Positions 1-48,619 of a stretch of DNA of 48,619 bases are shown here, one piece after another (positions within the stretch are counted from its first letter, which is position 1; each line of letters opens with the position of its first letter). A program made the translations under genes and the position numbers. This stretch comes from a bacterium (lineage in GTDB: Bacteria > T1Sed10-126), in contig PWHN01000085.1 in the NCBI GenBank assembly GCA_003554945.1, positions 1 through 48,619 of the forward strand, given 5' to 3'. The notes under the pieces are model-generated. The model was not told the DNA's origin and ran no database searches. It saw only the letters and a program-made list of their open reading frames with translations.

Positions 1-86
1 CCCACTTTCTAACTTTCACACTTTCTAACTTTCACACTTTCTAACTTTCACACTTTCTAACTTTCCCACTTTCTAACTTTCACACT
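1..86. repeat. 16-bp tandem repeat
   Basis: Five consecutive copies of the unit ACTTTCTAACTTTCAC run from position 4 to 83, one copy differing by a single base, followed by a partial unit. The array is cut by the left edge of the window, so its full length is unknown. It ends just past the 3' end of the minus-strand tRNA-Thr gene. No open frame of interest covers it. Confidence 0.95.
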
Positions 87-90
87 AAAA

Positions 91-162
91 AGCCGGGGAC
101 CCGATTCGAACGGGCGACCTGCTCATTACGAGTGAGCCGCTCTGCCACTGAGCTACCCCGGC
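91..162 (-). tRNA. tRNA-Thr (anticodon CGU)
   Basis: Read on the minus strand the segment folds as a full cloverleaf. The acceptor arms are GCCGGGG and CCCCGGC, the D stem is GCTC/GAGC, the anticodon stem is GCTCA/TGAGC with loop CTCGTAA, and the T arm has loop TTCGAAT. The loop places CGT at positions 34-36, so it decodes ACG as threonine. No CCA end is encoded. Confidence 0.95.
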
Positions 163-567
163 AGCTGAATCAATCTCTATTTCATTAAACCCTCTCCGAA
201 AAGCTTTCCCCCTCACCCTGGCCCTCTCCCTCCAGAGGAGAGGGGAGATGCTTCGATAGGTTATAGACCGACAATTAGAGGACTTCGGTAATTTCTGATA
301 TTTATTATACTCAAGGCAGTGTTATTTTTAAATGAATCTGTCCGGAACACAAAAACTTCCAACATCATTCCGGTCAAGGGAACATAGTGACCGTAGAGCC
401 GGAATCTATGGTAACTTCAAGATGGATTGCCGGGTCACGCCCGGCAATGACGAAACTGCTGAAAGGTTCTGTTGAAACAAATGAATTGTATTCGAGCCGA
501 TGTTTCCTGTATAATAAGCTAATAGAAAAGAGCTAACAAATAAAATTTACCCCGAGGGGGTTTTATT
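163..567. other. repeat-rich spacer upstream of the ROK-argBD operon
   Basis: There is no credible gene here. The left part holds a purine/pyrimidine inverted repeat (CCCTCTCCCTCC against GGAGAGGGG, about 213-245). Positions about 345-470 look like a degenerate copy of the dispersed palindromic family seen at 7112-7264, including ATTCCGG, CCGGAATCTATGG and an ATTGCCGGG/CCCGGCAAT hairpin near 425-447. The last 85 bases hold the presumed promoter of the downstream operon. Confidence 0.6.
486..515 (+). promoter_or_regulatory. candidate sigma-70 promoter of the ROK-argB-argD operon, with a GAAT/ATTC repeat
   Basis: TTGTAT at 486-491 and TATAAT at 510-515 are separated by 18 bases, a good vegetative promoter match 52 bases before the first start codon. 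A small inverted repeat, GAAT-TGT-ATTC at 483-493, overlaps the -35 box. It resembles half-sites of ArgR operators, but the spacing is one base shorter than the usual ARG box, so regulation by arginine is only a guess. Confidence 0.5.
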
Positions 568-1476
568 ATGAAGAAAGACGAAGCTTCTGTTATTTCTGTT
601 GAGATTGGTGGTGCGACCTGTAAGATAGGGCGTGTAAACCGTGAGGGAGAGGTGAGCAACGTCAGTCAATATAAGACGCAGCGTCTGTGTGAGGAAGGAT
701 TGGAGGAATTTATTAAGATACTGGAAGACTATGAAGAGAAATATATAGTGGAGGCGGTGGTTATAGCTTTACCGGCGACCATCGAGTGGGGAGAAAATCA
801 TGTGCGCAGCAGTTGCCCCGACCTGCCCTGGATGGAGGAGGCGGAGAGTATCGGCAAGCTTCAGGACCGTCTTGGTCGCCCACTGCAGCTTGTGAATGAT
901 GTGGAGGCGCTGCTTTTTGGAGAATGGCGTGATGGTGAGCTTAGCGGTTATAACAGCGGTGTAGTTCTATCACTCGGTGAGAACATGGGCTCAGCACTGC
1001 TCTGGGATGGCCAACCTCAGCAGGGTCGCCGCGGTTCGATAATGGAGCTGGAACACGTCAGTCTGGAGACTTACGGTGAAGAAAGAGATGATCTACCGCC
1101 GGGCAGTGCAATGAACTGGCTTTCAGGTAAAGGATTGCGGAGCCAGCTTGAGGAGCTTGGACTGGATATAAAAGTACCTGAGATTTTTACAAGCGAGGAC
1201 GAAGAGGTAAGGGCGGTCAAGGATGAGTTTGAAGACCGTCTCGCCCATCTTTTAGGGACGATAGTGATGATGCTTGATCCCGAGCGTATTGTTCTTGAAG
1301 GAGGCATTACTCGTTCACACCGCGACTGGTTGTCCGGCGTTGAGGATAAGATGGATGAGTATATAATGGAGCAATTCCAGGGACTGCCCGTCGTTACTCT
1401 CGGACAACTGCGCGGCGAGGACGTTTTGCTTGGTCCGGCCGCCTACTGGCGCTGGCTGGAGGGTGAGCGAGACTGA
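568..1476 (+). CDS. divergent ROK-family sugar kinase-like protein
   Basis: This 302-residue protein has the ROK (repressor, ORF, kinase) actin-like ATPase fold. VEIGGATCKIG near residue 11 corresponds to the phosphate-1 motif, NDVEALLFGEW to the NDANAAALGE block carrying the catalytic Asp, and GENMGSALLWDG to the second phosphate motif. ELEHVSL matches the ExGH segment, and DPERIVLEGGI is the adenosine-binding segment. The usual zinc motif (CxCGxxGC) that follows ExGH is absent: this stretch has no cysteines. A substrate cannot be assigned, and a non-catalytic or non-sugar role is possible. The start is set by GAGGGGG eight bases before ATG. The stop overlaps the argB start (TGATG), so it is the first gene of an arginine operon, an odd partner for a sugar kinase. 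Confidence 0.8.
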   Translation: MKKDEASVISVEIGGATCKIGRVNREGEVSNVSQYKTQRLCEEGLEEFIKILEDYEEKYIVEAVVIALPATIEWGENHVRSSCPDLPWMEEAESIGKLQDRLGRPLQLVNDVEALLFGEWRDGELSGYNSGVVLSLGENMGSALLWDGQPQQGRRGSIMELEHVSLETYGEERDDLPPGSAMNWLSGKGLRSQLEELGLDIKVPEIFTSEDEEVRAVKDEFEDRLAHLLGTIVMMLDPERIVLEGGITRSHRDWLSGVEDKMDEYIMEQFQGLPVVTLGQLRGEDVLLGPAAYWRWLEGERD

Positions 1477-2351
1477 TGGTGAAAAAAAACAACCTTGATT
1501 ACCGGGCGCAGGTGCTGGCCGAGGCGCTTCCCTACATTCAGAAATTTCACGGCGAAAAAATTGTAATCAAATTTGGCGGCAGTGTAATGCAGAACGAGGA
1601 TTTAAAGCACTCAGTTGCCGATGATATTGTGCTGCTCCAGTATGTCGGTTTCAAGCCGCTGGTCGTTCACGGCGGTGGCCCGGAGATAGCAGCGACGCTG
1701 GAGAAAATGGGTATCAGCAGTCGTTTTGTTGAAGGCAAACGTGTTACCGACGCTGAGACAATGGACGTTGTAGAGATGGTGCTTGCCGGCCGTGTAAACA
1801 AAGATATTGTTGAGCACATCAGCCGGGCCGGAGCCCGGGCCATTGGGCTTTCCGGTAAAGACGGTCAGATGCTCAAAGCCTGTCCGGTTGCTTCCCGGGA
1901 CAGTGACGACCTCGGCCAGGTGGGTGAGGTTGAGTCCGTAAACCCGCTGCCGCTGGAGCTGCTGGAGGAAAAGTCTTACGTTCCGGTAATTGCTCCTATT
2001 GGTGTTGGCGATGACGGAACGACTTACAACATGAATGCCGATGCCGTCGCTGGTTCCCTTGCCCCCGCGCTTTCGGCGCGCCGGCTTATTTTTCTCACCG
2101 ACGTCAAGGGAATAATGGACGGTGAAAAGCTACTTTCATCACTTACTCCGCAAGAAGTTGAACAATATCGCCAGGACGGGACAATCAAGGGCGGTATGCT
2201 GCCAAAAGTTGAAGCGGCCGTGGAAGCGCTCCAGGGCGGCGTGGAAAAGACGCATATTATTGACGGTAATCGTCCGCACGCACTGTTGCTGGAGTTACTT
2301 ACCGACGAGGGGATCGGTACGCAGATAATGGAGGCATCCGAGGATGGCTGA
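1476..2351 (+). CDS. argB: acetylglutamate kinase
   Basis: ArgB phosphorylates N-acetyl-L-glutamate with ATP, the second step of arginine synthesis, in the cytoplasm. The 291-residue protein shows the amino-acid kinase motifs in order: KFGGSVM, VHGGGPEI, the RFVEGKRVTD loop, IGLSGKDG, NMNADAVAGSLA, FLTDVKGIMD and GGMLPKVEAA. It begins with a helix (about residues 10-25, ALPYIQKFHGEK). In this family that extension is typical of the hexameric, arginine-inhibited enzymes, so feedback inhibition is likely. It starts inside the ROK stop codon and overlaps argD by 8 bases, so the three genes are translationally coupled. The genes argC and argJ are not in the window. Confidence 0.96.
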   Translation: MVKKNNLDYRAQVLAEALPYIQKFHGEKIVIKFGGSVMQNEDLKHSVADDIVLLQYVGFKPLVVHGGGPEIAATLEKMGISSRFVEGKRVTDAETMDVVEMVLAGRVNKDIVEHISRAGARAIGLSGKDGQMLKACPVASRDSDDLGQVGEVESVNPLPLELLEEKSYVPVIAPIGVGDDGTTYNMNADAVAGSLAPALSARRLIFLTDVKGIMDGEKLLSSLTPQEVEQYRQDGTIKGGMLPKVEAAVEALQGGVEKTHIIDGNRPHALLLELLTDEGIGTQIMEASEDG

Positions 2352-3516
2352 ACAGGACTGTCTGCTTCCCGTTTATGATCGTCTGCCCGTTAGTTTTGAG
2401 AGGGCCGAAGGCTGTTATTTATACGATGAGGACGACAACCGTTATCTTGACGGGCTGGCCGGTATTGCTGTCAATTTACTCGGTTACCGTCATCCACGTC
2501 TGGTTGACAGGCTGCGCCGCAGCGCAACCGACGTCCACCACGTTTCAAACCTTTTCCAAATTAAAGAGCAGGAAGAGCTAGCCCGGAGACTCTCTGAGAT
2601 AGGGTTTGAAAGCGCTGCCTTCTTCTGCAATAGTGGAGCCGAGGCCAATGAAGCGGCGATTAAATTTGCTCGCCGTTATAGCGGCCGTTTTGGTAGCGGT
2701 GGTAAAAAAATAATTAGTTTTGAAAATTCTTTTCACGGTCGGACACTGGGGGCGCTCAGTGCCACCGGTCAGAAAAAATACCAGAAGGGTTTTTCGCCGC
2801 TGGTCGAGGGATTTGTCTACACGCCCTACAATGACCTGGCGGCGCTGGAAGAAGAAATGGATGACCAGATCTGTGCCGTGATTATGGAACCGGTGCAGGG
2901 GGAGGGAGGAGTGCTGCCTGCCTCAGCAGAATTTTTTGCCGGAGTTCGCCGGCTTTGCAACAAATACGAAGCGCTTTTAATCCTTGACGAAGTACAGACG
3001 GGCATGGCGCGCACCGGTGAATATTTTTGTTACCAAAATTATGACCTGGAGCCCGATCTGGTTACGCTGGCCAAGGGACTCGGAGGCGGCTATCCTATTG
3101 GTGCTCTGCTGGTTGAACGTAGTTTGCGGGAGGGGCTGCAGGCAGGCGAACACGCTTCAACCTTTGGCGGTAATCCTTTTGTTTGCCGGATGGCGCTTAC
3201 TGTTCTGGACGTAATTGAGCAGGAGCAACTGCTGGCAAGCGCCCGTGCGCGCGGAGAGCAACTGCAGACCGGTTTGCAGGAGCTGGCCCAAAAGTATAAG
3301 TTCGTTGACGAGCCCCGGGGAGTGGGACTGATGAGAGCGCTGCCGCTTGCTGATCAAATTGAGGCCAGCGAGCTGATGCGCTCTGCTCTTGATGCGGGCC
3401 TGGTTGTCGGAGTTGCCGGAGAGAACGCGCTTCGTTTTGTTCCGCCCCTGATAATAACCGAACAGGAAGTTGAGGAGTTGTTATCTATTCTGGATAAGGT
3501 CTTGCAGGAGAATTAA
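2344..3516 (+). CDS. argD: acetylornithine aminotransferase
   Basis: This PLP enzyme converts N-acetylglutamate 5-semialdehyde to N-acetylornithine with glutamate as amino donor. It has 390 residues, normal for the class III aminotransferase family. Visible signatures are NSGAEANEAAIKFAR (cofactor phosphate binding), FHGRTLGALSATG, EPVQGEGG, ILDEVQTGMARTG (Asp contacting the pyridine nitrogen), LAKGLGGGYPIGA with the Schiff-base lysine at residue 244, and the FGGNPF loop. Succinyldiaminopimelate aminotransferase activity is common in ArgD enzymes and cannot be excluded. The start overlaps the argB end by 8 bases and lies just after a GAGG site. No clear terminator follows. The operon appears to end before the inverted-repeat element at 3568. 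Confidence 0.95.
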   Translation: MAEQDCLLPVYDRLPVSFERAEGCYLYDEDDNRYLDGLAGIAVNLLGYRHPRLVDRLRRSATDVHHVSNLFQIKEQEELARRLSEIGFESAAFFCNSGAEANEAAIKFARRYSGRFGSGGKKIISFENSFHGRTLGALSATGQKKYQKGFSPLVEGFVYTPYNDLAALEEEMDDQICAVIMEPVQGEGGVLPASAEFFAGVRRLCNKYEALLILDEVQTGMARTGEYFCYQNYDLEPDLVTLAKGLGGGYPIGALLVERSLREGLQAGEHASTFGGNPFVCRMALTVLDVIEQEQLLASARARGEQLQTGLQELAQKYKFVDEPRGVGLMRALPLADQIEASELMRSALDAGLVVGVAGENALRFVPPLIITEQEVEELLSILDKVLQEN

Positions 3517-3567
3517 CTGCTCTAAATTGTGTTATCCCAGGGTTATGGTTACAGATGTGTCAAAGAT

Positions 3568-3906
3568 ATGAAGGAGGTATCTTATTATCTGATTCTCCCC
3601 AGCCGTTTTTTTATGATGAACCGGCTGGGTTCGATGCATAATAGCGGCAGTGATAGTGATGGCAATTAAAAAAACCGAGGCTTTGTAGAGATCCCCAAGC
3701 AGAATGTAGTTTTGGACCCTTGCGATACTCATTCTCGATTCGCATCCAGCAAATCTCCGAGGTATAGAAATTAGTAATCAGCCCATCCGGGGCTACTAAT
3801 TTCAATAAATCCGTATACGAAGGGTCCAAAACCTTTTTTCGAAGTTAAAAAGTAAATTATGAGGTTTTCTACAGAGCCAAAATCCGATAATAAGCACCTC
3901 CTTCAT
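3568..3906. repeat. 339-bp nested inverted-repeat element (MITE-like or structured RNA)
   Basis: The ends are inverted repeats of about 28 bases, 3568-3596 against 3879-3906. ATGAAGGAGGT is perfect in both, then CTTATTATC is shared after a short gap. Inside are further nested arms: GGCTTTGTAG (3679-3688) with CTACAGAGCC (3869-3878), one G-U pair; GTTTTGGACCCTT (3709-3721) with its perfect complement (3820-3832); and a hairpin with 10-base arms GAAATTAGTA (3767-3776) and TACTAATTTC (3794-3803). A separate 8-bp hairpin lies at 3598-3629. A T-run follows the 13-bp stem on the plus strand. There is no convincing gene and no clear target duplication at the ends. It occupies almost the whole 451-base spacer between argD and the phnD-like gene. 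Confidence 0.75.
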
Positions 3907-3967
3907 TTGTAAACGGATTGGTGGGAGAAGACATCTAAATTAAAGGGGCGAAGGAGAAAATGAGCCG

Positions 3968-4897
3968 CTAAGGGACGAGCTCGGGACCTTCCAGTTGCAG
4001 TGTGTCATACACTTCACGAACATCTTCATATTCTTCAGATTTAGCCGGAATGTAGCGGTCGACGTTCTGTCGTTCCAGAGCCGCCGCGCCGTCCGGCAGC
4101 TCGTGCATGGAGGTAAACAGATCCTTCAACTGTTTGCTGAGCAGGGGATGATTTTTTTCAAATGTTTTACTTATTACCAGAGGATCGGAAATGATGGGAC
4201 GACTTCGGGCAATGATTGGTAGCTTATCATCAGGATCATCACTATCTTCAAGGGCCAGTGACCGGGCGCCGTCAAATGTTGCTCCTGCGGCGGCTTCCTG
4301 GTTGTAGACTGCGGAAGCCACTCTGTCGTGACGATCCAAAAAAACCTTCTCCTGTAGATTGTTCCCGGGGTCAAGTCCTTCCTCTTTTAGGCGAGCCAGG
4401 GGGAAAAGATAGCCGGAAGCGGAGTCACGATCAACAAAAGCTATTGATTCTTGCTCCAGGTCACTAATATCTTCAATCCCGCTGTCGCGATAAGTGAAGA
4501 TAATAGATTGGTATTGATCGTCGCCGTGGCGAACAGTGCGCACCAGCGGACGATATTGAGGGGTATCGACTGTATCTTCATAGCGGACCATAGCCAGCGG
4601 TCCAAGCAGTGCGAGATCATATTTCTCGTTGCGCATTGCTTCGATAATATCGCCGTAATCAGGAGCGAATTTAAATTGCACGTCTACATCAAGGTGCTCT
4701 TCTATTAGTTTGATGAAAGGTGCGTTGTCGCGCAGTAATTGTATTACCGTTTCCGCCGGAACACGTCCGACGGTGATCTGTACTCTTTCAGCTTCTTTTT
4801 CCCGGTATTCAAATTCTTCCTCGGGTAGATCTGTGGGACTGCAGGAGCCGAGTAGAAAGATTGCCAGTATGAAAGAGAAGATTATTCTTCTACGCAT
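3968..4897 (-). CDS. PhnD-like periplasmic substrate-binding lipoprotein
   Basis: The 309-residue protein starts with an n-region MRRR, a hydrophobic core and a lipobox LGSC with the lipidated Cys at residue 19. The rest matches the PhnD/SsuA/transferrin-like substrate-binding family (phosphonate ABC-transporter type). It has an opening beta strand ITVGRVPAETV, a segment YDLALLGPLAMVRYEDT typical of the hinge, FVDRDSASGYLFPLARL, and AAGATFDGARSL. No transporter permease or ATPase genes are nearby. Its start overlaps the end of the upstream diguanylate cyclase gene by 16 bases, so it is probably co-translated with it. It may act as the ligand-sensing partner of that cyclase rather than in import; this is inference, and the ligand is unknown. 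Confidence 0.85.
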   Translation of the reverse strand: MRRRIIFSFILAIFLLGSCSPTDLPEEEFEYREKEAERVQITVGRVPAETVIQLLRDNAPFIKLIEEHLDVDVQFKFAPDYGDIIEAMRNEKYDLALLGPLAMVRYEDTVDTPQYRPLVRTVRHGDDQYQSIIFTYRDSGIEDISDLEQESIAFVDRDSASGYLFPLARLKEEGLDPGNNLQEKVFLDRHDRVASAVYNQEAAAGATFDGARSLALEDSDDPDDKLPIIARSRPIISDPLVISKTFEKNHPLLSKQLKDLFTSMHELPDGAAALERQNVDRYIPAKSEEYEDVREVYDTLQLEGPELVP

Positions 4898-6582
4898 ACT
4901 TGATCTTTCCCCTGTTCCTTAGCCTGGTAAAGCGCCCTGTCGGCCCGGGCCGTCAATTTTTTAGGAGTATCGTCTTCACGAGCCTGAGCGACACCAATGC
5001 TTACGGTTATAGGAACTTCAAAATCATGCTCTTTTTTGACTGCTGAGCGAACCCGTTCCGCGACTGTTTCTGCGTCCCGGAGGCGAGTGTTCGGTAAGAT
5101 TATAGCAAATTCTTCGCCGCCGTAGCGACAGACAAGATCAGCCCGCCGTGCTGTTCCCTCAGTGTCGGTTGTTCTCACCTGGTTTTCAAAAGTGGCGGCC
5201 AAATCTTTCAAGACCTCGTCGCCCGCAGGATGGCCAAAGGAGTCGTTGTATTTCTTGAAGTTGTCGATATCCAGCATCAAAAGCGAGACAGGTTTATCCA
5301 GCATCAGCTCTTTTTTGAGCTGAATGTCGAAAAAACTGCGATTGTAAAGGTCGGTCAGGTCATCCGTTATCGCCCGCAGGTAGTGGCGGGCGTTTTCCAT
5401 GGCGATCTTTATTTCATTTGAAAGCGTGGTGAGCAGACTAATCTCTTCGGGTTCAAAACCTTTGGTTTCTCGCCCAAGCAGCAGGAAACCGAGATCGAAT
5501 GTATCTGTCTCTAATCGGAATATTAGCCCTTCTTTCAGAGGAAATTTTTTAGTGTCACCAAAAACATTTTTTAGTTCAGAAGCAGAGCTAACATCCTGCA
5601 GGTGTTCGTAATCCTTGATTTTTTTCAATCTTTCGAAGAGCTGGCGGTTTTCATTACGATCCCAGCTTTTCCCCGGTTTTATGTGCATGCCGGCTTTAAT
5701 TTCCAGTTTTTGCCGCGATAGGTCATAGAGCATCAAATTTATATGGTGTAATTCCCAGTATTCGTGGAGAATATTAACAATGTGATCACGCAGATCTTCG
5801 GGGCGCAGCTTGGTGCTGATTCGGCGACTGATCTCCTGTAGCGTCTGTAAATCGTCTATACGGTCCTGGAGTTTACAGGCCATGCGGTTAAAGGTATCGC
5901 CCAACCGCTCGAGCTCGTCGCCAGAATTGATATTAGCGCGAGCCTCCAGGTCGCCACTGCCCAGCTGCAGAGCGACCTTTTCCAGGCTTTCTATGCGTCC
6001 GATAACTCCACTGGCCAGTCGATTGCTGAATAAGAAAATGAGCAGTATAAGAATGGTGCCACCGGCACCGTAGAGACGGATAATCCGCTGGCGTTCTTCC
6101 CGGAAGTGTGAGGTATCGTAGCCGAGGCGAACGAGGCCGAAATCAGTCCGAAAGAGTCGTATTGGTATTAGCGAATCGAGCAGCATTTCTTCGGGCAACA
6201 ATCGGCTGGTCTGTATCTCCTCGGTGGCCATAGCTCGGCGAAACTCCTCAGAGCTCAGTTCAGGTCCGGTGGCATCATTTTTCGACAGAAAATATATTAT
6301 TTCGCCGGCGGAGTTGTAGACTTCGAGGTATTTCGCCCGGGGCATTTCGCCCATCCAGACGTCCATCTGTATTTGTAATGGTTCGCTTACTGGAACATCC
6401 TTAAGCATTTGATCTGTAAATACCAGGCCGACAAACTGGGCCATAGAGTAAGCCCGTGTTTCCAGCTCTTCAAAGCGGGCTTCAATCATAGATTGGACGT
6501 GAAAGTAGGTAGCAAAGCCGCCAACGGCGAGGACCAGGACAAGCAGAAAAATTGTTGTCTTCTGTCTCAAATTAAGATCCAT
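4882..6582 (-). CDS. membrane diguanylate cyclase (sensor-HAMP-GAF-GGDEF)
   Basis: A 566-residue receptor. Transmembrane segment 1 is at about residues 9-26, a periplasmic sensor domain of about 140 residues follows, and segment 2 is at about 170-190. A HAMP linker (about 190-240) leads to a GAF-like domain (about 255-395) and a C-terminal GGDEF domain. The active-site motif is GGEEF at residues 488-492, a catalytically competent variant. The preceding RRADLVCRY contains RxxD, the product-inhibition I-site, so both synthesis of cyclic di-GMP and feedback inhibition are expected. A site GAGGAAAAAG precedes the ATG. The gene overlaps the PhnD-like lipoprotein gene, suggesting a two-part extracytoplasmic sensor. 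The PilZ-like protein at 11945 is a possible, unproven, effector. Confidence 0.92.
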   Translation of the reverse strand: MDLNLRQKTTIFLLVLVLAVGGFATYFHVQSMIEARFEELETRAYSMAQFVGLVFTDQMLKDVPVSEPLQIQMDVWMGEMPRAKYLEVYNSAGEIIYFLSKNDATGPELSSEEFRRAMATEEIQTSRLLPEEMLLDSLIPIRLFRTDFGLVRLGYDTSHFREERQRIIRLYGAGGTILILLIFLFSNRLASGVIGRIESLEKVALQLGSGDLEARANINSGDELERLGDTFNRMACKLQDRIDDLQTLQEISRRISTKLRPEDLRDHIVNILHEYWELHHINLMLYDLSRQKLEIKAGMHIKPGKSWDRNENRQLFERLKKIKDYEHLQDVSSASELKNVFGDTKKFPLKEGLIFRLETDTFDLGFLLLGRETKGFEPEEISLLTTLSNEIKIAMENARHYLRAITDDLTDLYNRSFFDIQLKKELMLDKPVSLLMLDIDNFKKYNDSFGHPAGDEVLKDLAATFENQVRTTDTEGTARRADLVCRYGGEEFAIILPNTRLRDAETVAERVRSAVKKEHDFEVPITVSIGVAQAREDDTPKKLTARADRALYQAKEQGKDQVCVEE

Positions 6583-6753
6583 AATAACTTTTTCCTCGTA
6601 CTTTGAATTATTTACTTATTTAGATTTTTTCTTTGAGGATATTCTACCAATTAATTGGGTTGAAAACAGGGGGATGGTAGGGTTATGGTACAGTTTTTCA
6701 GGAGTATACCGCTGGTTAGAGTTGTAGGGCGAAGAGGAGCCAGCCTTAGCCGT

Positions 6754-7026
6754 TTAGAAATGCTCCCCGGCGTTGGCTAAAAAATCCTCGGGAGTTGATG
6801 GGATAGGCTGCAGTGAGTTTTCCTCGGCATAGCTGTATGCAGAGTGAACGATTTGCTTGGCCAGACCATCTTCTCGCAGGGACGGGGGAACAAAGATGGA
6901 CTGGAAGTTAATTGCTTCTTCTTCCTCGTCCAGGTTATACCTCAAAACAGCCTGTTTATCCGGGAAGGGAACGTAAAATTTACCGTTGTTTTCGTCGTGC
7001 TGGACTGAAGGCGCATTATCTGTCAT
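6754..7026 (-). CDS. small GNAT-like acetyltransferase-domain protein (COG2388 type)
   Basis: Ninety residues when started at the ATG at 7026, which has AAGGAG ten bases upstream; a longer reading to 7062 lacks a site. The pattern NNGKFYVPFPDKQAVLRY, then IFVPPSLREDGLAKQIVHSA and YAEENSLQPIPS, matches the short GNAT-fold family often annotated as predicted acetyltransferase (YidJ/NATD1-like). In that family the first strand pair is followed by the acetyl-CoA loop; here REDGLAKQ replaces the usual RGxGxA with only the second glycine kept, so catalysis is uncertain. The substrate is unknown. It is a single gene between the cyclase operon and the repeat at 7112. Confidence 0.7.
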   Translation of the reverse strand: MTDNAPSVQHDENNGKFYVPFPDKQAVLRYNLDEEEEAINFQSIFVPPSLREDGLAKQIVHSAYSYAEENSLQPIPSTPEDFLANAGEHF

Positions 7027-7111
7027 ACTAATTCTCCTTTTTGAAGAGCTCCTGAGCAACATTATTATAGCAATTGCTGCTCAAATTATAAACAGGGTTA
7101 TGGTCTGAATC

Positions 7112-7264
7112 AGAACCTACCGACGTCATTTCGGACAACCGAGCACTCAAAGGCGTTGAGTGCTCCGGGCAGATCCGGAATCTATGGTCTCATGAAAATG
7201 GATTGCCGGGTCAAGCCTTGGGACGTTATACGTCCCCGGCAATGACGGGGGTTTGGTAGGTTCT
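7112..7264. repeat. dispersed palindromic element with 10-bp inverted ends
   Basis: AGAACCTACC (7112-7121) and its perfect complement GGTAGGTTCT (7255-7264) bound a segment with several further palindromes: GAGCACTCAA/TTGAGTGCTC and ATTGCCGGG/CCCGGCAAT with ACGTTATACGT between. The bases just outside, GGTCTGAAT and GGTCTAAAT, match at 8 of 9 positions and could be a target duplication. Related sequence lies at about 345-470, 22914-22980 and 28325-28412. No coding capacity. Confidence 0.7.
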
Positions 7265-7325
7265 GGGTCTAAATTAAAATGGTTGTTCAGTTAGGTGACA
7301 TACAAATATATTGGAGGTAAAACTC

Positions 7326-8384
7326 ATGTTTTCTCTAAACCAGGAAAAATTGAATCAGCTGCTACCTCTATTTCAGGAGTTAATAGAGGCTGGTGACGAA
7401 CCACCGGCACCCTGGCAAGCACCTGGAGTTGTCGACGGGCGTCCCCTTTTTCCAAAAGAGAACGATAAAAAAACTCTGGAGTTTTTACTGGTACTTGGGG
7501 CGTTAAATTATTCATACTGGCAGAAGACGGATGGAAGAGTGGAGACCTGGGGGGTTGAGACCGAACCCGGAGAAATGATAAGAGACGTTTTTGCTCTGGT
7601 TTATTGCATTCAGAGGGGGCGCTCAGCGGGTCATCTGGAGCTAAACGCTGATTATTACAGAAAAATGACCGTAAGTGATGTAAAACGTCTGTTCGCCGGT
7701 GCTTCCGGGAGGTGTAATCTTCCGATGTTGGAGACAAGGGTTAAAAAAATAAATGAGCTGGGAGAAGGATTGCAGAGGTTTGGGCAAGAGGAAAGCTGTG
7801 ATCCTGAATTTATAGAGTTTTGTCACAACTGTCCGTCGCTCGACAATTTTTTAGAGGAAATGACAGAGTATTTTCCCTATTCGTTTGGCGATCCGTTTCT
7901 GAAACTGGCGCAACTACTTTTTAAAATGATTGTTGATCGGCGAGCGGAAAATTTGCCGGAGGGAACTGAATTGGAAAGTACAAAGGGGTGGGAGGAAGCA
8001 ACACGATTTGAAGGGGTTAACGGGCTCAAGGCTCAGCCTGATTATATGCTGCCGTTGTTTTGTCTGAAGACCGGCCTATGGGAGATAGAGCAGGAGGCTG
8101 AGAAGTTTTTCTCCGAAAAAGTTGAATTGCCAAGGGGACACTGGGTGGAAGAAAAAATTCGCGAACTTACCGTAGAGACTGTCGATAAAATTGCTCGTCA
8201 ATTGAGCGGTGACCCGGGGCTTAACTCTGGACGTGTTGACTCAATCATGTGGCGTCGAGCCGTTCAGGGTTGCTTTCCACGGGAATGTGAGGGGTGCCCT
8301 TTTCGAGATGATTGTAGCGCCCATGATGAAGATCGCCGGAGACTTGACTGGCACCACCATCTGACCAGGACAACTTACTACTAA
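7326..8384 (+). CDS. queuosine salvage protein (Qng1/DUF2419 family)
   Basis: Proteins of this family release queuine from queuosine 5'-phosphate so that the base can be reused for tRNA modification. The 352-residue protein shows the family pattern in order: LVLGALNYSYW (compare LNFxFW); LFAGASGRCNLPMLETRVKKI followed by LGEGLQRF; a FPYSFGD segment; LAQLLFKMIVD; then LKAQPDYMLPLFCLKTGLWEIE and a VEEKIRELTVETVDKI helix. The C-terminal end RTTYY is also family-like. Before it sits a cysteine cluster, C-x4-C-x2-C-x5-C, reminiscent of the iron-sulfur loop of endonuclease III-type glycosylases, to which this fold is related. I do not know this cluster as a family feature. The ATG at 7326 follows TGGAGG with 9-base spacing and is preferred to the upstream TTG. 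Confidence 0.75.
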   Translation: MFSLNQEKLNQLLPLFQELIEAGDEPPAPWQAPGVVDGRPLFPKENDKKTLEFLLVLGALNYSYWQKTDGRVETWGVETEPGEMIRDVFALVYCIQRGRSAGHLELNADYYRKMTVSDVKRLFAGASGRCNLPMLETRVKKINELGEGLQRFGQEESCDPEFIEFCHNCPSLDNFLEEMTEYFPYSFGDPFLKLAQLLFKMIVDRRAENLPEGTELESTKGWEEATRFEGVNGLKAQPDYMLPLFCLKTGLWEIEQEAEKFFSEKVELPRGHWVEEKIRELTVETVDKIARQLSGDPGLNSGRVDSIMWRRAVQGCFPRECEGCPFRDDCSAHDEDRRRLDWHHHLTRTTYY

Positions 8385-8544
8385 TCCAGGTCGTCTTCTG
8401 TCAGAAACGGTCCCAATAATCTTTGTCCTTTGTATTGGTGAGTGGATTTTTGTGTGAAAAGTAACAGTGCCTGTTGATAGTTAGAGGGTGTTGCTGTAAA
8501 ATATAATGGGCGTGGTTGACTGCCGAACTGGGATAAGTTACTTA

Positions 8545-8619
8545 CGGGGCGTGGCTCAGCTTGGCTAGAGCGCTGCGTTCGGGACGCAGAGGCCGCCGGT
8601 TCAAATCCGGCCGCCCCGA
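8545..8619 (+). tRNA. tRNA-Pro (anticodon CGG)
   Basis: Cloverleaf with acceptor arms CGGGGCG and CGCCCCG, D stem GCTC/GAGC, anticodon stem CTGCG/CGCAG with loop TTCGGGA (CGG at 34-36) and T stem GCCGG/CCGGC. It decodes CCG. No CCA is encoded. A TATAAT at 8502-8507 could be the -10 of its promoter, without a clear -35. Confidence 0.95.
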
Positions 8620-8643
8620 TTTAACTATGAGCGGGCGTGGAGG

Positions 8644-8690
8644 CGATGGGGCGAGTTTGCGCAACTTCGCAAGTTCGTTTCTTCGCATGT
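8644..8690 (+). repeat. GGCGATGGGGCGA-type dispersed repeat between two tRNA genes
   Basis: The 80-base spacer between tRNA-Pro and tRNA-Gly contains GGCGATGGGGCGAGTTTGCG, similar to the GATGGGGCGAAAAGGCG core of the repeats at 31121 and 39516. It is followed by a small inverted repeat, GCGCAACTTCGC then AAGTTCG. It may be processed out of a joint tRNA transcript. Confidence 0.5.
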
Positions 8691-8699
8691 TCGAAACAC

Positions 8700-8770
8700 G
8701 CGGGGGTAGTTCAATGGTAGAACCCCAGCCTTCCAAGCTGGATATGCGGGTTCGATTCCCGTCCCCCGCT
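8700..8770 (+). tRNA. tRNA-Gly (anticodon UCC)
   Basis: Cloverleaf with acceptor arms GCGGGGG and CCCCCGC, anticodon stem CCAGC/GCTGG with loop CTTCCAA (TCC at 34-36) and T loop TTCGATT. It decodes GGA and GGG. It lies 80 bases after tRNA-Pro and is probably cotranscribed with it. Confidence 0.95.
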
Positions 8771-8861
8771 TTTGCAGGATATTGATGTTTTTTGGGAGGG
8801 AAGGGACGGAGGGGAGTTTGCACAAGTCTTTATTATTTTTATAAACCGGGAGGGAATTTCC

Positions 8862-9278
8862 GTGGCTCAAGACGTGGAGTCGACGTCCCCCAAGGAACAG
8901 GCGAGAAGAGATCGTCAGCGGCGTATTACTGACAAAAATTATGAGATTCTGGAGGGGCTTGAACAACGAGAAATTAAAATTAGTTCCAACCGTTATGATC
9001 ACGAAGACAGGGATTATTACGTTCAGAAAGTGGAAAAGACATATCTCGACGGTTCCACGGGTTATATACCCTCCGTCAGGTTAATTAACGAATCTGTGCG
9101 CCCTTCTCTTCAACCGGTGTTAAAAGTCCCCCGAAATTTGATTCCAATCGACAAAGAGGGAGACCGTCGAACTCTCAACCTGATTTATACCAGTGAGCCT
9201 TCGGTCGATCAGTCTTTTCATTTTATGAATCGTTATGAGAGGCCGGACCTGGAGATTTACATAACTTACGAGGTGTAA
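8862..9278 (+). CDS. unknown 138-residue protein
   Basis: I do not recognise this protein. The GTG at 8862 is chosen because GGGAGGG lies just upstream; an earlier start at 8772 would place the gene directly against the tRNA-Gly end. The N-terminal third is highly charged (KEQARRDRQRR, then DKNYEILEGLEQREIK). The remainder looks like alternating beta strands (YYVQKVEKTYLDG, SVRLINESVRPSLQPV, LNLIYTSEP, DLEIYITYEV). There is no signal peptide, membrane segment or cysteine. It is followed 58 bases later by the B-box/RDD membrane protein in the same direction, with which it may be cotranscribed. Confidence 0.65.
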   Translation: MAQDVESTSPKEQARRDRQRRITDKNYEILEGLEQREIKISSNRYDHEDRDYYVQKVEKTYLDGSTGYIPSVRLINESVRPSLQPVLKVPRNLIPIDKEGDRRTLNLIYTSEPSVDQSFHFMNRYERPDLEIYITYEV

Positions 9279-9336
9279 TAACTGGGATTTTAAACCGGAG
9301 GGTATCCGGTGACCAGGCCGTGAGGGTAGACAGTCA

Positions 9337-10116
9337 ATGGACAAGGAAGAATTTACCTACCACTGGTGTGCAAATCATCCCGACCATCCAGCCCGCTGGG
9401 TTTGTTTTCAGTGTGGACGTATTTTTTGTGAAGAATGTGTGGAACCTGCCGGCAACGAGTATTATTGCTGCGATTGTCGCCAGGAACTTGGGTCTGCTGA
9501 AAAACCAACTGACAGAACATTTCCCCCGGCTTCAAAACCCATGCGGACTGCCCATCCGGTTAAACGGTTGTTGGCGTTTGGATACGATTTTGTTTTTTCC
9601 ATCCTGATTACCTCGTTTTTAACTGTCCTACTTCGAATAATCTTTCGCGCCTCACCAGGTCTGACAAACACCTTCTTTTATTTTTCTCTATATCTCTGTC
9701 TGCTTCTGCGCGATTTATTAACACCTTCCGGGAGTCCCGGCAAATATATGACAGAGCTATACCTGGTAGATTTAAAAAGGGAAGGAAGCCCCGGGAAAAC
9801 AGCCCGTCTGCTTCGTAACGTTCTATTTCCCATCTTTTATCTCGATTTGCTGACTGTTCCATTTACCGGTAAAATGCAAAGACTTAGTGAATGGCTAACT
9901 TCCACTGCGGTCTGTGACTCCGAATATCCTGTTAATGAGCGGAAGTATATTTACCGAGCAGCAGCGCTGGTAGGAGTTTTACTGATTGCTCTTTTTTCAA
10001 CCTTTGCCTACTGGTTTGGCGAAGAAATAGAACAGCGTACCAGAGTGGAACAGATGATTTATGAGGCGGAAGACGGTTTGGCCTACCTGGACGAAGGAGT
10101 GGAAACGAAAGCTTAA
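9337..10116 (+). CDS. B-box zinc finger and RDD-domain membrane protein
   Basis: The 259-residue protein begins with a B-box-like zinc-binding region. Candidate ligands are Cys11, His14, Cys23, Cys26, Cys31, Cys34, Cys44/45 and Cys47, with the typical HPDHPARWVCFQCGRIFC spacing. After a linker there is an RDD-type membrane domain. RLLAFGYDFVFS carries the Arg and Asp, two hydrophobic segments follow (about residues 85-125), and GSPGKYMTELYLVD and RLLRNVLFPIF match the RDD core. A further transmembrane segment lies at about 210-228, followed by a short acidic tail. RDD proteins are poorly characterised; some act in ion transport. The reading frame ends inside a downstream frame that could be its natural continuation (see 10061). 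The ATG lies 16 bases past GTGAGGG, a weak site. Confidence 0.8.
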   Translation: MDKEEFTYHWCANHPDHPARWVCFQCGRIFCEECVEPAGNEYYCCDCRQELGSAEKPTDRTFPPASKPMRTAHPVKRLLAFGYDFVFSILITSFLTVLLRIIFRASPGLTNTFFYFSLYLCLLLRDLLTPSGSPGKYMTELYLVDLKREGSPGKTARLLRNVLFPIFYLDLLTVPFTGKMQRLSEWLTSTAVCDSEYPVNERKYIYRAAALVGVLLIALFSTFAYWFGEEIEQRTRVEQMIYEAEDGLAYLDEGVETKA

Positions 10117-10336
10117 ATCTGCCGGGAATCTACGAGTCGTAGAAGTAGCCGAAGATATATATCGTGTTACTGCTGAGTTTCCCTCGTCAGAAAAATATTA
10201 TGACGCCCGTCAGAAAATTGATAAAATTATATCTGAGGTCGACTACACTGTAATTGAAGACGATGGTCCCCAGATTATTCTTCGCGGAGCCGGCGAGCCC
10301 GGCTATCGACTGGAGCTTATCCTGGAGAAAAAATAA
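10061..10336 (+). CDS. unknown tail domain, possibly a frameshifted continuation of the B-box/RDD gene
   Basis: This frame overlaps the last 56 bases of the RDD gene in the +1 frame and encodes 91 residues. Its first 18 residues (basic, Trp-rich) look like shadow translation, while the part from about NLRVVEVAEDIYRV onward has an ordinary mixed alpha/beta composition. There is no good ribosome site before its ATG. I think it is either the C-terminal extracytoplasmic domain of the RDD protein separated by a frameshift near 10110-10120 (real, programmed or an assembly error), or a coupled small gene. No family is recognised. Confidence 0.5.
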   Translation: MRRKTVWPTWTKEWKRKLKSAGNLRVVEVAEDIYRVTAEFPSSEKYYDARQKIDKIISEVDYTVIEDDGPQIILRGAGEPGYRLELILEKK

Positions 10337-10376
10337 TCGACAAATCGGAATTATATTTAAGGAGGGATGATAGGTT

Positions 10377-11732
10377 ATGGACCCTTATGAAATAATTATG
10401 AAAAAGCGCGACGGCGGTGAGCTGACCAATGAAGAAATAGAATATATTGTTACGGGCTTCACGTCGGGCGATATTCCCGACTATCAGATGTCCGCCTGGC
10501 TGATGTCGGTCTGGTATGAGGGTATGACAGGCCGCGAAAGGGCTCATTTTACCAAGACTATGGTTGATACCGGTGTAACTCTTTCTTACCCCCGGGTGTC
10601 GGAAAAATTAGTTGACAAACACAGCACCGGCGGGGTGGGTGATGGAACTTCGCTTTCGCTGGTTCCGCTGACGGCCAGTTTTGGCGTTCGTATTCCTATG
10701 ATGTCCGGCCGGGGGCTGGGTCATACTGGTGGTACGCTGGATAAGCTGGAGTCAATTTCTGGTTTTAACGTAGAGTTTAACCAGGATGAAATAAATGAAC
10801 TTTTGAATTCTGTTGGCGCCCTGATTATGGGACAGACGGGAGAAGTGGCGCCGGCCGACAAGAAGATGTATGCTCTTCGGGACGTTACTGCGACTGTAGA
10901 TTCGGTTGATTTGATTGCCGGAAGTATTATGAGCAAGAAAATTGCCGAGGGAATGGACGCTTTAATTTTGGATGTGAAGACCGGAGCCGGAGCCTTTATG
11001 AAAGAATACGATCAGGCTGTAGAACTGGCCAGAGCTATGGTAGAAATTGGAGTTGAGCTGGGTAAGGACATGCGGGCTCTGATTACAGACATGGAGCAAC
11101 CGCTGGGTAACGCAGTGGGCAACGCACTTGAAATGAAGCAGGCAATCGAAATTTTAAAAGGTCAGGGTCCGGAGGATCTAACGGAGCTTGTCTGTCGCTT
11201 GTGTGCGGAGATGCTGCTGATGGCCGGCAAATTTGAAGAGATTGAGCCGGCGTATGAGGCCACACTTGAGCGTATTGAATCTGGAGGAGCAGTAGAGAAG
11301 CTGGTTGAAATAATTGAAGCCCAGGATGGTGATGCCCGGGTTGTGGAAGATTACTCAATATTGCCCGGATATACTGAGGAACAGACTGTTGAGGCCTCTG
11401 AATCAGGTTATGTAACGGCGTTGAATGCATTTGAAGTTGGTATGGCGGCAAAGGCCCTGGGGGCGGGCCGGGAGACAATGGAGAGCGATCTGGATTATGG
11501 TTCAGGGATTAAACTTGATAAAAAAGTTGGTGACCGGGTTGAGCAAGGAGATATCCTGGCCCGGCTCTGTTATAACGATCACTCTTCAAACGACTCGCTT
11601 GATATTTCTCCCAAGCAGGCCCGGCAGCGTCTGCAAAAAGCATATGAGATAAAAACTGAGCCACCGTCCGAGCGGCAAATAATATGGGCGCGGATGGACT
11701 CGACCGGCGAAATTGAAGAGGTAAAGGAATGA
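10377..11732 (+). CDS. pdp: pyrimidine-nucleoside phosphorylase
   Basis: The enzyme cleaves thymidine or uridine with phosphate to give the base and (deoxy)ribose 1-phosphate in nucleoside salvage. The 451-residue protein has the family signature: VDKHSTGGVGDGTSLSLVPL (phosphate binding), MSGRGLGHTGGTLDKLESI, and KKIAEGMDALILDVKTGAGAF (base site). The C-terminal domain carries a barrel-sandwich region (GSGIKLDKKVGDRVEQGD). Length and motifs fit the Gram-positive PyNP/thymidine phosphorylase class; the exact nucleoside preference cannot be read. AAGGAGGGATGAT precedes the ATG by a few bases. A small gene overlaps its stop codon. Confidence 0.94.
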   Translation: MDPYEIIMKKRDGGELTNEEIEYIVTGFTSGDIPDYQMSAWLMSVWYEGMTGRERAHFTKTMVDTGVTLSYPRVSEKLVDKHSTGGVGDGTSLSLVPLTASFGVRIPMMSGRGLGHTGGTLDKLESISGFNVEFNQDEINELLNSVGALIMGQTGEVAPADKKMYALRDVTATVDSVDLIAGSIMSKKIAEGMDALILDVKTGAGAFMKEYDQAVELARAMVEIGVELGKDMRALITDMEQPLGNAVGNALEMKQAIEILKGQGPEDLTELVCRLCAEMLLMAGKFEEIEPAYEATLERIESGGAVEKLVEIIEAQDGDARVVEDYSILPGYTEEQTVEASESGYVTALNAFEVGMAAKALGAGRETMESDLDYGSGIKLDKKVGDRVEQGDILARLCYNDHSSNDSLDISPKQARQRLQKAYEIKTEPPSERQIIWARMDSTGEIEEVKE

Positions 11733-11923
11733 AAGAAACTGAGTTGAAACTCTGGATTGAGGCGATAAAAACTGATAAGATTGTTCTTACGGATGGTGAA
11801 TATAAGCTGACGTTTGAGGTTGAGGCCGAGGCAGGCGGTATTGAAAGTCTTCCGTCGATATTTCGCGAGGCAACGATAAAAGACCATTTCAAGGTTGGAG
11901 TAAGCAGCATCTCTCCAAAATAA
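11729..11923 (+). CDS. unknown 64-residue protein coupled to pdp
   Basis: The start overlaps the pdp stop (ATGA) and a GAGGTAAAGGA purine stretch precedes it, both supporting real translation. The protein begins KETELKLWIEAI, has a beta-rich middle (IVLTDGEYKLTFEVE) and no membrane segment. I do not recognise it. It sits between pdp and a PilZ-like protein with a 21-base gap, so the three form one probable transcription unit. Confidence 0.65.
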   Translation: MKETELKLWIEAIKTDKIVLTDGEYKLTFEVEAEAGGIESLPSIFREATIKDHFKVGVSSISPK

Positions 11924-11944
11924 ATCCACAGGAGGATTATTTTG

Positions 11945-12301
11945 ATGGACGAAGAAGAGGCTAAAAAAGCCCCACGGTTCCGAAATAAGCCAATTGAAGT
12001 GTCGCTTTTTGAAGACGACGAGGCTTTAGATTCACACACACCCTGTTTTGAAGGGCAAACCTCAAGTGTTAGCAGGGCGGGAGTGGGAGTTCGGGTTAAT
12101 GGAATTGGTAAATATCGACGCATAGACTATGAGGAACTTAAAGGAGAAACTTTCATCATTAAATTTCATACTCCGGGGCGTAAAGTTCCAACGGCAGAAG
12201 GAGAAGTGCAGATGGTTGGAGACTCGCACGATATGCGTTATAGGGTATACCTGGGTTTTATTTTTGATGGAGAATTTCCTCTATTCAACATTCTTACTTA
12301 G
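11945..12301 (+). CDS. PilZ-like domain protein (tentative)
   Basis: The ATG at 11945 follows AGGAGG with 9-base spacing; the overlapping TTG three bases earlier is less likely. The 118-residue protein has an acidic N-terminal tail, then a segment SSVSRAGVGVRV that resembles the D/NxSxxG motif of PilZ domains (Ser in place of Asp/Asn). Beta strands follow (TFIIKFHTPG, AEGEVQMVGD, RYRVYLGFIFDG), as in the PilZ barrel. The RxxxR motif needed for cyclic di-GMP binding is not clear (RFRNKP near residue 11). It may be a degenerate PilZ protein or an unrelated small barrel. A cyclic di-GMP cyclase is encoded at 4882. Confidence 0.55.
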   Translation: MDEEEAKKAPRFRNKPIEVSLFEDDEALDSHTPCFEGQTSSVSRAGVGVRVNGIGKYRRIDYEELKGETFIIKFHTPGRKVPTAEGEVQMVGDSHDMRYRVYLGFIFDGEFPLFNILT

Positions 12302-12419
12302 GGCTTTATACGGTTTCTCACCCTACTCGCAGGCCCAAAACATTTGTGTACAGCTTAAAAAAATATGCTCACGCAGTTGAAGGTGCTGTAAAGCTGTCGC
12401 TAAAAATCAGGTGATAATG

Positions 12420-13790
12420 ATGAGTCGCACCTATTATATTGAAACCTTTGGCTGTCAGATGAATAAGGCGGACTCGGAGGCAATTGGCGGCTTGCTTGAA
12501 GAAGAGGGCTTTGAGTCGACAGAACTTCCGGAAGCGGCTGATTTTATACTGCTTAATACCTGTGCTGTTAGAGATCACGCGGAGCAGAAAGCCTACAGTT
12601 ATCTCGGCCGTTATCTGCAGATGAAACGTAATTCCCCCCGAAAATTAATTGCGTTCGCCGGTTGTGTTGCCCAAAAAGAGGCTGCCAACCTGGTGCAGAG
12701 ATTTCCAGAACTTGATCTTGTTGTCGGTCCTCGTAACTTTACCGCCCTTCCTGAATATATCCACCGCCTGCGAACGGATAGTGGGCGGATAGTAGCGACG
12801 GCCGGGGAAGAAGATTTGGTTGATGCTACCACTCCGCGATCACGTGGTGCGGATTCGACCGGGCAGGGCTGGGTTACGATCATGGTAGGATGTGACCGTT
12901 TTTGCTCCTATTGTATTGTCCCCTACACCCGGGAAAGGGAAAAATGTAGGAAGCCGGCTGATGTGGAACAGGAAGTCCGTGAACTGGTGGAAAAAGGGAT
13001 TAAAGAAATTACGTTGCTTGGCCAGTCGGTGACCGGGTACGGGCGAAAAGCAGGGTTTGAGTCTGACTTTGTTGATTTGATTGAACGGCTTGATTGCATC
13101 TCCGGCAATTTCAGGATGCGTTTTACCAGCCCTTATCCGGGTGACATCGATCAACGGCTTATCGGCTGTTTTGATGAACTCGAGCATCTTGCGCCGCATC
13201 TTCACCTTCCGGTCCAATCTGGCTCCAATGAGATTTTAAAGCGGATGAATCGACGTTATACCCGGGAAGATTATCTGGATATAGTGGAAAAGATTCGACA
13301 GCTGGATACGGACGTCGCGATTACCACGGATGTTATCGTGGGTTTTCCTGGAGAAAGTGAAGAGGATTATCAGCAGACGAGAGAATTATTTGAAAAAATC
13401 AAATATGATAAAGCCTATATATTTAAATACTCCCCCCGCGAAGGGACACCGGCAGCCGAATACGAGGACAACCTGTCGCAGGAGGTCATCGATAGGCGTC
13501 ACGCGGCTCTACTGGAACTTTATGAGCAAGGGGCTGAACAGCGTAACCAGCGTCATGTTGGAAAAACTTATGAGGTTCTGATAGAAGGCGAGAGTCCCAA
13601 AAGCAGTCCGGACAATCGGCAGCTGGTAGGTCGCACCGGCCACAACAACGTAGTGGTTTTGCCCTATCTGGGAGCCGACTTAGAAGGCGAATTTGTTAAC
13701 GTCAGAATTAATAAGGCGGCTTCCTATACATTGTTTGGCGAACCGGTGGAAGAGGAAACTAATTTTATCGCGGCCAGGGCTGTGTCGTGA
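12420..13790 (+). CDS. miaB: tRNA-2-methylthio-N6-dimethylallyladenosine synthase
   Basis: A radical-SAM methylthiotransferase that adds the 2-methylthio group to i6A37 of tRNAs reading UNN codons. The 456-residue protein has the N-terminal methylthiotransferase domain (ETFGCQMNKADSE with Cys12, NTCAVRDHAEQKA, FAGCVAQKEA), which binds the second iron-sulfur cluster. The radical-SAM motif is at Cys158, Cys162 and Cys165 (CDRFCSYC). The MiaB-type segment LHLPVQSGSNEILKRMNRRY follows, and a C-terminal TRAM domain begins near GKTYEVLIEG. ATG codons at 12417 and 12420 are both possible behind AGGTGA; the second is chosen for spacing. Its stop overlaps the next start (TGATG). Confidence 0.95.
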   Translation: MSRTYYIETFGCQMNKADSEAIGGLLEEEGFESTELPEAADFILLNTCAVRDHAEQKAYSYLGRYLQMKRNSPRKLIAFAGCVAQKEAANLVQRFPELDLVVGPRNFTALPEYIHRLRTDSGRIVATAGEEDLVDATTPRSRGADSTGQGWVTIMVGCDRFCSYCIVPYTREREKCRKPADVEQEVRELVEKGIKEITLLGQSVTGYGRKAGFESDFVDLIERLDCISGNFRMRFTSPYPGDIDQRLIGCFDELEHLAPHLHLPVQSGSNEILKRMNRRYTREDYLDIVEKIRQLDTDVAITTDVIVGFPGESEEDYQQTRELFEKIKYDKAYIFKYSPREGTPAAEYEDNLSQEVIDRRHAALLELYEQGAEQRNQRHVGKTYEVLIEGESPKSSPDNRQLVGRTGHNNVVVLPYLGADLEGEFVNVRINKAASYTLFGEPVEEETNFIAARAVS

Positions 13791-14866
13791 TGGACGATTG
13801 TCTCCCAAAATTAATCTGGACCTCCATAATTTTTGCTCTTATTCTCTTGCTGGTTTGTTCGCCGGCGGAAGCCGGCTATGAAGCCCTGGAGGAAAAGCTG
13901 GAAGCCGGTGAAAGGGTGGGGGAGGAAGTTTTGGACGAGTTGCCCGCGCCGACTACATCACGGCGGTACTGGCTCTACGGGAGGGCTGTCCCCGATGTAA
14001 ACAAAACTCTTGAAATGCTTGAACAGGCGGTTGAGTCTACGTCTGCCCAAGCAGAAGAAGTAAAATATTTTTCCAGTTGGGTGGAAGTGGCGTTAATAAG
14101 TGGCCGGGGTGAGAAAGAATTTTTCCGGCGCAAGCTGGACAAATTTTTAGACAGCCCCGGTGAAGCCGGGGTGGATTTCTGGCTGGAGACAGGACGTCTG
14201 GCGGAACAATTTCAATACTGGGAAGGAGCCGACAGGGCATACCAGGCTGCACTGGAGGTAGAGCCAGAATTTGTAGAATCACTGCTTTATCGGGCTCGTG
14301 TAAAACTGCATCAGGGTGAAGACGACAGGGCCGAGAAGCATCTACGGGAATATTTTCTTGAACCCGGCAACGGAGTAGAATCGCTCTACTGGATATTAAA
14401 GGGCAGGTTATTTGAACAACGGGGGGCAGATACGGAAGCCTACGTCGCCTACAGCCACGTTGTTAATCACTATCCGGAATCAATGCTTCTTTCACAGGCG
14501 GAGGAAAAAATTCGTAAAATCCCGCTGCCCTCAGAATTTTATATAGAAGATATTTCCGCCGATCAAATTGAAAGTTTGGCTGCTCCTGATGCAAAAGATG
14601 ATATGGGAAAGCCCCCGGATCCGGTCGATGAAGAACCGGCCTTTAGAATCCAGATAGGTGCATTTCAGAAACGTGAGCAGGCAGAAAATTTTGCTGCTGA
14701 CGTTAGTAACCAGGTGGAAGTTGACGTTTATATTCATGAAGCGGAAGTTGACGGAACGCTTTATTATCGAGTTCAGGTCGGTGCGATGGATAACAGGGAC
14801 GATGCTGAAGCGCTGCAGAGTGAACTCGGAGAGCTGGGGTATGAAGGATTTGTAGTTCATCAATAG
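13790..14866 (+). CDS. exported TPR and SPOR-domain protein
   Basis: The 358-residue protein has an N-terminal signal sequence (IWTSIIFALILLLVCSPAEA, likely cleaved after AEA). Helical TPR-like repeats follow (for example WEGADRAYQAALEVEPEFV and AEKHLREYFLEP). The C-terminal SPOR domain spans about residues 280-358 (FRIQIGAFQKREQAENFA, then YYRVQVGAMDNRDDAEALQ). SPOR domains bind denuded glycan strands of septal peptidoglycan, so a periplasmic role in division or wall remodelling is likely. The start overlaps the miaB stop by one base. MutS follows 78 bases later with its own strong site. Confidence 0.88.
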   Translation: MDDCLPKLIWTSIIFALILLLVCSPAEAGYEALEEKLEAGERVGEEVLDELPAPTTSRRYWLYGRAVPDVNKTLEMLEQAVESTSAQAEEVKYFSSWVEVALISGRGEKEFFRRKLDKFLDSPGEAGVDFWLETGRLAEQFQYWEGADRAYQAALEVEPEFVESLLYRARVKLHQGEDDRAEKHLREYFLEPGNGVESLYWILKGRLFEQRGADTEAYVAYSHVVNHYPESMLLSQAEEKIRKIPLPSEFYIEDISADQIESLAAPDAKDDMGKPPDPVDEEPAFRIQIGAFQKREQAENFAADVSNQVEVDVYIHEAEVDGTLYYRVQVGAMDNRDDAEALQSELGELGYEGFVVHQ

Positions 14867-14944
14867 ACGTTATTTTATCTGATTAAGCTCCAGTTAATTT
14901 TTACAATTATCATCAAGAACAAACAAATGAACGAGGGGTTATAG

Positions 14945-17560
14945 ATGGGCGAGCAGACACCGCTGATGAAACAATATCATCAAATAAAGGATCAGTATGA
15001 GGAAGAGTTGCTATTCTTCCGCCTGGGCGATTTTTACGAGATGTTCTATGATGATGCAAAAATTGTTGCGCGTGAACTTGAGGTTACCCTGACCTCCAAA
15101 CCGGTGGCCAAGGACAAGGATGTTCCGATGGCCGGTGTGCCGGCTCATTCCGTTGAACCTTACCTGGAACAGCTTATCGAGAAGGGGTATCGTGTAGCCA
15201 TCTGTGAGCAGGTGGAGGAGGCCTCGGAGGCGTCAGGAATAGTTGACCGGGCGGTTGTGAGGGTTGTTACGCCGGGGACGATTACCGAGGAGGATTACCT
15301 GGACAGTCACAAAAACAACTATCTGCTCTCCTTCTGCTGGTCTGAAGCCGAACAATCGGAGAGTCTGCGGGTAGGACTGGCCTATGTTGACCTGTCGACG
15401 GGAGAATTCGAAGCGACAAGTTTTAAAGATGAACCTGAAAAAAACGTTTTGCTCTCCGAAATTAACCGCCTTCATCCGGCCGAGGTAATCCTGCCCGACC
15501 AGGACCGCAGCGAAGAATTTATTGACAGTATCACTGAGTTTCACGACTCCCTGGCAGTAACTTCCAGGCCCGGCTGGCAGTTTGAAACAGAGGAAGCGCA
15601 GCGCAAGTTAGAAGACCAGTTTGCTGCTGATAAAATTGCTGAGCTGGAGGAGCGGGAGCTACTTTTAAAAGCTGCCGGCGCACTTGTCTTTTACCTGGCA
15701 GATACACAAAAACGGTCGCTTTCTCATCTGAACGAGATTAACACCTATGAGCGAGAAGGGTTCATGGTGCTTGACGCAGCCAGCCAGCGTAACCTGGAGC
15801 TGGCTGAGTCGTTAACCGGGCAGGACCAGGCGACGTTGTTCAGCGTTCTCGACGATACTGAAACGGCGATGGGAAGTCGCCGTCTGCGGCGTTGGATACT
15901 CCAGCCCCTGCTTAACGAAAAACAGATAAATGAGCGTCTTGATGCGGTTGAATGGTTTTATAACAACGGGCCGGAGATTCCCGCTGTAAAAGAGGAGCTG
16001 CGCCGGTTGTTTGATGTTCAGAGAATTGTCGGCAAGGTGGGATCGAACCGGGCAAATCCACGCGACCTGAGGGCGCTGGGAGAGAGTCTGCAGCTAATTC
16101 CTGAGATTAAAAAAATGCTTCCCGAACGGAGAGAGTTTCAGCTAATGGTCGAGCGGATGCATGAACTTGAAGATTTACGAGAAGAATTATCACGAGCACT
16201 CGTGGATAATCCGCCGACTAAAATTTCCGAAGGCGACATATTTCAAGACGGGTATTCAGAACGGCTTGACGAGCTGCGAAAGGCGATGCGCGGGGGCAAG
16301 GAGTGGATAACAAATCTTCAGAAACAGGAACGGGAGCGAACAGGGATAGATTCCTTAAAAGTTGGCCACAACAAGGTTTACGGCTATTATATTGAAGTGA
16401 CGGACGCTAACCTTGACCTGGTGCCCGAGGATTACCAGCGCAAACAGACACTCGCTAACTCGGAGCGGTATATTATTCCTGAATTGAAAGAGAAGGAACA
16501 GATGATCGTTGGTGCTGAGGACAAGGCGATGGCCCTGGAAGAGGAATTATTTATTGAACTGCGTGAGCAGGTGCTTCAATATCTGGAAGAATTGCAGGAA
16601 AACGCTGACGTGCTTGCAGACCTGGATGTTATAGTATCGCTTGCTTCATTGGCTCGTGAACGTGGCTACACACGTCCTCGAATTAGCTGGGACGAAGGGT
16701 TGGAGCTTGAACAATCACGCCATCCTGTAGTGGAAGAAATACATGATGAGGAATTTGTGCCCAACGACATCTATTTTGATGAAGAACGTCGTCTTGTCGT
16801 TTTAACCGGCCCTAATATGGCCGGTAAAAGCACCTATATACGGCAAATTGCTCTTATTTCAATAATGGCTCAGATGGGGTCTTTTGTCCCCGCTGACCAC
16901 GCTCACATCGGGATGATTGACCAGGTATTTACCCGGGTGGGAGCGCTTGATTTTCTTGCCGGCGGGCAGAGTACATTTATGGTCGAGATGGTTGAAACGG
17001 CAGATATTGTAAACAATGCGACCGAGAGAAGTCTACTTATTCTTGACGAAGTAGGACGGGGGACAAGCACTTATGACGGTGTTGCTATCGCCTGGTCGGT
17101 CGTCGAATATATTGCCCGCAAAATTAATGCACGTACCCTGTTTGCCACTCATTATCACGAGTTGACCGAGCTGGCTGCGCGGCTGGACAATGTATTTAAC
17201 ATGACGGTGCGGGCTCGTGAGTGGGAGGATGAAATAATTTTCTTGCGCCAGGTTGAGGAAGGGCAATCGGATCGCAGTTACGGCATACAGGTCGGGAAAC
17301 TGGCCGGCTTGCCGCCCGAGGTGATCGACCGAGCGCAGCAGATATTGCGGGAGCTTGAGGAAGAAAAAACCCACGAGGCGCTCGCAAAAATTGACGATAC
17401 CCCGTCCGCTGATCAGCTTGACCTCTTTAACCCCGCTTACCAGGTGGTCAGGCGACTGCAGGAACTGCCATTGGAGGAGCTAACTCCCCTGGAGGCAATG
17501 AACGAATTGGCCCGCCTCCAGCAGGACAGCCAAGAAATCCAAACCCGGGGTCAGAGTTAA
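14945..17560 (+). CDS. mutS: DNA mismatch repair protein MutS
   Basis: MutS recognises mismatches and small loops and recruits MutL. The 871-residue protein has the mismatch-wedge motif Phe30-Tyr-Glu32 in LGDFYEMFYDD, the clamp and lever regions, the Walker A motif GPNMAGKST at residue 622, Walker B LLILDEVGRGTST, and a signature ATHYHELTEL. The C-terminal tail (about 800-871) carries the helical tetramerisation-type segment ending LTPLEAMNELARLQ. Gene order miaB, SPOR protein, mutS resembles the miaB-mutS neighbourhood of Bacillota, but mutL is not next to it here. GAGGGG precedes the ATG. The stop codon lies inside a short tandem repeat. Confidence 0.97.
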   Translation: MGEQTPLMKQYHQIKDQYEEELLFFRLGDFYEMFYDDAKIVARELEVTLTSKPVAKDKDVPMAGVPAHSVEPYLEQLIEKGYRVAICEQVEEASEASGIVDRAVVRVVTPGTITEEDYLDSHKNNYLLSFCWSEAEQSESLRVGLAYVDLSTGEFEATSFKDEPEKNVLLSEINRLHPAEVILPDQDRSEEFIDSITEFHDSLAVTSRPGWQFETEEAQRKLEDQFAADKIAELEERELLLKAAGALVFYLADTQKRSLSHLNEINTYEREGFMVLDAASQRNLELAESLTGQDQATLFSVLDDTETAMGSRRLRRWILQPLLNEKQINERLDAVEWFYNNGPEIPAVKEELRRLFDVQRIVGKVGSNRANPRDLRALGESLQLIPEIKKMLPERREFQLMVERMHELEDLREELSRALVDNPPTKISEGDIFQDGYSERLDELRKAMRGGKEWITNLQKQERERTGIDSLKVGHNKVYGYYIEVTDANLDLVPEDYQRKQTLANSERYIIPELKEKEQMIVGAEDKAMALEEELFIELREQVLQYLEELQENADVLADLDVIVSLASLARERGYTRPRISWDEGLELEQSRHPVVEEIHDEEFVPNDIYFDEERRLVVLTGPNMAGKSTYIRQIALISIMAQMGSFVPADHAHIGMIDQVFTRVGALDFLAGGQSTFMVEMVETADIVNNATERSLLILDEVGRGTSTYDGVAIAWSVVEYIARKINARTLFATHYHELTELAARLDNVFNMTVRAREWEDEIIFLRQVEEGQSDRSYGIQVGKLAGLPPEVIDRAQQILRELEEEKTHEALAKIDDTPSADQLDLFNPAYQVVRRLQELPLEELTPLEAMNELARLQQDSQEIQTRGQS

Positions 17561-17623
17561 ACTTTAAACTTAAGAGTGCCAGAGTTAAACTTAAGAGTGT
17601 CAGAGTTAAACTTTAAACTTAAG
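17549..17623. repeat. imperfect tandem repeat at the mutS 3' end
   Basis: Three copies of AGAGTTAAACTTTAAACTTA, the middle one shortened to AGAGTTAAACTTA, follow each other, each ending in AAGAGTG or AAGAGC. The first copy supplies the mutS stop codon TAA. The units contain small palindromes (GTTTAA type) but form no clear terminator. Confidence 0.85.
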
Positions 17624-17667
17624 AGCTACCGGGCAGGTATTGAAATTGTAACCGGGAGGTTTGATTG

Positions 17668-18657
17668 ATGAATTTACGTAATCTTGCGCTGGACACGGTT
17701 CGATTGACAGAGCTGGCAGCTATTGCCTCTTCGCGTTATATGGGCTGGGGAGATAAGGACGCGGCGGACCAGGCTGCAGTTGATGCAATGCGGGAGATGT
17801 TTCAATACGTCCCCGTGGATGGAACAGTAGTGATAGGCGAGGGCCAAAAGGATCAGGCTCCGATGTTATACATTGGTGAATCCGTTGGAACCGGTGAAGG
17901 TCCTGAAGTTGATATAGCTGTTGATCCCCTGGAAGGAACAACAATTGTGGCTAAAGGAGGAGCCGGAGCTCTATGTGTGCTTGGCCTTGGACCTCGAGGT
18001 TCCTTTTTACATGCTCCTGACGTTTACATGATGAAGATTGCGGTTGGCCCCAAAGCGCGCGGGAAAATTGATTTGGAAGACGATCTTGAAACAAATGTGC
18101 GCCGAGTTGCCCGGGCAAACGATAAATCAGTGGAGACGCTTACCTGTGTCCTGCTTGAACGGCCGCGCAACGAGGACTTTATTTCCACCCTGAGGGGACT
18201 GGGTTGTCGTATTAAATTGATTGAACACGGGGACGTCTCCGCTGCGTTAGCGACCTGTATGCCTGAATCAGGGATAGACATGCTAATAGGAATTGGAAAC
18301 AGCGCCGAAGGAGTCCTCAGTGCGGCTGCCCTCCAATGTTTTGGCGGAGATATACAGGGTCGATTTAATCCGATCGGTGAAGATCAATACGAACGGCTGG
18401 AGGATATGGGCTATACGGATTATGAGAAAATCTTTAAAATTGGTGATCTTGCCAAACCGGAAGAGTTACTTTTTGCCTGTACCGGGGTTACCGACGGGGA
18501 TTTTTTGGATGGAGTTCGCTACGACGGCGAAGAAATCATTACCCACTCGATGGTTTTACGTTCTTCCAGCAAAACTCGCCGCCAGGTTGTCGGCTATCAC
18601 AGGGAAGAAGAAAAATTTGGTCCTGACGCCGATGTAAATCCCCTGCGCCAGTTCTGA
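17668..18657 (+). CDS. glpX: fructose-1,6-bisphosphatase class II
   Basis: This enzyme hydrolyses fructose 1,6-bisphosphate in gluconeogenesis; some members also accept sedoheptulose 1,7-bisphosphate. The 329-residue protein has VVIGEGQKDQAPMLYIGE, VDIAVDPLEGTTIVAKG (the metal-binding DPLEGT motif), VLLERPRNEDFI and IGIGNSAEGVLSAAALQCFG, and ends in a conserved SSKTRRQV region. All fit the GlpX family at normal length. The ATG at 17668 lies behind GGGAGGTTTGATTG; a TTG one codon earlier is less likely. It is followed by folB after 11 bases, so the two are probably cotranscribed. Confidence 0.94.
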   Translation: MNLRNLALDTVRLTELAAIASSRYMGWGDKDAADQAAVDAMREMFQYVPVDGTVVIGEGQKDQAPMLYIGESVGTGEGPEVDIAVDPLEGTTIVAKGGAGALCVLGLGPRGSFLHAPDVYMMKIAVGPKARGKIDLEDDLETNVRRVARANDKSVETLTCVLLERPRNEDFISTLRGLGCRIKLIEHGDVSAALATCMPESGIDMLIGIGNSAEGVLSAAALQCFGGDIQGRFNPIGEDQYERLEDMGYTDYEKIFKIGDLAKPEELLFACTGVTDGDFLDGVRYDGEEIITHSMVLRSSSKTRRQVVGYHREEEKFGPDADVNPLRQF

Positions 18658-18668
18658 GGTTTACAGAT

Positions 18669-19046
18669 ATGAGCAACGAAGACGTAATTTTTGTTGAAAA
18701 CCTGGAGCTTGATGTAAATATTGGTGTCGGTGAAGCTGAGCGAGAGGAAGTTCAGCCGGTGTTAGCCAATTTTTGCGTTTTTACCGATACTTCTGCTGCA
18801 GCTCGCAGCGGTAACCTTGTCGATACGATCGATTACTACAGGATGGCGGGAACCATTCGTGATTACGCCGAGAGTAACTCGTGGAAGCTGCTGGAAACTC
18901 TGGCCGAGGAGCTCTGTCAGCTCTGTCTGAAAAAATTTGAGCTGGAGAAAATTGAGTTAAAATTAGAAAAACCGGCAGTATTAAAAGGGGCTGCTACGGC
19001 CGGCGTTCAAATAACCAGGACCGCAAGTAATAAGAAGCCAAAATGA
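18669..19046 (+). CDS. folB: dihydroneopterin aldolase
   Basis: FolB splits 7,8-dihydroneopterin to 6-hydroxymethyl-dihydropterin and glycolaldehyde in folate synthesis. The 125-residue protein is of normal length. It shows LDVNIGVGEAEREEVQPV (glutamate-bearing loop), DTIDYYRMA (tyrosine region), KLLETLAEELC (pterin-binding Leu-Glu pair) and KLEKPAVLKGA (catalytic lysine). No other folate genes are nearby. Its last 53 bases overlap, tail to tail, the convergent VanZ-like gene, so the two transcripts are antisense at their ends. Confidence 0.9.
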   Translation: MSNEDVIFVENLELDVNIGVGEAEREEVQPVLANFCVFTDTSAAARSGNLVDTIDYYRMAGTIRDYAESNSWKLLETLAEELCQLCLKKFELEKIELKLEKPAVLKGAATAGVQITRTASNKKPK

Positions 19047-19827
19047 ACAGGTTAAGCGCTACGGCGGCGCCACCGAAATAGCTGATAATCAGAGCCGGTC
19101 CGGCGACCGTGCCCAGCCCCCAGAGAGTAAGCAGGGGAATAAGCAAGTAGAGACAAAGTAACTCTTCAAGTTGATTTTTCCCATCGTAAACCAGCCAGAG
19201 AGCAGATAGCAGGAGTCCAGCCGTTAGTATTGCCGGTTGTTGAGGCCGAAAGTAAGCTGTGATTAAGTAGGTTAGCTGGACAATAAGCGGCAGATATATT
19301 TTTGTCTTTTTCCTGAACCATAACCAGCCTAAAAAAGTGGTGGAAATTAAACCAGCGAGCAGTGTAAGATAAGCGGGTAGAGTACGGGAAAATAGGATTA
19401 GTAGCTGGTTGCCAACGAGAATCGCAGCTGTTCCCCAACCGGCCACCCAGCCCCCGGCAAGCAGACCGGCAGCAAGACTGCGATTGATTTTTTGTTCATT
19501 ACTGACAATTAACCATCCGCCCAGTAGACCAAGTAGATTAAAAATGAAATCTATGCCTTCAGCCGAGCGGTGCGGAATTAATATCTGGCCTGTTTCTGCG
19601 GCCAACGCCAGCAAAAGCGGTGGGATAAGCCAGCCCTTCCAGTTGTTTTTAGCGAAGCTGAGCTTCCAGAGCACTCCGACACCAATAAATAAACCGTAAT
19701 GCAGGGGCAGGTCGGGATTGCCAAATAATGAGGGCGGTCCCGGAGCAAATGGGTACCACATCAGGAGCAGAACAGAAAGACTCCAGAGCAGCGCCAGTTT
19801 TCGTATTGTGAACCTTTTATTGGCCAA
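18994..19827 (-). CDS. VanZ-like polytopic membrane protein
   Basis: A 277-residue, very hydrophobic protein with about eight membrane segments. The first half matches the VanZ family: LLLMWYPFAPG near the start, and ALAAETGQILIPHRSAEGIDFIFNLLG, which is the E-x2-Q, PxR, D and N pattern of VanZ. The second half adds four or five further helices not found in minimal VanZ proteins. Its role is unknown; VanZ itself gives low-level teicoplanin resistance. The annotated ATG has AAGGAGGTAGG upstream on the minus strand (about 19836-19846), a strong site. The 3' end overlaps folB. Confidence 0.82.
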   Translation of the reverse strand: MANKRFTIRKLALLWSLSVLLLMWYPFAPGPPSLFGNPDLPLHYGLFIGVGVLWKLSFAKNNWKGWLIPPLLLALAAETGQILIPHRSAEGIDFIFNLLGLLGGWLIVSNEQKINRSLAAGLLAGGWVAGWGTAAILVGNQLLILFSRTLPAYLTLLAGLISTTFLGWLWFRKKTKIYLPLIVQLTYLITAYFRPQQPAILTAGLLLSALWLVYDGKNQLEELLCLYLLIPLLTLWGLGTVAGPALIISYFGGAAVALNLFILASYYLRSWLFERRP

Positions 19828-19879
19828 TGAAGCCCTACCTCCTTGGTCGGGATAATTTTATCGGATCACCTCCCACCTT

Positions 19880-19905
19880 ACTACGTCAAAGTATTTTGAC
19901 GTAGT
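19880..19905. repeat. 26-bp palindrome, copy 1
   Basis: ACTACGTCAAA and TTTGACGTAGT are perfect 11-base arms around GTAT. The same sequence, loop included, recurs at 24698-24725. This copy lies between divergent units, the VanZ-like gene (minus) and tRNA-Ile (plus). Confidence 0.9.
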
Positions 19906-20018
19906 GAAAGGGGGGTAAAATTTAAACACCCGGAAAATTATAAAGGGAAACCACGAGGGGAACCCTTGATTTTTAGTTCTGATTCGGTTAAATTATTATA
20001 GCAGAAAATGGAAGACAC

Positions 20019-20094
<76 letters not shown>

Positions 20095-20101
20095 TTAGTT
20101 C

Positions 20102-20182
20102 AGCTAAAAGCTAAAAGCTTAAAGCTGAAAGCTAAGAGCAGAACTCAAAACCGTGAAAACAGCTTAAAGCTGAAAGCTAAAA
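20102..20182. repeat. AGCTTAAAGCTGAAAGCTAA-type simple repeat
   Basis: Multiple short units of AGCTAAA, AGCTTAA and AGCTGAA follow tRNA-Ile, in two clusters (20102-20140 and 20160-20182). Similar units occur at 39439-39470. No coding signal is seen. Confidence 0.75.
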
Positions 20183-20203
20183 CCAAAAAAGCAAGCGACC
20201 TCA

Positions 20204-20264
20204 CAGGGAGTCTGAGGGAGTATCCCTCAGGACTTCAGGCACAGGAGGTGCTGTGGGGGAGCAG
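20204..20264 (+). repeat. 61-base structured block, copy 1 (next to tRNA-Ile)
   Basis: The block differs from 22753-22813 at only three positions. It contains a perfect hairpin CTGAGGGA-GTA-TCCCTCAG and a second hairpin CACAG/CTGTG. Both copies lie roughly 60-120 bases downstream of a tRNA gene on the same strand and end in GTGGGGGAGCAG. Confidence 0.9.
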
Positions 20265-20300
20265 ATAATAAACTAAGTTACAGCCGATAGAGGGCGAATC

Positions 20301-21944
20301 TTGTCTAAAAAAATATCTCTTCCGATTATTTTTCTCTTCCTTGTGTCAGTTATTTCCTTCCCTTTATACCATTTGAATGCCGCAGACGACGAGGCTGTGC
20401 TCTATTTTTTCTGGGGGGTAGGCTGTCCTTTCTGTGACCAGCAAGAAGAGTTCCTGGAGGAGCTTGAGGCTGAATATCCTGAGCTTAAGATAAAGGATTA
20501 CGAAGTTTACCAGGATCCTGAAGGACGAGAATTTTTTATGGAAATGGCCCGGTTGCACAACCTGGATAGGGAGGCTGTGCCTGCCACTTTTATTGGTGAG
20601 CAGCACTGGGTGGGCTTCCGCGACGCTATGAAGGAGCCGATGGAGGAAGCGGTTGTGGAATGTATAGATTCAGGTTGTCCTGACGCGGCCGAGTTAGATT
20701 CTTCTGCCACACAGGTTGATGCTGAGGAGTTGCGCCCCTACGCAAGCGAGTTTCAAACTATTTCAGATCTGAAAGATTTAATTGAATATCTTGCTGATGG
20801 GCGGCTGGCGTTATTAGGTGAAGCCTCCCACGGGACGGAAGAATACTACCACTGGCGGGCCGAGATAAGTCGCAAGCTGATCGAGGAGCATGATTTTGAT
20901 TTTGTAGTGGTGGAAGGGGATTGGGGTTCTCTCTTCGAAGTTAACAAATACGTCAACCAGAATCCAGGAGCTCTGGCCGACAAAGAGGCGGTGCTCGCGC
21001 AATTGGATCGATGGCCACCCTGGATGTGGGCTAATCCGGTGGTAGAAGAGTTTATTAGCTGGCTGCGCGACTACAACAGTGAAGCCGGGAATGTAGGTTT
21101 CTACGGACTTGATGTATATGGTGCCTGGGATGACGGTGACCGGCTGCTGGAGTTAGTAGAAGGGATGGAACACCAGCAGGCGCTGGCAGAAAAGTTTGAA
21201 TGTTTTGAAGAGTATCGCGACGATGGTCAGGCCTACGCTCAGAACTATCAGCAGTTTAGTCGCTCCTGTGCGGAAGAGATGGAGGGGATTTACCGGTTGG
21301 TTGATGAGCAGATCGCCCCCGAAGTAACGGCCGATAAAGCCCTGCGCCTGCGTCAGAAAGCTTCAGTGTTAAAACAATCCGAGCGACATTACCGGGCGAT
21401 GGCAGCAGCGGAGCTTGACGACTGGAATGAGCGGGTGGCCCACATGGAGTCCACGTTAGACAGGTTGTTGGATTATTACGGTGATGACTCAAAAGGAGTT
21501 GTCTGGGCGCACAATACTCACGTTGGCGACGCTCGAGCAACAGTTATGGCGCAACAGGGACGAGAAAATATCGGACAGTTGACCCGGGTAAATTATGGAG
21601 CGGACGAGATTCGCATACTGGGGCAGGCAGGGTATCAGGGCAGTGTCCGGGCCGGGAGCGCCTGGGGGCAGTCCGGAACGGAAATGGAGCTACCGGCGGC
21701 TCAGGAAAATAGTCACGAAGCTACTTTGAACAAACTGGGGGAACAATTTTATCTTAAATTTGACGATCAATTCCGCCAGACAGGTCTGCTGGAGCAAACT
21801 CGAGGTCATCGTGCGGTTGGTGTGGTTTACAATCCACGGCAGGAACATGGGAACTACGTTCCAACTGTGCTTCCAATCCGTTACGATGCTTTACTCTTCT
21901 TTCGTGCAACAGAGGCACTCAAACCCCACCCGGTTGTGGAATGA
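20301..21944 (+). CDS. exported thioredoxin-fold and erythromycin-esterase-like fusion
   Basis: The 547-residue protein begins with a signal sequence (residues 1-27, core IIFLFLVSVISFPLY, ending NAA). A thioredoxin-like domain follows with the redox motif CPFC at 42-45 and the cis-proline Pro94 (AVPATFIG). From about residue 150 it matches the erythromycin esterase/EreB superfamily. LLGEASHGTEEYYHWR near 171 carries the Glu and His of the active site, VVVEGDWG follows, and VWAHNTHVGDAR near 400 has the paired His residues. Most members of this superfamily are not macrolide esterases and have unknown substrates. The fusion to an exported thioredoxin domain is unusual to my knowledge. The TTG start lies six bases after GAGGG. 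No partner gene is evident. Confidence 0.88.
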   Translation: MSKKISLPIIFLFLVSVISFPLYHLNAADDEAVLYFFWGVGCPFCDQQEEFLEELEAEYPELKIKDYEVYQDPEGREFFMEMARLHNLDREAVPATFIGEQHWVGFRDAMKEPMEEAVVECIDSGCPDAAELDSSATQVDAEELRPYASEFQTISDLKDLIEYLADGRLALLGEASHGTEEYYHWRAEISRKLIEEHDFDFVVVEGDWGSLFEVNKYVNQNPGALADKEAVLAQLDRWPPWMWANPVVEEFISWLRDYNSEAGNVGFYGLDVYGAWDDGDRLLELVEGMEHQQALAEKFECFEEYRDDGQAYAQNYQQFSRSCAEEMEGIYRLVDEQIAPEVTADKALRLRQKASVLKQSERHYRAMAAAELDDWNERVAHMESTLDRLLDYYGDDSKGVVWAHNTHVGDARATVMAQQGRENIGQLTRVNYGADEIRILGQAGYQGSVRAGSAWGQSGTEMELPAAQENSHEATLNKLGEQFYLKFDDQFRQTGLLEQTRGHRAVGVVYNPRQEHGNYVPTVLPIRYDALLFFRATEALKPHPVVE

Positions 21945-21947
21945 GCT

Positions 21948-22331
21948 TCAGTTTTTTTGAGATCGGGGAAAGTGGAGCCGGTAAATTAGTGTGTAGGCGA
22001 GGATATTGCCAATAATCAGCAAAATTCCCAGAATAACTATCTCCCTGTAAACAAATCCATCCACATAAATTAGTGGGTATATGTAGTGAGCGATAAAACC
22101 GCCTTCATAAGTGGAGAGTCCGGCTTGATCAAGAAAATAGTTTTCCAGTGGAGTAAGGGGACAGGACCAGCGAAAAAACCAGATTAGGGTCGCCCAGGTA
22201 AGACAGGGAATGTGGAGGAGGATAAGTTTTGGCCAGCGGATACAGATCAAAGCTCCAAAAACGGAAAATATTATAAAAAATAGGTGGACAAAATAGGTTA
22301 AATTAGCCAAAAAACGAAAGAGAATGGTCAT
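21948..22331 (-). CDS. DUF2784 small membrane protein
   Basis: A 127-residue protein with four hydrophobic segments. The family pattern is clear: FVHLFFIIFSVFGALI, then CPLTPLENYF, a YEGGFIAHYIYPLIY stretch and a final helix ILGILLIIGNILAYTLIY. DUF2784 proteins have no known function. The ATG at 22331 is chosen because upstream sequence in the same frame is palindromic repeat (GCGGGAACGAATAACG). The gene is convergent with the thioredoxin/esterase fusion, with only three bases between the stop codons. Confidence 0.8.
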   Translation of the reverse strand: MTILFRFLANLTYFVHLFFIIFSVFGALICIRWPKLILLHIPCLTWATLIWFFRWSCPLTPLENYFLDQAGLSTYEGGFIAHYIYPLIYVDGFVYREIVILGILLIIGNILAYTLIYRLHFPRSQKN

Positions 22332-22344
22332 ATATTTATCTCGC

Positions 22345-22540
22345 TTTCCAACCGCCCCCCGCCATTGCGGGAACGAATAACGTCCCAAGGAACGTATGAC
22401 GTCCCAGGGCTTGACCCGCGATCTATTTTCCCCCCCTTTGTCTTTCCCCCCTTCAAGGGGGAAAAGGAATGGGGGGTCTGGATCTTCCCCTGGAGCAAGT
22501 CCGGGGACCGCTCGGGATGACGGAGGCAGGTTTTGTAGAG
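22345..22540. repeat. spacer with palindromic repeats before tRNA-Asp
   Basis: The spacer contains CCCCGCCATTGCGGGAACG, two copies of ACGTCCCA, a CCCCCCTTCAAGGGGG palindrome (about 22447-22463) and TCCGGGGACCGCTCGGGATGAC. The block CTTTGTCTTTCCCCCC followed by TTCAAGGGGG recurs with few changes at about 39187-39215. No gene is seen. Confidence 0.65.
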
Positions 22541-22614
22541 ATCAAAATAGTTATTGAAAAAATGCTTAGAGTTAGTTATTATATCTGTCCCTAAAAGAAA
22601 AAAGCAAGAGTAGA

Positions 22615-22689
22615 GGGGACGTAGTGTAGCGGTCTTAACACGCCTCCCTGTCAAGGAGGAGATCGCCGGTTCAAATCCGGTCGTCCCCG
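22615..22689 (+). tRNA. tRNA-Asp (anticodon GUC)
   Basis: Cloverleaf with acceptor arms GGGGACG and CGTCCCC, anticodon stem CCTCC/GGAGG with loop CTGTCAA (GTC at 34-36) and T loop TTCAAAT. The gene is complete. Its last 27 bases plus 13 bases of downstream sequence are exactly repeated at 22874-22913. Confidence 0.95.
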
Positions 22690-22702
22690 CTTATTTATGT
22701 AC
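22663..22702 (+). repeat. 40-bp direct repeat, tRNA-Asp copy (attachment-site-like)
   Basis: This repeat begins TCGCCGGTTCAAATCCGG inside the T arm of tRNA-Asp and runs to GTAC past the gene. The second copy is identical over 40 bases at 22874-22913. Integrases that target tRNA genes leave exactly this layout, with the intact tRNA on one side and a 3' fragment on the other. Confidence 0.85.
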
Positions 22703-22752
22703 CAGTTCCGTTAAGTAACAAGCTAATAGGAAACGTGTAAAAAAGGCGATCG

Positions 22753-22813
22753 CAGGGAGTCTGAGGGAGTATCCCTCAGGACTTCAGACACAGGAAGTGC
22801 CGTGGGGGAGCAG
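22753..22813 (+). repeat. 61-base structured block, copy 2 (between the tRNA-Asp repeats)
   Basis: Matches 20204-20264 at 58 of 61 positions and keeps the CTGAGGGA-GTA-TCCCTCAG hairpin intact. It lies within the 171-base segment between the two tRNA-Asp 3' copies. After it comes another perfect hairpin, AGGGGGAAC-ATGT-GTTCCCCCT (about 22833-22854). Confidence 0.9.
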
Positions 22814-22873
22814 TGAGCGAAAGCGAACGTCGAGGGGGAACATGTGTTCCCCCTTGAGGAGCAGGAGGCGACG

Positions 22874-22913
22874 TCGCCGGTTCAAATCCGGTCGTCCCCG
22901 CTTATTTATGTAC
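22874..22913 (+). repeat. 40-bp direct repeat, detached tRNA-Asp 3' fragment
   Basis: Exact copy of 22663-22702. It contains the T arm and 3' acceptor strand of tRNA-Asp but no 5' half, so it is not a functional tRNA. The 171 bases between the copies have no gene but several hairpins. Confidence 0.85.
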
Positions 22914-23009
22914 GATAGATTCCGGATCAGCGGGCACTTCGTGCCCTTGTCCGGAATGACGGTGGAAAGTTGTAGGCGATGGAGCTCGCCGTATAAATGC
23001 AATAATGCT

Positions 23010-23062
23010 AATGGCTTCTGTTTGTTCTCTCTCCGGAGAGCAAACAGGAGCCATTTTTTTTT
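23010..23062 (+). terminator. strong hairpin with T-run in the antiporter leader
   Basis: AATGGCT and CTGTTTG pair with CAAACAG and AGCCATT around a TCTC/GGAGAG top, giving a stem of about 18 pairs with one mismatch. A run of nine T residues follows. It lies only 15 bases before the TTG start of the antiporter gene. It could be the terminator of tRNA-Asp transcription, or an attenuator controlling read-through into the antiporter gene. Confidence 0.85.
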
Positions 23063-23077
23063 GAAAGGAGGATTATT

Positions 23078-24646
23078 TTGCTGCAAGGTGTTCTTTTAAT
23101 AACTGTCTGCGGTTTTTTGGCCGGCGAACTGGCCGGCGTGTTCAAATTTCCAAAATTGATAGGAATGCTGCTGGCGGGGATAATTATTGGGCCTTACGTT
23201 CTTGACCTGCTTCCTGAAGCAATTATGGGGATATCAGAAGAGATACGTATGTTTGTTCTGCTAATAATTTTATTTAAAGCGGGACTTGGTCTGGACAAGG
23301 AAAAGCTTATGGCGGAGGGAAGCGTAACCATTCGATTGGGCTTTTTACCAGCTCTGATAGAGACGATTGTCGTAGCAGTGGCAGCGCGCTGGTTTTTGGG
23401 TTGGAGTTGGCAAATTAGTTTTTTACTGGGCTGGATAATATGTGCGGCCTCGCCGGCGGTTATTGTGCCAATGATGCTCTGGCTGAAAGCTGAAGGCTGG
23501 GGGGCAAAAAAAGGAGTTCCTGATCTTGTGCTGGCCGGCGGGACGATGAGCGATGCAGTGGCCGTTACAATGTTTGGCATAACAGTGAGCATGATACTGG
23601 GGGAAACCGGTGGGGATCTCTGGTTTCAATTTGGATATATTCCAACTAAAATATTGTTGGGCGCTCTGGTGGGCTATCTGGCCGGTAGAGCCACACTGAT
23701 AGTGATTGATGTTTTAAACGTCAGCGGTAAACATGTTAAAAAGTTGATTGTCAGCCTGGGCATAGCTTTGCTTCTGATGATTGGTAGCGATTACGCGCCA
23801 TATTCTGAATTTCTGGCAATTATGGTCCAGGGATTCGTGATACTTGAGTTAAATCCTGTTGGTGCCCGTCGCTTAAGGCGCGGTGTTGACCAGCTATGGA
23901 AAGTGGGTGAAATTTTCCTGTTTGTTTTAATTGGAGCGGCAGTGAATATTAATGTTATTTACTCGGCCGGAGCCGTGGGGTTGGCAATAATAATAATTGG
24001 TCTTGTCCTGGGCAGAACTGTTGGAGTCTATTTGTCCACGGTAGGTTCAAGTTTAAATCAGGGAGAAAGATTTTTTGTTGCAATAGGCCAGATGGCTAAA
24101 GCGACGGTTCAGGCGGCTATTGGTGGGATACCGCTGGCGCTTGGGATTGAACACGGTGAATATATCCTGGCCATCTCCGTTTTATCAATTCTTTTCACGG
24201 CCCCAATAGGAGCTTTTGGCACCGCCTTTTTTGCGCCAAGATTGCTAAAGGAAGGGAGAGTTGATCCGACAAAAGTTAGTGTGAAAGAAGATTACACTTT
24301 TTTAGTTGCCGTTGAAAAAACTGAGGTTTCCAGGCAAGCTCTTGAAGAAGCGGCCCGGGTGGCTCGCCAGGTAGATGCCAAATTAGTAATTGTTAACTTT
24401 TTCAACGGGGATGATAAAACCGCCACCTACAGAAGAATAAAAAATGAGCTGGAAATAGCTCGGGATATAGAGCACGAGATAGTGATTGATGAAGGAAACG
24501 CAGTGGACATCATACTGGACAGTGCCCTTGAGCATGACGTTGACTACATCTACATGGGAAAAAGCGGGGGAGACAGCACACTGGGTGAAATCAGTTATCA
24601 AGTGGTGAAAAGAGCCTCAATACCTGTGATCCTGGTTGAGGATTAA
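23078..24646 (+). CDS. cation/proton antiporter fused to a universal stress domain
   Basis: The 522-residue protein has an N-terminal sodium or potassium/proton antiporter domain of the CPA (Kef/NhaP-like) type with about 12 membrane segments (residues 1-390). Family-like segments include KFPKLIGMLLAGIIIGP, ILFKAGLGLD, AASPAVIVPMML and an acidic MSDAVAVTMFG. The C-terminal part (about 405-522) is a universal-stress-protein domain ending with YMGKSGGDSTLGEISYQVV, the GxxGxnGS-type nucleotide loop. Such tails are thought to gate or tune transport. The TTG start is placed behind AAAGGAGGATTAT. A strong hairpin directly upstream suggests control by attenuation. Ion specificity cannot be read. Confidence 0.88.
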   Translation: MLQGVLLITVCGFLAGELAGVFKFPKLIGMLLAGIIIGPYVLDLLPEAIMGISEEIRMFVLLIILFKAGLGLDKEKLMAEGSVTIRLGFLPALIETIVVAVAARWFLGWSWQISFLLGWIICAASPAVIVPMMLWLKAEGWGAKKGVPDLVLAGGTMSDAVAVTMFGITVSMILGETGGDLWFQFGYIPTKILLGALVGYLAGRATLIVIDVLNVSGKHVKKLIVSLGIALLLMIGSDYAPYSEFLAIMVQGFVILELNPVGARRLRRGVDQLWKVGEIFLFVLIGAAVNINVIYSAGAVGLAIIIIGLVLGRTVGVYLSTVGSSLNQGERFFVAIGQMAKATVQAAIGGIPLALGIEHGEYILAISVLSILFTAPIGAFGTAFFAPRLLKEGRVDPTKVSVKEDYTFLVAVEKTEVSRQALEEAARVARQVDAKLVIVNFFNGDDKTATYRRIKNELEIARDIEHEIVIDEGNAVDIILDSALEHDVDYIYMGKSGGDSTLGEISYQVVKRASIPVILVED

Positions 24647-24697
24647 AAGGTCTAAAAATTATAGAAATGACTTGCGAGCGTCGGCGAAACCAGCTCA

Positions 24698-24725
24698 CAC
24701 TACGTCAAAGTATTTTGACGTAGTG
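24698..24725. repeat. 28-bp palindrome, copy 2
   Basis: The 26-bp palindrome of 19880-19905 is repeated here with one more pairing base at each end (arms CACTACGTCAAA and TTTGACGTAGTG around GTAT). It lies between two convergent genes and could act as a bidirectional terminator, but the identical loop argues for a dispersed element. Confidence 0.9.
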
Positions 24726-24742
24726 AGTGATGGTGTTTTTGT

Positions 24743-26362
24743 TTAACGAATGTGGTCGCGGAGACGCTCGAGTTCGGTGGTTGTCCAGCCCTCAGGTTCA
24801 GTCAGATGATACCAGCTTTCCAGGTAATGTTCAGTGGTGAAATTATGGCCGTATCCGGGCGGAGAGTAGCCAAAGGCCATATCGGCGATGAGCTGGAGGC
24901 CAGTGACCACCGGGAACCAGCGCAGTTGTTCTGTGACGTCAGGACCGCGGGGAGATTCCATCCACTCTGGTTCGCGGTAAAAAGAGTCGGGTTCAAAAAA
25001 AGTAATCGGGTCGCTGGCATGCTGCAAAAAAGCAATACGAAAATCTCCCCAGGGACTTTTTCCTTCTTCAAACCCGCCCGTCTGGTTAGCAAAACGAACC
25101 ACTGAGTCGTCTCGAAAACGGGGAAGCCAGGGAGGAGATTCGGGTCGACGTTGGCGGGTAATCTCCCGCCAGGTTGAGGAGCGAAAAGGCGGACCGCTCC
25201 AGAGAACTCCCTGGAAGGGGTCGTCGATGATGTCATAAAGGTCAAAGGAGCGATCGGAGTTCATTGCACCGAGACTGAGGCCATGCAGGTAGAGATCGGG
25301 GCGTTGGTCTTCGGGCAGGGTAGACCAGTGGTCGTAAACTTTTTCAAAGAGGGCGCGGGCAACTTCATAACCGTATTCAGCTTCGGCAAAGATAGCAAGG
25401 TAACTGGGCAGGTACGAGTATTGAGCGGTGACACTGGCGACGTCGCCCCGATGCAGGTATTCCAGCGGCTCGATTGCGTTGGGATCGACCATACCGGTTC
25501 CGGTTGGCGTTATGAGGGTCATTAGAGAGCGCTTAAAAGCATCCACCCGTTTAAGTTCCTGAAAAGCAAGGTGAGCCTGTTTTTCGGGAGAGTCGGCGGC
25601 GTTTAATCCGACGTAGACTCGTATTGGCTCAAGTGCCGTGGTATCTAAAAAATCTTCTATTTCTGCAGCAGTGGGCCCGCGGGCTAAAAATCGGCGCCCC
25701 TGACGTCCAACGTTGTCCCAGTCCAGCAGTGAGTCCGGGCTACCGGTTCGGGTTGGTTTTCCAGGGGGGTCGTATTCAGGTTCAAGGAGGACGTCAAACT
25801 GCTGATAGGAGGAATCAAGGCTACGCATCGTTAATGAGAACAAGACGCCGTTAATAACCGTCCAGAAGATAGTTATGGCAAGAACGAAAGCAAGCAAATG
25901 TGAGACGCGTCGGGGGATATAGTGCTGCAGTTTTTTCGAAAGATACTGGAAGCAGCGGCGAAAGACTTTTGCCAGCCCGATACAGAGAGCAAAGATTAAG
26001 ATAGAAATTAGTCCGATAGCAAAGTGATGAATAGCGGCAGTTTCTTCCATTTCCATGAGCGAACGGATAGAATTTTGCCAGGCAGCAGCGCGCCAGAGGA
26101 AAAGGACGACAAGAAGACCACACAGGGCAGCGGTAATAATCTTTATTGTACGTTGGAGTTTATTGTTTGGTAGGGGTAGTTCGAGGTAGTTCCAGAGCCA
26201 GCGGCTAAAGACTCCAATACCATAGCCGGCAGCCAGTGAAAAACCTGAAATTAGTCCCTGAGCGAGGTTAGTTCGGGGAAGCAGGCTGGGGGTCAGAGAA
26301 AAGGCGAAAAATAGCGTGCCGGTTATCAGCCCGGCAGTGCAGAAGTGGCGTTCTAATTTCAC
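24743..26362 (-). CDS. integral-membrane alpha/beta hydrolase (Abhydrolase_9 family)
   Basis: A 539-residue protein. The N-terminal membrane domain (about residues 1-200, four to five helices) carries the family signature FSLTPSLLPRTNLAQGLISG. The C-terminal alpha/beta-hydrolase domain has the nucleophile elbow HGLSLG with Ser363 and conserved stretches IRVYVGLNAADS and RADLYLHG-like sequence. This matches the two-part actinobacterial-type family (Abhydrolase_9_N and Abhydrolase_9), whose substrate is unknown; a lipid or envelope ester is plausible. The GTG at 26362 is preferred because GGGAGG lies seven bases upstream; a longer frame to 26431 has no site. It is divergent from the Nudix gene. 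Confidence 0.87.
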   Translation of the reverse strand: MKLERHFCTAGLITGTLFFAFSLTPSLLPRTNLAQGLISGFSLAAGYGIGVFSRWLWNYLELPLPNNKLQRTIKIITAALCGLLVVLFLWRAAAWQNSIRSLMEMEETAAIHHFAIGLISILIFALCIGLAKVFRRCFQYLSKKLQHYIPRRVSHLLAFVLAITIFWTVINGVLFSLTMRSLDSSYQQFDVLLEPEYDPPGKPTRTGSPDSLLDWDNVGRQGRRFLARGPTAAEIEDFLDTTALEPIRVYVGLNAADSPEKQAHLAFQELKRVDAFKRSLMTLITPTGTGMVDPNAIEPLEYLHRGDVASVTAQYSYLPSYLAIFAEAEYGYEVARALFEKVYDHWSTLPEDQRPDLYLHGLSLGAMNSDRSFDLYDIIDDPFQGVLWSGPPFRSSTWREITRQRRPESPPWLPRFRDDSVVRFANQTGGFEEGKSPWGDFRIAFLQHASDPITFFEPDSFYREPEWMESPRGPDVTEQLRWFPVVTGLQLIADMAFGYSPPGYGHNFTTEHYLESWYHLTEPEGWTTTELERLRDHIR

Positions 26363-26570
26363 AAAAGCACCTCCCTTTCCGAAGGAAAAGTTTGATATAA
26401 TTTTACATGACTTGCAAAAATTAGCAATCATTTGTCATACTGTACCATAATCAACCGGAAATTTTCTGTTCAATATTTTTCCTTCTTCAGGAGAGGGGAA
26501 ATATTTGGGCAGGTTTTGTTACTGGAAAGAAAATTTGAGCAGCAAAAATTTAATGACAGAGGTGTTTGAA

Positions 26571-27038
26571 ATGAGTGAGAAAAAAGTTGAGGAAGTTTCA
26601 GCAGGAGTGATTCCATACCGGAGAAAAGGGGATGTGGTTGAGTATCTTCTCCTGCATTATCCCGGCGGTCACTGGAGTTTCCCAAAGGGGAACGTGGAAG
26701 AGGAGGAAGAACTTGAGGAGACAGCGTTGAGAGAGTTAGAGGAGGAGACGTCCATATCTCCAGAACAGGTGGAGCTGGTTCCGGGCTACAAAGACAGTAT
26801 CAAATACACTTATGAACGTGACGGTGAGGTAAGGGACAAAACGGTATATTTTTTCGCCGGTGAAGTTGATCCTGAGGCGGAAGTGGAGCTATCAATTGAA
26901 CACGAAGATTTCTGGTGGTTGGATTACGGGCAGGCTGAGATGCAGATCACATACTTTGAGCCTCAGGAGATGTTGAAAAAATTTCATGCGGAGTATATCG
27001 GCGAGGAAGAGGAAGAAATCGAGGGTTTGGAGCTTTAG
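26571..27038 (+). CDS. Nudix hydrolase, Ap4A-hydrolase-like
   Basis: The 155-residue protein starts with AGVIPYRRKGDVVEYLLL and HWSFPKGNVEEEEELEETA, typical of bis(5'-nucleosyl)-tetraphosphatases (NUDT2-like). The Nudix box GX5EX7REUXEEXGU is read as G, E, REL, EE and then TSI, so the usual late glycine is serine; all catalytic glutamates are present. DSIKYTY and VRDKTVYFFAGE fit the family. A long acidic C-terminus ends EEEEEIEGLEL. The ATG at 26571 has GAGGTG nine bases upstream, whereas the earlier ATG at 26553 has no site. Its stop overlaps the end of the convergent alcohol dehydrogenase gene by 4 bases. Confidence 0.88.
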   Translation: MSEKKVEEVSAGVIPYRRKGDVVEYLLLHYPGGHWSFPKGNVEEEEELEETALRELEEETSISPEQVELVPGYKDSIKYTYERDGEVRDKTVYFFAGEVDPEAEVELSIEHEDFWWLDYGQAEMQITYFEPQEMLKKFHAEYIGEEEEEIEGLEL

Positions 27039-28201
27039 ACAGGACTACAGAAGGGGTTGTCACCTTGTAGGGCTTCGTGATAAATATGAGTAAAATCTTC
27101 TTTTGAAGCGTCGCAGGGGTTGGTGTCACCCGCCGGGTCGGTGTAAGCGGTTTCAACCAGGTCAGGTATATCCTCCAGTTTTACTCCCTCGTCTTCCAGA
27201 GCCGGTGGGATGCCAAGGCTGCGGATAAAATCCCAGATAATATGGCCAACCTGGCGAGCTGTTTGCAGAGTTGACAGACCACCCTGGCTGGTGGCCAGCA
27301 GAGGAAAGAGACGTGCTATTTTCGTCTGAACCGCCGGTAAGTTGTAGGCGAGAACATAGGGGAGCATCAAAGCGTTAGCCCGACCGTGCGGCATACCATA
27401 GCGCGACCCCAGCGAATGGGCAGTTGCATGAGAAAGCCCCAGACCAGAGTTGCTAAAAGCCATCCCGGCAAGCATTTGTGCTTCCATCATCTTTTCTCTG
27501 GATTCCATGTCACGTTTGCCGTTCTTGTAGGCGCGCGGTAAATTTTCGACGATAATTCTTATCGATTTCATAGCCAGGGCGTCGCTGAAATCCGTAGCGC
27601 AGGTGGCCATGTAAGCTTCCAGAGCGTGAGAAAAAGCATCCATTCCTGTATTTACTGTAACTTCAGGGGGAAGAGAACGAGTTAACTCGGCATCACAAAC
27701 AGCGACGGAAGGGATAAAGCTTGAGTTGCGCAGAACTATTTTCTCGCCACTGCGGGAGTCAGTTATAACAAGATACTGGCTGACTTCGCTCCCGGTGCCG
27801 GCAGTTGTAGGGATGGCAATGAGGGGAAACCGCCCCCACTGGAAGTTAATCCGCGGGCCAAAGTCGCCCTGTCGAGCTGCGTAAACTATATTTTTTGCAC
27901 AGTCAATCGGGCTACCGCCTCCTACGGCTACAATCATGCTGCAATCCTGTCTCACAAATTCCTTGAGCCCGGCGGCTACCTGGTTGGTTGTGGGGTCGGG
28001 GGAAACTTCATCAAAAATGTGGGTCTCCAGTCCCGCCTTGCTTAAAATACCTTTTATTTCGTCGGGAATTCCCAATTCACGGATATCTTCGTCAGTAACC
28101 AGGAGGACTCGACTGCCCTCTTGGCCGGCTAATTTTTTTGGCAGCTCGTGGCGGCAGCCACTGCCCAGCATCAGCGTTGGGGAAAGGTTATATTCGTGCA
28201 T
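27035..28201 (-). CDS. iron-containing alcohol dehydrogenase
   Basis: A 388-residue group III alcohol dehydrogenase. The NAD(P)-binding part has VAVGGGSPIDCAKNI and AIPTTAGTGSEVSQYLVIT. The metal-binding part has DAFSHALEAYMA, LGLSHATAHSLGSRYGMPHG with the histidine ligands, and a preceding aspartate in CDAELTRSLP. Members oxidise or reduce short-chain alcohols, diols or lactaldehyde; the substrate is not predictable. AAGGAGCTTCTTAAT lies upstream of the ATG on the minus strand. It stands alone, convergent with the Nudix gene. Confidence 0.92.
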   Translation of the reverse strand: MHEYNLSPTLMLGSGCRHELPKKLAGQEGSRVLLVTDEDIRELGIPDEIKGILSKAGLETHIFDEVSPDPTTNQVAAGLKEFVRQDCSMIVAVGGGSPIDCAKNIVYAARQGDFGPRINFQWGRFPLIAIPTTAGTGSEVSQYLVITDSRSGEKIVLRNSSFIPSVAVCDAELTRSLPPEVTVNTGMDAFSHALEAYMATCATDFSDALAMKSIRIIVENLPRAYKNGKRDMESREKMMEAQMLAGMAFSNSGLGLSHATAHSLGSRYGMPHGRANALMLPYVLAYNLPAVQTKIARLFPLLATSQGGLSTLQTARQVGHIIWDFIRSLGIPPALEDEGVKLEDIPDLVETAYTDPAGDTNPCDASKEDFTHIYHEALQGDNPFCSPV

Positions 28202-28313
28202 ATTAAGAAGCTCCTTGTTAAGATAAAAAGCTGAAAAGAAGTCTAACCCGAAGTTGCTTATAATAAGAGTTAAATATTGTAGCTCAAAGTACCGGGTGAG
28301 GAAAGAGAAGTAA

Positions 28314-28423
28314 AACCCTGAATAGAACCTTCCAACGCATCTTCCCCCCCTTGAGGGGGAAACTCAAAGGGGGGTGAAATTACAGGCGAGAGGGGATTGC
28401 TGGAAGGTTTTGAACCCTGAATA
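28314..28423. repeat. palindromic element flanked by AACCCTGAATA direct repeats
   Basis: AACCTTCCA (28326-28334) and its complement TGGAAGGTT (28401-28409) bound a segment with a CCCCCTTGAGGGGG palindrome. An 11-base direct repeat AACCCTGAATA flanks it at 28314-28324 and 28413-28423, which looks like a target-site duplication. The ends resemble those of the element at 7112-7264. Confidence 0.75.
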
Positions 28424-28453
28424 AACGTGGTCTGACATGACCGGGAGGAAAAA

Positions 28454-29866
28454 ATGAAAAAAGGATTATTCTGGTTCAGGCGGGATTTGCGGTTAGAGGA
28501 CAATGTAGGTCTTAAAATGCTGAGAGATCAGGCGGACGATCTATTTGTCTGTTATATTGTTGATAACAGTCATCGTTGTTGGAAGTGGGGCTGTGGGGAC
28601 AGGTTTGAATTTAAAATGGACTGCGTGAAAGGGTTGCGCGCTGATGTAGAAGCTGCGGGGGGGCAGTTGATTATACGGCGGGGGAAGCCGGTGGAAGAGC
28701 TGATCCGGCTGGTTCGGGAGTTGGAAGTGGAGTCTGTCGCTTGGAATCGGTCCTACGAACCATACGAGAGGCAGAGGGACAACAGAGCGGAGAAGGAACT
28801 GAAAGAAATTGGGATTGAGGTTCAGACCTGGAAGGACCAGGTAATTTTTGAAAAAGAGGAGATACTAACTAACAGCGGCACGGCCTACAAAGTGTTTACT
28901 CCTTATTCGAGCAGCTGGAAGGTTAAGCAAAAACCGGAATCGGTATCGCCGGTCGAAAATATTGAGAGTGCAGAGGCGCCGGGGCTGGAACAACTACCGA
29001 CTGCCGAAGAAATGGGTCTTTCCACTTACCTGTCGGATTTTGACTGGAGCGGGGAGAGTGAGGAAGCACAGCGGCGCTGGGATGAGTTTCGTGACAACCA
29101 ATTGGAAAATTATCACATCAGTCGTGATTATCCGGCCGAAGCGGGGACCTCAAGGATTTCTCCATACCTGCGGTTTGGAGCAATTTCAATCCGCAAGCTT
29201 TACCACGATTGTAAAGAGCAGTTTGGCGCGCCCCAAAATAATGAAGGTGTGGAGACTTTTGTAGATGAACTGATATGGAGAGATTTTTATCAGCAAATAA
29301 TTTATAACTATCCGCATGTTGTCGAGAAGAGCTTCAAAGAAAAATACCGGGAGGTAAAGTGGGAAGAAAACGAGATCTGGTTCAAACGCTGGTGTGAGGG
29401 TAGAACCGGATATCCGATAGTGGATGCCGGTATGCGGCAGTTAAATGAAACAGGCTGGATGCACAACCGGCTGCGGATGATTGCCGCCATGTTTTTAACT
29501 AAGGATTTGCTAATAGACTGGCGAAAAGGGGAGAAGTATTTTATGAATCGTTTAATAGACGGAGATGTTGCTTCAAACAATGGTGGCTGGCAGTGGAGCG
29601 CTTCAACGGGGGCGGACGGAGCCCCGTATTTTCGAATTTTTAATCCGATAAGTCAGGGGGAAAAATACGATCCTAAAGGAGAGTTTGTATCTTGCTGGTG
29701 CCCGGAACTGGGCGCTCTCGAGGCGGACGAAATACAGAGGCCTTTTGAGCTTGAGGGAAAGCGGTTGAAGGAGGCGGGAATCGAGCTGGGGGAAGACTAC
29801 CCGGAACCGATTGTGGATCACGGAGTGCGCCGGGAGATAGCATTAGAGCGATTTGAAAAATATTGA
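28454..29866 (+). CDS. phrB: deoxyribodipyrimidine photolyase (CPD photolyase)
   Basis: A blue-light flavoenzyme that splits cyclobutane pyrimidine dimers. The 470-residue protein starts with KKGLFWFRRDLRLEDN, the antenna-domain opening. EAGTSRISPYLRFGAIS, ELIWRDFYQQI, GYPIVDAGMRQLNETGWMHN, RMIAAMFLTKDLLIDW and DGDVASNNGGWQWSASTGAD form the FAD-binding and DNA-contact core, including the tryptophan electron-transfer region. Length and motifs fit the class I CPD photolyases. GGGAGGAAAAA precedes the ATG. A short-chain dehydrogenase follows after 18 bases, probably in the same transcript. Confidence 0.94.
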   Translation: MKKGLFWFRRDLRLEDNVGLKMLRDQADDLFVCYIVDNSHRCWKWGCGDRFEFKMDCVKGLRADVEAAGGQLIIRRGKPVEELIRLVRELEVESVAWNRSYEPYERQRDNRAEKELKEIGIEVQTWKDQVIFEKEEILTNSGTAYKVFTPYSSSWKVKQKPESVSPVENIESAEAPGLEQLPTAEEMGLSTYLSDFDWSGESEEAQRRWDEFRDNQLENYHISRDYPAEAGTSRISPYLRFGAISIRKLYHDCKEQFGAPQNNEGVETFVDELIWRDFYQQIIYNYPHVVEKSFKEKYREVKWEENEIWFKRWCEGRTGYPIVDAGMRQLNETGWMHNRLRMIAAMFLTKDLLIDWRKGEKYFMNRLIDGDVASNNGGWQWSASTGADGAPYFRIFNPISQGEKYDPKGEFVSCWCPELGALEADEIQRPFELEGKRLKEAGIELGEDYPEPIVDHGVRREIALERFEKY

Positions 29867-29884
29867 AAACAAAGGAGCATAAGA

Positions 29885-30694
29885 ATGAGTAAATCAGCAC
29901 TGGTTACGGGAGCTTCCCGAGGAATTGGTGAAAAAATATGTCTTAGTCTGGCTGCGTCGGGTTACGAAGTGTTTCTGGCCGCCCGTAGTTTCGGTCGATT
30001 GCAAGAGCTGGTGGAAGAAATAAATGAAACGGGGGGACAGGCTGAGGCGGTAAAACTTGATCTGCAGGAAAAAGACTCGATAGTGAAATGTGCAGAAAAA
30101 GTGGAGGAAGCTGTTGCTGGTGAACTTGACGTATTGATAAACAACGCTGGTTACGGGATTTACGGTCGAGTTGATCAGGTACCTCTGGAAGCGGCCCGTC
30201 ATCTATTTGAAGTCAACTATTTTGGTGCTTTAGAGTTAACTCTTGAACTGCTCTCAGCACTGGAGAGTGGCTCCGGGGGACGAGTAATTAACGTTGCCTC
30301 CAGTGTGGCCAAGAGGGGGTTTCCGGTGATGTCACATTATGCGGCAAGCAAAGCGGCGCTGGAGTCGATAAGCGAAAGCATGCGGGAGGAACTTAAACCC
30401 CGGGGGATCGAGGTTCAGGTGGTTTATCCATTAAGGACGGAGAGCAAATTTTCTGAATCTGCGAGGAGATATGTTCCCGGGAAGTTCAGTTTTCCCGGAC
30501 ACGGTCCAACACAATCGGCAGAAGAGGTGGCCGAGACGATAGCACGGGCGCTCGAAAATAATAAATTTCGTATACACCCGCACTATTCTACCAGACTGCT
30601 GGGGGTATTAAATGAACTTATACCCGGTCTGGTAGCCCGGATTTTAAAGTTTAAGGAGACCGTGTTGAGAAGTTTCGGCCAAACCGGTTCATAA
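29885..30694 (+). CDS. short-chain dehydrogenase/reductase
   Basis: A 269-residue classical SDR. The cofactor loop is TGASRGIG (residues 8-15). NNAGYG stabilises the central sheet. The catalytic residues appear as Ser in VASSVAKRG and Tyr/Lys in YAASKAAL. AARSFGRL after the second strand suggests NADP preference. The substrate is unknown; the hydrophobic C-terminus (LLGVLNELIPGLVARILKF) suggests membrane association or a lipid-type substrate. AAAGGAGCATAAG precedes the ATG. It follows the photolyase gene closely and is convergent with the winged-helix gene 4 bases away. Confidence 0.92.
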   Translation: MSKSALVTGASRGIGEKICLSLAASGYEVFLAARSFGRLQELVEEINETGGQAEAVKLDLQEKDSIVKCAEKVEEAVAGELDVLINNAGYGIYGRVDQVPLEAARHLFEVNYFGALELTLELLSALESGSGGRVINVASSVAKRGFPVMSHYAASKAALESISESMREELKPRGIEVQVVYPLRTESKFSESARRYVPGKFSFPGHGPTQSAEEVAETIARALENNKFRIHPHYSTRLLGVLNELIPGLVARILKFKETVLRSFGQTGS

Positions 30695-30698
30695 AAAG

Positions 30699-30917
30699 TT
30701 ACTTCAATTGTGCGCGAACAGAGTTACCTTTCTTGAGCACATCTATCTGGTCTTCACGGGCCAACCAGCCGAGGGCGAGGTAAAGGTCGGAAGTGGACAG
30801 ATCCAGGGCATCCTTAACTTCAGTCGCTTTAACCTTACCGCCGTCATTCTCAAGATAAGAGTAAACGTCACCGGCATTAAAACCAACGTCGCCTATGTAG
30901 GATTTTTCTTCAGCCAT
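30699..30917 (-). CDS. small winged-helix protein (DUF2582 type)
   Basis: Seventy-two residues when started at the ATG at 30917, which has AAAGGGGGA upstream; a longer reading lacks a site. The sequence (NAGDVYSYLENDGGKVKAT, LDLSTSDLYLALGWLARED) matches the small winged helix-turn-helix family found as stand-alone proteins in many anaerobes. It may bind DNA, but no target is evident. The name of the family is recalled from pattern and is less certain than the fold. Confidence 0.75.
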   Translation of the reverse strand: MAEEKSYIGDVGFNAGDVYSYLENDGGKVKATEVKDALDLSTSDLYLALGWLAREDQIDVLKKGNSVRAQLK

Positions 30918-31305
30918 TGTTAAATCCCCCTTTCGAGTAAGTTTTATTTCAAAAATGAACCGGAACAGTCTAACATAAGCAGTGTCGGAAGGCAAAGGAA
31001 TAAATTTTGTTAAGAACATGGGGGACTGTTGACCTTATCTTTCTTTGCTCGAGGGGGGGACACAAAGGAGAAAAATGGATTCCGGCTCGGGGGCCGGGGG
31101 GCTCGAAGAGGCGATGGGGCGATGGGGCGAAAAGGCGCAAGACCGAAAATCAAGATCAAGTTCAAGAGCGACCGATAGGTCAAAAGCGCCATAACAAGCC
31201 AGGTCAAGTTCAAAAACCGTAGTCGGTAATCGGTAACTTTAAGCTCGGCTGCCAGCCAATAATTCCAGTTCAAAGATTATAGATTACGTGGTGGGGAACT
31301 TGTGA
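30918..31305. other. repeat-rich spacer
   Basis: There is no gene. The spacer holds a GGATTCCGG palindrome start (31074-31105), a 47-base stretch (31121-31167) repeated at 39516-39562 with two differences, and GTAATCGGTAAC units (about 31226) related to those at 39281-39320. The G-rich run CTCGAAGAGGCGATGGGGCG also resembles sequence at 8644. Confidence 0.7.
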
Positions 31306-33738
31306 CTACAGTTTTTGCAGGAGTAAACTAAAACCTGCGAGGGCGATCAGGTAAATAAGAAAAGCGATAGCGGTAACGAAGCTGAAACCAAAGTGAACGG
31401 AGAGCAGGGTGGCCAAACCTGCGCCAACAACCGAGAGGCTGCCGTTAATTCCCCAGGCCCAGGGAATCAAACGCTGATTGTGATCGGCGACGGTCTGAAG
31501 CCCGAGTGGGAAAGGGAAACCGAGCGCAAAAGCAAGCGGTGCGATCATTGTGACGGCGAGAGAAATTTTTGCATAGTCGGGCCAGCCTGCCGCCCAGCTA
31601 AAAATGAGAGGGAAACTAAAGTGATAGCCGAGAGCGAGGAATCCAATCACCGCGACAGCAGTAGCTACAGTTTTAAGGGGGAATGTTCGGCATTTGTGAG
31701 CAAAAAAGCTGCCGGCGCCGGAAAAACAGAGAAACGAGGTCAGGACGACGGCAAGAGAGTAGACAGGATAGGTTAAAAAGAGCATAAGACGCTGAATCAT
31801 AACCATTTCCAGGAGCATGTACCCGACGCCGAGGGAGGCAAAATAGAGGACGACAAACCAGGAGATAGGGCTGGCAAATTTGAAGTCGCCGAAAAACCAG
31901 AGCGGCAGCAGGATGAAAATAGCGGCCGCCAAAAAGGCCTGGATAACAGTGGCTGTCAGTATGAGATAGCCCCACTCCAGATAACGAAGGGAGCGAGTGC
32001 CAAGCTGCTCCCAGATAAGTCTAAAACTATGCCAGCGGAAAAAGTGGTGGAAATAGGGGCGGTCGTCTGAGGCCGGTCGTAGATAAAAGTGGTGGTCCTG
32101 GTAGAATTTTTCGCGTTCGGGAGAGAGAATTTGCTGGACGGCGAGGTAATATTCAGGTTCTTCGAGGAGCACAAAACGGTTGGCCTGTTCGGCTTGCATG
32201 CCGGGGAAGTGAACAAAATCAAACCATCGATCTTCAGCAAACTGTCGAGCTCTTGCAATTTCAGATTCGGTAAAAGGAGATTTGCTTACGACAAGTGTGC
32301 CAGTGTTCCATGAACGCAGAGCAATAATATGGTTTTCTGGTTTCTCAATTCCCTGAGCTTCCAGAGCTTCAACGGCGGTGGCAATTATCTTAATGAAGTC
32401 GCGTGGCGGAGTTCGAAGCCAGCGGGTGAAGCTGAGCAACCCGTCGTCGGCAAGCCGGTCGAGGTAGAGCTGTAAAGATTCGCGGGTATAGAGGTAACTT
32501 TCGGCGAGCGCATTGGTGCCTGCTGCTGCGGCGTTAAAAGCATCAAGGAGAGGAAATTGAATGAGGTCATATTTCTTACGTTTAGACTGAAAGTAGCCGC
32601 GTCCATCTGCAAGAACGTAATGGACGGCCGGGTGGTGATAGAGCTGACCGGAGAATTCGGCGAAATCATCACGCAGGAGTTGATGAACGACGGGGTCAAC
32701 CTCAATTGCAGTCACAGACTCCGGTTCGTGGGCCAGGGTCTGTAGAACGGAGCTGCCGCCGCCGGCGCCAACAACAGCGGCGTCTTTTGCCGTCCGATCG
32801 AGGTGAAACGGCAGGGCTGCGGTGACGTAATCGAGATAAGCCACATTTTGATAGTCACCGTCAAAACGGATAATTGGTGAAGGAGAATTGCCGTCAAAAT
32901 AGAGAACAATTTGTTCGGGGATGTCGCCGTATTTATGATAAGGATAGTTAGAAATCTGTCCGGGGGTTGCACGGATTTGACGCGAGCGGACTGCGGTAAC
33001 CTGGGAAAGAGGACTAAAATTTTGCCCAACAATTTCGGCGTCCGGATTCTGAAGTCCATAATTCAGTGACTTGTAGCTGGAAATAGGGACCTGTTGAAAG
33101 CCGAAAAAGAAGAAAACAAGGCAAAGGGTAAAAATAACAGCAAGCAGTGCAAGTAACTCGCGCCAATTATCTAAAATCAGGAGAAGTCCGAGAGCGGTTA
33201 AAAAGCCGAGTAAGTAAGGGAGGGAAGAGACGGGGAGTTGAAAAAGCAGGAGAGCTGCAGCAAGAGCACCAGCCCCCGAGCCCAGCATATTACTGAAGTA
33301 AATCAAACCGATTTTTTCTTTTTCTTGCATGAAAGAGAGGGTCAGAAAAGCCGAAGCAAAAAAGAAGGGGAGGGAGAGCAGCAAGTAGAGGCCGAAGAGA
33401 TAAATTATTTGTTCCGGTTGAGTAGTTAAGCGAAAAGTTTCAAAAGGAACAAGTCGAGCCCCAAGATAAGTTAAAGGGAATAAAAGAGAAGCCAGGAAGA
33501 GGGAAGATTTCAAGAGAAGCTTAAGCTGTCGCTGAGAAAAATCATCCGGCAGAGCGAGCAGTGCGCCAGCTGCCGCAAAGCCAAGCATGGCAATGCTGAT
33601 TATCATGTGAGCAAAGTGATGCCACTGGGCAATAGAGAAGAGACGAGTAAGGACAATCTGGTAGGCTAGAGCGGCAGAGCTGACCAGAAAAACCGCACCG
33701 AGTTGACGCAAAAAACGGTAAGACCGGTCAGTTTTCAT
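31306..33738 (-). CDS. membrane-embedded spermidine-synthase-like protein
   Basis: An 810-residue protein in three parts. The N-terminal membrane block of about seven helices spans roughly residues 10-215. A Rossmann methyltransferase/aminopropyltransferase domain of the spermine/spermidine synthase family follows; AVVGAGGGSSVLQTL near residue 322 is the nucleotide loop, with AIEVDPVVHQLL and VLADGRGYFQ after it. A C-terminal membrane block of about six helices spans roughly 590-805. Such fused proteins are widespread, but it is not established that they make polyamines. The start overlaps the end of the isoaspartyl methyltransferase gene by 11 bases, so the two are coupled. The cytosolic synthase domain keeps the acidic residue after the second strand (EVDP). 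Confidence 0.88.
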   Translation of the reverse strand: MKTDRSYRFLRQLGAVFLVSSAALAYQIVLTRLFSIAQWHHFAHMIISIAMLGFAAAGALLALPDDFSQRQLKLLLKSSLFLASLLFPLTYLGARLVPFETFRLTTQPEQIIYLFGLYLLLSLPFFFASAFLTLSFMQEKEKIGLIYFSNMLGSGAGALAAALLLFQLPVSSLPYLLGFLTALGLLLILDNWRELLALLAVIFTLCLVFFFFGFQQVPISSYKSLNYGLQNPDAEIVGQNFSPLSQVTAVRSRQIRATPGQISNYPYHKYGDIPEQIVLYFDGNSPSPIIRFDGDYQNVAYLDYVTAALPFHLDRTAKDAAVVGAGGGSSVLQTLAHEPESVTAIEVDPVVHQLLRDDFAEFSGQLYHHPAVHYVLADGRGYFQSKRKKYDLIQFPLLDAFNAAAAGTNALAESYLYTRESLQLYLDRLADDGLLSFTRWLRTPPRDFIKIIATAVEALEAQGIEKPENHIIALRSWNTGTLVVSKSPFTESEIARARQFAEDRWFDFVHFPGMQAEQANRFVLLEEPEYYLAVQQILSPEREKFYQDHHFYLRPASDDRPYFHHFFRWHSFRLIWEQLGTRSLRYLEWGYLILTATVIQAFLAAAIFILLPLWFFGDFKFASPISWFVVLYFASLGVGYMLLEMVMIQRLMLFLTYPVYSLAVVLTSFLCFSGAGSFFAHKCRTFPLKTVATAVAVIGFLALGYHFSFPLIFSWAAGWPDYAKISLAVTMIAPLAFALGFPFPLGLQTVADHNQRLIPWAWGINGSLSVVGAGLATLLSVHFGFSFVTAIAFLIYLIALAGFSLLLQKL

Positions 33739-34480
33739 CGCGGACGAAAGGTACGAAACGGACGGGCATCACGGAACGTTGAGTCAGTCGACCTTCCTCA
33801 TCTTTTTCTACCAGCATGAGACTCTGTGTTTCATAGGGCGGGCCGACGGGGATGACCATGCGGCCGCCATCAGCTAGCTGCTCGATCAGAGGCGGAGCTA
33901 TGTGACTGGCGGCAGCGGTCACGACAATAATGTCAAAGGGGGCGTGTTCCTCCCAGCCGTAGTAGCCGTCGTCATGTTTAACTTTTACGTCATCATACCC
34001 GCAGGCACGCAGTGCTGTTTTTCCCTGGTGTGCGAGTGGTTCAATAATTTCAATAGTGTATACTTCCCGGACAATTTCTGCGAGAACTGCCGCCTGGTAA
34101 CCGGATCCGGTGCCGATTTCAAGAGCTCGGTCATCAGGGCCGGGACGAACGAGCTCGCTCATTAATGCGACTATAAAGGGTTGAGATATTGTTTGACCGT
34201 GGCCTATTGGGAGCGGCCTGTCCAGATAGGCTTGAGCTCTGTAGTTAGGGTGAACAAAAGCGTGTCGATAGACGCTGCGCATAGCATCTATTACCCTGGT
34301 ATCCTCGATTGGCTGTGCTCCCCGCCGTGGAGATATTATATGATTTTCAGCCAGCTTCTCTCGACGTTCTTCAAAATGAGCGGCGTCTTCACATTCCACG
34401 GGATAAGTATCGGCAACAAGAGCAGTGGTAAGGGGAGGAAAGACAAGCAAGACGAAGAGAAATGAAAAAAATTTTACCAA
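33728..34480 (-). CDS. pcm: exported protein-L-isoaspartate O-methyltransferase
   Basis: The enzyme methylates isoaspartyl residues in aged proteins using S-adenosylmethionine. The core has RVIDAMRSVYRHAFVHP, GHGQTISQPFIVALM, ALEIGTGSGYQAAVLAEI (SAM loop), TIEIIEPLA and FDIIVVTAAASHIAPPLIEQL, all typical of Pcm. From the TTG chosen here (preceded by GGGGG) the protein is 250 residues and begins MVKFFSFLFVLLVFPPLTTA, a signal peptide. It would therefore act in the periplasm or be membrane-anchored, unusual for an enzyme that needs cytosolic SAM. The start codon is uncertain; longer readings to 34627 exist. It is the first gene of a two-gene unit with the membrane synthase-like protein. Confidence 0.85.
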   Translation of the reverse strand: MVKFFSFLFVLLVFPPLTTALVADTYPVECEDAAHFEERREKLAENHIISPRRGAQPIEDTRVIDAMRSVYRHAFVHPNYRAQAYLDRPLPIGHGQTISQPFIVALMSELVRPGPDDRALEIGTGSGYQAAVLAEIVREVYTIEIIEPLAHQGKTALRACGYDDVKVKHDDGYYGWEEHAPFDIIVVTAAASHIAPPLIEQLADGGRMVIPVGPPYETQSLMLVEKDEEGRLTQRSVMPVRFVPFVRDEN

Positions 34481-34770
34481 AGTGAACAACCCCCAGATGT
34501 TTAATAAAGTAATGTCTCGAATTGTAATATCTGCCAGTTGTGAAAAAATGATAGCATCTAAAATTGAAAGCTCAAAGCGTTCAAATCGGGAAAACAAAAG
34601 ATTAGACGCGCCAAAGTTTGACAACAAGTTAAATGCCCCTTATAATTTTTATACCTCAAGTTAAATTTTATTTTCACCAAAGAGTGTTTATCCAACCATT
34701 TTATTGTATTTCTCGCGCACTTAAGCGGGCTGGGATACAATGAAATTATTTTTTATCTGGAGGCAACGAG

Positions 34771-35091
34771 ATGAGTATAGTCGAGCTTGATACCGATAAG
34801 TTCGAGGAGAAAATTAGCGAGTCGTCTGACACGGCACTTGTTGACTTTTGGGCCGACTGGTGTGGGCCCTGCAAGCAGCTTGAACCGCGGCTGGCAGAAC
34901 TTGCCAAAGAATACGACGGAGACGTTAACTTCTATCGGGTCGACGTTGATGAAAACCAGGAATTGGCAGGACAATTCGGGATACGCAGTATTCCGACGCT
35001 ACTCATCTTTGATGCTGGTGAAAAGGTTGGAGAAATAGTTGGCTCTGTGCCCAAGGACAGTATATGCCAAGAGCTAGAGCCACACCTTTAG
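34771..35091 (+). CDS. trxA: thioredoxin
   Basis: A 106-residue thioredoxin with the active site WCGPC in DFWADWCGPCKQ, the cis-proline in IRSIPTLLIF, and a glycine-rich turn VGEIVGSVP. It is a cytosolic disulfide reductase of normal length without a signal sequence. TGGAGG lies eight bases before the ATG. It is followed by birA after 19 bases and coaX in overlap; cotranscription is likely although the functions are not related. Confidence 0.95.
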   Translation: MSIVELDTDKFEEKISESSDTALVDFWADWCGPCKQLEPRLAELAKEYDGDVNFYRVDVDENQELAGQFGIRSIPTLLIFDAGEKVGEIVGSVPKDSICQELEPHL

Positions 35092-35110
35092 ATTAAATTT
35101 ACAGGCCTAA

Positions 35111-35821
35111 ATGCATCCGGAGATTAAAACCCACCTTTATTTGCCGGAGTCTATATCGACTCAGGAGTATTTACGGCAGTCATCTCTTCCCCCCTGGAGT
35201 ATAGTTCGAGCCTCTATCCAGACCGGTGGACGTGGTCGAAACGGAAGACGCTGGGATAGTCCACCGGGCGGGTTGTATTATAGTTTGAGATATCCGACGG
35301 AAGTATCCAGTCAACCACCGGCTCTACAAATTATGGGAGGAGCACTCTGCTGGTTGGAGTTACTGCAGGAACTGCCGGAAACTCCGAAAGATTTTTCTTT
35401 GAAATGGCCTAACGATCTGCTCTGCCGGGGGAAAAAAATTGGAGGAGTGCTGGCGGAGCAGCACGCTGACGTTATTGACGTAGGCTTTGGTATCAATGTT
35501 AACAACTTCTTTGATGAGTTAGCCAACTATCGATTGCCGCCTATAAGTCTGAGTGAAGCTGGGGGAAGGCGGTATAATCTTGACGATTTACTAGCCCGAT
35601 GGTTGGAAAAATTTATTCCGGCTTTGTGCCGGGACGCGGGCAGTTTCTTTTCCCGCCGCCGGATTCAGGATAAACTAATAACCCTCGGTCGCGAAGTAGT
35701 GGTGAATGGTAAGCGTGGAAAGGCGGTCGGGATTGGAGAACAGGGGGAGCTAATTATGGAAATGGATGGAAAAGTAGAACTGATATTTGCGGGCGACGTT
35801 GAGGAGGTGCAGCAGTATTGA
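35111..35821 (+). CDS. birA: biotin--[acetyl-CoA-carboxylase] ligase
   Basis: The enzyme activates biotin with ATP and attaches it to the lysine of biotin carboxyl carrier proteins. The 236-residue protein shows the opening LPESISTQEYLRQS, the biotinoyl-AMP loop TGGRGRNGRRWDSPPGGLYYS, KWPNDLLCRGKKIGGVLAE and VGFGINVNN, and a small C-terminal SH3-like domain (REVVVNGKRGKAVGIGEQG). It lacks the N-terminal helix-turn-helix, so it is not a repressor. The site before the ATG is weak (ACAGG). Its stop overlaps the TTG start of coaX, an arrangement common in Bacillota. Confidence 0.93.
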   Translation: MHPEIKTHLYLPESISTQEYLRQSSLPPWSIVRASIQTGGRGRNGRRWDSPPGGLYYSLRYPTEVSSQPPALQIMGGALCWLELLQELPETPKDFSLKWPNDLLCRGKKIGGVLAEQHADVIDVGFGINVNNFFDELANYRLPPISLSEAGGRRYNLDDLLARWLEKFIPALCRDAGSFFSRRRIQDKLITLGREVVVNGKRGKAVGIGEQGELIMEMDGKVELIFAGDVEEVQQY

Positions 35822-36573
35822 AATTGTTAATGGATGTGGGGAATACGCGAACGAAAATAGGTGAAGTGAGCGGAGGGACTATCAAACGAACCTGGGAGAG
35901 GCATACAAGAGCCGATGAAACGGCAGATGAATTGTGGGCCAGTATTCGCAGTTTGACTTCTGCTGAAGCTGAGGAAACAGAAATTAAAGCAGTTAGCGTA
36001 GTACCGAGTGTATCCACGGCGCTGCGGATTGCTGCGGAAAAATATTTGTCCAGCCCGGTTTTTTTGTTGGAACCCCCATGGGATGAGGCGACAATTGAGA
36101 TTGGGACACGTGAACCGGAACGGGTTGGTGGCGACCGTGTGGCGGCTGCTGAAGCTATTTACCGGTTATACGGAGGGGGGATAGTTGTAGATTTTGGCAC
36201 GGCTACGACAGTGGAGGCAGTCTCGGCGGAGGGGGAATACCTGGGAGGAGTGATTTTGCCGGGAGTTGATGCCGGAGCAGAAAGTCTAACAAGCGCCGCG
36301 GCCGGTTTACCCGTATTTGCACCCCGCCGGCCCTCTGAATTGAAAACAAGCACTACGGAAGAAGCTCTTCAGAGTGGTTTATATTACGGGACTGCCGGCG
36401 CGGTTGAACTGATAGTCAAGCGTATGCGAGAAAAGTTTGGTCTTTCCTCTAACCTACCAGTTGTTGCCACGGGCGGGCGAGGTGCCGAATTTGAGCCAAT
36501 CATAGAAGCGGTTACTGATTTAGCCCCGGACCTCGTTTTGAAAGGGCTGGGCTTTATCGGACAAAACTGGTAG
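35818..36573 (+). CDS. coaX: type III pantothenate kinase
   Basis: CoaX carries out the first step of coenzyme A synthesis, phosphorylating pantothenate without feedback inhibition by CoA. The 251-residue protein has the phosphate-1 motif MDVGNTRTKIG, the pantothenate loop EPERVGGDRVAAAEAIY, the phosphate-2 motif IVVDFGTATTVEAVS, GGVILPGVDAGAESL and a final TGGRG. It starts with TTG inside the birA stop (TTGA), so translation is coupled. The order birA-coaX supports the assignment. Confidence 0.94.
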   Translation: MKLLMDVGNTRTKIGEVSGGTIKRTWERHTRADETADELWASIRSLTSAEAEETEIKAVSVVPSVSTALRIAAEKYLSSPVFLLEPPWDEATIEIGTREPERVGGDRVAAAEAIYRLYGGGIVVDFGTATTVEAVSAEGEYLGGVILPGVDAGAESLTSAAAGLPVFAPRRPSELKTSTTEEALQSGLYYGTAGAVELIVKRMREKFGLSSNLPVVATGGRGAEFEPIIEAVTDLAPDLVLKGLGFIGQNW

Positions 36574-36922
36574 TCGACCCTCCTGAAATTTTTTTGGAAT
36601 AAAATTTATCGAGAGATAGTTTTGGGATAGGCTGTGGTCGATTGCCAGGGGGAGAAGTAGCCCCTTCAAAAAAAGAAATCTGAGCTAAAGAAAGCAACCA
36701 AATTCTGTATTTGTTGAGGGGACAGTAAAAGAAGAAAAAAGTGAGGTGATAGATGAAATTTTACTTGACAAAGAAAATTTTTGATATAAACTATTCCCTT
36801 CCTTCTCAAGGCCAACCTAAATCGGGGCCTAAGCAGTTCAGGGAAATCAACCACTTATTGTTTATTAACTTTACACTTTTAATGGCAGAATTATGGACAA
36901 TACTTTATATGGAGGGATGATG
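36574..36922. other. spacer upstream of groES
   Basis: AT-rich sequence without a convincing gene. It has an AGGGG/CCCCT hairpin at about 36647-36665 and the AGGCC/GGCCT inverted repeat near 36809-36830. No CIRCE operator (TTAGCACTC and its inverse) is visible, so HrcA control of groESL is not supported by this sequence. Confidence 0.6.
36765..36792 (+). promoter_or_regulatory. candidate groESL promoter
   Basis: A perfect -35 TTGACA (36765-36770) is followed 16 bases later by TAAACT (36787-36792), a moderate -10. The sequence between and around is AT-rich. It leaves a leader of about 120 bases before groES that contains the AGGCC/GGCCT repeat. Confidence 0.45.
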
Positions 36923-37210
36923 ATGGAGTTACAACCTTTAGGTAACAGAGTTGTTGTTAAGGTTCTCGAACCGGAAGAGGAAAAGACGGCGTCTGGTATT
37001 GTGATACCGGAGTCAGCCCAGGAAAAGCCCCAGCAGGCAGAAGTTATTGCCGTGGGACCTGGAGAAAAAGAGGAAGGCGAGCTTGTAGAGCCGCCAGTAG
37101 AAGAAGGAGACCGAGTAATTTTTGGTAAATACTCGGGTTCCGAGGTAGAAGTGGATGGTCAGGAGTATTTAATTTTAGGCGGAGACGATATTCTCGCCAA
37201 AGTTGTTTAG
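36923..37210 (+). CDS. groES: co-chaperonin GroES
   Basis: GroES caps the GroEL ring and encloses folding substrates. The 95-residue protein shows [20 protein letters not shown], the mobile loop [17 protein letters not shown], and the conserved [19 protein letters not shown] stretch. Three ATG codons in a row follow GGAGGG; the one at 36923 has the best spacing, and an upstream ATG at 36893 would add ten non-family residues. groEL begins 82 bases downstream, the usual operon. Confidence 0.96.
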
Positions 37211-37286
37211 AGTAAGCTGGATGAGATTGATAATTTTTAGTAGCACAGATTAAAACAGAACAATTGATTTTTTTAAGGAGGGATGA

Positions 37287-38948
<1,662 letters not shown>

Positions 38949-38979
38949 ATATAAAATTGCCCGATACCCCTTCCCCCGA

Positions 38980-39021
38980 GACCCCGGGTTCCGGTCAAAA
39001 GACCGGGCCCGGGGTTTTTTT
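38980..39021 (+). terminator. Rho-independent terminator of groESL
   Basis: ACCCCGGG and CCGGTC pair with GACCGG and CCCGGGGT around an AAAA loop, and a seven-T run follows. The stem has about 15 G-C rich pairs with one mismatch. It ends the operon 32 bases after the groEL stop. Confidence 0.95.
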
Positions 39022-39611
39022 ATGTACCATATAGAAAATTTGTTAATCGCCAGGATTGGTTGCGGAATTAATGTTAGTTTATTATTGTTACTATCGACAG
39101 TGTTTGGCAGTATGAAATTTGGATATAATTGTTAGGTGCCTTCACTGTTATAAGAGTCTTGAACCGCGATTCATTTTTACCCTTCCCTTTGTCTTTCCTC
39201 CCTTCAAGGGGGGAAAGGAAAGGGTGGATGGTTTTGAACTAAAGCTCGTCATTACGGGCTGCGACTCGCAAGAAGTTCAGTAATCGGTGGAACCCCGGTA
39301 ATCGGTGTTCGGTAACCGGTTTTGATTTTACTGAATACCGATTACTGCTCTACCAGATGGATTCCGGCTCGGGGGCCGGAATGACGTCAAGTTCAAGAAC
39401 ATGAACAAGATTATGAGCACTTAATGAATTTGAATTAGCTTTAAGCTTTTGGCTTTGAGCTTTAAGCTGGTGTTTTCCGGTTCGGGGGCAGAAGGGCTCG
39501 AAGGGGCGAGCGGGAGATGGGGCGAAAAGGCGCAAGACCGAAAATCAAGGTCAAGTTTAAGATGGATTCCGAGATGTCTGGCTATAAAGAGAATGTATTG
39601 GAGAGCAATTA
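39022..39611. repeat. 590-base spacer made of dispersed repeats
   Basis: No gene is seen. In order it holds: CCCTTCAAGGGGGG palindromic repeat (about 39187-39215; relative of 22435-22465); a large inverted repeat CAGTAATCGGT (39278-39288) with ACCGATTACTG (39337-39347) and GTAATCGGT units between; a GATGGATTCCGG...CCGGAATGACG palindrome (39357-39386); AGCTTTAAGC-type units (39439-39470); and the 47-base repeat at 39516-39562 shared with 31121-31167. Confidence 0.8.
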
Positions 39612-42401
39612 ATGGCTAATATAGTGATGCGAGTAATCAAAATTCTTCTGCTATGTTTTATTCTTGCCTACCTTACGGTGGTTGCCGTATTAAACCTTCC
39701 CCCTCTGCGTAATGAGATACAGCAGACCGTAGAAACTCAACTTGATCGTCCTATTACCCAGGGATATATTTATCTAAACTGGAGATTAAACCCGGTTGTA
39801 TCGCATGTCGAAATTGAAGACGCTTCGCGGCCCGAATTTCTTCTTGTCGTTAATAATATTGAATTTAACATCGACTGGAAAGGCCTGGTTGAAATACGAC
39901 GTCGCCCCGGCCTGGCTGATTTGTTGAAGGACGTTCATGCCGGCTATCTCTCCCTGGTTACTGGACCGACGCCTGAAGTTGAGGAGCCAATTGATTTTGA
40001 TCTGCCAGAATTTCCAATAAAGATTGATTTCTGGGAAACGGATTATCGCGTAACAGAGGAGATCAACTTTCAATTTAGTGGAGGGGAGATAATATACGAC
40101 CCAGGTGAGCAAATAGTTAAGACGGAAATTACTGAATTTCAGGGCAAAGAAGTAAAAGCTGCCGGTCGAATAGAACTCAAACCTGATTTACAGGCTGATT
40201 TTGAAGTGATTGACTTTGGGATACCAATGGGTCTATTTGCTCGGTTGGAAGACCGGTGGAGTGGAAAAATTACCTACCGGCGGGAAGCCGATCAATTTAA
40301 ACTGAACGCTGATATGCGGGGTAAGCCGGTAAGAATTGAACAGTTTCAACTGCCGGAACTTGAAATGACGGCTGAGATTACTTCAAGTGGAATAGAGGAA
40401 GGTGTCCTGCTTGAAAAATTAAATCTGCGCTCGGGTTATTTACAGTCGTCCTGGTTCGGATATCTTGTCGATATGGACGGTAACATGGATGTTGAGGGGA
40501 GCTGGGATTGGGACCCGGCTGCCACGCTTGAGCGGGCGAAGATACCGGAACCGCTGCCTTTTGAGCTTAAGGAGTCTGATCTTCTAACAGGTCGGCTGAA
40601 ATTGAGTGGTAAGCCGTTCGACCCAACTGTGGAGGGAAATGTTAAACTGGCCTCAGCTCGAGGGATTTGGTTAACCGCTGCCGGCGACGAAATCGATGTT
40701 CTGATTGAAGCTATTGAAGGTGAATTTGTGGACGACAGGCTGCTGTGGAGGCAGGGACGGGCCAAATTTCCGGGAGCTGTCTTAGAGCTTGAAGACGGAT
40801 ACCTACGTCCTGACCAGCAGGGAATAGCAGCCAACTTAATAGGTGCACTTGTGGGAATCCCGGGTGAACAAGCGCCCTCATTGGTGGAACCTTTAACCGG
40901 TTTTCTCGGCGAGATGAATCAACTCAGCTTACCTTTTAACGCCTCAGTTATAGCAGGTGCGGAAGGACTTCAGATGGCGGCGGCTGTACGCCAGGGGGGG
41001 GTACATTTTTCTCGTGGCAATTTTGCAGATATTTGGATGGTTGCCTCCTACAATTCTTTGCAGCCCGAGGCGACCAGTCTGTCGGGCAGATTCACCGGGC
41101 CGTTTGGTAACAGCTGGACAATAGAGTGGCTGCATCAGCGACCGCTCAGATTTGCAGCGGAGTCTGTTCGTGTAAGACCCGACTATCAGTTATTTCCAAG
41201 GGTTGAGGAGGCACAGCGTTTAATAAATATTAGTGGAGCTGCGGCCGAGTTTCAATTTAATTCACCGGGCGAAGATTGGTTTGATTATGAAGGCAATATC
41301 AATTTCAGTGATGGCGAAATCGAAATGGAAAATATTCATCTCTCCGGATTACAGGGTAATGTTAGAATTGAGCCGGGCTACATTGATTTGTCCAACTTAA
41401 ACATACAGCGTCAGCCAGGAGAAGTTATATTAACCGGTGGTATTCGCCACGCCCCGGGATTTGAGGACGCAGCATGGGAACTGAGTGTTGAAGTTAGTGA
41501 TCTCAGTGCGGGAGATTTTGGCCTTGACGAAGAGGTTATTTCTTTCGCTGAGGGAAGCGGTAGTTTTCAAATGGAAGGTGAGTTGGCCCATCCCGTTTTC
41601 ACCGGGCAATTAAGGGCAAATTACGTAAAATGGCACAATTTACGTGTTGATAGCCCCCGTGTTTTGTTTGAACGTGTTGGAGGAGCGACAAGTCTACGGG
41701 TCGTGGAGGGGCAAGTGGCTGACGGAAATTTGCAGGGGTTTGTTAGCTTTAGTCTTGGCGAATGGATTGACATTGACCTGGCGCTAACGGGAATCTCTGT
41801 TGAGAACCTGCCCGAGGGGATGGACCCTTTCCAGGGGGAGGTAACGGGCAAGGTAAGCATTAGAAGTAATCTTGCCGGGCCAACCGATGATCTCGATCAA
41901 TGGCGCGGGGAGATTATCATTGATCACGCTGATTTAATGATGGCGGAGTTCCCGGTTGTCGGGGGACTTGAACACGTGGCTAATATAGAGGTTATTGGTA
42001 AAGATCTCCTAATCAACGCCGGCCGAAATGTTTTCCCGGTGAGTGGCGGTATAATTGATCTGGACAATTTACGGTTGGAATCTGAGAACGTCACTCTGAG
42101 GGGGGAAGGAACCTTAAAACTAACTGGTGAAATAGACTCCAGTTATTATTTAATACTCCGTGGTCCGGCCATCCGCCGTTATCTTCAGGATGTCCTGGGT
42201 GAGATTTACAGGCAAATAGGAATCGGTCGGGAGAGAACGGTTGAAATTAAATTTGACGTGGTCGGGAAGATACCGGACGTTGAGGTGAATGTTGACCGTC
42301 AGGCAGTGCGCCGAGATTTCCGAGAAAATCTCGTGCGGAACATTCTTTCCGACGTCTTAGGCAGGCCGGTTGAAGAGATATTGCGATTTTTTATGGATTA
42401 A
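39612..42401 (+). CDS. AsmA/TamB-like envelope protein
   Basis: A 929-residue protein with one N-terminal membrane helix (about residues 6-28, IKILLLCFILAYLTVVAVL) followed by a very long beta-rich region. The start (PPLRNEIQQTVETQLDRPI, then ITQGYIYLNWRL) resembles AsmA, and the C-terminus (about 830-929, EIKFDVVGKIPDVEVNV) resembles the ends of TamB/YhdP-type proteins. Repeated short strands such as NMDVEGSWDW and LSGKPFDPTVEGNVKL fit the hydrophobic-groove bridge proteins thought to carry phospholipids between the two membranes. The location next to lipid A genes supports an envelope role. The family name is inferred from architecture, not from a decisive motif. GGAGAG precedes the ATG. 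Confidence 0.7.
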   Translation: MANIVMRVIKILLLCFILAYLTVVAVLNLPPLRNEIQQTVETQLDRPITQGYIYLNWRLNPVVSHVEIEDASRPEFLLVVNNIEFNIDWKGLVEIRRRPGLADLLKDVHAGYLSLVTGPTPEVEEPIDFDLPEFPIKIDFWETDYRVTEEINFQFSGGEIIYDPGEQIVKTEITEFQGKEVKAAGRIELKPDLQADFEVIDFGIPMGLFARLEDRWSGKITYRREADQFKLNADMRGKPVRIEQFQLPELEMTAEITSSGIEEGVLLEKLNLRSGYLQSSWFGYLVDMDGNMDVEGSWDWDPAATLERAKIPEPLPFELKESDLLTGRLKLSGKPFDPTVEGNVKLASARGIWLTAAGDEIDVLIEAIEGEFVDDRLLWRQGRAKFPGAVLELEDGYLRPDQQGIAANLIGALVGIPGEQAPSLVEPLTGFLGEMNQLSLPFNASVIAGAEGLQMAAAVRQGGVHFSRGNFADIWMVASYNSLQPEATSLSGRFTGPFGNSWTIEWLHQRPLRFAAESVRVRPDYQLFPRVEEAQRLINISGAAAEFQFNSPGEDWFDYEGNINFSDGEIEMENIHLSGLQGNVRIEPGYIDLSNLNIQRQPGEVILTGGIRHAPGFEDAAWELSVEVSDLSAGDFGLDEEVISFAEGSGSFQMEGELAHPVFTGQLRANYVKWHNLRVDSPRVLFERVGGATSLRVVEGQVADGNLQGFVSFSLGEWIDIDLALTGISVENLPEGMDPFQGEVTGKVSIRSNLAGPTDDLDQWRGEIIIDHADLMMAEFPVVGGLEHVANIEVIGKDLLINAGRNVFPVSGGIIDLDNLRLESENVTLRGEGTLKLTGEIDSSYYLILRGPAIRRYLQDVLGEIYRQIGIGRERTVEIKFDVVGKIPDVEVNVDRQAVRRDFRENLVRNILSDVLGRPVEEILRFFMD

Positions 42402-42406
42402 GGTCT

Positions 42407-42436
42407 AACCTCTCTTTTTCAGAGGGCTTTTTATTT
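42407..42436 (+). terminator. weak terminator after the AsmA/TamB-like gene
   Basis: CCTCT (42409-42413) pairs with AGAGG (42421-42425) around CTTTTTC, followed by GCTTTTTA. The short stem suggests partial termination. A new promoter follows directly. Confidence 0.5.
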
Positions 42437-42463
42437 GTTATAATTTGGCTGGTTTGTTATACA
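42435..42463 (+). promoter_or_regulatory. candidate promoter of the lipid A operon
   Basis: TTGTTA (42435-42440) and TATACA (42458-42463) are spaced by 17 bases. They lie 50 bases before the start of the oxidoreductase gene and directly after a short terminator, which suggests that the six-gene run has its own transcription start. Confidence 0.5.
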
Positions 42464-42512
42464 ATGGAACTTTGTTTGCATACTATTTTTAAAAAGGTAA
42501 GGAGAGGCGGTT

Positions 42513-43466
42513 ATGGAAGATAAATTGAATGTTGGAGTAATTGGAGTAGGTCACCTGGGTCAACATCACGCCCGGCTGTTTAATTCTTTTCACGACGTTG
42601 AACTGGTTGGGGTGGTAGACACAGATGAAGACCAGGGGCGTGAAATAGCTGACAAATACGATACTGAGTATTATGCGGAGCTTGACGATCTGATACCAAA
42701 TATTGAAGCGGCCAGTGTTGTTGCGCCGACAGAGTATCATTTTTCTATCGGAAAAAAATTAATAGAGAATGATATAGACTGCCTGATTGAAAAACCGATG
42801 GTGCAATCGCTGGAAGAGGCTGAAAAATTGTTTAAACTTTCCCAGAGCCACGAGGTATTACTCCAGGTTGGTCATATAGAACGGTTTAACACTGCTTTTG
42901 TCGCCGCCTGTGAATACATCTATGACCCGAAGTTCATTGAAGTAAACAGGCTTGGACCGTTTACAGAACGTTCAGTTGATATAGGCGTTGTAATGGATTT
43001 GATGATTCACGACATAGACATTGTCTTGAGTCTGGTAGACTCGCCCTTGAAAGAGGTAAGGACAGTGGGAGAGTCTGTAATAACAGATTTTGAAGATATC
43101 TGTAACGCTCGTTTTGAGTTTGAGAACGGTTGTGTGGCTAATCTCACTGCGAGTCGTGTCTCCCCGGATGACCGCAGAGAGATCAGGGTTTTTCAGCCCG
43201 AAAACTACGTGGCTCTAAACTACAAGGATCAGGAGGTTAAAGTCTGGCGGTTGCGAGACGGAGAAGAGGGGCCAGACTGTGAAGTATACACCCCGGAGGT
43301 TCCCGAGGGTGAAAGTCTAAAACGGGAGTTACTTCATTTCATTCACTGTATTAAGGAAGACCGTCCACCGGTGGTTGGTGGTAGTGAGGGGAAGGATGCG
43401 ATCAAGGTCGCTTTTGATGTTCTTGATTCGCTTGAAGGGGACAACTTTAAACGATTAGATGGGTGA
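42513..43466 (+). CDS. Gfo/Idh/MocA-family oxidoreductase (possible UDP-GlcNAc 3-dehydrogenase)
   Basis: The 317-residue protein has the Rossmann opening LNVGVIGVGHLGQHHARLF, the motif CLIEKPMVQSLEEAEKL (EKP, catalytic lysine) and VGHIERFNTAF. Together these match the Gfo/Idh family. In several diderm lineages a member of this family (GnnA) sits among the lpx genes and oxidises UDP-GlcNAc at C3 on the way to a 3-amino sugar for lipid A. The position immediately before lpxB suggests this, but the partner aminotransferase GnnB is not in the window, so the substrate is inference. AAGGAGAGGCGGTT precedes the ATG. The gene overlaps lpxB by 8 bases. Confidence 0.85.
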   Translation: MEDKLNVGVIGVGHLGQHHARLFNSFHDVELVGVVDTDEDQGREIADKYDTEYYAELDDLIPNIEAASVVAPTEYHFSIGKKLIENDIDCLIEKPMVQSLEEAEKLFKLSQSHEVLLQVGHIERFNTAFVAACEYIYDPKFIEVNRLGPFTERSVDIGVVMDLMIHDIDIVLSLVDSPLKEVRTVGESVITDFEDICNARFEFENGCVANLTASRVSPDDRREIRVFQPENYVALNYKDQEVKVWRLRDGEEGPDCEVYTPEVPEGESLKRELLHFIHCIKEDRPPVVGGSEGKDAIKVAFDVLDSLEGDNFKRLDG

Positions 43467-44589
43467 TATACTCCTCGTAACCGGGGATACCTCAGCTGAC
43501 CGATATGCCGCTGACCTTGTGGAGGTTTTGCTGAAGAACGGCTTTAACGGAGAGATTCTTGCGGCCGCCGGTGAGTATACGGAAGCTGCCGGCGCCCGGC
43601 TTATTGAAAACCTGGTAGATCACGCGGTGATGGGGTTTGCCGAGGTTGTTACATCCCTGCCTTATTTTTTCTCACTTGCCAGTCGAATAGAGGATATAGT
43701 TAAATCGGGGGATATTAGCGCGATTTTGCTCATGGATTTTCCGGGCTTTAATCTGCGACTGGCAGGTCGTCTGCAAAAATATGACGTGCCAATTTTCTAT
43801 TACATACCGCCACAGGTGTGGGCCTGGGGACGCTCAAGAGTCAAGAAGTTACGGGAGAGGTTTGAAGAACTCTTCGTAATTTTTCCTTTTGAGGTTGATT
43901 TTTACACCGAGCGGGATGTGGGAGTCCAGTTTGTTGGACATCCACGCCTGCAGAAGTGGAGAAACAGGCAGCCGGTGAGCGTTCGGGGAAAACTGGGTTT
44001 CGATGCTGATACCCCTATTTTAAGTTTTTTCCCCGGCTCCCGGTCAGGTGAGCTAAAACGGCATCTGCCGGTAATGAAGGAAGCGGCCAGACAATTACAG
44101 AAGAGATATCCCGACTGGAAGTTAGTTTTCAGTGTTGCTTCGACTGTGGAAGAGGATGAATTTTCAGAACTTGGAGAGCAGTTATTTCTCTGGCGTGAGG
44201 ATTCGCACAGCCTGTTGAACGATTCGGAGCTGGTAGTTCTGGCCTCGGGTACGGTGACAATGGAGGCTACATTTACAGCTACTCCCATGGTGGTCGGATA
44301 CCGTACCTCATTTTTTTCTTACTGGCTGGCTCGCTGCCTGGTAGACGTTGATTACGCGGCAATGCCCAATCATTTCCAGACTGAAGTTGAGATACCTGAA
44401 TTGCTGCAGTATGATTTTACTGTGGATAAGCTGGTTGAAGTTGTGGAAAAATTTATAGAAAACGATTCTGTTCGACAGGACCAGCGGCGGGTTCTAAAAT
44501 CTATCAGGGATAGTTTTGAAGACAAAAATCCTGCTCAGGAAGTAGCGGCGCGTCTGCTCGAAGCAGTTAATACCGGGAGTGGAATTTAA
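43459..44589 (+). CDS. lpxB: lipid-A-disaccharide synthase
   Basis: LpxB (GT19) joins UDP-2,3-diacylglucosamine to lipid X to give the lipid A disaccharide. The 376-residue protein is of normal length. It has GDTSADRYAADLVEVL (family GExSGD-type opening), HAVMGFAEVV, LLMDFPGFNLRLAG, YYIPPQVWAWGRSRVKKL, FVGHP, FFPGSRSGELKRHLP and LASGTVTMEAT, which cover the nucleotide and acceptor regions. The ATG overlaps the end of the preceding gene. A DUF374 acyltransferase starts 3 bases after its stop. It is the strongest single indicator of a lipopolysaccharide-bearing outer membrane here. Confidence 0.95.
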   Translation: MGDILLVTGDTSADRYAADLVEVLLKNGFNGEILAAAGEYTEAAGARLIENLVDHAVMGFAEVVTSLPYFFSLASRIEDIVKSGDISAILLMDFPGFNLRLAGRLQKYDVPIFYYIPPQVWAWGRSRVKKLRERFEELFVIFPFEVDFYTERDVGVQFVGHPRLQKWRNRQPVSVRGKLGFDADTPILSFFPGSRSGELKRHLPVMKEAARQLQKRYPDWKLVFSVASTVEEDEFSELGEQLFLWREDSHSLLNDSELVVLASGTVTMEATFTATPMVVGYRTSFFSYWLARCLVDVDYAAMPNHFQTEVEIPELLQYDFTVDKLVEVVEKFIENDSVRQDQRRVLKSIRDSFEDKNPAQEVAARLLEAVNTGSGI

Positions 44590-44591
44590 TT

Positions 44592-45290
44592 ATGTTTAAG
44601 AAAAAAATAGAGGAAAAGACTTTTTCTTTTCTTGCTCGCTGGGCCGCGCCGCCCCTGCTCAAAACAATCCGTCTGACTTGTTCCTTTGAAGAAATCAATC
44701 GTGAAAACCTGGATCTCTTTTATCCGGGGGAGAATTTCATACTATCATTCTGGCACGGTCATATACTGCCCATGGCACATTATTTTTTAAACTCCGGGTT
44801 TTATACTTTTGTAAGTCCGCACCGTGACGGTGAATACGTGGCCCGAATGATGGATGGCATGGGTCAGAATTATCTTCGCACATCTCTCCGGGATTTAAGC
44901 ATCAGCGCCCTGGTGCGCGGTCTGAAACTGGCCCGTCAGGGGGAGACTTTAGCAATAACTCCTGATGGACCGGTTGGACCCCGTTTTCAGGTCAAACCAG
45001 GTATAATCGGAATTAGCGAGCGAACTAAGCTGCCAATTCTTCCGGCAGCAGGTTTGCCGACGCGCGCCCATTTTTTCTCAAGCTGGGATCGCTTCTGTTT
45101 TCCCTATCCGTTTGCCGAAATAAAAATGATATTTGGAGATCCTCTGTGGCCCTGGGAGATGGAAGGCGACGATGAACAGCGTGCCCGGGTGCTTGAGAAC
45201 CGGATGCTGAAAATAACGCGAGAGCTTGCGGAGGATTGTTCGGTGCCGGCGGATTACTTCACGGAGGCGGAGGCCAGCGGTGAAGGCTAA
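44592..45290 (+). CDS. DUF374 lysophospholipid-acyltransferase-family protein
   Basis: The 232-residue protein carries ILSFWHGHILPMAHYF, SPHRDGEYVARMM, TSLRDLSISALVRGLKLA and AITPDGPVGPRFQVKPGI, the signature of DUF374 (LPLAT superfamily). Family members are found beside waaA and lpxK in many Gram-negative bacteria and are suspected to acylate lipid A or a related lipid, but no reaction is firmly known to me. It is flanked by lpxB (3-base gap) and lpxK (overlap of 11 bases), in line with that role. Confidence 0.88.
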   Translation: MFKKKIEEKTFSFLARWAAPPLLKTIRLTCSFEEINRENLDLFYPGENFILSFWHGHILPMAHYFLNSGFYTFVSPHRDGEYVARMMDGMGQNYLRTSLRDLSISALVRGLKLARQGETLAITPDGPVGPRFQVKPGIIGISERTKLPILPAAGLPTRAHFFSSWDRFCFPYPFAEIKMIFGDPLWPWEMEGDDEQRARVLENRMLKITRELAEDCSVPADYFTEAEASGEG

Positions 45291-46323
45291 ATTGCACAGT
45301 CTACTAAGACGGTTATATTTTTCTAACCCGGAGGGTATTTTCTGGAAGCTATTAGAACTTTTTCTTAAGCCTTTTGTACCATTTTACCGGTTGTTGCTAT
45401 TTTTAGACCAGCGTCGTAAAACCAAAAAAAGACGTTCACTGCCAGTCCCCGTAATTTCAATCGGTAATATAAGCCTGGGCGGCACGGGGAAGACTTCTTT
45501 TGCTCAATACATGCTCGAACAATTATCTCTGGACGGCTACCACCCCGGTTTGCTTAAACGGGGCGAAGGGAACCAGGAAGGCCTTTTGCTTCCCGGGAAC
45601 GGTGAAAAAAGAGTTGCCGAAAAATATGGCGACGAGGTAGCGCTTCTGAGTGAAAATATTCCCGGACTGCCTGTCGGTGTTGGCAGGGATAGGTGGTCGA
45701 TGGGGAGGCGGTTGTTGGAGGAAGCGTCGGTGGGAATGCTGTTGTTGGACGATGGTTTTCAGCATCTTGAGTTGAGCCGCGACCTGGATATAGTGCTGCT
45801 CGGATCTGTCGATGAGGCGGAGGGTTCACTGCTGCCGGCCGGACCACTTCGGGAGTCGAAAACAAGTCTGGAGCGGGCGGACATAGTTTCAGTAAAAAGT
45901 CGTGAGCCGGTGAAATTGGATCTATCAGAATTTACTGATGCCCCGGTTTATCGCCACTACTATACGTTAAAAGCCGTAAAGCGTGGTGATTTTGATGTAA
46001 CAGAAGCACTGAAGACCGAACCGGTTGATATCCTGAGTACCCTGGCCCGTCCACGGGAACTAAAAGAGTTCCTGCTTCAGGAGGGCTATCAAGTGCGTGA
46101 CTGTTATTCTTTGCCTGATCACGCATCTATAGCGACGGATTTTATTGAAGAAGAGTTGGAGCCGGAAAGGCTTGTTCTGACCGAAAAAGAGCTTGTGAAG
46201 TTGCCCCCGCGACTGCGGGAAAGGGTCAACTGTTTGAAAAGCCGCCTGGTGGTTGAATTGGGAGAAGACTTCTGGGAACAGGTTTATGCGAGTTTGCAGG
46301 AGCAGCCAAATGAAACTGGCTGA
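45280..46323 (+). CDS. lpxK: tetraacyldisaccharide 4'-kinase
   Basis: LpxK phosphorylates the 4' position of the lipid A precursor at the inner membrane. The 347-residue protein has an N-terminal hydrophobic helix region (LLELFLKPFVPFYRLLLFL), the Walker A loop ISIGNISLGGTGKTSF, GVGRDRWSMGRRL, and the family hallmark LLLDDGFQHLELSRDLDIVLL. The usual SRGY motif reads LLKRGEGN. GTG at 45280 is chosen because GGAGG lies six bases upstream and it removes an arginine-rich stretch that is a shadow of the DUF374 end. It overlaps DUF374 and waaA. Confidence 0.94.
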   Translation: MKAKLHSLLRRLYFSNPEGIFWKLLELFLKPFVPFYRLLLFLDQRRKTKKRRSLPVPVISIGNISLGGTGKTSFAQYMLEQLSLDGYHPGLLKRGEGNQEGLLLPGNGEKRVAEKYGDEVALLSENIPGLPVGVGRDRWSMGRRLLEEASVGMLLLDDGFQHLELSRDLDIVLLGSVDEAEGSLLPAGPLRESKTSLERADIVSVKSREPVKLDLSEFTDAPVYRHYYTLKAVKRGDFDVTEALKTEPVDILSTLARPRELKEFLLQEGYQVRDCYSLPDHASIATDFIEEELEPERLVLTEKELVKLPPRLRERVNCLKSRLVVELGEDFWEQVYASLQEQPNETG

Positions 46324-47533
46324 GGGCTTATACAACCTGTTGATTCACCTGGGTTTACCTGTGGTAGCTGTGTTGACTCTTGCCGGTTATAGGGGACGGC
46401 AACCCTGGTGCACGCTGGGTCGAAAATTTCATCTTCCTAATTCTGAAATTCTCGATCCCCCGGTTAGATTCTGGCTGCACGGCGCTTCCGTCGGTGAGAT
46501 GGTCATGGTTGAACGAACTCGCAACTGGTTGCTTGAACTTGGTATAAAAGAAGAAGAAATTTTAATTTCTTCGCAAACAAATACAGGTCTTGAAAAGACG
46601 CAACACTCCAGAAAATTTATTCTACCCCATGACTATCCCTGGTTACTTGGTCCGGTATCGCGGCGTGCCGAAGCCAGCTGGCTTTTGATTATGGAAACTG
46701 AACTCTGGCCTAACTTTTATCGTTATAACAGCGGTCGAGTCGTTATTATGAACGGCAAGGTAAAGAAAGAAAATTTTTGGAAATATAGACTGATTAAACC
46801 GCTTGTGAAAGCCACGCTTGACCACTGTAGGCGGGTAATGGCACGCAGCCAAGCCGATGCTGAGCGATTCAGACAGTTGTCCCCGGAGCTAAAAGTCGAA
46901 GCTCCCGGTTCTTTTAAGTGGCTGTCGCTTACTGAGGAGCCGCCAGAGCTTCCTGACGGCAGTAATTTTACAACTAAAAAAAAGACTCTTGTCGCCGGTA
47001 GTACCTGGCCCGGCGAGGAGGATAAGGCGCTGACGTTAGCGCGGCGGTTTGATCTAAACCTTTACCTGGTTCCCCGTCATTTAAAAAGGCTGCGCGATGT
47101 GGAAAAGTTTCTTAACAAAAACGGTCTTAATTGGTGTCGCTGGAGCGAGGGAAAAAAAGAATACAACGGTGATGTTGTTCTGGTTGATAAAATGGGAGTG
47201 CTGGCCGGTATTTACGGCTATGCTGATTTAGCTTTTGTTGGTGGCAGCTGGGATGAGCAGGTTGGGGGGCATAATCTGCTTGAACCGGTCCAGTGGACGA
47301 AACCGGTTCTAACCGGACCATATTTACAAAATGTTGAAACTACTGCAGAGACGCTTGAGAAGACGGGGCTTTTGTTCAGAGCTGTAGAAGAGAAGGACTG
47401 GGAAAATATGGCCGAGAAGGCGCTGTCTAAATCAACTGATCAAATAGAAGCCTCAGTTCAAAAATTGCAAGCAAAGGCACGCCGAATAGAAACTGATTAC
47501 AGGCAGTTGATCAAGGAGCTTATAGACCAGTGA
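46310..47533 (+). CDS. waaA: 3-deoxy-D-manno-octulosonic acid transferase (Kdo transferase)
   Basis: WaaA (KdtA) transfers Kdo from CMP-Kdo to lipid IVA. The 407-residue protein begins with a short membrane anchor (LLIHLGLPVVAVLTLAGY). FWLHGASVGEMVMVERT carries the catalytic Glu, WLLIMETELWPNFY follows, then NGKVKKENFWKYRL, a SFKWLS segment, AGSTWPGEEDKAL, YLVPRHLKRL and AFVGGSWDEQVGGHNLLEP, the CMP-Kdo-binding end. The ATG at 46310 has CAGGAG upstream and overlaps the lpxK stop by 14 bases. The stop overlaps the GTG start of lpxL. Whether it adds one or two Kdo residues cannot be told. Confidence 0.94.
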   Translation: MKLAEGLYNLLIHLGLPVVAVLTLAGYRGRQPWCTLGRKFHLPNSEILDPPVRFWLHGASVGEMVMVERTRNWLLELGIKEEEILISSQTNTGLEKTQHSRKFILPHDYPWLLGPVSRRAEASWLLIMETELWPNFYRYNSGRVVIMNGKVKKENFWKYRLIKPLVKATLDHCRRVMARSQADAERFRQLSPELKVEAPGSFKWLSLTEEPPELPDGSNFTTKKKTLVAGSTWPGEEDKALTLARRFDLNLYLVPRHLKRLRDVEKFLNKNGLNWCRWSEGKKEYNGDVVLVDKMGVLAGIYGYADLAFVGGSWDEQVGGHNLLEPVQWTKPVLTGPYLQNVETTAETLEKTGLLFRAVEEKDWENMAEKALSKSTDQIEASVQKLQAKARRIETDYRQLIKELIDQ

Positions 47534-48411
47534 AAAAATTACGTTACCTGTTGGAATATTTGCCATTAAAGGTGATACTTTTTTTGGCGGCTCTGCTTCC
47601 TTTATCTGCCGCCCGCCGACTGGGAGACGCTGTGGCCTGGTTGCTGGGGAAGGTTTTGAAATTACGGCGTGATGTAGTTGAAAACAACCTGAAGCGGGCT
47701 TTTCCAGACAAAACTGACGAAGAAAGATCAGTTCTTGCTGACGGCTGTTACCGGTTTTATTGTCGGATGGCTCTGGAATGGTCGCAGGCTGAGAAGATGT
47801 TGGATAAAGAGCAAATCGAGTTTAAGTCACCAGAGATAGTTGACAGACAGATAGAGCGTGGGAAAGGGTTAATATTTATCAGTGGTCACCTGGGTTATTG
47901 GGAGCTGGCTGGTGCTCTGCTGGTGCGCAGGTTTGGTCCAATGCACGTCTACGCTGATGTAATTCATAACCCCTTCGTGAATCAGGAAGTAGAGCGTCGT
48001 CGCTCTGACCTCGGTGTTGATACCGTAACCGGCAAGTGGGCTTTGAAAAAGCAGGCCCGGCTGTTGCGCCAGGGGGAGACAATTGGTCTGGTGGCAGACC
48101 AGAGCAAGGGAGTACGTCAGGCCGAGGTGCCGTTTTTTGGTTATCGGGTTAAGAACACTCGAATTCCGGCGACTCTGGCGAGAATAACGGCAGCGCCGGT
48201 TGTACCGGTGGTCGCGGTGCGCGAGAAAAAATATACGATAACAGTAAGGTTCAGTGAACCACTACCTGCATCTTTGACCGGTGTGACCAGAGAAAACGAG
48301 GAAGAGCTGTTGCGTCAGTATAACGAGTGGTTGGAGGACGAAGTAAAAAGATTTCCGGAACAATATTTTTGGCTTCACAGGCGCTGGAAGGATGCTCGAC
48401 CTCTAACCTGA
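47530..48411 (+). CDS. lpxL: lipid A biosynthesis (Kdo2-lipid IVA) acyltransferase
   Basis: The 293-residue LpxL/HtrB-family protein adds a secondary acyl chain to Kdo-lipid A. It has an N-terminal membrane helix (LKVILFLAALLPLSAARRL), KLRRDVVENNLKRAF, the catalytic block FISGHLGYWELAG (HxxxxE), GLVADQSKGVRQAEVPFFG and ARITAAPVVPVVAVRE, and it ends with EQYFWLHRRWKDA, all typical. LpxL and LpxM (or LpxP) cannot be separated by sequence alone. GTG overlaps the waaA stop (GTGA). It closes the lipid A run. Palindromes follow the stop. Confidence 0.93.
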   Translation: MKKLRYLLEYLPLKVILFLAALLPLSAARRLGDAVAWLLGKVLKLRRDVVENNLKRAFPDKTDEERSVLADGCYRFYCRMALEWSQAEKMLDKEQIEFKSPEIVDRQIERGKGLIFISGHLGYWELAGALLVRRFGPMHVYADVIHNPFVNQEVERRRSDLGVDTVTGKWALKKQARLLRQGETIGLVADQSKGVRQAEVPFFGYRVKNTRIPATLARITAAPVVPVVAVREKKYTITVRFSEPLPASLTGVTRENEEELLRQYNEWLEDEVKRFPEQYFWLHRRWKDARPLT

Positions 48412-48471
48412 TTAATTCATCAGCTGATGAATTAATCACCCGTAGGGCCGCCCATTCGTAGGAATGGGCGG
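48411..48471. repeat. two strong palindromes after lpxL
   Basis: A perfect 26-base palindrome with 13-base arms (ATTAATTCATCAG) occupies 48411-48436 and includes the last base of the lpxL stop. It is followed by CCGCCCATTC-GTAG-GAATGGGCGG at 48448-48471 with perfect 10-base arms. Neither is followed by a clean T-run, but they could stop transcription or protect the mRNA end. Confidence 0.85.
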
Positions 48472-48588
48472 GGTTAGTTCAGCTGTTTACAGAAAAAATG
48501 GAAAATTACATTATGTAGAAATAGCCAGACTGGAATATAATTGCTTAATCCTTTTTTGGAGACGATAAACGGCTGTCCTGTGGATGAA

Positions 48589-48619
48589 CTATTTACGACA
48601 GTTAAGCTGTCGTGAATAG
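48589..48619. repeat. inverted repeat at the right window edge
   Basis: CTATT-T-ACGACAG and CTGTCGT-G-AATAG form 13-base arms with one internal mismatch around TTAAG. The structure ends exactly at the window edge, so it may be part of a larger repeat or a leader of the next gene. Confidence 0.75.

Follow-up and report, generated by a model that had tools for sequence, protein, structure and literature searches.

To our knowledge, most members of the erythromycin esterase (Ere) superfamily, PF05139, have no known substrate, and the name "erythromycin esterase" misleads annotation. The residues proposed for catalysis in EreC are E47, H50, E78, R261 and H289, and the minor lobe of this enzyme contributes to its substrate pocket (PMC7979712). 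Another group of Ere-like proteins, to which Rv2030c of Mycobacterium tuberculosis (PMC4410610) belongs, has a protein-L-isoaspartate O-methyltransferase (PCMT) or a phosphoribosyltransferase as partner. The window analyzed here (the whole stretch of 48,619 nucleotides, contig PWHN01000085.1) is contig 58 of a 2.2-Mb metagenome-assembled genome (MAG) of a little-known haloalkaline bacterial lineage, whose phylum is represented in the searched set by just one other genome, designated G001. It encodes an Ere-like protein joined to an exported redox domain:

20301-21944, plus strand: whole gene of the exported glutaredoxin/thioredoxin-fold and PF05139 fusion, 547 amino acids, TTG start, stop included; orthologue in G001
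20301-20387, plus strand: signal peptide, residues 1-29 (MSKKISLPIIFLFLVSVISFPLYHLNA, then AD), by hydropathy; a signal peptide also stands at the aligned G001 N-terminus
20388-20684, plus strand: glutaredoxin/thioredoxin-fold domain, residues 30-128 (PF00462; PDB profile matches to Grx1 and DsbA-like proteins; Foldseek)
20685-20750, plus strand: variable linker, residues 129-150
20751-21920, plus strand: erythromycin-esterase-superfamily (PF05139) hydrolase domain, residues 151-540 (Pfam, alignment, Foldseek)

The gene is a single open frame without internal stops. Its first internal methionine lies deep within the thioredoxin (Trx) domain, so the TTG start is required for the signal peptide. 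The Kyte-Doolittle mean reaches 2.63 in the 15-residue window from residue 5 and at most 1.23 past residue 40; residues 1-29 look like a typical Sec signal, with a plausible cleavage site between LNA and AD. OEP/TolC-like and TamB/AsmA-like genes speak for a diderm envelope. The G001 orthologue uses an ATG start and likewise carries a signal peptide, possibly that of a lipoprotein. The Pfam scan of the fusion found the glutaredoxin and Ere domains only and no N-terminal PCMT or phosphoribosyltransferase domain, on which ground a PCMT-Ere or phosphoribosyltransferase-Ere fusion was rejected.

As both the source genome and G001 are metagenome assemblies, a merging of two genes by a sequencing or assembly error had to be considered. 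However, G001 (contig PWOD01000230.1, MAG CSSed10_354m) belongs to another genus of the same family, and its orthologue aligns with residues 10-541 of the fusion at 58% identity with few gaps. The CSSed10 dataset is from soda-lake sediment of moderate salinity (PMC6146748). That an independently assembled genome of a different genus has the same full-length frame rules out both chance and a sequencing error that joined two frames, and we rejected assembly error as extremely improbable. The preliminary description of this DNA, which placed a signal peptide, a CPFC redox domain and an Ere-superfamily domain with its Glu/His motifs in one frame, thus holds, given the uninterrupted frame, the Pfam matches and the aligned catalytic residues; the sequencing error that it named as a possible refutation was looked for and is contradicted by the G001 protein.

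The redox domain contains the following elements:

20424-20435, plus strand: CPFC redox motif, C42-P-F-C45 (sequence and alignment)
20577-20582, plus strand: V93-P94, the cis-proline position of the Trx fold (alignment)
20661-20678, plus strand: C121-x4-C126 (CxxxxCPD), a second cysteine pair that the orthologue and the two membrane paralogues also retain

Pfam Glutaredoxin (PF00462) matches residues 37-103 (E 6.7e-6, 26.6 bits against a cut-off of 22.9), and a four-sequence profile of the domain retrieves Grx1 structures from the PDB with E 6e-5 and, more weakly, DsbA-like proteins. The AlphaFold model of the domain alone (two sequences) is poor, with pLDDT 52, and its best Foldseek matches are Trx folds. 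A profile match, the CxxC motif and the cis-proline, which together define membership, were all found. The domain had been called a thioredoxin fold; the profile matches and the CPFC motif bear this out, but by sequence it is glutaredoxin-like, and it shares its ancestry with the extracytoplasmic redox domain of the Trx-CcdA-like membrane protein discussed below.

In the hydrolase domain, the following positions stand out:

20820-20831, plus strand: E174-x-x-H177, equivalent to EreC E47/H50, general base and partner (alignment; PMC7979712)
20913-20915, plus strand: E205, equivalent to EreC E78 (alignment; PMC7979712)
21201-21269, plus strand: C301 and C323, invariant cysteine pair in a predicted helical (minor-lobe) segment (conservation; predicted helices)
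21432-21434, plus strand: R378, equivalent to EreC R261 (alignment; PMC7979712)
21510-21521, plus strand: H404-x-x-H407, with H407 equivalent to EreC H289 (alignment; PMC7979712)

Pfam Erythro_esteras covers residues 194-537 with E 1e-84 and 285.7 bits (gathering threshold 26.4), spanning profile positions 1-358 of 358. The full catalytic set of EreC is present, aligning in order to E174, H177, E205, R378 and H407, and H404 is likewise invariant in the Ere-domain alignment. The AlphaFold model of the full fusion (six sequences) is poor (pLDDT 59), and Foldseek confirms the identity of the fold only. The Pfam family and the catalytic residues are shared with EreA/B/C/D and could suggest a secreted macrolide esterase conferring antibiotic resistance. 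However, the NCBIfam EreB, EreD and EreA models give 18.8, 24.9 and 13.4 bits against cut-offs of 750-800, and scores hundreds of bits short make macrolide hydrolysis unlikely; moreover, the fusion had no match among phage records and has no mobile or resistance context, and this Ere branch is widespread in environmental haloalkaliphiles. We therefore rejected the identity of a macrolide-resistance enzyme, which we regard as very unlikely, and the fusion should carry no such annotation without an assay. Of the earlier label "EreB-like", the superfamily assignment stands, while EreB itself was an overstatement.

Each of C301 and C323 is kept in 29 of 33 sequences of the Ere-domain alignment and in all 52 exported relatives. 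The helical segment that carries them presumably corresponds to the minor lobe of EreC. This opens the possibility of a redox-gated hydrolase, in which the Trx domain would reduce a C301-C323 disulfide in the minor lobe and so switch the enzyme with the redox state of the envelope. The invariance of the pair and its predicted position at helix ends of the presumed minor lobe, whose EreC counterpart lines the substrate pocket (PMC7979712), are consistent with such gating. Yet the pair is equally conserved in Trx-free relatives, near cytosolic ones included, so that it is older than the fusion and may have a structural role only; we consider redox gating rather unlikely.

We searched with a profile of the two fusions in a broad set of 386 genomes sampled across families and in a phylum set, 247 genomes from the phylum to which a Balneolales MAG belongs; an exported-Ere profile was run on the 128 genomes of a single Balneolales order, a set that overlaps the phylum set. 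No further Trx-Ere fusion was found in the broad, phylum or order genomes, and the matches to Trx-free relatives begin at about residue 130-150 of the fusion. Among the best matches in plasmid records, the Ere relatives are all Trx-free, and the Trx domain alone had no match there; phage records and viral contigs contained no relative of the fusion. The genome-contig scan relied on exact peptides, and its five matches are no measure of abundance. As no description of a Trx-Ere fusion was found in the open-access literature either, the architecture appears to be undescribed, though both domains are of known kinds and rare examples of the fusion may exist elsewhere. The view that an exported Trx partner is non-standard for an Ere protein agrees with these genome, plasmid and phage searches.

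Export as such is another matter. In the Ere-domain tree, the two fusions (100/100) fall within a 14-member clade (100/99), the other members of which mostly have N-terminal signals, and the nearest group outside this exported clade is cytosolic. Of the 128 genomes of the order to which the Balneolales MAGs belong, 56 have an exported Ere member; one further match (genome G657) is a PCMT-Ere fusion. Among 52 exported-Ere loci, a clear hydrophobic N-terminus is present in 46, while of the remaining six, contig ends truncate at least two, and three are borderline cases; the catalytic residues are invariant in 52 of 52, and a CxxC upstream of the Ere domain was found in none. The signal peptide of the fusion, already named in the preliminary description, is real, but export is ordinary for this subclade.

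Most of the genes that neighbor these 52 exported-Ere loci are particular to a lineage: 16 loci have a secreted protein, about 11 have anti-sigma-factor-type genes and DJ-1, and 7 have a redoxin. An exported DJ-1/PfpI protein adjoins the exported Ere in about 11 Balneolales loci (for example, L013:6324-6950 and L094:3003-3626). In 7 of the 52 loci, the gene for a secreted redoxin precedes the Ere gene on its strand, directly so in four, and a DsbD_N protein stands beside it in all four loci scanned (L090-L093), whose genomes lack an exported PCMT. The redoxin is also present in L138, L158 and L169; in some of these seven loci, gaps or genes separate it from the Ere gene. Given the lineage-specific character of most neighbors, the proximity of a redoxin is weak support for a functional link.

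Both Trx-Ere genomes encode a paralogue (L002 and L009) in which a similar signal and redox domain are joined to a polytopic membrane region. The Trx part of the fusion is closest to the paralogue of the same genome (43% over residues 1-153, signal peptide included), and in the Trx tree the two fusions pair (81/76) near the membrane paralogues. L002:1453-2784, L009:1462-2754, L046, L033, L041 and L004 form a family of exported Trx/Grx proteins with such a polytopic domain. The family has one invariant cysteine in each of two membrane motifs, DGxNPC and ExxCT; these cysteines are as would be expected of a CcdA-like electron carrier and are all that points to such a role. The membrane part gave no convincing match in Pfam, NCBIfam or PDB and no match to DsbD/CcdA profiles, and "CcdA-like" is used here for L002 as a description, not as family membership, the similarity being in the cysteine pattern alone.

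The fusion arose by domain shuffling, and the simplest history is that the signal and Trx part of the membrane-protein gene was duplicated and joined to an Ere gene before the divergence of the two genera. It could then be supposed that the Trx domain is a passenger, which gave the signal peptide and a soluble tether at the time of gene fusion and has no specific redox role, the more so as exported Ere proteins do without Trx elsewhere (in the order genomes and 52 loci described above). Against this, CPFC, the cis-proline and C121/C126 are retained in both genera, and the identity between the two fusions is 57% in the Trx domain, close to the 62% of the hydrolase, versus 27% in the linker. We find a mere passenger quite unlikely.

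As to the physiological context, two features of the window should be considered:

21948-22388, minus strand: DUF2784 membrane protein, convergent with the fusion gene; the sole neighbor that also adjoins the fusion in G001
33728-34480, minus strand: signal-peptide-bearing PCMT encoded 12 kb from the fusion on its contig, a candidate for its functional partner

The rest of the fusion neighborhood differs between the two genera. The window further encodes a protein with a Na+/H+ exchanger domain and a C-terminal universal stress protein domain (PF00999 and PF00582; 23078-24646, plus strand) and an Abhydrolase_9 membrane protein that also has the N-terminal domain usual for such proteins as partner (PF15420 and PF10081; 24743-26431, minus strand). 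The hydrolase might have an exported polysaccharide, lipid or small molecule as its substrate and cleave an ester in it, the Trx domain reducing a disulfide- or thiol-linked part of the same substrate. The closest solved relatives, BcR135 and BcR136, are labeled as proteins of succinoglycan biosynthesis and act as esterases on p-nitrophenyl butyrate; however, no polysaccharide genes adjoin the fusion in either genome, and the succinoglycan label is a mere annotation. This explanation also seems to us rather unlikely.

G001 encodes a counterpart of the exported PCMT, so that both Trx-Ere genomes are covered; in Pseudidiomarina and Salegentibacter, near cytosolic Ere relatives are encoded in PCMT-X-Ere operons, and in rhizobia PCMT and Ere are fused. 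The X protein of these operons is about 380 amino acids long (L011:3779-4924, L014:3796-4950), and the L011 copy matched nothing in Pfam or NCBIfam. With phosphoribosyltransferase also present among the partners of relatives, the statement that Ere-like proteins are fused to methyltransferases or phosphoribosyltransferases is borne out for both kinds. In the 128 order genomes, exported Ere and exported-type PCMT occur together in 37, exported Ere only in 19, PCMT only in 18 and neither in 54 (odds ratio 5.8, Fisher p 5e-6, uncorrected for phylogeny); the odds ratio is 8.1, again uncorrected, after dropping nine genomes without any PCMT. Exported-type PCMTs were called in this set by a profile score of at least 324 bits, all others scoring at most 242, with a profile partly built from the same genomes. 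An exported-type PCMT (at least 300 bits) is encoded by about 65 of the 386 genomes of the broad set, including all three with exported Ere; such PCMTs are thus widespread, although S-adenosylmethionine would be needed outside the cytosol. The exported PCMT gene of the window has an 11-base overlap with a gene for an 810-amino-acid protein with a spermidine-synthase domain (31306-33738, minus strand).

We tentatively suppose that the fusion is a Sec-exported hydrolase of the periplasm, that its redox module receives electrons from the membrane paralogue, and that it acts in envelope protein maintenance. The Ere domain, by analogy with EreC, would activate water for hydrolysis and open an ester, imide or amide bond of an envelope substrate; the Trx-CcdA-like paralogue would pass electrons across the membrane to the attached redox domain, which may keep the hydrolase or its substrate reduced. 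The process served would be the upkeep of damaged envelope proteins, not antibiotic resistance. We know of no activity for the exported Ere branch, and the substrate is a guess. Envelope maintenance is the likeliest function because this Ere branch repeatedly accompanies PCMT and an exported PCMT is encoded nearby. On the other side, exported-type PCMT is common without exported Ere (18 of 72 such genomes in the order, besides its frequency in the broad set); no exported PCMT is seen in 19 of the exported-Ere genomes, though some of these are incomplete MAGs; other Ere relatives pair with phosphoribosyltransferase; a periplasmic PCMT would require S-adenosylmethionine there; and, as to the redox module, a nearby Trx partner is lacking for most exported Ere proteins. 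A bolder version of the maintenance proposal is a new envelope protein-repair pathway, in which exported PCMT would mark or reset isoaspartyl or aspartyl damage and exported Ere would hydrolyze the resulting ester or succinimide, in this lineage with its own thiol-reducing arm fed by the Trx-CcdA-like carrier; we consider it quite unlikely. If the PCMT link is functional, the interest of the fusion would rise sharply. The analysis separates out an exported Ere branch in which the catalytic residues and the cysteine pair are invariant. This branch has a statistical tie to exported PCMT and, within one lineage, a tie to secreted redoxin/DsbD_N; the natural fusion predicts a redox partner, and the role of the branch thereby becomes testable in cultured Balneolales.

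In comparison with the PF05139 superfamily (EreA/B/C/D; BcR135/BcR136, PDB 3B55, 2RAD and 2QGM), the fusion shares the whole domain, the fold and the Glu/His/Glu/Arg/His set, but it scores far under the macrolide-esterase models, is exported, bears a Trx domain and has a conserved cysteine pair. The PCMT- or phosphoribosyltransferase-linked Ere proteins (rhizobial fusions, Deinococcus, Rv2030c) belong to the same wider Ere branch; they are cytosolic, with nucleotide- or S-adenosylmethionine-dependent partners, whereas the fusion is exported and has a redox partner. With the exported Trx-free Ere proteins of Balneolales it shares the 100/99 clade, the signal peptide and the invariant residues, yet it has the redox domain that these lack in all 52 loci. 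As for the exported Trx/Grx-CcdA/DsbD-like paralogue, its N-terminal signal and redox domain are homologous to those of the fusion, including C121/C126; where the paralogue carries a putative membrane electron carrier, the fusion has a soluble hydrolase.
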